Below, one piece after another: positions 1 through 39,721 of a stretch of 39,721 nt of DNA (position 1 is the first letter of the stretch; every line of letters starts with the position of its first letter). This DNA is from an uncultured Pseudomonadales bacterium (GTDB taxonomy: Bacteria > Pseudomonadota > Gammaproteobacteria > Pseudomonadales > IMCC2047). Under the pieces are notes generated by a model, which saw nothing but the letters and a program-made list of their open reading frames with translations, was not told where the DNA came from and did no database searches. The position numbers and the translations under genes are program-made. Location of the stretch: NCBI GenBank assembly GCA_947258415.1, contig CAMYIF010000002.1, positions 1 through 39,721 of the forward strand, written 5' to 3'.

Positions 1-2658
1 GGTAGTTTTAACCAGGCGCGTATCCTTGGCCAGCAGGTGCGTGATCAGGGCCTGTTTGTGCTGTTCGAAACCGGTCTCGTCCATTGCGTCCAGTTTTGTC
101 TTGAAGCGATTGATAAATTGCCCGGTATATTCGACGAGATTTCCACTTGAGTGGCTGGGTGATTGCACGATAAACACAAGTCCGGGCACGTCAAGAAAAT
201 TCAATTGCGACGCGTAAACAATATAACCCAGCTGCTTTTCGGTCCTGAGTTCATGAAAGAAGGGCACCGAGACGATTTCGGACAACAGGGCAAAGGTTGC
301 GCGCGAAGTGGTGCTTTTGTCAGCACCCTGGAAATAGACTGCCACGGCCGAATCGGGGTGGGGCACATCAAAGCTAAAACATTGCATGGGCAAGGTAACT
401 TTTGCCACTTTACTTCGGGGTACAGACTCTGCCAAAAAGGCGTCTTTAAAGGTCTGGTTAATTAAATCTGCCATGCTGCGTGCACTTTGTTGTGAAATAT
501 TGCCATTGGCCAGCGAAACTATCTCGACGTCAGCAAACAATTCGGGAACAAATGCTACCAGGTGATCCCGGGTCAGGTCTGACAAGGCAGTCTCCATTTC
601 AGGAACAGACCAGCTGGGTGTCATCAGTAGCTCGGAAATCTTGCTCGAGGCCTGCCTGGACGGAGGCGACTTGCGTGTATTGGCCAGTTGCCGTTGCAGT
701 CGTTGTTTTACCTGCTCAAAGCGTGCGGCGTTTAATTGCGGATTCTTTATTGTGCGCAGGATTTGGGATAACAGGACCGATTGTTTCTGCTGGTAGCCTG
801 ACACCCGAATGCTGATTCCCCGCATATGCTTATAGAGTTGGTAATTGAGATTGGCCAGATACGCCGGGTAAGCAAATTCATTCAGCTCCTCGTTGACCAT
901 ACTGACGTACAACTTTGTCAACACAGCCTGACGCGGTGTCCGGTTAGCCTCGGGCGAGCGAATGCTGAAATAGAAATTGGCACGGGGCGTACCAAAACTG
1001 TTGTCAAACTTGTACCAGAGCGATAACCCGGTTTGGTTTAATATTTGTACAGGAATTTTATGATCCTGCTCGGGTGGTGGAAGCAAGGCCAGGTCATCCG
1101 GAATAAAAGGGTTTGCCGGGGGTAATCGCAGCATGCCATTGCTAACCGGGTTCAGCCACCCTTGTTGATCTGCAGAGTTGATATCGAGCACGGCATAAGG
1201 CGTTTCGTACCATCTTGTTTTTTTATCCGTTTTTAATTCCTTCGCCACTACCATCATCAACAGGTTATCGGGAGTCAACTTGTTTAAATAGGTACGTATC
1301 AGTTGCGGGTCAAAATGGCTCATCACATAGGGTGCTAACAGAATGTCTTTGATCGGGTAATCGTGCATCCGCCTGGACAGGGACGAAGCCAGGTCAATAT
1401 TTGCTCTGTTTTCCTCGTAGACAAAGGCAATATGATGGAGCCTGGATTGCTCCTGGTAGCGCCACTCCTCGATACCCTGCTGCCGGATCAGGTCAATTTC
1501 CTCGAAAACGGCGCGTGTAATCTGATCAATGTGGTCCAGCCCGGATCGGGTCAGTCCGATATTAATTTCAAATGTGGCAAAACCGTCACCGGATAAACCC
1601 TGGCTGGCAGACAATCCTTCTGCCCATCCCTGTGTTTTTAAATAGGAAAGCAGGCTTCCAGGACCTTCGTGGCCAATCAGATTGGCTATATATTGAACAG
1701 GTTTTTGTCGATAAAAAGATTTTGGGTTGGTAACAGGAAACTGCATGCGCAGGCTGCGGCGTTCATTGATCGGGATCATATTCAATCGCACAGGCAGCAG
1801 CTCGTCAGGGTAGAGTGGTTGGCTTTCACTTTGGGCCGGGCCTTGTGATTTATTATTCTTTTTCGGGCTACCCCGGTCAGGTATGGCGCTGAACTTTTCT
1901 TCGACAAGTTTTCGTAACTGGCTAACCGGTTCCTTGCCGACCACTACCAGGGTCATCGCATCGGCCGAATAATACTGCTGGTAAAAATCAATAAGATCCT
2001 GGTGTATCGATGCAGGGTTATTACCCGCCAGGGTTTCCAGGTTGCCGACGTTGAACTTGCTGAACGGGTGCGCCGGATTGGCAAGGGTTTTTAATATGTC
2101 CTGCTGGCGTCTGTAATCACTTTTCAGTCCCGACTGATATTCGGCGTGAACGGCATGTTTCTCGCGATCAACAAACTCCTCGTTAAACAGGGGTGAAATG
2201 AAGAACTGGGCAAACCGGTCCAGCGATGGCGCCAGGTACTGATGATGGACATCAAAAAAGTAATTGGTATGCTCAAGTGCGGTGTAGGCATTGTTGGAGC
2301 CACCATGGGAACTGATAAAGCGCCTGAATTCACCGGGTTCATTGTATTTTTCCGTACCCAAAAACAGCATGTGTTCAAGGAAATGGGCCATTCCGTAGCG
2401 GTGATCAGGATCACTGCCGCTACCCACTTTAATATCGAGGGAGGCCGCCGCCTTATCTGCATCCGGGTCGGAAATGACCAGCGCTCGAAGCCTGTTTGGC
2501 AAGCTAAAGTGCTGATAAGTTCGTTGATCGTTGGGGCTTTTTACCGGGAACCCGGATTCGACAAAAGCGGTGTCTTTTGTCGAGACGCAGCCGGCAAGGC
2601 TGAATACCAACAGGTAGAGGAAGACTTTGATTAGGAAGGTCAATTTATTGTCAGGCAC
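1..2658 (-). CDS. M16 family zinc metalloprotease, pitrilysin (protease III)-like lipoprotein, C-terminus cut by window edge
   Basis: The frame is open from a GTG at 2658 to the left edge, giving 886 visible residues. The family is usually about 960, so some 70 C-terminal residues lie outside. The inverted zinc motif HFLEH sits at residues 92-96 and the third ligand E173 follows after exactly 76 residues, the spacing typical of pitrilysins. The R/Y-type motif ELRTEKQLGYIV lies near the visible end. The N-terminus is a lipoprotein signal with a hydrophobic stretch ending in the lipobox LAGC, so the enzyme is probably anchored in the envelope facing the periplasm, where it would degrade short peptides. 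GTG was chosen because an AGGGG ribosome site lies just upstream and it gives a compact signal peptide. E. coli protease III is soluble and periplasmic, so the lipid anchor is a difference. It appears to be transcribed alone. Confidence 0.9.
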   Translation of the reverse strand, partial: MPDNKLTFLIKVFLYLLVFSLAGCVSTKDTAFVESGFPVKSPNDQRTYQHFSLPNRLRALVISDPDADKAAASLDIKVGSGSDPDHRYGMAHFLEHMLFLGTEKYNEPGEFRRFISSHGGSNNAYTALEHTNYFFDVHHQYLAPSLDRFAQFFISPLFNEEFVDREKHAVHAEYQSGLKSDYRRQQDILKTLANPAHPFSKFNVGNLETLAGNNPASIHQDLIDFYQQYYSADAMTLVVVGKEPVSQLRKLVEEKFSAIPDRGSPKKNNKSQGPAQSESQPLYPDELLPVRLNMIPINERRSLRMQFPVTNPKSFYRQKPVQYIANLIGHEGPGSLLSYLKTQGWAEGLSASQGLSGDGFATFEINIGLTRSGLDHIDQITRAVFEEIDLIRQQGIEEWRYQEQSRLHHIAFVYEENRANIDLASSLSRRMHDYPIKDILLAPYVMSHFDPQLIRTYLNKLTPDNLLMMVVAKELKTDKKTRWYETPYAVLDINSADQQGWLNPVSNGMLRLPPANPFIPDDLALLPPPEQDHKIPVQILNQTGLSLWYKFDNSFGTPRANFYFSIRSPEANRTPRQAVLTKLYVSMVNEELNEFAYPAYLANLNYQLYKHMRGISIRVSGYQQKQSVLLSQILRTIKNPQLNAARFEQVKQRLQRQLANTRKSPPSRQASSKISELLMTPSWSVPEMETALSDLTRDHLVAFVPELFADVEIVSLANGNISQQSARSMADLINQTFKDAFLAESVPRSKVAKVTLPMQCFSFDVPHPDSAVAVYFQGADKSTTSRATFALLSEIVSVPFFHELRTEKQLGYIVYASQLNFLDVPGLVFIVQSPSHSSGNLVEYTGQFINRFKTKLDAMDETGFEQHKQALITHLLAKDTRLVKTT

Positions 2659-3027
2659 CTTTTTCCCCTGTTTAAAAAATCATTACACACTGGATACCCG
2701 GAAAATCGCATGAACCCGGAACCAAACCATGGTATTGCCCTAGTGAGACTACAGATTTTCGGGCCGGTTCACTCGTCATTGGTTGGCCGGCCACGGATGA
2801 TTGATAATAAAATAAAAGGCTGGCCAGTTGGCGGATTCCTCATTGTTCAATTCAATTTGTTCCTGGCCTTGTGTTGCTTGCGCATCAGGCTGCATTATAA
2901 CCCGGATATACCGACAGCGTATTAAAACTCTGGTAATGGCGCCTGCAGGTCAAAATTAAATATCGGCTTCGCCCGGCGAACTGATGACCTGATACCCGCA
3001 ATCCGTTAATATGCGTTGCTTTAGCCA
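2659..3027. other. Divergent intergenic region between the M16 protease and the acyltransferase gene
   Basis: This 369-base stretch separates two divergent genes and should hold both promoters. A candidate sigma-70 promoter for the rightward gene is listed separately. A 71-codon open frame at 2710-2925 has no recognisable domain and no good ribosome site, and I do not consider it a gene. Confidence 0.6.
2874..2901 (+). promoter_or_regulatory. Candidate sigma-70 promoter for the LpxL-like gene
   Basis: TTGCTT (2874-2879) and TATAAC (2896-2901) are separated by 16 bases, about 125 bases upstream of the acyltransferase start. The match is reasonable but was assigned by eye. Confidence 0.4.
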
Positions 3028-3891
3028 ATGGGAGATTTCGAGTTGTTAAAGTATGTGGCAAAACTACCGCTTGACGTCCTTTACAGATTTTCGAATATTG
3101 CCTACCTGGTCATTTATTACCTGGTTCGTTATCGACGCAGGGTAGTCGCGGAAAACCTGGCCAATGCATTCCCTGAACGCAATCCCGAAGAAAGAAAACG
3201 CATAGAAAAAGCCTTCTACCGGAATCTGGCCGATACGACTTTTGAAGTCATCAAGGCGGCCAATATGAGTGAGCAGGAATTATTACAGCGCGTTGAGCAT
3301 GCTAATACAGAAGTATTGCAACCCATTATCGATGCGGGGCAATCAATGATCCTGCTCTCGGCGCACAGCTGTAATTGGGAGTGGCTGCTGCTATCGACCA
3401 GCGTCAAGCTTCCGGTACCAATGGATGTGGTTTACAAGCCGCTGCACGATGAAGACGCCGATAAGGACATGTTCGTTACCCGCTCACGATTTGGCGTCGA
3501 CCCAATCGATATGAAAAATTTCGCCAAGGAAGTGATCAGGCGCAAAGGCACGCAGAGGGCTTATTGCATTCTTGGCGACCAGCGTCCTGGCAGTAAGGCC
3601 AAAGCCTTTGAAACCAGGTTTCTCAACCAGCCGACAAGGTTCTTTGTGGGGCCGGAAACGATCGCCGAATTCGTCAAGATACCGATCATCTATGTACATA
3701 TGCATCGTATTGAACGGGGTTATTACAGGGTCACGTTCGAGGTGCTTGCGCAACCACCCTATGAAAGCGAAAAAGACCAGTACCCGGTTACTGAGCGCTA
3801 CGTGCAGATGCTGGAAAAGCACATCCGGGAATACCCGGAAAGCTGGCTCTGGTCGCACCGTCGCTGGCGTAATCGCGGGCTGGAAAAATAA
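3028..3891 (+). CDS. LpxL/HtrB-family lipid A acyltransferase
   Basis: The 287-residue protein belongs to the lysophospholipid/lauroyl acyltransferase family, whose members add secondary acyl chains to lipid A at the cytoplasmic face of the inner membrane. The catalytic HX4E motif is at H113 and E118 (HSCNWE). An N-terminal hydrophobic segment around residues 15-35 (LYRFSNIAYLVIYYLV) fits a membrane anchor. The C-terminal ESWLWSHRRWRNR is typical of the family. The ATG at 3028 has no ribosome site. A TTG at 3043 lies 8 bases after GGGAG and would give an N-terminus starting LKYVAKLPLDVLY, closer to known family members, so the true start may be 3043. Which acyl chain or position is transferred cannot be read from sequence. 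The gene appears monocistronic. Confidence 0.85.
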   Translation: MGDFELLKYVAKLPLDVLYRFSNIAYLVIYYLVRYRRRVVAENLANAFPERNPEERKRIEKAFYRNLADTTFEVIKAANMSEQELLQRVEHANTEVLQPIIDAGQSMILLSAHSCNWEWLLLSTSVKLPVPMDVVYKPLHDEDADKDMFVTRSRFGVDPIDMKNFAKEVIRRKGTQRAYCILGDQRPGSKAKAFETRFLNQPTRFFVGPETIAEFVKIPIIYVHMHRIERGYYRVTFEVLAQPPYESEKDQYPVTERYVQMLEKHIREYPESWLWSHRRWRNRGLEK

Positions 3892-3902
3892 CATTTCCAT
3901 AT

Positions 3903-3937
3903 CTTGAAAAATTAAAGTTTGGTCATTATATATTTAT
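3903..3937 (+). promoter_or_regulatory. Candidate heat-shock (sigma-32-like) promoter for the small heat-shock gene
   Basis: CTTGAAA at 3903-3909 matches the sigma-32 -35 element exactly. The -10 side (GGTCATTA, then TATATT within 3921-3934) is a poorer match to CCCCATNT but could also serve sigma-70. Transcription would begin near 3938, immediately before the first hairpin of the structured leader, which supports the placement. Confidence 0.45.
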
Positions 3938-3938
3938 T

Positions 3939-4046
3939 ACGGGTGCTCGATGAGACCCGTACGAGGGTTGTCAGGAAAACCAGTTTCCGAAAATAACCCT
4001 TTAACCCCGAACAGATCGGGAAAACATATTGCTTAATTGAGAGGAT
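3939..4046 (+). promoter_or_regulatory. Candidate ROSE-type RNA thermometer in the hsp20 leader
   Basis: Four consecutive hairpins fill the leader. Hairpin 1 is ACGGGT/ACCCGT (3939-3944 with 3955-3960), extended by CTC/GAG. Hairpin 2 is AGGGTT/AACCCT (3964-3969 with 3995-4000), enclosing GGAAA/TTTCC (3974-3978 with 3984-3988). Hairpin 3 is CCCGA/TCGGG (4006-4010 with 4016-4020). Hairpin 4 pairs ATTGCTT (4028-4034) with the ribosome site AGAGGAT (4040-4046) across a 5-base loop, using the imperfect, partly G-opposite-G pairing characteristic of ROSE. The conserved ROSE anti-Shine-Dalgarno motif UUGCU is present at 4029-4033. ROSE elements are known to control ibpA-type genes. That this one is functional is inferred. 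Confidence 0.7.
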
Positions 4047-4052
4047 ATGAAA

Positions 4053-4541
4053 ATGACCAGACTAGACCTATCACCACTATTTCGTTCATCTGTTGGTTTC
4101 GACCATCTCGCGTCTTTGCTTGAAAGCGCAACGCGCCTGGATCAGCCCGCTTACCCGCCCTACAACATTGAGCGCGTGGGTGAGGACAAGTACCGTATTG
4201 CCATGGCAATTGCCGGCTTTAAAGACAGTGACCTGTCAATAGAGTCAGAAGGTAATGCCCTGACCGTAACCGGTACCATTGATAAAGGCAATGAAGACCG
4301 CGAATACCTCTACCAGGGTATCGCAGCCCGTAATTTCGAACGCAAGTTCCAACTGGCAGAACACGTAAAGGTCGTTGGCGCCAAATTGGAAAACGGTTTG
4401 TTGAATATTGACCTGGTAAGGGAAATCCCGGAAACCTTGAAACCGCGTAAAATTGAGATTGGTACAACTGGCGAAAAGGTTATCGAAGGTAAAGCCTCCA
4501 AGGCAGATACCAGGAAAGCCGACGAGTCCAAAGTTGCCTGA
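4053..4541 (+). CDS. Small heat-shock protein, IbpA/Hsp20 family
   Basis: This alpha-crystallin-domain chaperone holds denatured proteins in a refoldable state in the cytoplasm. The start MTRLDLSPLFRSSVGFDHL resembles the E. coli IbpA N-terminus. The alpha-crystallin domain covers roughly residues 35-130 and ends with a typical G-x-L element (ENGLLNIDL). The last 25 residues are a charged Lys/Ala-rich tail. The ATG at 4053 is preferred over the one at 4047 because AGAGG (4040-4044) is 8 bases upstream of 4053 but only 2 from 4047. The product is 162 residues. Expression is probably controlled by a heat-shock promoter and a ROSE-like thermometer, and a strong terminator follows, so it is a one-gene unit. 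Confidence 0.92.
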   Translation: MTRLDLSPLFRSSVGFDHLASLLESATRLDQPAYPPYNIERVGEDKYRIAMAIAGFKDSDLSIESEGNALTVTGTIDKGNEDREYLYQGIAARNFERKFQLAEHVKVVGAKLENGLLNIDLVREIPETLKPRKIEIGTTGEKVIEGKASKADTRKADESKVA

Positions 4542-4562
4542 TCAGGTAATCAAGGGTGAATG

Positions 4563-4591
4563 AAAAAGGGGGGCGCAAGCCTCCCTTTTTT
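4563..4591 (+). terminator. Rho-independent terminator after hsp20
   Basis: A GC-rich stem (GGGGGGC with GCCTCCC, one G-T pair) closes a GCAA loop. It is flanked by A5 and a T6 run, so it could act in both directions. Confidence 0.9.
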
Positions 4592-4903
4592 AGTTGAAGC
4601 AGGATCTGGCTGCTAGCGCGTGCTAATCCAGAGTGCATGAATGTCCCCCGGCAAAATACCAGGAATCGTTAAAATAATGTTAATAACCAGGTGCTTGCCT
4701 GCCCCTGCATTCAGAAATCGCGATTGGCGGTAGAAACAGAGAACGAATAATCAATAATAACCTGTTATCCATAATGGCCCCGAATTGATAGTGTTTCACC
4801 GTTTATTTTTTTTGCCGGTTTAACTGTATCCTGGCTGTATCTTAGGGGAAATAAAATCACAACGCCGGGAAGCCATCGCTTATAAGAGCAGGTCCTGCCC
4901 GGT
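4592..4903. other. Convergent intergenic region with no recognised feature
   Basis: This 312-base stretch lies between the ends of two convergent genes. It is AT-rich near 4740-4855. A short inverted repeat, GCAGG-T-CCTGC, sits at about 4890-4900 and has no T run. I see no open frame or RNA gene here. Confidence 0.5.
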
Positions 4904-5095
4904 TTACTCATCGTCACGCCTGATCGTGCAATGAATGTCTTCATCGGTCATGCCAACGACAAGTTCTATACGCATCGGCCGGCAGCATACCTGGCAAACT
5001 TCATAATAATCCTGATCACCAGCCGAGTAATCAAGGCTGATTTCAACAGCTTCCCCGCAGTAAGGGCAATTCGTTGTAAAACTTTTCAGCTGCAT
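4904..5095 (-). CDS. CPXCG-motif cysteine-rich protein
   Basis: This is a 63-residue protein with two cysteine pairs, CPYCG at residues 10-14 and a CQVC motif near residue 34, followed by an acidic tail. This matches the small CPXCG cysteine-rich family (Cys_rich_CPXG), a probable zinc ribbon of unknown function common in Gammaproteobacteria. GGAGG stands just before the ATG. It reads away from the Arg-rich gene at 5324, with which it shares a divergent promoter region. Confidence 0.8.
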   Translation of the reverse strand: MQLKSFTTNCPYCGEAVEISLDYSAGDQDYYEVCQVCCRPMRIELVVGMTDEDIHCTIRRDDE

Positions 5096-5160
5096 AGGCC
5101 TCCAGGTAAATCCCGGTCAAGTGTTGCCGATATACTGAACAGACACGGGTTTAGCCGGGT

Positions 5161-5166
5161 TATAAT
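5161..5166 (+). promoter_or_regulatory. Possible -10 element upstream of the Arg-rich gene
   Basis: A perfect TATAAT lies 157 bases before the start at 5324. I find no convincing -35 at 16-18 bases, so this is tentative. If used, it implies a leader of about 150 bases. Confidence 0.25.
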
Positions 5167-5323
5167 GTTGATATCCCGTTGATTATTTTCTATAAGTAGT
5201 AATAACAATACCATGGATATTTGGTGTTGGAGCAATATTAGTCGCTCATGCAGGGCTAGGGCGCATGCTGTTTATCCTGCGTTTACCAACCTTCAAAGTT
5301 TGATTTGAAAAAGGAGGATAAGG

Positions 5324-5665
5324 ATGTCAGAGCTTATTCCAACAGGGACGGTAAACAGGTTGCCGACAGAAAATAACCGGCAAAAGACTACACAGGCAGG
5401 TGTAGAGAAAACCGCTCGTTCCAAAAACCTTGCCGATGGTGACCAGCACCAGAGGGTTGAGCGACGGCGCAAGGGTAATCGCCGCCATAATCCCCCCGAA
5501 CGGCGACTATTGAATAACTCGGCGACCCGGTTAAGCACCGACCGCCGCCGAATACCCGATCGAAGATCCCGGCTGGCAGTTAATACCAGTGTTCAAACAT
5601 CCGTTAAAAAGCAGTCAACGAGTCCGGGTTCAAAAAAGGGCCGTATTATCGACGAACGCGTCTAG
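5324..5665 (+). CDS. Small arginine-rich hypothetical protein
   Basis: I do not recognise this 113-residue protein. It has an excellent ribosome site (AAGGAGG about 8 bases before the ATG), which argues that it is translated. The central part (residues about 46-83) is a run of Arg-rich motifs: VERRRKGNRRHNPPERR, then TDRRRIPDRRSR. The N- and C-terminal parts are polar, rich in Thr, Asn, Gln, Ser and Lys, with no membrane segment or signal peptide, so most of it is probably disordered. The strong positive charge could suit binding of nucleic acid or of anionic polymers, but that is conjecture. It stands alone between a divergent CPXCG gene and a convergent amidase gene. Confidence 0.65.
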   Translation: MSELIPTGTVNRLPTENNRQKTTQAGVEKTARSKNLADGDQHQRVERRRKGNRRHNPPERRLLNNSATRLSTDRRRIPDRRSRLAVNTSVQTSVKKQSTSPGSKKGRIIDERV

Positions 5666-5733
5666 GTTTGGTGCGATAACCCATATTGGCCATTACCTTC
5701 TGCAGCCCGTTTAACTGCAGGGACTGGACCGGT

Positions 5734-6516
5734 TTATTTGATAATAAACTGATCGGCATCCATATAGGCGGGGAAGCGTTTTCGGTAATCCATGAGCGCA
5801 TCGTAATTTAACCGGGTTGTAAAACATCCTCCCATTGCGCCTGCAAACAGCAGTTGTTCACCCGCAGCACCGTGCACGACAGAGTCACCCTGGTAGGAAA
5901 TATTATTGCCGTCGGTGCCGATAATATTGACACCTGCTACATAGGACAGATTTTCTATTGCGCGGGCTTTCAACAGAGTGCGCCAATGTTCACTGCGGGC
6001 AGCAGGCCAATTGGCGATATAGACCAGTAAATCATAATCATTTTTATTGCGACTCCAGACCGGGAATCGAAGGTCATAACAAACCATCGGGCATATTCTC
6101 CAACCCTTGTAATTAACTATCAGCCTGGTCTTCCCGCCCTGATAATGCTTGTGCTCTTGCGCCATCCGAAACAGGTGTCGCTTGTCGTAATGCTGGAATT
6201 GGCCGTCGGGGTGCATAAAAACCAGGCGATTATAATAGTGTATGCCCTGTTTGCCGGTTTTTCTGTAAGGAAGGCTGGCCACGATGGCACTATTTTTCTG
6301 CTGCGATGTTTGTGACAGCCACTCGAGGGTTTTACCGTCCCCGGATTCTGCTACCGAGTCGGGTTGCATGGTGAAACCGGTATTAAACATTTCCGGTAAA
6401 ATAATCAGGTCGGTGTCATTGAGCGTGCTTATGAGCCGACCGAACTGCTCGCAGTTGGCATCCGGGTCGAGCCAGTGAAGTGGCTGCTGGATCATGGTGA
6501 CAGTTAAATCTTGCAT
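5734..6516 (-). CDS. yafV: Nitrilase-superfamily omega-amidase (YafV/Nit2-like)
   Basis: The 260-residue carbon-nitrogen hydrolase shows the full catalytic set: E42 in LPEMF, K112 in YDKRHLF and nucleophile C146 in MVCYDLRFPVW. Length and motif context match YafV, the bacterial omega-amidase that hydrolyses alpha-ketoglutaramate and alpha-ketosuccinamate, a metabolite-repair step after glutamine or asparagine transamination. It is cytoplasmic. It runs convergent to the Arg-rich gene and has no partner gene in its direction. The substrate assignment rests on similarity to the YafV/Nit2 branch and would need confirmation against other nitrilase branches. Confidence 0.87.
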   Translation of the reverse strand: MQDLTVTMIQQPLHWLDPDANCEQFGRLISTLNDTDLIILPEMFNTGFTMQPDSVAESGDGKTLEWLSQTSQQKNSAIVASLPYRKTGKQGIHYYNRLVFMHPDGQFQHYDKRHLFRMAQEHKHYQGGKTRLIVNYKGWRICPMVCYDLRFPVWSRNKNDYDLLVYIANWPAARSEHWRTLLKARAIENLSYVAGVNIIGTDGNNISYQGDSVVHGAAGEQLLFAGAMGGCFTTRLNYDALMDYRKRFPAYMDADQFIIK

Positions 6517-7259
6517 AGCCGTTTTGCCGCCTCAATAAGTGTTAAATTTTCCTTGCAAAAACAAAGCGAACCAGTCGCGTGTTGATTATCTCTTTATAGC
6601 AGTCTGGAACTGGAATGGCTGCCACGCCCGCTTTCGTGACCAGCAATCCGATAAAGCTTTTACCATTTATATCCCTTATATTGCCATATTCTGTCAATTG
6701 AAAAGCAGGTGTTCACAGTCTTCGTCTGAAAGCAAAACGATATAAGTGTCACGATTAATACTCGCCGGGGCCAGCATGTCCGGATCCTGCAAAATTCAAC
6801 CGGTCGGATTGTACGGGCAGTTGATAATAATCGGGTGCGCCGGTTAATAGTGTCATTAACCCGGTCACTATCGATACCAAAACCGGGTGGCAGATGGGGG
6901 TGTGTACACATATGCCGTCATTTAACTCGATCGCAGGCGCGTAACTGTCGCAGACGGGGTCGAACAGTATGACTTCATGATTGGGCTGGACGGTCACTAT
7001 TTGCGGCATGATCGAAAAAATCGTTGTGCCTGCCTGCGGTAATATGCTGTTCGGATCCATGAAAAGATGCCCCGATAATACCATCAGGGCTGTTTATTAT
7101 AGACATGAACAATCGATGCGAGATATCCGGATAAAAACGAAAACATTGATCGAAATTCCACGTGCAATTTTGCATTCGTCTGCCGTGCAATGTAACTGTA
7201 ACTTTAAGCATCCATCATGTAAAATCTCCCGCTTCATATAACCCTTGAATGGATTTTAA
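6517..7259. other. Gene-poor region between the amidase and serA
   Basis: These 743 bases contain only one open frame that I consider possible, on the minus strand at 6755-7084. The remainder shows no recognised domain, RNA gene or strong terminator. The last 100 bases are AT-rich and presumably hold the serA promoter, though no clear pair of hexamers stands out. Confidence 0.5.
6755..7084 (-). CDS. Hypothetical protein, doubtful
   Basis: This is an unrecognised 109-codon frame. Codon choice (GAC, CCC, CTG, GGC, CCG) resembles neighbouring real genes. The sequence has a plausible mix of hydrophobic and polar residues, with the segment VLVSIVTGLMTLLTG near residues 68-82. No ribosome site precedes either ATG (7084 or 7060). 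A perfect TATAAT on the minus strand at about 7094-7099 would start transcription only a few bases before 7084, which would make the message leaderless. No domain is apparent. Treat it as a possible orphan gene. Confidence 0.3.
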   Translation of the reverse strand: MVLSGHLFMDPNSILPQAGTTIFSIMPQIVTVQPNHEVILFDPVCDSYAPAIELNDGICVHTPICHPVLVSIVTGLMTLLTGAPDYYQLPVQSDRLNFAGSGHAGPGEY

Positions 7260-8429
7260 ATGTACAAAATTAAAACCCTGAATCAAATATCACTTAAAGG
7301 CCTTGAACGCTTCGCACGGGATAAATACGAACTTGCGAGCGAAATTGGTCATCCTGACGCAATACTGTTGCGTAGTTACAAAATGACCGATGCAGATATT
7401 TCACCTACCTTGAAAGCGATTGGCCGTGCGGGTGCGGGTGTAAACAATATTCAGGTAGCTAAAATGACCGAACTCGGGATACCCGTTTTCAACGCGCCGG
7501 GGGCCAACGCAAACGCGGTCAAGGAATTGGTACTATCTGCCCTGTTGCTGGGGTCGCGTGGTATTTTGCAGGGTGTTGAATTCATTAATAATTTGCCTGC
7601 CGGTATGGAAGTGAATGAACTCAACAAGTGCATGGAACAGGAGAAAAAGCGTTTTCGTGGAGAAGAAATCAAGGGCAAAACCCTGGGTGTCGTCGGTTTG
7701 GGGGCGATTGGTTCGCTGGTAGCCGAAATGGCCCTGGAGCTGGGTATGGATGTGCTGGGTTACGACCCCTGTTTGTCGGTTGATGCCGCCTGGCGTTTAC
7801 CGAGCCGGGTAAAGAAAATGGAAAACATCCAGGCTTTGTTTGCCAAGTCGGATTTCATTACCCTGCACCTGCCAGTATTGAAAGAAACCATAAACCTGGT
7901 CAATCAGGATATGCTCTCGCTGGCGAAACCGACGGCTTGCCTGCTTAACTTTGCGCGTGAGCAGATCGTCGACAGTGTTGCCGTTAACGAAGCGCTGAAT
8001 AATGATCGTCTTCGCCTGTATATTACCGATTTCCCTGCCCCCGAATTGCTGGGTAATAAAAAGTCATTGTTAATGCCGCATATCGGTGCCAGCACCCAGG
8101 AAGCCGAAGACAACTGCGCGGTTATGGTGGCCGACCAGCTCATTGATTTCCTGGAAAACGGTAATATCGTCAACTCGGTAAATTTTCCCGGACTGTCGCT
8201 TGAGCGGTCAACCGGTTACCGTGTCGCCCTGGTGAACAGGAATGTTCCCAAGATACTGGGCAGCGTACTGTCGGTACTCGCCGATATGAATATCAATGTC
8301 GTCGATATGCTTAACAAGAGCCGCGACGATATCGCCTACAACCTGATCGATATTGAATCGGAAGTGAGCGACGAATTGATAGAAAAACTGCGCCAACTGG
8401 AAGGCGTTATCAACGTCCGAGCCCTTTAA
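7260..8429 (+). CDS. serA: D-3-phosphoglycerate dehydrogenase (short form with ACT domain)
   Basis: It catalyses the first step of serine synthesis, oxidising 3-phosphoglycerate to 3-phosphohydroxypyruvate with NAD. The 389 residues begin with a substrate domain, followed by a nucleotide-binding domain with the dinucleotide motif GVVGLGAIG (about 142-150). The catalytic Arg is in NFAREQIVD, where the family more often has a Gly after the Arg. The catalytic His is in PHIGAST. The final 75 residues form an ACT regulatory domain, so feedback by serine is likely. E. coli SerA is about 410 residues. The gene precedes serC by 47 bases in the same direction, so the two probably form a serine operon. 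Confidence 0.92.
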   Translation: MYKIKTLNQISLKGLERFARDKYELASEIGHPDAILLRSYKMTDADISPTLKAIGRAGAGVNNIQVAKMTELGIPVFNAPGANANAVKELVLSALLLGSRGILQGVEFINNLPAGMEVNELNKCMEQEKKRFRGEEIKGKTLGVVGLGAIGSLVAEMALELGMDVLGYDPCLSVDAAWRLPSRVKKMENIQALFAKSDFITLHLPVLKETINLVNQDMLSLAKPTACLLNFAREQIVDSVAVNEALNNDRLRLYITDFPAPELLGNKKSLLMPHIGASTQEAEDNCAVMVADQLIDFLENGNIVNSVNFPGLSLERSTGYRVALVNRNVPKILGSVLSVLADMNINVVDMLNKSRDDIAYNLIDIESEVSDELIEKLRQLEGVINVRAL

Positions 8430-8476
8430 TCCCGGCTAACTGCTTATTAAAAAACACTAACGAAGGTAATAAATAC

Positions 8477-9568
8477 ATGAGTTCTCGCGTTTATAATTTT
8501 GGTGCTGGCCCCGCTATGCTGGCCACAGAGGTAATGGAAAAAGCCCAGGCTGAATTCCTGGATTACAATGGCATGGGCGCGTCTGTTATCGAGATCAGTC
8601 ACCGTTCCAGGGAATTTGAAGCAATAATCGATCGTTGCGATGAATTGATTCGCGAACTGACCAGCCTGCCGGATAATTACAAAATACTCTACGTGCATGG
8701 TGGAGCACGCATGCAATTTTCCGCCATTCCGATGAACCTGTTAAACCGCAAGCCGGTAAAAAAATCGCTCTATTTTGAAACCGGCAATTTTGCCAAAATG
8801 GCACAAAAGGAAGCGGCCCGTTACGGTGAGGCCAAAATCGTTGCCAGCAGTGCCGATACCGGATTTGATCGCATCCCCGAGTTTGATCCCTCGGTAGTCG
8901 AGCAGGATGCTGCCTACGCTCATATCACCAGTAATAACACCCTGTATGGCACGCGCTGGAACAGCTTCCCGGAAACAGGCGATGTCCCGCTGGTCGCCGA
9001 TGCTACCTCTGAAATACTCTCGCGCGTCATCGATTATTCCAAATTCGGAGTGATCTTTGCCGGCTTCCAGAAAAACCTGGGACCTTCGGGTATGGCGCTG
9101 GTGTTGATTCGCGAAGACCTGCTCGGTCATGCGATGCCCGAAACACCGATCATGCTGGATTATAAAACTTACGCCGATAATCATTCGCTGGCCAATACCA
9201 CCAACACTTTTGCCATTTACATGCTCAAACTGATGCTGGAATGGAAATTAGAAAGGGGCGGTGTTGCTGCGCTGGAAGCAATAAATAATCAAAAGTCACA
9301 AATCTTGTACGACGTCCTGGACAGCTCCGGTTTTTACAAGGGGGTTGCGCATCCGGATCACCGTTCAACAATGAACGTTACCTTTAACCTGGCCAATAAC
9401 GAGTTGCTCGGTAAATTCCTCGAACAGGCGCTGGAGCAAGGCCTGTATGCACTTAAAGGCCACCGCGCTGTCGGTGGTATTCGTGCGTCAATCTACAATG
9501 CCATGCCCATCGAAGGTATCAGGTCGTTGGCCGACTTCATGCGGGAATTCGAGCGTACCAATGGTTAA
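8477..9568 (+). CDS. serC: Phosphoserine aminotransferase
   Basis: This PLP enzyme transfers the amino group of glutamate to 3-phosphohydroxypyruvate, the second step of serine synthesis; the family also acts in pyridoxine synthesis. The 363 residues match the usual length. The start SSRVYNFGAGPAMLATEVM is a family signature, and the PLP lysine is K199 in GFQKNLGPSG. AAGGTAAT precedes the ATG. It directly follows serA, and no serB is present in the window. Its stop codon shares the bases TTAA with the stop codon of the convergent membrane-protein gene. Confidence 0.96.
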   Translation: MSSRVYNFGAGPAMLATEVMEKAQAEFLDYNGMGASVIEISHRSREFEAIIDRCDELIRELTSLPDNYKILYVHGGARMQFSAIPMNLLNRKPVKKSLYFETGNFAKMAQKEAARYGEAKIVASSADTGFDRIPEFDPSVVEQDAAYAHITSNNTLYGTRWNSFPETGDVPLVADATSEILSRVIDYSKFGVIFAGFQKNLGPSGMALVLIREDLLGHAMPETPIMLDYKTYADNHSLANTTNTFAIYMLKLMLEWKLERGGVAALEAINNQKSQILYDVLDSSGFYKGVAHPDHRSTMNVTFNLANNELLGKFLEQALEQGLYALKGHRAVGGIRASIYNAMPIEGIRSLADFMREFERTNG

Positions 9569-9936
9569 CGGGTGATCAAATCAATCATAATGACCAGGAA
9601 ATAATAGAGAGATAAAAAAACGCAAATAGCATCGAAAATATTCAAAGCCAGATTTAACAGGGCAGGGGCAACCCCCTGTTCCTGTATGTCATAGTTTAAA
9701 TCATAAATTGTGAGTAACAATTCGGCCATGTTATGTTCCTGACCATCTGAAAAACTGTTTAATGAAACAAAAAACATCAGTTGCCAAATAAGGAATATCA
9801 GGAAAAATGCGTCAATCACCGGCAAAAAAGTACTAAAGAAAGGATTCGGGTGGGTGAAATCCGTTAAATGTAATGCCATTGTGCCAATAATATAAATACA
9901 GCTTTTAATCATTTTCAGTTCAGGGACTAAATACAA
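9565..9936 (-). CDS. Small hypothetical membrane protein
   Basis: This is an unrecognised protein of about 123 residues with strongly hydrophobic segments: an N-terminal one (around IKSCIYIIGTMALHL), a middle one (FLPVIDAFFLIFLIWQLMFFVSL) and a C-terminal one (LNIFDAICVFLSLYYFLVIMIDLI). The loop between the last two is polar (SFSDGQEHNMAELL). The frame is open further upstream to an ATG at 10119, but that upstream part looks non-coding. The TTG at 9936 has GGAAG 7 bases before it, and an ATG lies at 9912. It is convergent with serC and divergent from the cyclase gene at 10131. Its function is unknown, and the three-segment layout is my reading of hydrophobicity only. Confidence 0.5.
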   Translation of the reverse strand: MYLVPELKMIKSCIYIIGTMALHLTDFTHPNPFFSTFLPVIDAFFLIFLIWQLMFFVSLNSFSDGQEHNMAELLLTIYDLNYDIQEQGVAPALLNLALNIFDAICVFLSLYYFLVIMIDLITR

Positions 9937-10130
9937 TAAAATACTTCCGGTCTCTGTTACCCCGGCTGTAATGTGAGGAATGCAGTTGCGTTTGTGTCGG
10001 GTCGCTTTATATGGTGTTAACCTCTGTCGGACGCTTGCGAAATTTTGTGCTATAAATAATCCGCATTCGTTCAAAATCGACCAAAAGGGAATGAGAGAGA
10101 TTTGTATGTTAGGTTTCATTAAGTGCTGAC

Positions 10131-11057
10131 ATGAATAAAAGCCCTTTCTCCCTGATTACCCTCTTTGCGATAGCCTTTATCGTTTATCAAGCACTTAATT
10201 TTGCAAGGTTAAGCTCGATAAACTATTTCAGCCTGACTTCAGAAGCCATCATCACGACTGCCATATTATTCCTGATGGCCAACCTGCAAAACCTGCGCAG
10301 CAATAAAAGTATATATCAATATTTGATTTTGGGTTTTTCATTGTTGTTTATCTCCCTCCTGACAGACACCCTGGACGAGATATTTGTCCAACCGGAATGG
10401 CTGGCTACAGTATTTGAAGACTTTTGCAAAACACTGGGGTTCATTATCCTGCTGATGGGTATAAGAAACTGGATAAAGCTTAATAACGAACATAATGAAG
10501 CCCTGATTAACCTGGCGTCGACCGATGAATTAACAAAATTGTTTACCCGCAGGTATTTCCACGAAAAAGCAATCCATGAATTTAACATGTACAAGCGTAC
10601 AAAAAATCATTTCGCCATACTCATGATTGATATTGATCACTTCAAGGACGTTAATGACCGGTATGGTCATTCCGGCGGGGATATTGTGCTTCAAAAATTC
10701 TCGGATCAGATAAAAAACAGTATACGTAAAACTGATACCATTGCCCGTTGGGGCGGGGAAGAGTTTATCGTTCTCCTGGTCGGTATTGATAACGAAACCT
10801 GCTCCCTACTGGCCGAAAAGATCCGTCAACAATTCGAAGACCTGGAAATAAACATTGGCGACCAGGAAGTTAAAATTACCGTGAGTATCGGGGCTACCAT
10901 TTCACGCGAGAAAGACGATTCCATCGATGTCATCATCAACCGGGCTGACAAGTTGCTTTACCATGCCAAGCAAAAAGGCAGGAATTGTATAATTCAGGAT
11001 TACAGCAAGCAAAATGGTTCTGTCCAAATAGATGACCAAACGGGTGAGCAGGCTTAA
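10131..11057 (+). CDS. Membrane-bound diguanylate cyclase
   Basis: The product makes cyclic di-GMP from two GTP. About 120 N-terminal residues contain four apparent membrane helices (around FSLITLFAIAFIVYQAL, AIITTAILFLMANL, YLILGFSLLFISLL and TLGFIILLMGIRNWI). A GGDEF domain follows with the active-site motif GGEEF at residues 208-212. The allosteric inhibitory RxxD motif is intact (RKTD, 199-202), five residues before GGEEF as in feedback-inhibited enzymes. The membrane region matches no sensor domain I can name. No ribosome site is evident before the ATG. It stands alone, with a Ca/Na antiporter gene 152 bases downstream. Confidence 0.9.
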   Translation: MNKSPFSLITLFAIAFIVYQALNFARLSSINYFSLTSEAIITTAILFLMANLQNLRSNKSIYQYLILGFSLLFISLLTDTLDEIFVQPEWLATVFEDFCKTLGFIILLMGIRNWIKLNNEHNEALINLASTDELTKLFTRRYFHEKAIHEFNMYKRTKNHFAILMIDIDHFKDVNDRYGHSGGDIVLQKFSDQIKNSIRKTDTIARWGGEEFIVLLVGIDNETCSLLAEKIRQQFEDLEINIGDQEVKITVSIGATISREKDDSIDVIINRADKLLYHAKQKGRNCIIQDYSKQNGSVQIDDQTGEQA

Positions 11058-11209
11058 CTAAATCAGGCATCAATTTTCGTTTTTATAATAGTGTTGCGTC
11101 AATTGTTAAATGGCTGTGTAAAAGCAAGAGTGAACAATACACAAAAGAAAGGTTTTTTAATCATGCAATGCGTACCTTCAAATTCTGTAATGCACTGAGA
11201 TAGCAGGTC

Positions 11210-12172
11210 GTGATTGATTTTCTGTTGCTAGCGCTGGGTGTGGCCTTACTCACTATTGGTGGCGAAGCTTTGATTCGGGGTTCTCTGGCCGCGGCCCGAC
11301 GACTGGGCGTCTCGCCATTGTTAAGCGGTCTGGTTATCGTTGGCTTCGGGACTTCAGCTCCCGAGCTGGTTGTTTCAGTAGACGCGGCACTGAGCGAACG
11401 CCCCGACATCGCCGTTGGCAACGTCGTTGGCAGCAATATTGGCAATATACTCCTGATTCTGGGACTGTGTGCCCTGATTACCCCGCTGGCGGTGAAGCCG
11501 ATGGCACTACGCAGGGATGCTGCTACCGGAGTTGGGGCAAGTATTTTGTTTATACTGCTGGTTGGTGGTAGTGCACTTGGGCGCATAGACGGTGTCATTT
11601 TGTTGGTGGTTCTGGTTGCTTTCCTTGTTTGGGCTTACTGGAGCGAACGCTATCACGCGGCGCCTTCGGCTGAACTACACAAAGCAGAAGCGAAAGAGTT
11701 CGACACGAAACCAAGGTCGGTGGCCTGGACAGCCAGCATGGTGATTACCGGCTTGCTGTTGTTAATCGGTGGGTCACAGGTGCTTTTACTGGGAGCCGTG
11801 AGCATTGCCGAATACTTTGGAGTCTCAGAGGCTGTAATCGGCCTAACATTGGTAGCAGTTGGTACATCGCTACCAGAGTTGTCAATTTCCCTTATCGCTG
11901 CAATCCGCCGACACGCAGATGTAGCCGTTGGTAACGTACTCGGCAGTAATATCTTTAATTTGCTGGGTATCCTGGGTGTATCCGCGTTGTTACAGCCACT
12001 TCCGGTTCACCAAAGAATTTTACAATTTGACCAGTGGGTCATGCTGGGAACATCCTTGCTGCTGATCATATTCCTCTACACGGGAAGTCGTTTAAGTCGG
12101 CTGGAAGGGGGAGTTCTGCTGGCGGGCTATATAGTTTACCTTGTACTAAGCTTTAATGTTTTCGGTGCTTAA
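11210..12172 (+). CDS. Calcium/sodium antiporter, YrbG/CaxA-like
   Basis: This 320-residue inner-membrane protein is built as two inverted repeats. Each repeat carries the alpha-repeat cation motifs: GFGTSAPEL with GNVVGSNIGN in the first half, and AVGTSLPEL with GNVLGSNIFN in the second. These are signatures of the CaCA family that exchanges Ca2+ for Na+ or H+. About ten hydrophobic segments are visible, with a short polar central loop (residues about 150-170). The start is GTG at 11210, because an in-frame TAG lies nine bases upstream at 11201. The direction and ion selectivity are not determined by the sequence. Confidence 0.92.
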   Translation: MIDFLLLALGVALLTIGGEALIRGSLAAARRLGVSPLLSGLVIVGFGTSAPELVVSVDAALSERPDIAVGNVVGSNIGNILLILGLCALITPLAVKPMALRRDAATGVGASILFILLVGGSALGRIDGVILLVVLVAFLVWAYWSERYHAAPSAELHKAEAKEFDTKPRSVAWTASMVITGLLLLIGGSQVLLLGAVSIAEYFGVSEAVIGLTLVAVGTSLPELSISLIAAIRRHADVAVGNVLGSNIFNLLGILGVSALLQPLPVHQRILQFDQWVMLGTSLLLIIFLYTGSRLSRLEGGVLLAGYIVYLVLSFNVFGA

Positions 12173-12265
12173 CGCCTGGTTGCAGTGATAGCACCGGGAT
12201 CTAGCGTCAACAACTGCTAGTGGTAAAGACAGGAAAACGCTTACAGAGACGGATAAGAAATCATA

Positions 12266-13018
12266 ATGGTTGATACCGCTTCCATACTTGTCATTATCGC
12301 GACTTTTATGCTCGGAGGCATCGTCAAAGGCATCATTGGTCTCGGTTTGCCTTCTATCTGCCTTGCGCTGCTGACGCTTGCGCTGGATCTAACCAGTGCC
12401 ATGGCCTTGATCCTGGTGCCATCCTTCGTAACCAATATCTGGCAAATTTTTGCCGGTAAAAACACCAAACAACTATTTATACGGATCTGGCCTTTCCTGC
12501 TAATGGCAACGGTTTCCGTTTGGTTTGGCGCGCTGGCATTAACCCGATCAAACCTGGCATTACTCGCCATACTGCTTGGCATATTGCTTATAATATATTC
12601 GATCGTTAACCTCTGCGGCCTCACGTTTACCGTAAAGAAGAATCACGAAGTCTGGGTCGGCCCATTAATGGGAACTATCAACGGAATTTTTGCCGGAATG
12701 ACCGGGTCCTCTGTTGTTCCGGGCGTTATGTTTCTGCAGGCCATAAACCTGTCTAGAGATGCTTTGATTCAGGCAATGGGCATGCTGTTTGCCTTGTCCA
12801 TTTTAGCCTTGGCTGTCGCACTGGGGCGAAGTAATTTTCTGACCGTCGAGCTTGGCGCTATTTCTGCTATTGCCGTGTTACCTGCACTGGCGGGAATGGT
12901 TTTCGGACAAAAAATTCGTCAACGACTACCCGAGCGACGGTTCCGTAAAGTTTTTTTTATTTCACTGCTCGCGTTAGGCTTGTACATCATAGCCAGCAAG
13001 ATAGGGAAGTTGATCTAA
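12266..13018 (+). CDS. TSUP (TauE/SafE) family membrane permease
   Basis: The protein is 250 residues and almost wholly hydrophobic, with seven to eight predicted membrane segments. Its N-terminal half has the family pattern GGIVKGIIGLGLPSI and its second half the related GTINGIFAGMTGSSVVPG, consistent with the internally duplicated TauE/SafE fold that exports sulfite, sulfoacetate or other small organic anions. The substrate is unknown. A broken isochorismatase-type hydrolase lies 78 bases downstream in the same direction and may once have been its metabolic partner. The start ATG at 12266 directly precedes the first hydrophobic segment. Confidence 0.88.
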   Translation: MVDTASILVIIATFMLGGIVKGIIGLGLPSICLALLTLALDLTSAMALILVPSFVTNIWQIFAGKNTKQLFIRIWPFLLMATVSVWFGALALTRSNLALLAILLGILLIIYSIVNLCGLTFTVKKNHEVWVGPLMGTINGIFAGMTGSSVVPGVMFLQAINLSRDALIQAMGMLFALSILALAVALGRSNFLTVELGAISAIAVLPALAGMVFGQKIRQRLPERRFRKVFFISLLALGLYIIASKIGKLI

Positions 13019-13096
13019 AGGCTGGTAAAACCTGCCTTGTTCATTGGAGCCAATACCAGACAAGGCCGATACGGGCCAGCTATTACAGAGTTATCT

Positions 13097-13702
13097 ATGC
13101 GATTGGACAAATACACTCAATACAATTTTAATCGTTCGGTACTGATTACCATCGATACACAAAACGATTTCACCCTGGCCAATGCTCCTGCGATGATTAC
13201 CGGTACCCAGGAAGTCCACCCCGATATGGTTCGTTTATTGGCTTTATTTAGGAACAAAGGCTTGTCAGTTATTGATGTTATTCGCCTGTACCTGCATGAC
13301 GGCTTAAATGCCGGGTTGTGCCGCAGGAAAATGGTCGAGACAGGTAATGAAATTGTCGCATCGGGTGGGAAAGGTGCAGAGCTGGTCGATGTGCTAAAAC
13401 CAGATCAATCGGTTTGGTTTGATTTCGAGCGGTTGTTATCGGGAAAATTGCAGAAAATCGGTAAAAATGAATTTGTTATGTATTAATCCAGATGGGGTGC
13501 TTTTACAAGGCATTGCTGGAATCGTATTTTAATAGAAAAAGGTATTGATACCCTGATATTCTCGGGGTGTAATTTCCCGAATTGTCCGAGAACCAGTATT
13601 TATCGGACCAGTGAAAGGGATTTGAGGATTATTCTTGCCACTGATGCGGTGTCGCAATTGCATGCAAAAGGCGAAGAGGAAATGGAAAGTACTGGTGTCT
13701 AG
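13097..13702 (+). pseudogene. Isochorismatase-family cysteine hydrolase, interrupted
   Basis: Reading from ATG 13097, the protein shows the family start (LITIDTQNDF, with the catalytic Asp). It reaches EFVMY and then meets TAA at 13484-13486, where relatives have a Lys in a (Y)K-x-RWGAF context; SRWGAF follows directly. Downstream the same frame contains the nucleophile region GCNFPNCPRTSIY and ends at TAG 13702. Between about 13501 and 13540 the neighbouring frame gives a better family match (YKALLESYFNRK), pointing to a lost T in the T4 run (13501-13504) and a gained A in the A5 run (13536-13540) that cancel each other. The expected K is the catalytic lysine of the Asp-Lys-Cys triad, so even readthrough would probably give an inactive enzyme. 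Sequencing error in homopolymers is the alternative for the indels. Confidence 0.8.
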
Positions 13703-13774
13703 CTGTTAACAATAAACGGATTGACCGGGCTGTTAACCTGACAATTCATATAGCGTATAAGGAAGAGTAGAAAC

Positions 13775-14218
13775 ATGACCCTGAACCAGATGATTCCCGT
13801 GCTGCAACTTTCGGTTGGTCCCGTTATCGTGATTTCGGGTGCTGGCCTGGTATTGCTGTTAATGACCAATCGTTATGCCAGGGTTATTGATCGTACCAGA
13901 AGCCTGGCTCAATCAATCCGGGATGCATCCGGAGACGAAAAAAAACGCTATTGTGATCAACTCCTGATTTTGGGTCGCCGTGCGTGCCAGCTGCGCACGG
14001 CTATTACCTTTGCCTCGATCAGCACATTGTTGGCGCCATTCCTGATCATCGCCCTGTTTTTTGTCACGCTCTTCGATCTAAGGGCCACGTGGCTGATCAT
14101 TATCATATTTATCTCCTGCATGGCGACCCTCGTTGTCGGGCTCATCATCTTCATTTTCGATGTTAATGCCTCGCTCGCGGCGCTCAAGGTCGAGACCAAT
14201 ATTGAAGAACTCAACTAG
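13775..14218 (+). CDS. DUF2721 family membrane protein
   Basis: This 147-residue protein of unknown function has the DUF2721 layout: a first membrane segment (VGPVIVISGAGLVLLLM), then TNRYARVIDRTRSL, a charged stretch with Cys and Arg (RRACQLRTAI), and two closely spaced membrane segments (STLLAPFLIIALFFVTLF and LIIIIFISCMATLVVGLIIFIF). The N-R-x-x-R-x-x-D-R pattern after the first helix is the family hallmark. GGAAG precedes the ATG. LemA and an M48 protease follow after about 180 bases and a co-functional link is possible, but no sequence feature proves it. Confidence 0.82.
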   Translation: MTLNQMIPVLQLSVGPVIVISGAGLVLLLMTNRYARVIDRTRSLAQSIRDASGDEKKRYCDQLLILGRRACQLRTAITFASISTLLAPFLIIALFFVTLFDLRATWLIIIIFISCMATLVVGLIIFIFDVNASLAALKVETNIEELN

Positions 14219-14402
14219 CATTAATTGCCATGTTAGACAATCGGCCATCAGGCAATGACCTTCGCTCAGCCCCGGTTGAAATACTGGCCTGTTAGCGCGT
14301 TAATTCCCGGGTTCGACAAGGATTCAAAACATTTTTTGAAAACTCGCCATTTTTAGCCAAACTGTATTAAGACATACTTTTTGAAATAGAAAGGAATATC
14401 CT

Positions 14403-14999
14403 ATGGATATCGGCACGATTGTTTTTTTGGTAGTCCTGGCAGGCCTGGTATTTTATGTCATTGGCATATTTAACACGCTGGTTTCGCTAAAAAACCGGTA
14501 CCAGAATGCCTTTGCGCAAATCGAAGTGCAATTGAAACGTCGCTACGACCTGATTCCCAACCTGGTGGAAACGGCAAAGGGCTATATCAAACACGAACGG
14601 GAAACCCTCGAGGCTGTAATTTCTGCCCGTAACCAGGCAATGGCGGGTTTGAAAGCAGTTGCGGAAGATCCCTCAAACGCGGCAGCCATGGGTCAACTCG
14701 CCGGTGCTGAAGGGGCATTGACCGGGGCATTGGGAAGATTGAACGTAGTCATGGAAGCCTACCCGGAACTTAAAGCCAATGAGAATATGATGCAGGTATC
14801 CGAAGAACTTACCAGTACAGAAAACAAGGTCTCCTTTTCCCGCCAGGCATTTAACGACGCAGTGACCGCGTACAATATTTATCGCCAAAGTTTCCCGGTC
14901 AATTTTTTTGCCCCGACTTTTGGTCATCGACAGGACGCCGCGCTGCTGGAGTTTGAAGACAGCGTGCAGATTCAATCGGCGCCGCAGGTCAAGTTCTAG
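14403..14999 (+). CDS. lemA: LemA family protein
   Basis: The 198-residue protein has one N-terminal membrane helix (residues about 4-25) and a long helical domain. Family signatures are FNTLVSLKNRYQNAFAQIEVQLKRRYDLIPNLVETAKGY and the later AYPELKANENM with LTSTENKVSFSRQAFNDAV. LemA proteins are poorly understood; they face outward from the inner membrane and are often encoded beside M48 proteases, as here, where an M48 gene starts 23 bases after the stop. AAGGAA lies 8 bases before the ATG. The pair is almost certainly one operon. Confidence 0.93.
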   Translation: MDIGTIVFLVVLAGLVFYVIGIFNTLVSLKNRYQNAFAQIEVQLKRRYDLIPNLVETAKGYIKHERETLEAVISARNQAMAGLKAVAEDPSNAAAMGQLAGAEGALTGALGRLNVVMEAYPELKANENMMQVSEELTSTENKVSFSRQAFNDAVTAYNIYRQSFPVNFFAPTFGHRQDAALLEFEDSVQIQSAPQVKF

Positions 15000-15022
15000 G
15001 CCGCTCTCGCTGTTTAGCGACC

Positions 15023-17029
15023 ATGAATTTTTTCGAACACCAGGACCAGGCGCGCAAAAAAACGGGGCACCTGGTCTTTTTCTTTATTCTTGCCATTGTT
15101 TGCCTGATTGGTTTGACCAATTTCCTGGTTGTTGGCGTGATTGCCTACCTGGGCGGTGCCAATGTAAACAATGGCCATGCCATTATTAATTTCCTAGAAC
15201 TGGATACGCTGGTTGCCATTACCCTGGTAATAGTCAGCGTGGTAACCCTCGCCAGCCTGTACAAGTTGAAGCAATTATCGGGTGGCGGCCGGGTAGTGGC
15301 CGAAGCCATGGCTGGCAGGCTGCTCAATGTCGGTGATCTGGATGCGGATGAGCGAAAAGTCCTGAATATCGTTGAAGAAATGGCCATCGCCTCTGGCCTG
15401 CCTGTGCCGGCTGTCTACCTGATCGAGGAACCCGGTATAAATGCCTTTGCCGCGGGATACGAGCCTGCCGACGCGGTAATTGGCATTACCCGGGGTTGCA
15501 TTAGCCTGATGAACCGAGATGAACTTCAGGGCGTGATCGCCCACGAGTTCAGTCATATCTTGCACGGTGATATGCGCCTGAATATCCGCTTGATCGGTAT
15601 CCTGCACGGTATTTTGGTGATCGGGATTATCGGTGGCTATATTTTGCGTGGCATTTCTCGTAGCGGTTACCGTTCCAGATCAGGTAAAAATAAAAATGCC
15701 TTGCCTTTTCTCCTGCTGGGCGCTGGTTTGATGATAATAGGTTACGCGGGCACCTTTTTTGGCAATATTATCAAGGCGGCGGTCAGTCGCCAGCGCGAGT
15801 TTTTGGCAGATGCCTCGGCTGTACAATTCACCCGTAATCCTTCCGGTATTTCGGGTGCATTGCAAAAGATCGGTGGTTATTCGGCTGGTTCAGAAATCAG
15901 GCACCCTTACGCACCTGAAATGAGCCATCTTTTCTTCGGACAGGCCATACGCACATTATTCAGCGGTTTGATGGCAACACACCCGCCGCTGGAGTTACGC
16001 ATCAGGCGCATCGACCCGCACTGGGGCGGGAATTACCCGAGAGTAGAGCCTGCACAGGGTTTCAGCGATATTTACACACACCAGGCGGTTAATACGAGTC
16101 AGGCGGGGACGGAATCCGGCTTTGTATCGGCTAATAATGCGTTGGCCGGTTCAGAGCAGACCTCAGCAAGCCAGGCTAATACCGGTTTAAATGCCGAAAG
16201 TGTCCAATCCGGGCTGATCGCTGCTGTGGGCGAGCTTACACCGGGTCACAGGGAATTCGCGCGCTTATTCCTTGACAGCTTGCCCGAGGTTATCCGGCAG
16301 GCCGCGCATGAACCCTACGGGGCACGCGCACTGGTTTACTGCCTGTTGCTTGATAATGAACAGCCAGTACGCGACAAGCAATTGGGTATGTTGCGGGATA
16401 ATGCCGATCCTTGTGTTTTCGAATTAATCAATGATTTGATCAGCCACCTGGGCGTTTTCACGGGAGAAAGTCACCGTCTGCCTTTAATTGAATTGTGTCT
16501 GCCGGCACTCAAACAATTATCGGATCGACAGTGGCGGGTTTTCAAATCAAACCTGGTGTTGTTGATGCAGGCCGATGACCACATAGAACTCTACGAATGG
16601 GCACTATACCGTATCATATTACATTCGATCGAAAAGCAAGCATTCAGGCTGGGTGACAAGGGTGCGATAGGTTCATTACGCCTGGTTACCAAAGCGATTG
16701 GCCTGGTGCTGTCTGCCGTTGCCAGTTCGGGTGCGGGCAGCCAGGAAAAGGCACAGGCCGGTTTTGCCGCCGCCAGGGATTACCTTGGTTTACGCCGGAT
16801 AAAGTACAGCACCAGGGAACAGTACTCTTTAAAAGACCTGTCACGTGCGATCGCCCTGTTAAACCGGGTTAAACCTTTGCTAAAACCCCGATTGCTGAAA
16901 GCCATGTGCCTGTGTGCCAGTCACGATAATAAGATTAAACCAGTCGAGATCGAGTTGATCAGGGCCCTGTCTGCCAGTCTGGATTGCCCGATGCCGCCGC
17001 TCCTGTTACATCAGGGGCCGTCAATTTGA
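15023..17029 (+). CDS. M48 family metalloprotease with long C-terminal TerB-like extension
   Basis: The protein is 668 residues. Two N-terminal membrane helices (about 16-45 and 60-80) precede an HtpX-like peptidase domain with zinc motif HEFSH (H174, E175, H178) and third ligand E259 in QREFLADA. Further hydrophobic segments lie at about 190-212 and 228-250. The catalytic core ends near residue 335 with the family motif THPPLELRIRRID. A polar Ser/Gln/Asn-rich linker (about 350-395) follows, then about 270 helical residues. Its last part (AMCLCASHDNKIKPVEIELIRALSASLDCPMPPL) resembles a TerB-type repeat, and an earlier stretch (NLVLLMQADDHIELYEWAL) may be a second copy. Substrate is unknown; membrane-protein quality control is likely by analogy to HtpX. 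It is in an operon with lemA. Confidence 0.9.
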   Translation: MNFFEHQDQARKKTGHLVFFFILAIVCLIGLTNFLVVGVIAYLGGANVNNGHAIINFLELDTLVAITLVIVSVVTLASLYKLKQLSGGGRVVAEAMAGRLLNVGDLDADERKVLNIVEEMAIASGLPVPAVYLIEEPGINAFAAGYEPADAVIGITRGCISLMNRDELQGVIAHEFSHILHGDMRLNIRLIGILHGILVIGIIGGYILRGISRSGYRSRSGKNKNALPFLLLGAGLMIIGYAGTFFGNIIKAAVSRQREFLADASAVQFTRNPSGISGALQKIGGYSAGSEIRHPYAPEMSHLFFGQAIRTLFSGLMATHPPLELRIRRIDPHWGGNYPRVEPAQGFSDIYTHQAVNTSQAGTESGFVSANNALAGSEQTSASQANTGLNAESVQSGLIAAVGELTPGHREFARLFLDSLPEVIRQAAHEPYGARALVYCLLLDNEQPVRDKQLGMLRDNADPCVFELINDLISHLGVFTGESHRLPLIELCLPALKQLSDRQWRVFKSNLVLLMQADDHIELYEWALYRIILHSIEKQAFRLGDKGAIGSLRLVTKAIGLVLSAVASSGAGSQEKAQAGFAAARDYLGLRRIKYSTREQYSLKDLSRAIALLNRVKPLLKPRLLKAMCLCASHDNKIKPVEIELIRALSASLDCPMPPLLLHQGPSI

Positions 17030-17040
17030 GCCGGTGGTTG

Positions 17041-17817
17041 TTAACCTTGTTCCGGTCGAGTAAAAACCCAATCCTTGTCCGAGGACATTTCCTGGTTAAA
17101 GGCATACCCGCCGAGATTAAATTGCTTTATTTGTTCCGGGTCCTCAATCTTGTTCTTCACGATAAACCTGACCATCATGCCCCTTGCTTTCTTTGCGAAG
17201 AAGCTGATGACTTTGTAGGTGCCCTTTTTTTCGTCCTTGAAAATAGGGGTGATGATATTGGCGTTCAGGCGTCGGGCTTTGATCGCCTTGAAGTATTCGT
17301 TTGAAGCCAGGTTTATCAATGTGCCATTTTGGCTGGATTCAAGGTCGGCATTGAGCCCGTCGGTAATCATATTGTCCCAGAATGCATACAGGTCCTTGCC
17401 GCGCTTGTTGGGTAATTTGGTGCCCATTTCCAGCCGGTAGGGTTGAATCAAATCGAATGGCCTGAGGATGCCATAAAGCCCGGAAAGAATGCGCAGGTGC
17501 TGCTGGGCAAATTCATCGTCCTTGTCGCTGAAATTTTCAGCCTCGAGGCCGGTGTAAACATCACCCTTGAATGCCAGTAAAGCCTGTTTGGCATTGTCCA
17601 GCGTAAACGGTTGCGACCAGGTTTCGTAGCGCGTGCTGTTGAGTATGGCCAGCTTGTCGCTGATGCGCATTAAACCGGCCAGTTCAGCAGGCGAAAATTG
17701 CCTGAGTTCGCCAATCAAACTTTGAGCATCATCGACAAAATCGGGTATCGTTGACCTTTGCGTGCGTGGTGTTGATTTAAAATCCAGTGTTTTGGCAGGA
17801 GAAATAACGATCAGCAT
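17041..17817 (-). CDS. yaaA: Peroxide stress protein YaaA (UPF0246/DUF328)
   Basis: The protein is 258 residues, the family's usual length. It begins MLIVISPAKTLDF, the family signature, and continues with ISDKLAILNSTRYETW, FKGDVYTGLEAENFS and LRILSGLYGILRPFDLIQPYRLEMGTKL, all diagnostic. The C-terminal half contains NLASNEYFKAIK and VKNKIEDPEQIKQFN. In E. coli YaaA lowers free iron and protects DNA during peroxide stress under OxyR control. Whether that control exists here cannot be seen. GGAA lies 7 bases before the ATG. It runs convergent to the M48 gene, with stop codons 11 bases apart. Confidence 0.95.
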   Translation of the reverse strand: MLIVISPAKTLDFKSTPRTQRSTIPDFVDDAQSLIGELRQFSPAELAGLMRISDKLAILNSTRYETWSQPFTLDNAKQALLAFKGDVYTGLEAENFSDKDDEFAQQHLRILSGLYGILRPFDLIQPYRLEMGTKLPNKRGKDLYAFWDNMITDGLNADLESSQNGTLINLASNEYFKAIKARRLNANIITPIFKDEKKGTYKVISFFAKKARGMMVRFIVKNKIEDPEQIKQFNLGGYAFNQEMSSDKDWVFTRPEQG

Positions 17818-18020
17818 ATGGGTTCCGGTGCGATAATAATGAATGACAGGAAAATTCGTGCCAGCAGTTTAATACGATTCTGTTTTAACGCCTATCCTAT
17901 CGGTTGAAATAAAAATGGTTATTCCCCGCATTCTCTGAAAAAAAGATTGTTATTTTTTATCTGGGATTAGATGTTCGTTATACTTCTGACTCCTTTTAAA
18001 AAGACCGGTGTGAATTGTCA

Positions 18021-18341
18021 ATGTACCAAATTGTTGTTTATATCCCAGAATCTCACTTGAATCTTGTCAAAGAAGTCATGTTTTCATCGGGAGCGGGACG
18101 CGTCGGGCATTATGATTACTGCGCCTGGCAAACGCTTGGGCAAGGCCAGTTCCGGCCACTAAAAGACAGTTCACCCTATATTGGCTCCCTGGGTCAAATA
18201 GAAACGGTGCCCGAATACCGTGTCGAGATGGTGTGTAGCGATGAATTTGTGCACCCTGTCTTGAAGGCGATGAAAGACGCCCACCCTTACGAAGAACCGG
18301 CTTTTTCCGTGTGGCCGCTCGAATTCGATATTATTGACTGA
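18021..18341 (+). CDS. NIF3/YqfO-type dimerisation-domain protein
   Basis: This is a 106-residue stand-alone protein that resembles the inserted YqfO/NIF3 domain: YQIVVYIPESHLNLVKEVMFSSGAG at the start, GHYDYCAWQTLGQGQFRPL in the middle, and the closing DAHPYEEPAFSVWPL, which is highly conserved in the family. The fold is related to CutA and PII, and such proteins form oligomers; function is not established. ATG at 18021 was chosen over an in-frame TTG at 18015. A TATACT at 17979-17984 may be its -10. It is convergent with the NUDIX gene. Confidence 0.83.
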   Translation: MYQIVVYIPESHLNLVKEVMFSSGAGRVGHYDYCAWQTLGQGQFRPLKDSSPYIGSLGQIETVPEYRVEMVCSDEFVHPVLKAMKDAHPYEEPAFSVWPLEFDIID

Positions 18342-18386
18342 TCAATTCAGGAAAAACATTGCCCTGTCAATGCCGGAAGGCTCCGG

Positions 18387-18932
18387 CTAGCGCCTGATTT
18401 TTGTGCCGGTCAAGTCGCGCATCCTGACCGGAAACAATCCCTGCTTCCTGTCTTCGAAATAAAACCCCAGCGTTTTTCTCATTACCGGAAAGGCCAGCTC
18501 GTCCCAGGGAATATCCTGTTCCGTAAATAACGAGACTTCAAGGCTTTCCTGGCCGGCGGCGTACGCCTGATCCTCGAGAGTGCTTCGGAAAATCATGTAG
18601 ACCTGGTTGATATGCGGCAGGTTGAAAAGTGTATAGATACTATGGATATCGACTCTTGCCCTGGCTTCTTCCCAGGTTTCGCGTCGGGCAGCTTCAAGGC
18701 TGCTTTCTCCGTTTTCCATAAACCCGGCTGGCAGGGTCCACAGACCGTAACGAGGTTCGATTGCACGTTTGCATAACAGCACCTTGTCTTCGTGAGTGAC
18801 CAGGCAACCGGCTATGATACGGGGGTTAACATAGTGAATCGTATTACAGTGATCGCAGACATGGCGTGGACGGTCGTCACCCTCGGGGATGCGTTTTACA
18901 ACGGGTTTGCCGCAATGGCTGCAAAAATTCAT
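18387..18932 (-). CDS. NUDIX hydrolase with N-terminal zinc ribbon
   Basis: The 181-residue product begins with a zinc ribbon (C4/C7 and C26/C29) followed by a NUDIX domain. The NUDIX box runs from G70 with E76, then R84-E85 and E88-E89, in the GX5EX7REUXEE arrangement. The usual Gly after the EE pair is replaced by Arg, which is tolerated in many members. The architecture resembles NADH pyrophosphatases and related ADP-ribose-type hydrolases, but the protein lacks the SQPWPFPxS motif of NudC, so a nucleoside-diphosphate derivative is the most that can be said of its substrate. ATG at 18932 was chosen over a TTG two codons upstream. A small hairpin (18372-18387) overlaps its stop codon. Confidence 0.88.
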   Translation of the reverse strand: MNFCSHCGKPVVKRIPEGDDRPRHVCDHCNTIHYVNPRIIAGCLVTHEDKVLLCKRAIEPRYGLWTLPAGFMENGESSLEAARRETWEEARARVDIHSIYTLFNLPHINQVYMIFRSTLEDQAYAAGQESLEVSLFTEQDIPWDELAFPVMRKTLGFYFEDRKQGLFPVRMRDLTGTKIRR

Positions 18933-19049
18933 TCTCAAAGTCTAAACCAAATTAGCTTTAAGCGTCATGCAAATTTCTGTATTCTTCCGCGCATTCGGGC
19001 CACTAACTGGATATTTCAAAGTGTACCAAACGAGATTTTATAGCCAAAT

Positions 19050-19259
19050 ATGGATATTGTAATGAACCAAAATCAACCCTTACCATCTCCGTGTGTCAGT
19101 ATCTGCGCGTTAAATGACGACGATATCTGCATTGGCTGCTATCGATCTGCCGATGAGATTATGAGTTGGGGCAAACTGGAAGAAAGTGAAAAACGCCAGG
19201 TTTATATGAATATCGCCAGACGCACTGCAGAGGCCGGTGCCTTTCTGGATATTAAGTAA
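19050..19259 (+). CDS. DUF1289 family protein
   Basis: This 69-residue protein has the DUF1289 pattern SPCVSICALNDDDICIGCYRSADEIMSW, with four conserved cysteines (C-x3-C, then C-x2-C) that suggest a metal-bound knuckle. The rest is a short amphipathic helix. The function of the family is unknown. The start could be the ATG at 19050 or one at 19062, and neither has a clear ribosome site. A strong bidirectional terminator follows. Confidence 0.85.
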   Translation: MDIVMNQNQPLPSPCVSICALNDDDICIGCYRSADEIMSWGKLEESEKRQVYMNIARRTAEAGAFLDIK

Positions 19260-19310
19260 GCGGCGTTATTAATCATAACAACAAGTATCAACGGCATTGG
19301 AATTAATAAT

Positions 19311-19336
19311 AAAAGGGCTGCAATTGCAGCCCTTTT
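19311..19336. terminator. Bidirectional rho-independent terminator
   Basis: A perfect 26-base palindrome (AAAAGGGCTGCAA and its complement) lies between convergent genes ending at 19259 and 19360. T runs on both strands let it serve both. Confidence 0.92.
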
Positions 19337-19359
19337 TACGTCTGTAGTATCGGGTTACA

Positions 19360-19965
19360 TCAGTTGGTAAACACCGGTTCGAAACCAACACTCCAGATGA
19401 TTACAGTTGAGATCAGCAATATCACGGCCATAACAAGGGCGAAAGTGAGAATGGAACTGGCGAACATCATGCCGCGTTCTTTGGAAATTTTAAAGACGAT
19501 TGGAACGCCCGAATAAAGCAGCCACGATGAGTAGCCGGCACCAATAAGCAGTGCAATGAACCCTAGCCATATTACCGGGTACATGCCAACAACGCTGAGA
19601 ATAATTAAAGGCATAGTGATGTAGGTAGCCATGACGATACCGCTCATTTGTTGTTTGGTAAGGTCAGTGTAGGTGTCACGCATCCAGTCAATGGCGATAC
19701 CAGTAACGACGATCCCGGAAACGATACCGAAGTAGGATATGATGCATAACGGGATTGTACTTTCCACGGTCAGCTTGGTGACATCACCGCCCCCTATCTG
19801 CCAGCCGACCTGCGTGGCGCCGATAAATCCGGATATAGGGGGTATGGCGGACAGAACAAGCAGATAAAACAAATAGAGCTTGGGGCGTTTGGTCTGTTCT
19901 TGTTGAATAGTTTCCCATTCTTCATAAGGGTGGGCAAATAGCCCCCACGTATGGCTCAATAACAC
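19360..19965 (-). CDS. Yip1-family integral membrane protein
   Basis: This protein of about 201 residues has five or six hydrophobic segments. Its cytoplasmic N-terminus, WGLFAHPYEEWETI, is typical of bacterial Yip1-domain proteins, whose role is unknown. The GTG at 19965 is the likely start: AAAGGAG lies 8 bases upstream, whereas the earlier ATG at 20019 would add an unconserved, basic stretch. Segments are visible at LYLFYLLVLSAIPPISGFIG, IPLCIISYFGIVSGIVVTGIAI, YITMPLIILSVVGMYPVIWLGFIALLIGAG and SILTFALVMAVILLISTVIIW. It lies downstream of the CNNM/CorC gene but has its own candidate promoter. Confidence 0.85.
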   Translation of the reverse strand: MLLSHTWGLFAHPYEEWETIQQEQTKRPKLYLFYLLVLSAIPPISGFIGATQVGWQIGGGDVTKLTVESTIPLCIISYFGIVSGIVVTGIAIDWMRDTYTDLTKQQMSGIVMATYITMPLIILSVVGMYPVIWLGFIALLIGAGYSSWLLYSGVPIVFKISKERGMMFASSILTFALVMAVILLISTVIIWSVGFEPVFTN

Positions 19966-20035
19966 GGTTTGTACTCCTTTATGTTTTGCTTTCAGATTTC
20001 GGCTACGAAAACATACCAATCTGAATCATTTTATG

Positions 20036-20062
20036 ATTATACGATTTATTGCAATGCCTGAA
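20036..20062 (-). promoter_or_regulatory. Candidate promoter for the Yip1-family gene
   Basis: Reading leftward, TTCAGG (20062-20057) and a perfect TATAAT (20041-20036) are separated by 15 bases. The spacing is short, so the -35 assignment is weak, but the -10 is good. Confidence 0.35.
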
Positions 20063-20105
20063 TATCTAAAATATTCGCTTTATAACCGCCGTACTCCAAA
20101 AGCAA

Positions 20106-21389
20106 TTAACCGACCGGTAATTTTTCCGGTTGTTTGATTACCGGAGTTATACGGGCAGATTTTACAATATTGTCCTTGGTTTGTAATGTTTCAATATAAT
20201 AGTTGTCAATTTTGATAGCAACATTGGCATCAGGAATTGATTCGAGCGATTCCATAATCAACCCGTTCAGGGTTTTGGGTCCATGCGCGGGCAGTCGCCA
20301 TTTAAGGCTTTTATTAATCTCCCGGATGTTCGCCGTGCCGTCGATAATATAGGTGCCATCGTTCTGCGGGTGTATTTCCTTGTTACTGGCGGCCGCATCG
20401 GTGGTAAATTCGCCCACTATTTCTTCCAGTATATCCTCGAGTGTGGCGATCCCCAGTATATCGCCGTATTCATCGACCACCAGGCCAATACGGCGTTTTT
20501 CCTTCTGGAAGTTCAATAACTGGGTATTGAGTGGTGTGCTTTCCGGAATGAAATACGGTTCGGCGGTTTGCTGAGCGATGGACTCCTTGGTCAATTCATC
20601 GTCGGTGAGAAAACGTATGGCATTGCGTGAATGCAAAAACCCGGTGATGTTATTTATATCCCCTTTGTAGACGGGTAGCCTGGTATGGCGGCAGGTGCGC
20701 AGTTGATCAATGATGTCATCGACACTGTCGTCAAGGTCAATACCAACGATCTCGTTACGAGGCACCATAATATCTTCGACCGTGACTTTTTCCAGGTCGA
20801 GAATGCTCAGCAACATGCTCTGGTGGCGTTTGGGTATTAATGCACTGGCCTCGTTGACCACGGTTCGCAATTCTTCCTGGGTAATTTTATTTGCCCGTTC
20901 GTCATCGATGCGAACCCCCAACAGGCGTAACAACTGGTTACAGATGAAATTGACAATCCACACCATCGGGTAAAATAAAAACAGCAGTGGCTTCAGGATA
21001 AGCGCCGCGGGTAATGCAATACGCTCCGGGTGAATGGCGGCCAGTGTCTTGGGGGTGACTTCGGCAAAAATAAGTATTACCAGGGTCAACATGCCTGTGG
21101 CAATGGCGACACCCGCATCGCCCCATAGTCTCAGGGCAATCACGGTGGCGATTGATGAGGCGGCAATATTAACAAAATTATTACCGATTAAGATCAGGCC
21201 AATTAATCTATCCGGTCGACTCAGTAATTTACTCGCCGTCAGGGCACCGGTTCGCTTGATTTTAATCAGATGTTTCAATCGATAGCGGTTAAGCGCCATC
21301 ATGCTGGTTTCTGAACTCGAAAAGAATCCGGAAAGGAGAATTAAAAAAAACAACGATAAGAACAGAATGCTCAGAGGAATGTCGTTCAA
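20106..21389 (-). CDS. yfjD: CNNM/CorC-type transport protein with DUF21 and CBS pair (YfjD-like)
   Basis: The 427 residues comprise a DUF21 membrane domain (residues 1-190, four hydrophobic segments, with GFFSSSETSMMALNRYRLKHL near the start), a CBS pair (about 205-335, with VEDIMVPRNEIVGID and LVVDEYGDILGIATLEDILEEIVGE) and a C-terminal CorC/HlyC domain. Members are linked to Mg2+ or Co2+ handling, and the CBS pair probably binds adenine nucleotides. It starts at a TTG (21389), since the next Met is inside the first helix. It lies 67 bases downstream of ypjD, on the same strand, as in E. coli where ypjD and yfjD adjoin ffh. The two probably form an operon. Confidence 0.93.
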   Translation of the reverse strand: MNDIPLSILFLSLFFLILLSGFFSSSETSMMALNRYRLKHLIKIKRTGALTASKLLSRPDRLIGLILIGNNFVNIAASSIATVIALRLWGDAGVAIATGMLTLVILIFAEVTPKTLAAIHPERIALPAALILKPLLFLFYPMVWIVNFICNQLLRLLGVRIDDERANKITQEELRTVVNEASALIPKRHQSMLLSILDLEKVTVEDIMVPRNEIVGIDLDDSVDDIIDQLRTCRHTRLPVYKGDINNITGFLHSRNAIRFLTDDELTKESIAQQTAEPYFIPESTPLNTQLLNFQKEKRRIGLVVDEYGDILGIATLEDILEEIVGEFTTDAAASNKEIHPQNDGTYIIDGTANIREINKSLKWRLPAHGPKTLNGLIMESLESIPDANVAIKIDNYYIETLQTKDNIVKSARITPVIKQPEKLPVG

Positions 21390-21456
21390 AAAATCTAGTA
21401 CCTGTAAATTGTTTTGCCTGTCTTTCTATGCCGTTAAGCAAGGAAAGTCAAGGCGG

Positions 21457-22263
21457 TTAATTTGCTCTTTGAAGAATGACTTCAAGCACAAGCTTGGAGC
21501 CCATAAATGCCAGCATTAGCAGTGCATAGCCCGCCAGTGTGTAACGTATAGCCGTTGTGCCGCGCCATCCGAGTCGGTGCCGGCCAATTAATAATGTTGA
21601 AAAGATGATCCAGGCAAAAATCGATAGCACGGTTTTATGTGCCAGTTGCTGGGCAAACAGGTCTTCAATGAAAATGAAGCCGGTAACTATAGCGCAGGTC
21701 AGCAGGAAAAAGCCTACCCAGATTACCTCGAATAACAGTTTTTCCATAACCTGCAGGGGCGGCAGGCGCATTATGTATCCGTTGGTTTTCTTGTGGTGTA
21801 AATGATTATCCTGTATTGCCAGAAGAATTGATTGAACCGCGGCAATGGTCAGGACACTGTATGCGGAAATGGATAAAGCAATATGGCTGGTCATCTGGAA
21901 GTCAAGGTTTTGAAGGGGTCCGGTCGTATCCTGGTTGATGAGAGCCAGCAGGATGGCCAGCGCAGCCAGCGGGTAAAGGCCTATAAACAGGTTTTCCAAC
22001 GGTTTTTGCAGGCTGCTTAACAGCACGATTAGAATGACGAGCCAGCCGACCAGCGAAGCGGCATTGTAGAGGCCGATATTTACACCGGCTTCGGTCAGGA
22101 AAGTGCCCTGGAAACTCAGCGTATGAAATATAATGGCAAACAGACCGAATAACAGAGCATACGGGCGTCCCGTTTTTTTTGGGTGCACCAGGTTAAAATA
22201 TTGTAAGATAGCGCCGCACAGGTAACAGGCGATAGCAAATGAGCCGAGCAACGTTGCGGTCAT
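21457..22263 (-). CDS. ypjD: CcsA-like inner-membrane protein YpjD
   Basis: The 268-residue protein has about eight membrane segments and belongs to the cytochrome c assembly (CcsA/CcmF-like) family in its YpjD branch. Recognisable parts are the N-terminal ATLLGSFAIACYLCGAILQYF and HIALSISAYSVLTIAAVQSILLAIQ, with conserved histidines in the membrane. The WWD heme-handling motif of true CcsA proteins is absent. Its function is not established. It is divergent from ffh, the neighbourhood conserved across Gammaproteobacteria, and upstream of the CNNM/CorC gene. Confidence 0.92.
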   Translation of the reverse strand: MTATLLGSFAIACYLCGAILQYFNLVHPKKTGRPYALLFGLFAIIFHTLSFQGTFLTEAGVNIGLYNAASLVGWLVILIVLLSSLQKPLENLFIGLYPLAALAILLALINQDTTGPLQNLDFQMTSHIALSISAYSVLTIAAVQSILLAIQDNHLHHKKTNGYIMRLPPLQVMEKLLFEVIWVGFFLLTCAIVTGFIFIEDLFAQQLAHKTVLSIFAWIIFSTLLIGRHRLGWRGTTAIRYTLAGYALLMLAFMGSKLVLEVILQRAN

Positions 22264-22398
22264 AGGTTTATTATTGACAGGCGATGGTGAAAAAGTGTAA
22301 ATGCATTTTTTCAGGTTCTTTTAAAGTAACGAATCTATTGTATTTCCTGTTAAAATTCCACATTAGATCAGATTTTATTCAAAATTGGACGAGGTTTT

Positions 22399-23769
22399 AT
22401 GTTTGACAGTTTAACCAGCCGTTTGGGCGATACCCTTAAGCAGATCAGCGGTAAAGCCAGATTAAGTGAAGCCAACATCAAGGAAACCTTGCGCGAAGTG
22501 CGCATGGCGTTGCTGGAAGCCGACGTGGCACTGCCCGTCGTCAAGGCATTTATCGAGCGCGTCAAACAACGCGCGGTTGGCCAGGAAGTTGCCAGGAGCC
22601 TGTCCCCGGGTCAGGCGTTTATCAAGGTCGTGCAGAGCGAACTTGAGAAGGTTATGGGTGAGTACAACGAAGAGCTCAACCTTGCTACCCAGCCACCGGC
22701 CGTGATCCTGGTAGCCGGATTGCAGGGCGCGGGTAAAACCACCTCGATTGGCAAACTGGCTCGCTGGCTAAAGGAAAACAAAAAGAAATCCGTGATGGTG
22801 GCCAGTGCCGATGTATACCGGCCTGCCGCAATCAAGCAGCTCGAGACCCTTGCTAACGAGGTCGGGGTTAAGTTTTTTCCAAGTTCCAGCGATCAGAAAC
22901 CCATCGACATTGCCAATGCGGCGATAGCTCAGGCGAAGCAGTCCTATGTCGACGTGCTGTTAATCGATACCGCCGGACGATTGCATATTGACGAAAACAT
23001 GATGCAGGAAATCAAGGCACTGCACTCTGCTGTGAAGCCAATTGAGACCCTGTTTGTTGTCGACGCAATGACTGGCCAGGATGCGGCCAATACTGCGAAA
23101 GCCTTTAACGACACCCTGCCATTAACCGGGGTGATCCTGACCAAGACCGATGGTGATTCGCGCGGTGGGGCGGCGCTTTCGGTGCGCCATATTACCGGCA
23201 AACCGATCAAATTTATGGGTGTCGGCGAGAAAACGGACGCACTGGAGCCTTTCCACCCGGATCGGGTAGCCTCCCGCATCCTGGGTATGGGCGATATTCT
23301 CAGCCTGATCGAGGATGCCGAACGTAAAATTGATAAAACCAAGGCTGACAGGCTGGTCAGGAAGGTTAAAAAAGGAAAAAAATTCGATTTGAATGATTTC
23401 CGGGACCAGTTACAGCAAATGCAAAGTATGGGCGGTGCCTCGGGACTGATGTCCAAATTGCCGGGAATGGGAAACATGAGCGGCATGATCGAGCAGCATG
23501 TCAACGATAAAATGTTTACCCAGATGGAGGCATTGATTAATTCCATGACGCCAAAGGAACGGCGCTATCCGGATGTCATCAATAATTCACGCAAACGCCG
23601 AATTACTATGGGCTCCGGCACCCAGGTCCAGGATTTAAACCGCCTGTTGAAACAGCACAAGCAGATGCAAAAAATGATGAAGAAACTGTCGAGAAAAGGC
23701 GGTATGGCCAATTTAATGCGCGGTATGGGAGGCATGATGCCGCCCGGCGGTGGCTTCCCTCGTATGTAG
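22399..23769 (+). CDS. ffh: Signal recognition particle protein Ffh
   Basis: This is the GTPase of the bacterial SRP. With 4.5S RNA it delivers nascent membrane proteins to FtsY and the translocon. At 456 residues it is the usual length. The N domain covers residues 1-95, the G domain has its P-loop GLQGAGKTT at 107-115, followed by DTAGR, TKTDGDSRGGA and the GVGEK motif, and the methionine-rich M domain starts around 300 and holds the RNA-binding SRKRRITMGSGT. The tail ends in Met/Gly-rich sequence. The 4.5S RNA gene is not in the window. It is transcribed toward rpsP but separated from it by 206 bases containing a separate promoter. Confidence 0.98.
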   Translation: MFDSLTSRLGDTLKQISGKARLSEANIKETLREVRMALLEADVALPVVKAFIERVKQRAVGQEVARSLSPGQAFIKVVQSELEKVMGEYNEELNLATQPPAVILVAGLQGAGKTTSIGKLARWLKENKKKSVMVASADVYRPAAIKQLETLANEVGVKFFPSSSDQKPIDIANAAIAQAKQSYVDVLLIDTAGRLHIDENMMQEIKALHSAVKPIETLFVVDAMTGQDAANTAKAFNDTLPLTGVILTKTDGDSRGGAALSVRHITGKPIKFMGVGEKTDALEPFHPDRVASRILGMGDILSLIEDAERKIDKTKADRLVRKVKKGKKFDLNDFRDQLQQMQSMGGASGLMSKLPGMGNMSGMIEQHVNDKMFTQMEALINSMTPKERRYPDVINNSRKRRITMGSGTQVQDLNRLLKQHKQMQKMMKKLSRKGGMANLMRGMGGMMPPGGGFPRM

Positions 23770-23813
23770 TGGCCCGATAGAGTCAAAATCTGAAATAAAT
23801 AAACATTTCCAAG

Positions 23814-23842
23814 TTCACTTCTGCGATTTTATGGCGTAAAAT
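23814..23842 (+). promoter_or_regulatory. Candidate sigma-70 promoter for rpsP-rimM-trmD-rplS
   Basis: TTCACT (23814-23819) and TAAAAT (23837-23842) are spaced by 17 bases, giving a leader of about 125 bases that contains a 14-base tandem repeat. Confidence 0.5.
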
Positions 23843-23870
23843 GGCCGCCCTTTCGATCGATGCCCCTTGT

Positions 23871-23898
23871 GGTGCGGCAGAAAGGGTGCGGCAGAAAG
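23871..23898 (+). repeat. Two-copy 14-base tandem repeat in the rpsP leader
   Basis: The unit GGTGCGGCAGAAAG occurs twice without gap at 23871-23884 and 23885-23898, within the untranslated leader of the ribosomal operon. It could be simple slippage. Role unknown. Confidence 0.9.
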
Positions 23899-23975
23899 TT
23901 TTTAATTAGGTTGAGTGGTACAACGCATAACCGTGGGCGATTTCAAAACCCACCTGGATTAAAGGATCAATACAT

Positions 23976-24221
23976 ATGGTAGTTATTCGATTGGCACGTG
24001 GCGGTTCCAAGAAACGCCCTTTTTATCACCTTACCGTAGCGGACAAGCGTATTGCCCGTGACAAGCGTTTCATTGAGCGTGTCGGGTTCTTTAATCCTGT
24101 TGCTCGAGGTCAGGAAGAAACACTGAGATTCGATCAGGAGCGCATTGATTACTGGGTGAGTAAAGGTGCCCAAATGTCTGAGCGTGTTGCGAAAATCCTG
24201 AAGGATGCCGCTAAAGCTTAA
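23976..24221 (+). CDS. rpsP: 30S ribosomal protein S16
   Basis: The 81-residue protein matches S16 from end to end ([24 protein letters not shown]). It is an early-binding small-subunit protein. It is the first gene of the operon, followed by rimM after 7 bases, with trmD and rplS beyond, the canonical order in Gammaproteobacteria. A candidate promoter and a leader with a short tandem repeat lie upstream. Confidence 0.98.
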
Positions 24222-24228
24222 CCCGGCA

Positions 24229-24774
24229 ATGCCGAATTCTAGCCCGGATAATCTGGTCCTGCTGGGACGCATCGGCGCGGTCTATGGAATAAAGGGCTGG
24301 GTCAAAATCCAATCTTATACTGAACCCAAAGAGGGTATTTTAAGTTACCCGCTTTGGTGGATCAGGTCCGGAAACCAGGCTTGGCAACCGGTCAAATTGG
24401 TGGATGGAAGGGTACACGGCAAAGGCCTGGTTGCTTCGCTGGAAGGCTGTAATGACCGAAACAGGGCGCAATCTTATTGTGGCGCTGAAATTGCGGTCGA
24501 TAAAGACCTTTTACCCGTTCTGGATGAAGACGATTACTATTGGCATCAGCTCGAGGGTCTCAAGGTCGTGGCAGTTTCGGGCGGGAATCCGGTTTTACTG
24601 GGACGTGTCGATCACATCATGGCAACGGGTGCGAACGATGTGCTGGTTGTCCGGGCCTGCGAGGGCAGTGTTGATCAAAGGGAACGCTTGATTCCCTATC
24701 TGCAGCAAAGGGTAGTTAAAAGAATTGATCTTGAAGTCGGCGAAATACAGGTTGACTGGGATCCGGAGTTTTAG
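24229..24774 (+). CDS. rimM: Ribosome maturation factor RimM
   Basis: RimM assists assembly of the 30S head and binds S19. The protein is 181 residues from ATG 24229, close to the 182 of E. coli. The N-terminal beta-barrel begins [20 protein letters not shown], and the PRC-barrel begins around [13 protein letters not shown] and ends [14 protein letters not shown]. An ATG at 24205 lies inside rpsP and would add eight residues, so the later start is preferred. The stop is two bases before the trmD GTG, suggesting translational coupling. Confidence 0.95.
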
Positions 24775-24776
24775 GC

Positions 24777-25517
24777 GTGTGGGTCGGTGTTGTGACACTT
24801 TTCCCGGAAATGTTCAGCGCAATAACCGAGTCGGGAATAACCCGGCGGGCGGTTCAGAGTGGACTGCTTAACCTGGAATTCTGGAATCCGCGGGAATTTA
24901 CCACGGACAGGCATCAAACGGTGGACGACCGACCTTATGGCGGCGGCCCCGGAATGCTGATGAAAGTTCAGCCGCTGCGGGATGCCATCGAAGCGGCGAA
25001 AGCGAAAGCCGGTGAAAATGCCAGGGTGATTTATTTGTCGCCACAGGGCAGACCGCTTGACCAGGCGGGGGTTAAGGAAATTGCCAGCCGCGATAAAATA
25101 ATTTTGGTCGCCGGCCGGTATGAAGGTATCGATGAACGCGTTCTTGATACCTGCATCGACGAAGAGTGGTCGATTGGCGATTACGTGTTATCCGGTGGTG
25201 AACTGGGAGCCATGGTGATAATAGACGCGGTTACGCGCTGGATACCGGGCGCACTGGGTCACGAGGATTCCGCCCAACAGGATTCCTTTAATGACGGATT
25301 GCTGGATTGCCCGCATTATACCCGTCCGGAGTTACTCGACGGTCAGGGTGTCCCTGATGTTTTGTTGAGCGGGCATCACGAGGAAATCAGGCGTTGGCGC
25401 CTGAAACAATCGTTGGGGCGTACATGGCTCAAGCGGCCAGAACTACTGGAACAGAAGATACTTGATACCGAGCAGGAAGAATTGCTTGAGGAATTTAAAC
25501 AGGCGCACCGGGCTTGA
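24777..25517 (+). CDS. trmD: tRNA (guanine-N1)-methyltransferase
   Basis: TrmD methylates G37 of tRNAs that read CNN codons, using S-adenosylmethionine, and so prevents +1 frameshifting. The 246-residue SPOUT enzyme shows the start [11 protein letters not shown], the [13 protein letters not shown] loop and the knot sequence [13 protein letters not shown] with [11 protein letters not shown]. The start is GTG at 24777 with no ribosome site of its own, so it probably depends on rimM translation. Ribosomal gene rplS follows after 59 bases. Confidence 0.97.
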
Positions 25518-25576
25518 TTTACAGGTATGGTGCAGATTGACAAGATAGATACCCACGGGTGGTTAAGGAGTTAGTA

Positions 25577-25933
25577 ATGAGTGGAAAAAACAAAATTATC
25601 CAGGCTCTGGAAACAGAGCAGATCACAAAGGACATGCCGGAATTTGGCCCTGGTGACACCATTGTTGTCCAGGTACGGGTAACGGAAGGCAATCGCGAGC
25701 GTTTGCAGGCATTTGAAGGTATCGTCATTGGTAAACGCAACCGGGGACTTAATTCTGCCTTTACCGTTCGCAAGGTGTCGCATGGGGTTGGCGTTGAGCG
25801 TACCTTCCAGACATACAGCAAACAGATCGATAGTATTATGGTGAAGCGACGTGGCGATGTTCGCCAGGCAAAACTTTACTACTTGCGCGAATTATCGGGC
25901 AAGGCCGCGCGAATTAAAGAAAAAATCCAGTAA
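25577..25933 (+). CDS. rplS: 50S ribosomal protein L19
   Basis: L19 lies at the subunit interface. The product from ATG 25577 has 118 residues, and GGAG stands 7 bases upstream; an in-frame start at 25559 would add six unconserved residues. Signature sequences are [44 protein letters not shown] and [18 protein letters not shown]. It is the last gene of the S16-RimM-TrmD-L19 operon and is followed by a terminator. Confidence 0.98.
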
Positions 25934-25953
25934 CATCGGGTTTTAATCTGGCA

Positions 25954-25980
25954 AAACAGGCAGTTAAACTGTCTGTTTTT
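25954..25980 (+). terminator. Rho-independent terminator of the rplS operon
   Basis: An 11-bp stem (AAACAGGCAGT with ACTGTCTGTTT, one G-T pair) closes a three-base loop and runs into T5, 20 bases after the rplS stop. Confidence 0.9.
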
Positions 25981-26012
25981 GTATTTGGCGGCTATTCTTA
26001 AGGCGACTATTT

Positions 26013-26084
26013 TTAAAGATAGTATCGGGCTTAAAGATAGTATCGGGCTTAAAGATAGTATCGGGCTTAAAGATAGTATCTGGC
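26013..26084. repeat. Four-copy 18-bp tandem repeat (minisatellite)
   Basis: The unit TTAAAGATAGTATCGGGC occurs four times head to tail at 26013, 26031, 26049 and 26067. The first three are identical and the fourth has a single change (CTGGC for CGGGC). Each unit holds the near-palindrome GATAGTATC. There are no spacers, so it is not a CRISPR array. It fills the space between the rplS terminator and dsbC. Confidence 0.95.
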
Positions 26085-26149
26085 GTTGAACCAATTTTGA
26101 CAGCTGATCTCTAAAGCCCGTGGCCAAATATATTAACAGGTTTGCGAAT

Positions 26150-26890
26150 ATGCATTATTTTTTCCTTGTCGTTGTTTCCCTGGTAACCGGAATCTCCGGT
26201 TTTTCGGCTATAGCCGGTGACGCAGAATCTGCCGGACCGGCGGAGCGTGTCATCTTTCAGAAAATCAAACAAGCCGTCCCGCAAATCCCTATTGTGTCTG
26301 TTGATGCCAGCGATTTGCCAGGAATGTATGATGTAACGCTGGCAAATGGGGAGCATTTATTTGCCACTGCTGACGGCACCGCCTTTATTGCGGGAGACCT
26401 GTTCCAGGTTAATTATGACGGGGTGGTAAACTTAACCGAAAACAAACGCAATCAGAACCGGGCCGAAAAATTGGCCAATATCGAGGACAATGAAAAAATT
26501 ATCTTTTCACCCGAGAATAAAAAAGTGTCGGTGACAGTGTTTACCGATATAGACTGCGGTTATTGCCGGAAACTGCACGCCGATATGCCCGGGTATTTAT
26601 CCAGGGGTATTGAAATTAAATATGTCGCTTTTCCGCGGGCCGGTGTCGGTTCTATTTCCTACGAAAAAATTGTCAGCGCATGGTGCGCCGAAGACAGGCA
26701 ACTGGCTATGACGAAATTAAAGTCTGGTCGGACGGTCTCCTCGAAGGTCTGCGATAATCCTGTCGCCGCCCAATTCAACCTGGGCAAGCAACTGGGTATA
26801 CGCGGAACGCCGGCCATTGTGCTCGAATCGGGTGAACTTCTTCCGGGCTATTATCCACCCGCAAAACTTGCGCAAATCCTTAATATTTAA
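26150..26890 (+). CDS. dsbC: Thiol:disulfide isomerase DsbC
   Basis: This is the periplasmic isomerase that corrects wrongly formed disulfides and is kept reduced by DsbD. The 246 residues begin with a signal peptide (MHYFFLVVVSLVTGISGFSAIAG), continue through an N-terminal dimerisation domain (to about 95), and end in a thioredoxin domain with active site CGYC at 136-139 and the cis-proline motif GTPAIVL. A further cysteine pair (AWCAED and SKVCDN) corresponds to the structural disulfide of E. coli DsbC. ATG 26150 is preferred over GTG 26120 because it gives a clean signal peptide and has AGG 9 bases upstream. It is followed by hom, as in Pseudomonas, but xerD, commonly just before dsbC, is missing. 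Confidence 0.94.
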   Translation: MHYFFLVVVSLVTGISGFSAIAGDAESAGPAERVIFQKIKQAVPQIPIVSVDASDLPGMYDVTLANGEHLFATADGTAFIAGDLFQVNYDGVVNLTENKRNQNRAEKLANIEDNEKIIFSPENKKVSVTVFTDIDCGYCRKLHADMPGYLSRGIEIKYVAFPRAGVGSISYEKIVSAWCAEDRQLAMTKLKSGRTVSSKVCDNPVAAQFNLGKQLGIRGTPAIVLESGELLPGYYPPAKLAQILNI

Positions 26891-27043
26891 TCTCCTGAAA
26901 TCTGTTTTACTGGTAATTATAGCCAGGACTCCCGCGTATTAGGCACAACTATAAATAGCACCATTTCAGTTTCCGAATGCCTTGTCCAGCGGCGGGGAAA
27001 ACAGCCAGATTAAATAATTCCTGAGGCTATTAATTGATAGGCT

Positions 27044-27071
27044 TTGTGTTTTAACCGAGAACTACTACAAT
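27044..27071 (+). promoter_or_regulatory. Candidate promoter for hom-thrC
   Basis: TTGTGT (27044-27049) and TACAAT (27066-27071) are 16 bases apart, giving a leader of about 100 bases. I see no run of Thr or Ile codons that would indicate a leader-peptide attenuator. Confidence 0.4.
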
Positions 27072-27180
27072 AGGCGCCTCTCGGGAAATCGGGTTGTCTT
27101 TGTTATGTTCGGCCAGGGTAATTTAGCAGGCATATGAAACGTACATTTTTATTTACTCAATTCAAAAAGGTGAGGTTAAC

Positions 27181-28485
27181 TTGAAGCCGGTTAATGTAGG
27201 AATTTGCGGGTTGGGTACCGTTGGCGGCGGAACCCTGAACGTATTGATTCGAAATGCAGACGAAATTTCACGTCGTGCTGGCAGGGATATCCTCGTGTCT
27301 CATATCGGGATGCGGAATTACAAAGAGGGTTACGACCTGTCGGGTGTAAAGGTATCCGCTGATATTTTTGAAGTAGCAAAAAACCCTGATGTCGACGTGC
27401 TGGTTGAACTGATAGGTGGTTACGAAGTTGCGCTTGAACTGGTGATGACGGCCATTGACCATGGTAAACACGTGGTTACGGCCAACAAGGCGCTGATTGC
27501 CGAGCATGGCAATGAAATATTTGCCGCCGCGCATAAAAAAGGGGTCATGATTGCCTTTGAAGCGGCCGTGGCAGGCGGTATCCCGATCATCAAGGCCATT
27601 CGTGAAGGTTTTTCGGGTAACCAGATCAACTGGCTGGCAGGGATTATTAACGGGACCGGTAATTTTATCCTCACCGAAATGCGTGATAAAGGCCGCGCCT
27701 TTGACGATGTACTTAAAGAAGCCCAGCAACTTGGTTACGCCGAAGCGGATCCTACTTTTGATGTAGAAGGCATCGATGCGGCTCAAAAGCTGTGCATCCT
27801 GTCGTCCATTGCCTTTGGTATTCCCCTGCAGTTTGACCGCGTCTATACCCAGGGAATCAGTGACATTACCCAGAAGGACGTAAAATACGCAGAAGAGCTT
27901 GGCTACCGCATCAAGCACCTGGGAATTGCCCGGCGCCGTAATGGTGGCATCGAATTAAGGGTGCATCCGGCCCTGATTCACAAGGACCAGTTACTGGCCA
28001 ACGTTAACGGGGTGATGAATGCGGTTATGGTTCACGGTGATGCCGTCGGACCGACACTTTATTATGGTGCAGGCGCAGGATCCGAACCGACTGCTTCGGC
28101 TGTTGTCGCTGACATTGTCGACGTTGTCAGATCATTAGCATCGAGTTCTGACAGCCGGGTCCCGCACCTGGCTTTTCAGCCGGACAAGCTTTCCGACGTC
28201 TCCATCTTGCCGATCGATGAAACTGAGTGTGGCTATTATTTACGTATGGAAGTGCTCGATCAGCCGGGTGTTATGGCAAAAATTGCACAAATCCTTGGCG
28301 AGAAAGACATCTCTATAGAAGCCATTATCCAGAAAGAGCCCCAGATTGAAGGTGGCGAAGTGTCGCTTATTTTACTGACCCGTAAAGTGCTCGAAAAGAA
28401 AATGAATTCAGCCATCGACGCGATAGAATCACTGGACTCGACATGGGGAAAAGTAATGAAAATCCGGGTCGAGTACCTGAAATAG
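27181..28485 (+). CDS. hom: Homoserine dehydrogenase
   Basis: It reduces aspartate semialdehyde to homoserine with NAD(P)H, the branch point to threonine and methionine. The 434 residues contain the nucleotide-binding GLGTVGGG (10-17), the substrate region TANKALIAEHG and GTGNFILTEM, ADPTFDVEGIDAAQKL, and a C-terminal ACT domain from about residue 350, consistent with threonine feedback. It is monofunctional, without an aspartate kinase domain, as in Pseudomonas. It starts at TTG 27181, which has GGTGAGG five bases upstream. Its neighbour thrC follows after 65 bases. Confidence 0.96.
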   Translation: MKPVNVGICGLGTVGGGTLNVLIRNADEISRRAGRDILVSHIGMRNYKEGYDLSGVKVSADIFEVAKNPDVDVLVELIGGYEVALELVMTAIDHGKHVVTANKALIAEHGNEIFAAAHKKGVMIAFEAAVAGGIPIIKAIREGFSGNQINWLAGIINGTGNFILTEMRDKGRAFDDVLKEAQQLGYAEADPTFDVEGIDAAQKLCILSSIAFGIPLQFDRVYTQGISDITQKDVKYAEELGYRIKHLGIARRRNGGIELRVHPALIHKDQLLANVNGVMNAVMVHGDAVGPTLYYGAGAGSEPTASAVVADIVDVVRSLASSSDSRVPHLAFQPDKLSDVSILPIDETECGYYLRMEVLDQPGVMAKIAQILGEKDISIEAIIQKEPQIEGGEVSLILLTRKVLEKKMNSAIDAIESLDSTWGKVMKIRVEYLK

Positions 28486-28550
28486 AAACCTGTGTTCACA
28501 GGGTTCAAATCAACCGGTAAACATCGTCAAGGCAAGAGGTAGAAAATCGA

Positions 28551-29933
28551 GTGAAGTATATCAGTACGCGTGGAACGGCGCCTGCGCTGGAATTCGAAGA
28601 CGTATTGCTGGCCGGGCTTGCCAATGATGGCGGCCTTTATGTGCCAGAAACCTTGCCCGTATACGATAGTAGCGAAATTGCCTCATGGGCAGGTTTATCA
28701 TACCCGCAGCTCGCCTTTAGAATCATTCAGCCGTTTATCGATAACGCCATTCCCGATCAGGACCTGAAAACCCTGATCGATGAAACCTACGCCTGTTTTG
28801 ATCATCCCGCCGTCGCACCGCTGACGCAACTTGATCGAAACGAGTGGATTCTCGAGCTTTACCATGGCCCGACCCTGGCATTCAAGGATTTCGCCCTGCA
28901 ACTGCTTGGACGCCTGCTCGATTATTTCCTGCGGCGTAAACACAAGCGTGTTGCGATTCTGGGGGCAACGTCCGGCGATACCGGATCTGCGGCTATTGAA
29001 GGTTGCAAGCGTTGTGAAAATGTCGATATTTATATATTGCATCCCTACAACCGGGTTTCGGATGTTCAGCGCAAGCAGATGACCACTGTCATCGGCGAAA
29101 ATATTCATAACCTGGCGATCAAGGGTAACTTTGACGACTGCCAGGAAATCGTCAAGGCCTGTTTTAACGATCAGTCCTTCCTCGGGGGTGATCGCTCGCT
29201 GGTAGCCGTTAATTCGATTAACTGGGCGCGTATAATGGCGCAAATTGTTTATTATTTTTACGCTTCCCTGACCCTGGGCGGGCCGCACCGGGAGGTCTCG
29301 TTTTCAGTGCCGACCGGGAACTTCGGTGATATCTTTGCCGGTTACCTGGCCAAAAAAATGGGCTTGCCTATCAGGCAACTTATCATCGCGACCAATCAGA
29401 ATGACATACTGCACCGTTGTATCAGTGAAAATGATTTGAGTAAAAAACCCCTGAATCACACGCTTTCACCGAGCATGGATATCATGGTTTCCAGCAATTT
29501 TGAACGCCTGCTGTTTGACCTGTACGATCGCGACGGTGAAGCGGTGGCCCGGTTGCTGAAAAAATTCAACAGCGAAGCTGTTTCACTGGACGATCCTGTT
29601 TGGCAGCGCGCGCGGAATTTATTCGATAGCCAGCGTATCAGCGATGACGAAACCTGTGATGTCATCGCCCGTATTAATAAAAAAACCGGCGTGCTGATCG
29701 ATCCGCATACGGCGATTGGAGTCAAGGCTGCGCGCGATTGCAACCGCGATCCTTCCATTCCCATGGTTACCTTATCAACCGCGCACCCGGTAAAATTTCC
29801 GGATGCAGTGGTAAAGGCCGGATGCGAACATCCTCAATTGCCGCCTCACATGGAAGACTTGTTTGATCGGGAAGAGCGATACGAGGTTCTTGAAAACGAT
29901 ATTGCCCGGGTCAGGCGCTTTATCGTTGAGTAA
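28551..29933 (+). CDS. thrC: Threonine synthase
   Basis: The PLP enzyme converts O-phosphohomoserine to threonine. The 460-residue form has the N-terminal extension of the long type. The signature YHGPTLAFKDFALQLLGRLLDYF contains the PLP lysine K112, ATSGDTGSAAIEG binds the cofactor phosphate, and FSVPTGNFGDIFAGYLAKKMGLP completes the core. The start is GTG at 28551. Together with hom, it completes the threonine branch from homoserine except for homoserine kinase, which is not in the window. Confidence 0.96.
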   Translation: MKYISTRGTAPALEFEDVLLAGLANDGGLYVPETLPVYDSSEIASWAGLSYPQLAFRIIQPFIDNAIPDQDLKTLIDETYACFDHPAVAPLTQLDRNEWILELYHGPTLAFKDFALQLLGRLLDYFLRRKHKRVAILGATSGDTGSAAIEGCKRCENVDIYILHPYNRVSDVQRKQMTTVIGENIHNLAIKGNFDDCQEIVKACFNDQSFLGGDRSLVAVNSINWARIMAQIVYYFYASLTLGGPHREVSFSVPTGNFGDIFAGYLAKKMGLPIRQLIIATNQNDILHRCISENDLSKKPLNHTLSPSMDIMVSSNFERLLFDLYDRDGEAVARLLKKFNSEAVSLDDPVWQRARNLFDSQRISDDETCDVIARINKKTGVLIDPHTAIGVKAARDCNRDPSIPMVTLSTAHPVKFPDAVVKAGCEHPQLPPHMEDLFDREERYEVLENDIARVRRFIVE

Positions 29934-30099
29934 TATATAGAGGGGCTAACAGCCGCTGGTCTAATTTGCCCATACCAATCCTTTGTCAAACTTTTGAGAT
30001 ATCATTAAATTGGAACCTGTTAAAACCGACCCCATTTCCTGCTTTGATAACAGCATCTTAAGGCTTGCTGGAAAATAAAATATCCGCCCGGAAGCATCC

Positions 30100-31821
30100 A
30101 TGCCCCGAATTACCCAGCGTACACCAGACAGCAACGCTTTTGCGGCATTATCAGGATTGCCTGTTGTATTGCGCCGGATTTATGCGGCCAGGGGGGTTCG
30201 CGACAAGCAAGACCTGGAGTTGGGTTTATCCGGACTATTACCTTTTCAAAACCTGAAAGGTATTAATCAGGCTGCTTATGTTTTACAGGCAGCGGTAACC
30301 GAAAATAAACGCATTTTAATCGTGGGTGATTTTGATGCCGATGGTGCAACCAGTAGTGCGCTGGCGGTACGATTACTCAGGTCTATGGGCGCCAGGTATG
30401 TTGATTATCTGGTGCCTAACCGTTTCGAGTTCGGTTATGGCCTGACACCGGAAATAGTGGAAGTGGCCAAAAGCCGTTCACCCCACCTGATCGTTACCGT
30501 GGATAATGGTATTTCCAGCCTTGCCGGCGTAACCGTAGCAAAACAGTCGGGGATTAAGGTGCTGGTAACGGATCATCACCTGGCGGGCGATGAGCTACCC
30601 AGGGCAGACGCTATCGTGAACCCCAACCAGCCGGGATGCGAATTTGCCGGGAAAAATACCGCTGGTGTCGGCGTCATTTTTTATGTCATGGCAGCATTGA
30701 GAAATGCGCTCAGGGCGTCGAACTGGTTCGAGAAACAAGACATCCCCGACCCTAATATTGCCGAGCACCTGGATTTACTCGCGCTGGGTACGGTGGCTGA
30801 TGTCGTTCCTCTGGACAGGAATAACCGGATTCTGGTCGAGCAGGGTTTGCGGCGTATACGAGCGGGTAAATGTTGCCTTGGCATTACTGCCTTGTTGCAG
30901 GTATCGGGTAAAGATCCGGCTAACCTGGTGGCCAGCGACCTGGGGTTTGCACTGGGGCCCCGTTTAAACGCAGCGGGACGGCTGGAGGATATGACCCTGG
31001 GGATTGAATGCCTGTTGGCTGATACCCCCGAGCGAGCCTCTGAACTTGCCCGGCAACTGGATAGCCTGAACAGGTCCAGAAGGGATATCGAGGCCGACAT
31101 GAAACGCCAGGCCATGGATAAACTGGCTGCCCTTAAGGTTGAGGAGCACCAGATCGGAATGAGCTTGTATGATCCGGATTGGCACCAGGGCGTTATCGGT
31201 ATCCTGGCCTCGCGTATCAAGGATCGCTACCACCGCCCGGTGATTGCCTTCGCCGACGCCGGAAATGGCGATATCAAGGGTTCAGCGCGTTCGATTAAGG
31301 GTTTTCACATAAGGGATGCCCTGGATGCGTTGGCAAAAAAATACCCCGAGCTTTTGCAAAAATTCGGTGGGCATGCCATGGCAGCCGGCCTTTCAATCCG
31401 GAAACGGGATTTCGCCGCGTTTTCGAGTGCCTTTAACCTGCTTGCCAGCCAGCAGCTAACAGAAGAAGCACTTGCCGATGAAATCAGGACCGATGGTAAG
31501 CTCGGTGAAGCTGATATGAGCATGAGTCTGGCGCAGGAATTACGCCGCGCCGGGCCCTGGGGCCAGGGCTTTCCCGAACCCTTGTTCGAAGGCGAGTTTG
31601 TTATCCTGGAGCAGCGTCTGGTCGGTGATAAACATCTTAAGTTAAGGCTTGCGACCACGGATTCAGGCCAGATCGTTGATGCCATTGCCTTTTTTATCGA
31701 CCTTGAGGAATGGCCAAATGGCGCCAAAAAAGTGAAGCTGGTTTACCGGCTGGAAGTAAATGAGTTTCGTGGCAGGCAATCATTGCAATTACTGGCGGTT
31801 TACCTTCAGGCGGTTGAGTAA
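30100..31821 (+). CDS. recJ: Single-stranded-DNA-specific exonuclease RecJ
   Basis: RecJ degrades single strands 5' to 3' in recombination, mismatch repair and base excision repair. The 573-residue protein shows the metal-binding motifs VGDFDADGATSS, VTVDNGISS, VTDHHLAG (DHH) and LDLLALGTVADVVPL. The DHHA1 motif is FGGHAMAAGLSI, and an OB-like C-terminal domain follows (GEFVILEQRLVGDKHLKLRL). GGAAG precedes the ATG. In E. coli, recJ, prfB and lysS are consecutive; here two minus-strand genes separate recJ from prfB, and the recJ 3' end overlaps the CBS-GGDEF gene by 16 bases. Confidence 0.97.
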   Translation: MPRITQRTPDSNAFAALSGLPVVLRRIYAARGVRDKQDLELGLSGLLPFQNLKGINQAAYVLQAAVTENKRILIVGDFDADGATSSALAVRLLRSMGARYVDYLVPNRFEFGYGLTPEIVEVAKSRSPHLIVTVDNGISSLAGVTVAKQSGIKVLVTDHHLAGDELPRADAIVNPNQPGCEFAGKNTAGVGVIFYVMAALRNALRASNWFEKQDIPDPNIAEHLDLLALGTVADVVPLDRNNRILVEQGLRRIRAGKCCLGITALLQVSGKDPANLVASDLGFALGPRLNAAGRLEDMTLGIECLLADTPERASELARQLDSLNRSRRDIEADMKRQAMDKLAALKVEEHQIGMSLYDPDWHQGVIGILASRIKDRYHRPVIAFADAGNGDIKGSARSIKGFHIRDALDALAKKYPELLQKFGGHAMAAGLSIRKRDFAAFSSAFNLLASQQLTEEALADEIRTDGKLGEADMSMSLAQELRRAGPWGQGFPEPLFEGEFVILEQRLVGDKHLKLRLATTDSGQIVDAIAFFIDLEEWPNGAKKVKLVYRLEVNEFRGRQSLQLLAVYLQAVE

Positions 31822-32795
31822 CCGGGGCAGAAATTCGAGCGGTTTCGGCCGTCCTTCTTGGATTTATACAGGCATCTATCGGCTTTTTGGACGACCGCTT
31901 CCCAATGTTTATGCACCTGGCCATCGCAAATGGCCGAGCTGACCCCGGCGCTGATGGTTAGCCTCTGAAACGGGCTCTCAGCGTGCGGCATCTTTTGATC
32001 GAACAGGGCCTGCACCAGTTTATTCGATAAAATCTGGGCATTTTCGGCGTCTGTGTCGGGTAACAGTAACAGCAATTCTTCGCCACCGTATCGGTAGATG
32101 CGATCGGATTCACGAACCGTATTATTCAGCAGGTCGGCAATGGACTTGAGTGCTTCATCACCCTTATTGTGGCCGTAGTGGTCGTTGTATTTTTTAAAAT
32201 AATCAACATCTACCAGTACGATCGAATAGCAGCGATTATAGCGAACTGCGGTGGCGTGAGTGTGGTTGAGATCGACCTCCATCGAGCGGCGGTTGCCGAT
32301 TTTAAGCAAATGATCTTCCATTGAAAGCGCAAGCAATTCTTCGTTGGCTTCAACCAGCTCCTGGGTTTTATCCTGGATAGACTGCTCGATGATTTCTGCC
32401 TGCATCTCGACAACGTGAAAGTGGGCGTTAGCCAGGTCGGTCTGTGTGACTATCCCTATCAGCTTGTTATTTTCTACAACAGGAAGGTGCCTGACTTTTT
32501 CGGCACGGCTGATGACCACCGCGTCAAACAGGGATTCATCCGGTTGCAGGGTAACGATAAGATCGGTCATGAAACTGGAAACCGGCTGATCAAGGGTATT
32601 ATTAGTTGCGCTTTCGTAGAGGATTTTTACCAGGTCGCGCTCGGTAATAATACCGGTCGGTATTTCATTCTTTGTAATGATAACGCAGGATAAATGGTTG
32701 TTGAGCATCACCCCGACGGCTGACCTTAATGGATTGTCGATATTAAGGCACTTGACGGCATCGGTCATCAATGTTTCAACCAGAATATCTTGCAA
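31806..32795 (-). CDS. CBS-pair diguanylate cyclase
   Basis: The soluble 329-residue protein has two CBS domains (about residues 5-60 and 70-125, with GIITERDLVKILYE and GIVTQTDLANAHFH), a helical linker (about 128-160) and a GGDEF domain. The active-site motif is GGEEL at 237-241, where most enzymes have GGEEF. The inhibitory RxxD motif is intact (RESD, 228-231). CBS pairs usually sense adenine nucleotides, so cyclic di-GMP synthesis may be tied to energy state. It starts at TTG 32795 with GGGGA upstream. It is convergent with recJ, overlapping it by 16 bases. Confidence 0.9.
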   Translation of the reverse strand: MQDILVETLMTDAVKCLNIDNPLRSAVGVMLNNHLSCVIITKNEIPTGIITERDLVKILYESATNNTLDQPVSSFMTDLIVTLQPDESLFDAVVISRAEKVRHLPVVENNKLIGIVTQTDLANAHFHVVEMQAEIIEQSIQDKTQELVEANEELLALSMEDHLLKIGNRRSMEVDLNHTHATAVRYNRCYSIVLVDVDYFKKYNDHYGHNKGDEALKSIADLLNNTVRESDRIYRYGGEELLLLLPDTDAENAQILSNKLVQALFDQKMPHAESPFQRLTISAGVSSAICDGQVHKHWEAVVQKADRCLYKSKKDGRNRSNFCPGYSTA

Positions 32796-32836
32796 GGATT
32801 ATCCCCAGTAATCAAATATACTGAGTGTAGTAGAGA

Positions 32837-33193
32837 TTATGGTGTCGGGGGAACTATTACGAGTTTGGTAACAATTTTTTTAACACCTTTTACCCCGCTG
32901 GCCAGGGTGATGGCCCTTTCCTTGACAGATTCGCTGGGCACGTTGCCATGCAGGGTGACGACGCCTTCATAAGTGTCGACATTGATATCAAATGCATTGA
33001 TGTGTTCGTCTTTTAAAAATTTGGATTTAATCGTAGAGGTGATGCCTGCGTCGCTGGCTATCGTCCCCACTTGTCGTTCATCAGTGGCAACATAATAGAC
33101 ACCCGCACCCGCGCCAATAAGAACGGCGGCCGTACAGCCAGACAAATTCATCGCAAGTAAGATCAGAGTTAGACGAAAAATTGAAGCCTTCAT
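32837..33193 (-). CDS. BON-domain lipoprotein
   Basis: This is an 118-residue envelope lipoprotein. The signal peptide ends in lipobox LSGC (cysteine near residue 20), followed by TAAVLIGAGAGVYYVATDER. One BON domain covers about residues 45-115 (ITSTIKSKFLKDEHINAFDINVDTYEGVVTLHGNV). BON proteins bind phospholipid and support outer-membrane stability (OsmY and DolP are the reference members, with two BON copies; this one has one). ATG at 33193 was preferred to GTG 33202. It is upstream of the CBS-GGDEF gene, 42 bases apart in the same direction, and may be co-transcribed. Confidence 0.88.
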   Translation of the reverse strand: MKASIFRLTLILLAMNLSGCTAAVLIGAGAGVYYVATDERQVGTIASDAGITSTIKSKFLKDEHINAFDINVDTYEGVVTLHGNVPSESVKERAITLASGVKGVKKIVTKLVIVPPTP

Positions 33194-33314
33194 GATTAGC
33201 ACTGTTTTTTATTGATTAAGGTGGGCTTATTGTAGCAAAGCAGCACAAGAGTTTCACCCGCTGAAAATGAAGCAAAATAAAGCCGAAAAGGCCTGACAAA
33301 AACAGGCAGAACCG

Positions 33315-33343
33315 TTCAATCTGCCCGGTCAATCGGTTAGAAT
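33315..33343 (+). promoter_or_regulatory. Candidate promoter for prfB-lysS
   Basis: TTCAAT (33315-33320) and TAGAAT (33338-33343) are 17 bases apart, about 50 bases before the prfB start. The -10 is good and the -35 is weak. Confidence 0.45.
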
Positions 33344-33391
33344 GCAGCACCTTGCCAAGAACCGGCATATTGAGAGACTTGTTGATAGATA

Positions 33392-34487
33392 ATGGAAATA
33401 AATCCGATTATTCAAACATTGAAGAATATCCAGGAACGCACGGAACTGCTCAGGGGGTATCTTTGACTACGCTGAAAAAAAAGATCGACTGGCTGAAGTC
33501 GAACGTGAACTCGAAGACCCTGCTGTCTGGGATGATCCCGAGCGAGCGCAAATGCTGGGCAAGGAACGCTCAAACCTTGAAGGTATCGTCAATACCATTG
33601 ACCGACTGAAGACCGGTATCGAAGAAGCCAGCGAATTGCTGGATCTGGCCGCCGAGGAAAATGACCAGGAAACCGTTGATGAAGTTGCCGACGACGCAGA
33701 ACAGCTGACCAAAACACTGGATAAGCTCGAATTCAGGCGCATGTTTTCGGGAGAAATGGATCCCAATGCAGCCTTCCTGGATATTCAGGCGGGTTCCGGT
33801 GGTACCGAAGCGCAGGATTGGGCAGAAATGCTGCTGCGTATGTACCTGCGCTGGGGTGAACGGAAAGGTTTTAAAACAGAATTAATGGAAGTCTCCGCGG
33901 GTGATGTTGCCGGCATTAAGGGCGCAACAATTAAATTCGAGGGAGAATATGCTTTCGGATGGCTGCGCACGGAGACCGGAGTACATCGGCTGGTACGCAA
34001 ATCGCCATTTGATTCGGGTAATCGTCGACACACTTCTTTCGCCTCTGTTTTCGTTTCGCCGGAAATAGACGACAATGTCGAAATCGACATCAACCCGGCA
34101 GACCTGAGGATAGATACTTACCGCTCCAGTGGTGCCGGGGGCCAACATGTTAATACCACCGATTCTGCGGTACGTATCACCCACGAGCCCAGCGGTATTG
34201 TTGTACAATGCCAGAACCAGCGTTCGCAGCATCAAAACCGGGACTCGGCCATGAATCAATTGCGCGCCAAGCTGTTTGAGCTGGAAATGCAAAAACGCAG
34301 CGCCGAGTCACAGGCACAGGAAGACAATAAAGCCGATATCGGTTGGGGTAGCCAGATTCGTTCTTATGTGCTGGATTCATCGAGAATCAAGGACTTGCGA
34401 ACCAATATTGAAACCTCGAATACGCAAGCCGTCCTGGACGGTGATATCGACTGTTTCATCGAGGCATCACTCAAGGCCGGTTTATAA
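33392..34487 (+). CDS. prfB: Peptide chain release factor 2 (programmed +1 frameshift)
   Basis: RF2 releases nascent protein at UGA and UAA codons. Translation begins at ATG 33392 and meets an in-frame TGA at codon 25 (33464-33466). A +1 shift at CTT continues into the main frame, giving 364 residues, close to the 365 of E. coli. Beyond the shift, stop-codon recognition motif SPF is in VRKSPFDSG and the GGQ motif is at 249-251. The shift makes RF2 levels self-regulated: low RF2 leaves time to shift. A second in-frame ATG at 33552 exists but is not the true start. It is followed by lysS, the conserved order. Confidence 0.97.
33452..33467 (+). promoter_or_regulatory. Programmed +1 frameshift site of prfB
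   Basis: The site AGGGGGTATCTTTGAC contains a Shine-Dalgarno-like AGGGGG three bases before the slippery CTT and the stop TGA followed by C. This arrangement is identical to the E. coli prfB site. Confidence 0.97.
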
Positions 34488-34578
34488 AGTTAATATAAAA
34501 CCCATAAAAGACTGCGACACGGGTCAACAACCGGCTGCGCCTGAACCCACAGAACATTTCAACTAGATAACGAGAATT

Positions 34579-36075
34579 ATGAGTACAAATAACCAGGAAA
34601 ATCGACCGCAGGACGAGAATAAACTGATAGCCGAGCGTCGCGCCAAGCTGGCCAGGATTCGAGACCAGCGCATCGCTTACCCCAACAGTTTCCGTCGCGA
34701 TGTGTTTGCCCAGGATTTACAGGCAGAGCTGGGCGACAAGGACAAGGCAGAGCTGGAAAAACTCGATTACCGGACCAAGGTGGCAGGCCGGGTGATGGCC
34801 ATACGCGGACCATTCCTGGTGTTGCAGGATATGACCGGTCGTATCCAGGCGTATGTCGATAAAAGAAAGCTGCCGGAAGCGCTGGTCGCGGAAATCAGGA
34901 CCTGGGACATCGGCGATATTATTGCCGCACAGGGACCCGTGCATAAATCCGGCAAGGGCGATTTATACGTGTATATCGAGCAGGCCGAACTGCTGACCAA
35001 GTCCCTGCGGCCATTACCCGATAAATTCCACGGGTTGCAGGATCAGGAGATACGATATCGTCAACGCTACCTGGACCTGATCATGAACGAAGAAACCCGG
35101 CAAACTTTTCGTATTCGAACCCGGGTTATTGAGGCGATCCGTCAATACCTGACCGAAAGGGCGTTCGTGGAGGTGGAAACGCCCATGATGCAGGTGATTC
35201 CCGGTGGTGCAGCGGCCAAACCTTTTGTGACCTACCATCATGCCCTGGATATGGAGTTGTACCTGCGAATTGCACCGGAGCTTTATTTAAAACGTCTGGT
35301 GGTCGGTGGTATTGAACGGGTATTCGAGATAAACCGTAATTTTCGCAACGAGGGCTTGTCGACGCGTCATAATCCTGAATTTACCATGATCGAGTTCTAT
35401 CAGGCCTACGCAGATTACCGTGACCTGATGGACCTGACCGAAGATATGCTACGTACGGTTACCAAAAAGGTATTGGGCACAACAGAGGTCAGGTACCAGG
35501 GGGAGACTTTCGACTTTGGCAAGCCTTTCGCGCGCATCAGCGTGATCGATGCCATTATGCGTTTCAACCCGGGTGTTACTGCCGGGCAGTTAAACGACCT
35601 GGAAAAGGTTCGCTCGGTGGCAACCGGCCTGGAAATTCCGTTAAAAAATAACTGGGGGCCAGGGAAAATCCAGATCGAGATATTTGAAAAAACGGTGGAA
35701 CACAGGTTATCCGAACCGACTTTCATTATCGAGTATCCCACCGAGGTTTCTCCACTGGCACGACGAAATGACAATAATCCGTTTATCACCGACCGGTTTG
35801 AGTTTTTCGTCGGTGGTCGTGAAATCGCCAATGGTTTCTCGGAGCTAAACGATGCGGAAGACCAGGCACAACGCTTCCGGGATCAGGTCGTTGAAAAGGA
35901 TGCCGGCGATGATGAAGCCATGCATTATGACGAAGACTACATTGCCGCGCTTGAATACGGGTTGCCACCTACCGCGGGGGAGGGTATGGGTATCGATCGG
36001 CTGGTCATGTTGTTGACCGATTCGCCTTCGATCAGGGACGTTTTATTATTCCCCCACATGCGCCCGCGCGAGTAA
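34579..36075 (+). CDS. lysS: Lysyl-tRNA synthetase, class II
   Basis: It charges tRNA-Lys. The 498 residues comprise an anticodon-binding OB domain (about 60-150, [20 protein letters not shown]) and the class II catalytic core: motif 1 around [19 protein letters not shown], motif 2 ending [20 protein letters not shown], motif 3 [16 protein letters not shown]. The partner prfB lies 91 bases upstream. No terminator is visible before the chimeric gene 82 bases downstream. Confidence 0.97.
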
Positions 36076-36157
36076 TACCTGCCGGAGCACAGGTCGGTTC
36101 TGGAATTATTGGCTGGTTGCTCCCGCTCGGTTACCCGACACCTTGAAATAAAAGGCG

Positions 36158-36691
36158 ATGACTGCAAAACGCTGCGTTAAAATTGATGCCACCTGGAAAC
36201 TGGCGCTGGACGATGAATTCGAGCAGGCTTACATGAAAGCATTGCGGGATTTTCTGTGCCAGGAAAAAAAAGCCGGTAAACTGATATACCCGCCAGGCGA
36301 TAAAATATTCAATGCTTTTAACCTGACCCCGTTCGACCAGGTAAAAGTGGTGATTCTGGGACAGGACCCCTATCATGGCATCGGTCAGGCTCACGGTTTA
36401 TGTTTTTCCGTTCAGCCAGGGATCAGGTTGCCCCCCTCGTTGCAAAATATATTTAAACAGATTCACCAGGAATACGAGCTGGAATACGGCACCGACCGCA
36501 TCGAGGTGCACAGCGACGCCGTTGGGCCGGGCGATCGGGTCCTCGTCGTCGACGACGTGCTCGCCACGGGCGGAACCGGTGCAGCCGCAGTTCGCTTGGT
36601 GGAGCGCCTCGGCGCCGAGGTCGTTGGCTTCAAGCGTGCCAACCTGTACCTGGTATCACAAGGGCTGGAACCCATTAACTGGCAGGTTTAA
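36158..36691 (+). CDS. Chimeric uracil-DNA glycosylase interrupted in frame by an adenine phosphoribosyltransferase segment
   Basis: The 177-codon frame has AAGG before ATG 36158. Residues 1-106 are a normal uracil-DNA glycosylase N-terminus with the active-site motif GQDPYHG (68-74; D70 catalytic) and QAHGLCFSV. The last 19 residues, [19 protein letters not shown], match the glycosylase C-terminus. Between them, residues 107-158 are not glycosylase. They are adenine phosphoribosyltransferase: [15 protein letters not shown], then the complete PRPP-binding signature [13 protein letters not shown], then [14 protein letters not shown]. The glycosylase loses about 95 residues, including the Asn-containing LLLN segment and the HPSPLS loop with catalytic His and intercalating Leu, so activity is not expected. 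The transferase part lacks its N-terminal half. Whether it is expressed is unknown. A native, recombinant or assembly origin cannot be separated from sequence alone. Confidence 0.85.
36476..36631 (+). other. High-GC apt-derived segment inside the glycosylase gene
   Basis: These 156 bases (52 codons) encode the adenine phosphoribosyltransferase part. By hand count 110 of 156 bases are G or C (about 70%), against roughly half in the flanking genes, and codons such as CTC, GTC, GCC, CGC and GGC dominate. The change is abrupt at both ends and the frame is kept. Composition and protein sequence point to a high-GC source, possibly an actinobacterium, which is an inference. Confidence 0.8.
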
Positions 36692-36776
36692 CAATGCAAA
36701 GGAAACGCTTATAGCGACCCATTAAAAAGAGAACTTCGAGATTAACAATAGTAAATATATTTACCAGGCAAGCCCG

Positions 36777-38360
36777 ATGAAGAAATATTATCAATACTGG
36801 ATTGCGTTTATCGTTATTTTCGGATTATTGATTACCACCATTATCTACAGGGAAGTCAAGCAGGCCCAGGATACGGCCTTCCAAAAAGAATTCATGGCAA
36901 AGGCCAACAATCTTTCTTCCTTCATCGTCCAGGAAATCAAGCTGAACCTTGAAGTGCTGCAGTTTTTCAAAAGTTTTTACGACTCGTCCCAGACGGTAAG
37001 TGGCGAAGAATTTAGCCAGTTTTCAAGGCATGCGCTTTATCGGCACGCTTCAATTCATGCCATAGAGTGGTCGCCCAAAGTGCTACATGCCGACCGCGAA
37101 AAAGTTGAGCAGGCACACAAAAACCGGGTTCCCGGTTTTCAATTTACCGAACGTTCACCCGGGGGCAATATGGTTCGGGCCAAAGAGCGCGAGGTATATT
37201 ATCCGGTGTTATTTATTGAACCCCTGGCCGGGAATGAACCTGCACTCGGGTTCGACCTGGCTTCCGATGAATCAAGACGAGACGGCCTGGTGCGCGCCGG
37301 TGAAAGTGGCCAACTTACCCTGACGGCGGGCATAGATCTTGTCCAGAACAAGAGGGATGGCAAGGGTTTTTTGGCCTTCCTGCCGATTTACAAAACCGGT
37401 GGAAAATCTGGATCCGGTCGGTATGACAAGTTAACCGGGTTTGTACTGGGTGTCTTCAGTATCGAGGAGATTGTAGTCAGCGCAATCAAAAAACGCGGCG
37501 GCACCGATATCTTGGGTATTCGTATCGAGATCAGGGATTTTACCGATGATCGACAGGGGAAGTTTTTGTACAGCAACGATAACATCAAAACAGACTCACC
37601 TTCTTCGGCGAGTGTGGCCTACCGGGAGCAGCTGATTTCTGTGGGTGGTCGTGATTGGGGGGTCAGTGCTTTTCCGACAAAAAGCTATGTTGATGAGCAC
37701 AAAAAAACAACCGCTGAGTGGGTCCTGATCGTTGGCGTATCTTTTACTCTTTTTGTCTTTGTTTATTTGCTCCTGATTGTCAAGAATACTCGGCAAATCC
37801 AGTTGCTGGTCGATGAACGAACGCGTGAATTATACGCAGCAAATAAAAAGATGGAATTACTGTCGATGACCGACGCCTTGACCGGTGTGCTCAATCGCAG
37901 AGGCTTTGACCAGGCATTCGAGGCCGAATTTCAACACGCGATTCGTGATAACAGTATGATTACCCTGTTCCTTATTGATGTCGATCAATTCAAGCTCTAC
38001 AACGATCATTACGGGCACCTTGACGGCGATGAATGCCTTAAGCAGGTTGCTGCGTCCATTGCCTCGGTGCCTAGTCGGTATAATGATGTCGTTGCCCGTT
38101 ATGGCGGCGAGGAATTTGCGGTGATTTTACCCGGCACGGATGACGCACAGGGTGCGATAGCAGAAAGATGTCGTGCTGCCGTGGAACAACTGGGCATTAT
38201 TCACCATTACTCGCCGGTATCATCGGTAGTCACAGTCAGCATTGGCGTGGCGACTATGGAGCCCGACCAGGAATCTGATCCTGTCGAGCTTGTTGGCAGG
38301 GCGGACAAGGCTTTGTTCCAGGCTAAAAAAACAGGTCGAAACAGGGTGGTTGTGGGCTAG
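36777..38360 (+). CDS. CHASE-domain transmembrane diguanylate cyclase
   Basis: The 527-residue protein has a membrane helix at about 8-25, a periplasmic CHASE sensor (about 60-290, with IHAIEWSPKV and VYYPVLFIEPL, both typical), a second membrane helix at about 320-340 (LIVGVSFTLFVFVYLLLIV), a coiled-coil linker, and a GGDEF domain with GGEEF at 443-447. The inhibitory RxxD motif is present (RYND, 434-437). CHASE domains bind small extracellular ligands, including cytokinin-like and other compounds; the ligand here is unknown. AGG precedes the ATG at a suitable distance. It is the third cyclic di-GMP synthase in the window. Confidence 0.93.
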   Translation: MKKYYQYWIAFIVIFGLLITTIIYREVKQAQDTAFQKEFMAKANNLSSFIVQEIKLNLEVLQFFKSFYDSSQTVSGEEFSQFSRHALYRHASIHAIEWSPKVLHADREKVEQAHKNRVPGFQFTERSPGGNMVRAKEREVYYPVLFIEPLAGNEPALGFDLASDESRRDGLVRAGESGQLTLTAGIDLVQNKRDGKGFLAFLPIYKTGGKSGSGRYDKLTGFVLGVFSIEEIVVSAIKKRGGTDILGIRIEIRDFTDDRQGKFLYSNDNIKTDSPSSASVAYREQLISVGGRDWGVSAFPTKSYVDEHKKTTAEWVLIVGVSFTLFVFVYLLLIVKNTRQIQLLVDERTRELYAANKKMELLSMTDALTGVLNRRGFDQAFEAEFQHAIRDNSMITLFLIDVDQFKLYNDHYGHLDGDECLKQVAASIASVPSRYNDVVARYGGEEFAVILPGTDDAQGAIAERCRAAVEQLGIIHHYSPVSSVVTVSIGVATMEPDQESDPVELVGRADKALFQAKKTGRNRVVVG

Positions 38361-38453
38361 CAGGCGCCTGCGGTCAACGCATTAACAATCGGTCAAGGCT
38401 TGTTCAACTGTGTTCGAATAACCGGGTTTAACAGGAGGCGACCGGAAAGCAAC

Positions 38454-39221
38454 TTATTTCGGAGCGAAAAAAACACCGGTCTCTGTTTTGTGCCCGATGA
38501 TTGGCCAGCCGTACGCCTTACTTAGATGCGCCGATTGCAGTACCTCGTCAATGACACCCGCCTGGATATCACCAGACTCGCTCATCAGCAAACAATGACT
38601 ACAAAATCGTGCGGCCAGGTTAATATCGTGCAAAACCATTAAAATTGCGCTTCCCGAATCTTTTACCCTGTTGGTTAACAGCTCCAGGATCTTTATTTGA
38701 TAGGAGGGATCAAGGTGGTTAGTTGGTTCATCGAGCAGCATCACCCCTGGTTCCTGGGTCAACAGGGTCGCCACTTTCAAACGTTGTTTTTCACCCCCGG
38801 ACAAACTGTCGATGGAACGATGGCAAAGTTCAACGAGTTCAACGTCTGCCAATGCACGCTCGGCCATTGCAATGTCTTGTTCTGATTCCCATTGCCAGGC
38901 GCCCAGAAAAGGGTGCCGGCCAATTAACGCGGTTTCCAGCACGCTTGCCGGAAAAGGTTCGATCTGCTCCTGGAAAAGGACACCCAGGTAACGTGCGATT
39001 TGTCTGGGTCGCATTGTCGTCATCGGCTTGCCCATCAGTTCGACGGTTCCGTTGTCGGCCGAGCGTAAACCGGCCAGCGTATGCAGCAGGGTGGTTTTAC
39101 CCACGCCATTACAGCCGAGTATTGCCCAGATTTGCCGATCTTCCACGCTCAGGTTCAGCGATTGACACACGCTTTTGGAACCGATGGAAACTTGTAATTC
39201 CCTTGTCCTTAAGACTGCCAC
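38454..39221 (-). CDS. ABC transporter ATP-binding protein, FecE/BtuD family
   Basis: This 255-residue ATPase would drive uptake by a FecCD-type permease. It has Walker A GCNGVGKTT (36-44), Q-loop in VLFQEQIEP, signature LSGGEKQR, Walker B VMLLDEPTNHLD and H-loop VLHDINLA. Iron-siderophore, heme and cobalamin importers share this architecture, and the sequence does not settle which. GTG at 39221 is the likely start because the permease stop codon is two bases before it, and the upstream part of the open frame (to 39380) lies inside the permease gene in another reading frame. It forms an operon with the permease. Confidence 0.9.
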   Translation of the reverse strand: MAVLRTRELQVSIGSKSVCQSLNLSVEDRQIWAILGCNGVGKTTLLHTLAGLRSADNGTVELMGKPMTTMRPRQIARYLGVLFQEQIEPFPASVLETALIGRHPFLGAWQWESEQDIAMAERALADVELVELCHRSIDSLSGGEKQRLKVATLLTQEPGVMLLDEPTNHLDPSYQIKILELLTNRVKDSGSAILMVLHDINLAARFCSHCLLMSESGDIQAGVIDEVLQSAHLSKAYGWPIIGHKTETGVFFAPK

Positions 39222-39223
39222 GA

Positions 39224-39721
39224 TCAGATATCCCTGGCCATGCCGCGGCGTAGAATGATCAGGAACAGGGGAACGCCAATAAAGGCAGTAATTACCCCGA
39301 CAGGTAGTTGTTGCGGGCTGATGATAGTTCGCGCCAGGGTGTCGGCAATAACCAGCAGTGTCCCACCCAGGAGCAGGCAAGCGGGCAGTAACAGCCGGTG
39401 ATCGCTGCCAATCGACAGGCGGATCAAATGAGGGACAATCAAGCCGATAAACCCGATGCTTCCCGCTATACTGACAGCCCCGGCTGTGAGCAGGGACGCA
39501 GTTAACAGGATCAGCAGGTAGACGGCATCGGTCGATACACCCAGGGCCCGCGCATGCAGCATGCCGTGCATGAGCAGGTTCAGGGTACGTGCCTGGGAAA
39601 AGGCAATGCCAAAAGTAATAACGGCCAGTACAAAGATCCAGAAAGGTGTTTGCGCATAGCTCAGATCGCCCATTAACCAGAACAGCATGCCGCGTAAATT
39701 CTGATCCGGGCTTGAAATAAG
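39224..39721 (-). CDS. FecCD-family ABC permease, N-terminus cut by window edge
   Basis: The frame is open from the right edge to the stop at 39224, showing 165 residues of an expected 330-350. The visible part has several membrane helices and the family sequences LGVSTDAVYLLILLTASLLTAGAVSIAGSIGFIGLIVPHLIRL and ADTLARTIISPQQLPVGVITAFIGVPLFLIIL, which are characteristic of BtuC/FhuB/FecD permeases. An internal Met at 39688 is not the start, since coding sequence continues upstream (SSPDQNLRGMLFW). It overlaps nothing and is followed after two bases by the ATPase gene. The binding protein would be outside the window. Confidence 0.93.
   Translation of the reverse strand, partial: LISSPDQNLRGMLFWLMGDLSYAQTPFWIFVLAVITFGIAFSQARTLNLLMHGMLHARALGVSTDAVYLLILLTASLLTAGAVSIAGSIGFIGLIVPHLIRLSIGSDHRLLLPACLLLGGTLLVIADTLARTIISPQQLPVGVITAFIGVPLFLIILRRGMARDI

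Follow-up and report, generated by a model that had tools for sequence, protein, structure and literature searches.

Among the closest described systems to the locus reported here are the isochorismatase family PF00857, with its solved structure 3hu5, and the triuret hydrolase TrtA, which belongs to the same superfamily. The TrtA study gives the catalytic triad of that enzyme (6XIX) as Asp24-Lys129-Cys162 (PMC7948467); these published numbers, as given there, differ from those of the 6xix chain by a constant offset of 3. A further comparison is offered by prokaryotic pseudogenes, described as deriving from accessory, possibly transferred genes (PMC522871). Like our locus, these are inactivated copies of genes with a patchy distribution and combine nonsense with frameshift lesions.

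Locus and reading frame

The window analysed here, a stretch of 39,721 nucleotides on contig CAMYIF010000002.1 of an uncultured Pseudomonadales bacterium, contains a disrupted isochorismatase-like hydrolase gene flanked by open neighbours, with the following features:

12266..13018, + strand: TSUP/TauE permease, intact neighbour (PF01925, E = 3.5e-23; no stop)
13097..13741, + strand: isochorismatase-like cysteine hydrolase gene (PF00857), very probably a pseudogene; it begins at ATG 13097 and closes at TGA 13739-13741, its third stop in frame
13484..13486, + strand: in-frame TAA at the catalytic-lysine column (Lys in relatives; alignment with TrtA Lys129)
13499..13504, + strand: one-base loss shifting the frame, approximate (inside a T run, where the exact base is not determinable; DNA alignment with two relatives and frame scoring)
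13524..13530, + strand: one-base gain restoring the frame, approximate (DNA alignment and frame scoring)
13700..13702, + strand: second in-frame stop, TAG, truncating the C-terminal tail (83/83 aligned relatives run on for at least 8 residues)
13703..13738, + strand: remnant of the C-terminal tail, LLTINGLTGLLT, 3' of the TAG (resembles relatives' tails)
13775..14218, + strand: DUF2721 membrane protein, intact neighbour (PF11026, E = 9.1e-27)

The ATG at 13097, the TAA at 13484-13486 and the downstream motif GCNFPNCPRTS all lie in one frame, which is open for 129 residues from the ATG and reads EFVMY-stop-SRWGAF around the stop. Translated with X in place of the stop, the frame gives 201 residues and matches the Pfam family Isochorismatase (PF00857) over residues 14-193 (E = 1.3e-12; 48.6 bits against a cut-off of 27), and 3hu5 is matched in two stretches flanking the stop (i-Evalues 5.3e-10 and 2.3e-5). 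Because the matches fall on both sides of the TAA, we take the downstream half as true homology and not as a chance open frame; the initial annotation, which had recognized an isochorismatase-like hydrolase with an in-frame TAA from the letters alone, was correct in this respect. With the PF00857 family and 3hu5 the locus shares the domain, the catalytic Asp of DTQNDF and the nucleophilic Cys of NCPR, both kept in frame, and the column of the relatives' Lys can be identified; it differs in the stop at that Lys, in a cut C-terminal tail and in residues 135-142, which are in the wrong frame. The homology, Asp and Cys expected of a functional member are thus present, while the Lys and an uninterrupted frame are missing, and the locus has the marks of a pseudogene, namely multiple disabling lesions by comparison with intact homologues and relaxed amino-acid constraint. 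TrtA itself is distant from the family found in the window, there is no evidence for triuret as that family's substrate, and the NCBIfam match to biuret amidohydrolase is far below threshold (20.1 bits, cut-off 370).

The neighbouring TSUP permease, whose possible degradation in relatives had been raised as a check, is open both in the window and in all three matching genomes (27 others searched). Homologues of the TSUP, Na/Ca-exchanger and DUF2721 neighbours occur at none of 86 other hydrolase loci within the flanks covered (usually 1.5-4 kb, less where a contig ends), and a functional partnership with any of the three was ruled out on that ground. No RNA element or tRNA was found at the stop site in the window, and the region 12900-13900 shows no clear excess of promoter-like sites (4 against a shuffle mean of 2.3) or terminator-like sites (1 against 1.0).

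The catalytic-lysine column

That the stop replaces the lysine of the triad, as first proposed, is upheld by alignment, which places the residue in the same column and not elsewhere. In searches with X at the stop, which involve no lysine-bearing pattern, Lys stands opposite the TAA in all nine relatives that were aligned (L002, L003, L004, L005, L006, L007 and L099-L101, of which L004 and L005 are plasmid records); eight were aligned directly, and L003, without a row at that place, was aligned using intact L007 as query. In a profile of five intact relatives, moreover, the Asp, Lys and Cys columns align with 6xix chain positions 27, 132 and 165, that is, with Asp24, Lys129 and Cys162 of TrtA. 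Lys in 9/9 relatives and the alignment with TrtA Lys129 together establish the assignment of the catalytic lysine.

Three of these relatives, L099, L100 and L101 (37-39% identity), keep the catalytic Lys, whereas the position normally taken by the nucleophile lacks a Cys, the surrounding stretches reading GTDFSTSPRS, GCNFPTGTRA and GFNFPTGGRA, respectively. EntB/PhzD-type isochorismatases are likewise not known to carry the nucleophile Cys.

Further lesions

The TAA is followed by 71 open codons and then by a second stop, TAG 13700-13702, directly after the GV that closes the last aligned helix. Beyond this column all 83 aligned relatives extend, by 8-33 residues and in one case by 202. The 12 codons after the TAG show weak signs of homology to the tails of relatives: when they are scored against the tails of six proteobacterial relatives, a score at least equal is reached by 26 of the 50,585 stretches of 36 stop-free bases in the window, a ratio that is not a probability since the stretches overlap. 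The shortened tail might by itself be harmless.

Between the two stops, DNA alignment with L006 and L007 requires a gap of one base near 13500, balanced by one in the other direction near 13526. Scored against 82 relatives, residues 135-142 fit far better in the -1 frame (YKALLESY, +15.1) than in the gene frame (TRHCWNRI, -7.5), a difference of 22.7, and the gene frame fits again from residue 143. The same frame scan on the 82 relatives as controls, which include one duplicate pair (L054, identical to L006 and left in), gives a largest difference of 6.4. Within the shifted stretch, an invariant Thr (82/82 relatives) and a Leu present in 80/82 are replaced.

Fifty columns conserved in 90% or more of the relatives lie outside the stop codon and the frameshifted segment. 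The gene has replacements in 8 of them, including a His and an Ala that are each invariant in all 83 relatives, compared with 0-1 of 50 in seven intact relatives. When each of the 82 rows is left out in turn, the window departs from 11 of 54 conserved columns, the median relative from 1 and the next highest from 6, apart from the outlier L085 with 17, a distant relative that was kept as intact and has 37% identity to the query. Left out of the 83-relative alignment were L003 (distant), L063 (a contig fault with a stop) and L083 (a frameshifted copy); the protein of L008 (Candidatus Thiodiazotropha endolucinida) is identical to that of L007 and was dropped before the 82-row counts, and the plasmid matches H3-H14 (25.7-29.2% identity) lie outside the aligned set.

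In L083 (Paenibacillus sp. DMB20, ~4359-4435), a hydrolase copy is split by a frameshift into two overlapping tblastn pieces that lie in different frames; this frameshift could be either real or an assembly error.

Extent and estimated age of decay

Simulated neutral decay, with three intact relatives as ancestor stand-ins, kappa 2 and indels ignored, reproduces each of the two counts, the pair of stops and the eight replacements, best at about 0.07-0.1 substitutions per site, with 0.05-0.13 acceptable. On these counts, constraint would have ended some 0.05-0.13 neutral substitutions per site ago. The end branch of the window is 0.92 changes per residue; the remaining six rows of its group, which is weakly resolved, have 0.07-0.44. 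Long end branches are also found elsewhere in the tree (L005, 1.76; L066, 1.49; L064, 1.25; L081, 1.12). In 14 of 15 triples, change at codon positions 1 and 2 relative to position 3 exceeds that of the two comparison lineages, and in the remaining triple it does not; the triples share rows and so are not independent. Taken together, the long branch, the lesions and the age estimate indicate a decay that is well under way and older than a single base change, yet young, with 57-59% identity to the nearest relatives remaining. The original suggestion of a single recent base change does not survive these results: with a second stop, a frameshift pair and an excess of replaced conserved residues, all three missed by the initial annotation, and with a long branch in evidence, we reject a lone recent nonsense mutation.

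Distribution and relatives

The host genome (2.49 Mb in 229 contigs, 95.8% complete, 3.7% contamination) contains no second copy of the hydrolase at E <= 0.001. Elsewhere the gene is patchily distributed: matches occur in 2 of 55 other genomes of the family and order sample (E <= 1e-3), in 2 of 368 genomes of the class (E <= 1e-15) and in 3 of 397 of the phylum (E <= 1e-20), counts that rest on differing E-value limits. Two genomes of the same family, 86% and 83% complete, have no hydrolase match, and neither the genus nor the species is represented again in the 55-genome sample, so that the lesions are seen in a single assembly. The class itself appears to be Gammaproteobacteria: L007 comes from a genome of the window's class, and its protein is identical to L008 of Candidatus Thiodiazotropha endolucinida, a gammaproteobacterium. 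Nitrosomonas, Bacillota, Halobacteria and others also carry close relatives, a taxonomic spread that suggests gene transfer. A first scan of a contig collection, with the window protein as query, found no relative; a second, with an alignment of intact relatives as query, yielded 84 loci, of which 80 were kept. Of the two patterns used in the second scan, one contains the lysine and the other (TIDTQNDF) favours the conservation of that motif; because of the lysine-bearing pattern, these loci were excluded from the evidence for lysine conservation and used for other columns. The literature results, judged unrelated by title, included no isochorismatase pseudogene with a nonsense codon.

Interpretation and alternatives

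We are highly confident that the locus is an ordinary pseudogene of an accessory, patchily distributed Asp-Lys-Cys hydrolase. On this account an isochorismatase-like cysteine hydrolase, accessory to its host, would have lost selective constraint in this lineage, after which it would have gained two premature stops and two mutually cancelling one-base frameshifts and had conserved residues replaced. Ribosomes would now stop at TAA 13484, giving a 129-residue fragment that retains the catalytic Asp and lacks Lys and Cys; given the absence of the latter two, no active enzyme is expected. The loss of the normal enzyme, as initially claimed, is supported. The lesions and the homology are plain from the sequence, and the gene was probably functional earlier in the lineage. 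Against decay it could be argued that the 71 open codons, the cancelling frameshifts and the kept Asp and Cys also fit a selected remnant. For annotation, the locus would be best treated as a pseudogene, neither a truncated enzyme nor a recent one-step knock-out, and it offers a small example of how checking the rest of a gene and the neighbouring frames alters the reading of a lone, striking nonsense codon.

The alternative that survives best concerns the order of events. The frameshift pair may be older than the stops, having been tolerated or selected in a working enzyme that the nonsense codons ended only later; the frame is exactly restored within ~30 bases, as expected if it still mattered, and compensated frameshift pairs have been described in animals (PMC8935012). 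Two indels can, however, cancel by drift alone, and the shifted stretch costs the protein the invariant Thr and nearly invariant Leu noted above, so that we regard this order as unlikely, if worth keeping in view. A more specific version, in which the compensated pair reshaped a segment adjoining the active site at a time when the enzyme was still needed, and the gene was later lost, making the locus a failed remodelling followed by nonsense decay, seems to us rather improbable.

Could the true gene be intact, and the lesions be errors of sequencing or assembly in a metagenome-assembled contig? The fragmentation and contamination of the assembly would allow it, as would the single sighting of the locus; artefacts of this kind, short indels and wrong single bases, are frequent, and a chimeric open reading frame on the same contig (36158-36691, described below) may represent one assembly fault. 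The proposal nonetheless requires at least four errors within one 640-base gene, together with the replacement of 8/50 conserved columns, and the 29 other window genes picked for comparison (9,082 codons) are all open. We consider it very improbable that the pseudogene reading is mistaken for this reason.

Programmed or leaky readthrough of TAA 13484, inserting a residue at the lysine position to yield a full-length enzyme, would account for the nucleophile motif still encoded downstream, but it can be dismissed almost entirely: TAA is the normal stop here, ending 17 of the 29 picked window genes (TAG ends 7 and TGA 5), all nine relatives have a sense codon at this position, and the product would meet a second stop and a frameshifted stretch downstream, with conserved residues lost, so that it would still have an incorrect segment next to the active site and a truncated tail. 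Reassignment of the TAA codon was ruled out by the same 17 genes.

Other features of the window

The open reading frame at 36158-36691 (+; 177 aa) is composite. Residues 11-106 match uracil-DNA glycosylase (3tr7, E = 2.8e-35), and residues ~100-158 match adenine phosphoribosyltransferase (4m0k, E = 3.3e-19), the insert lying at ~36475-36630; after the phosphoribosyltransferase part the frame ends in PINW, which we take to be an Ung-like C-terminal motif. The phosphoribosyltransferase part has ~70-75% GC, against 40-53% upstream, and its DNA is ~72% identical to Azospirillum and Nonomuraea records; in its own genome the frame matches only itself. Either the central part of ung has been exchanged without loss of frame, or the frame is a chimera created by the assembly.

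A release factor 2 gene at ~33395-34487 (+), presumably prfB, contains at ~33453-33468 the stretch AGGGGGTATCTTTGAC, which appears to us to resemble the well-known programmed frameshift site. At the start of the window, an open frame of 893 residues on the minus strand (1-2679) runs off the contig end; with HFLEH as its HxxEH motif, it presumably resembles an insulinase-type zinc protease.
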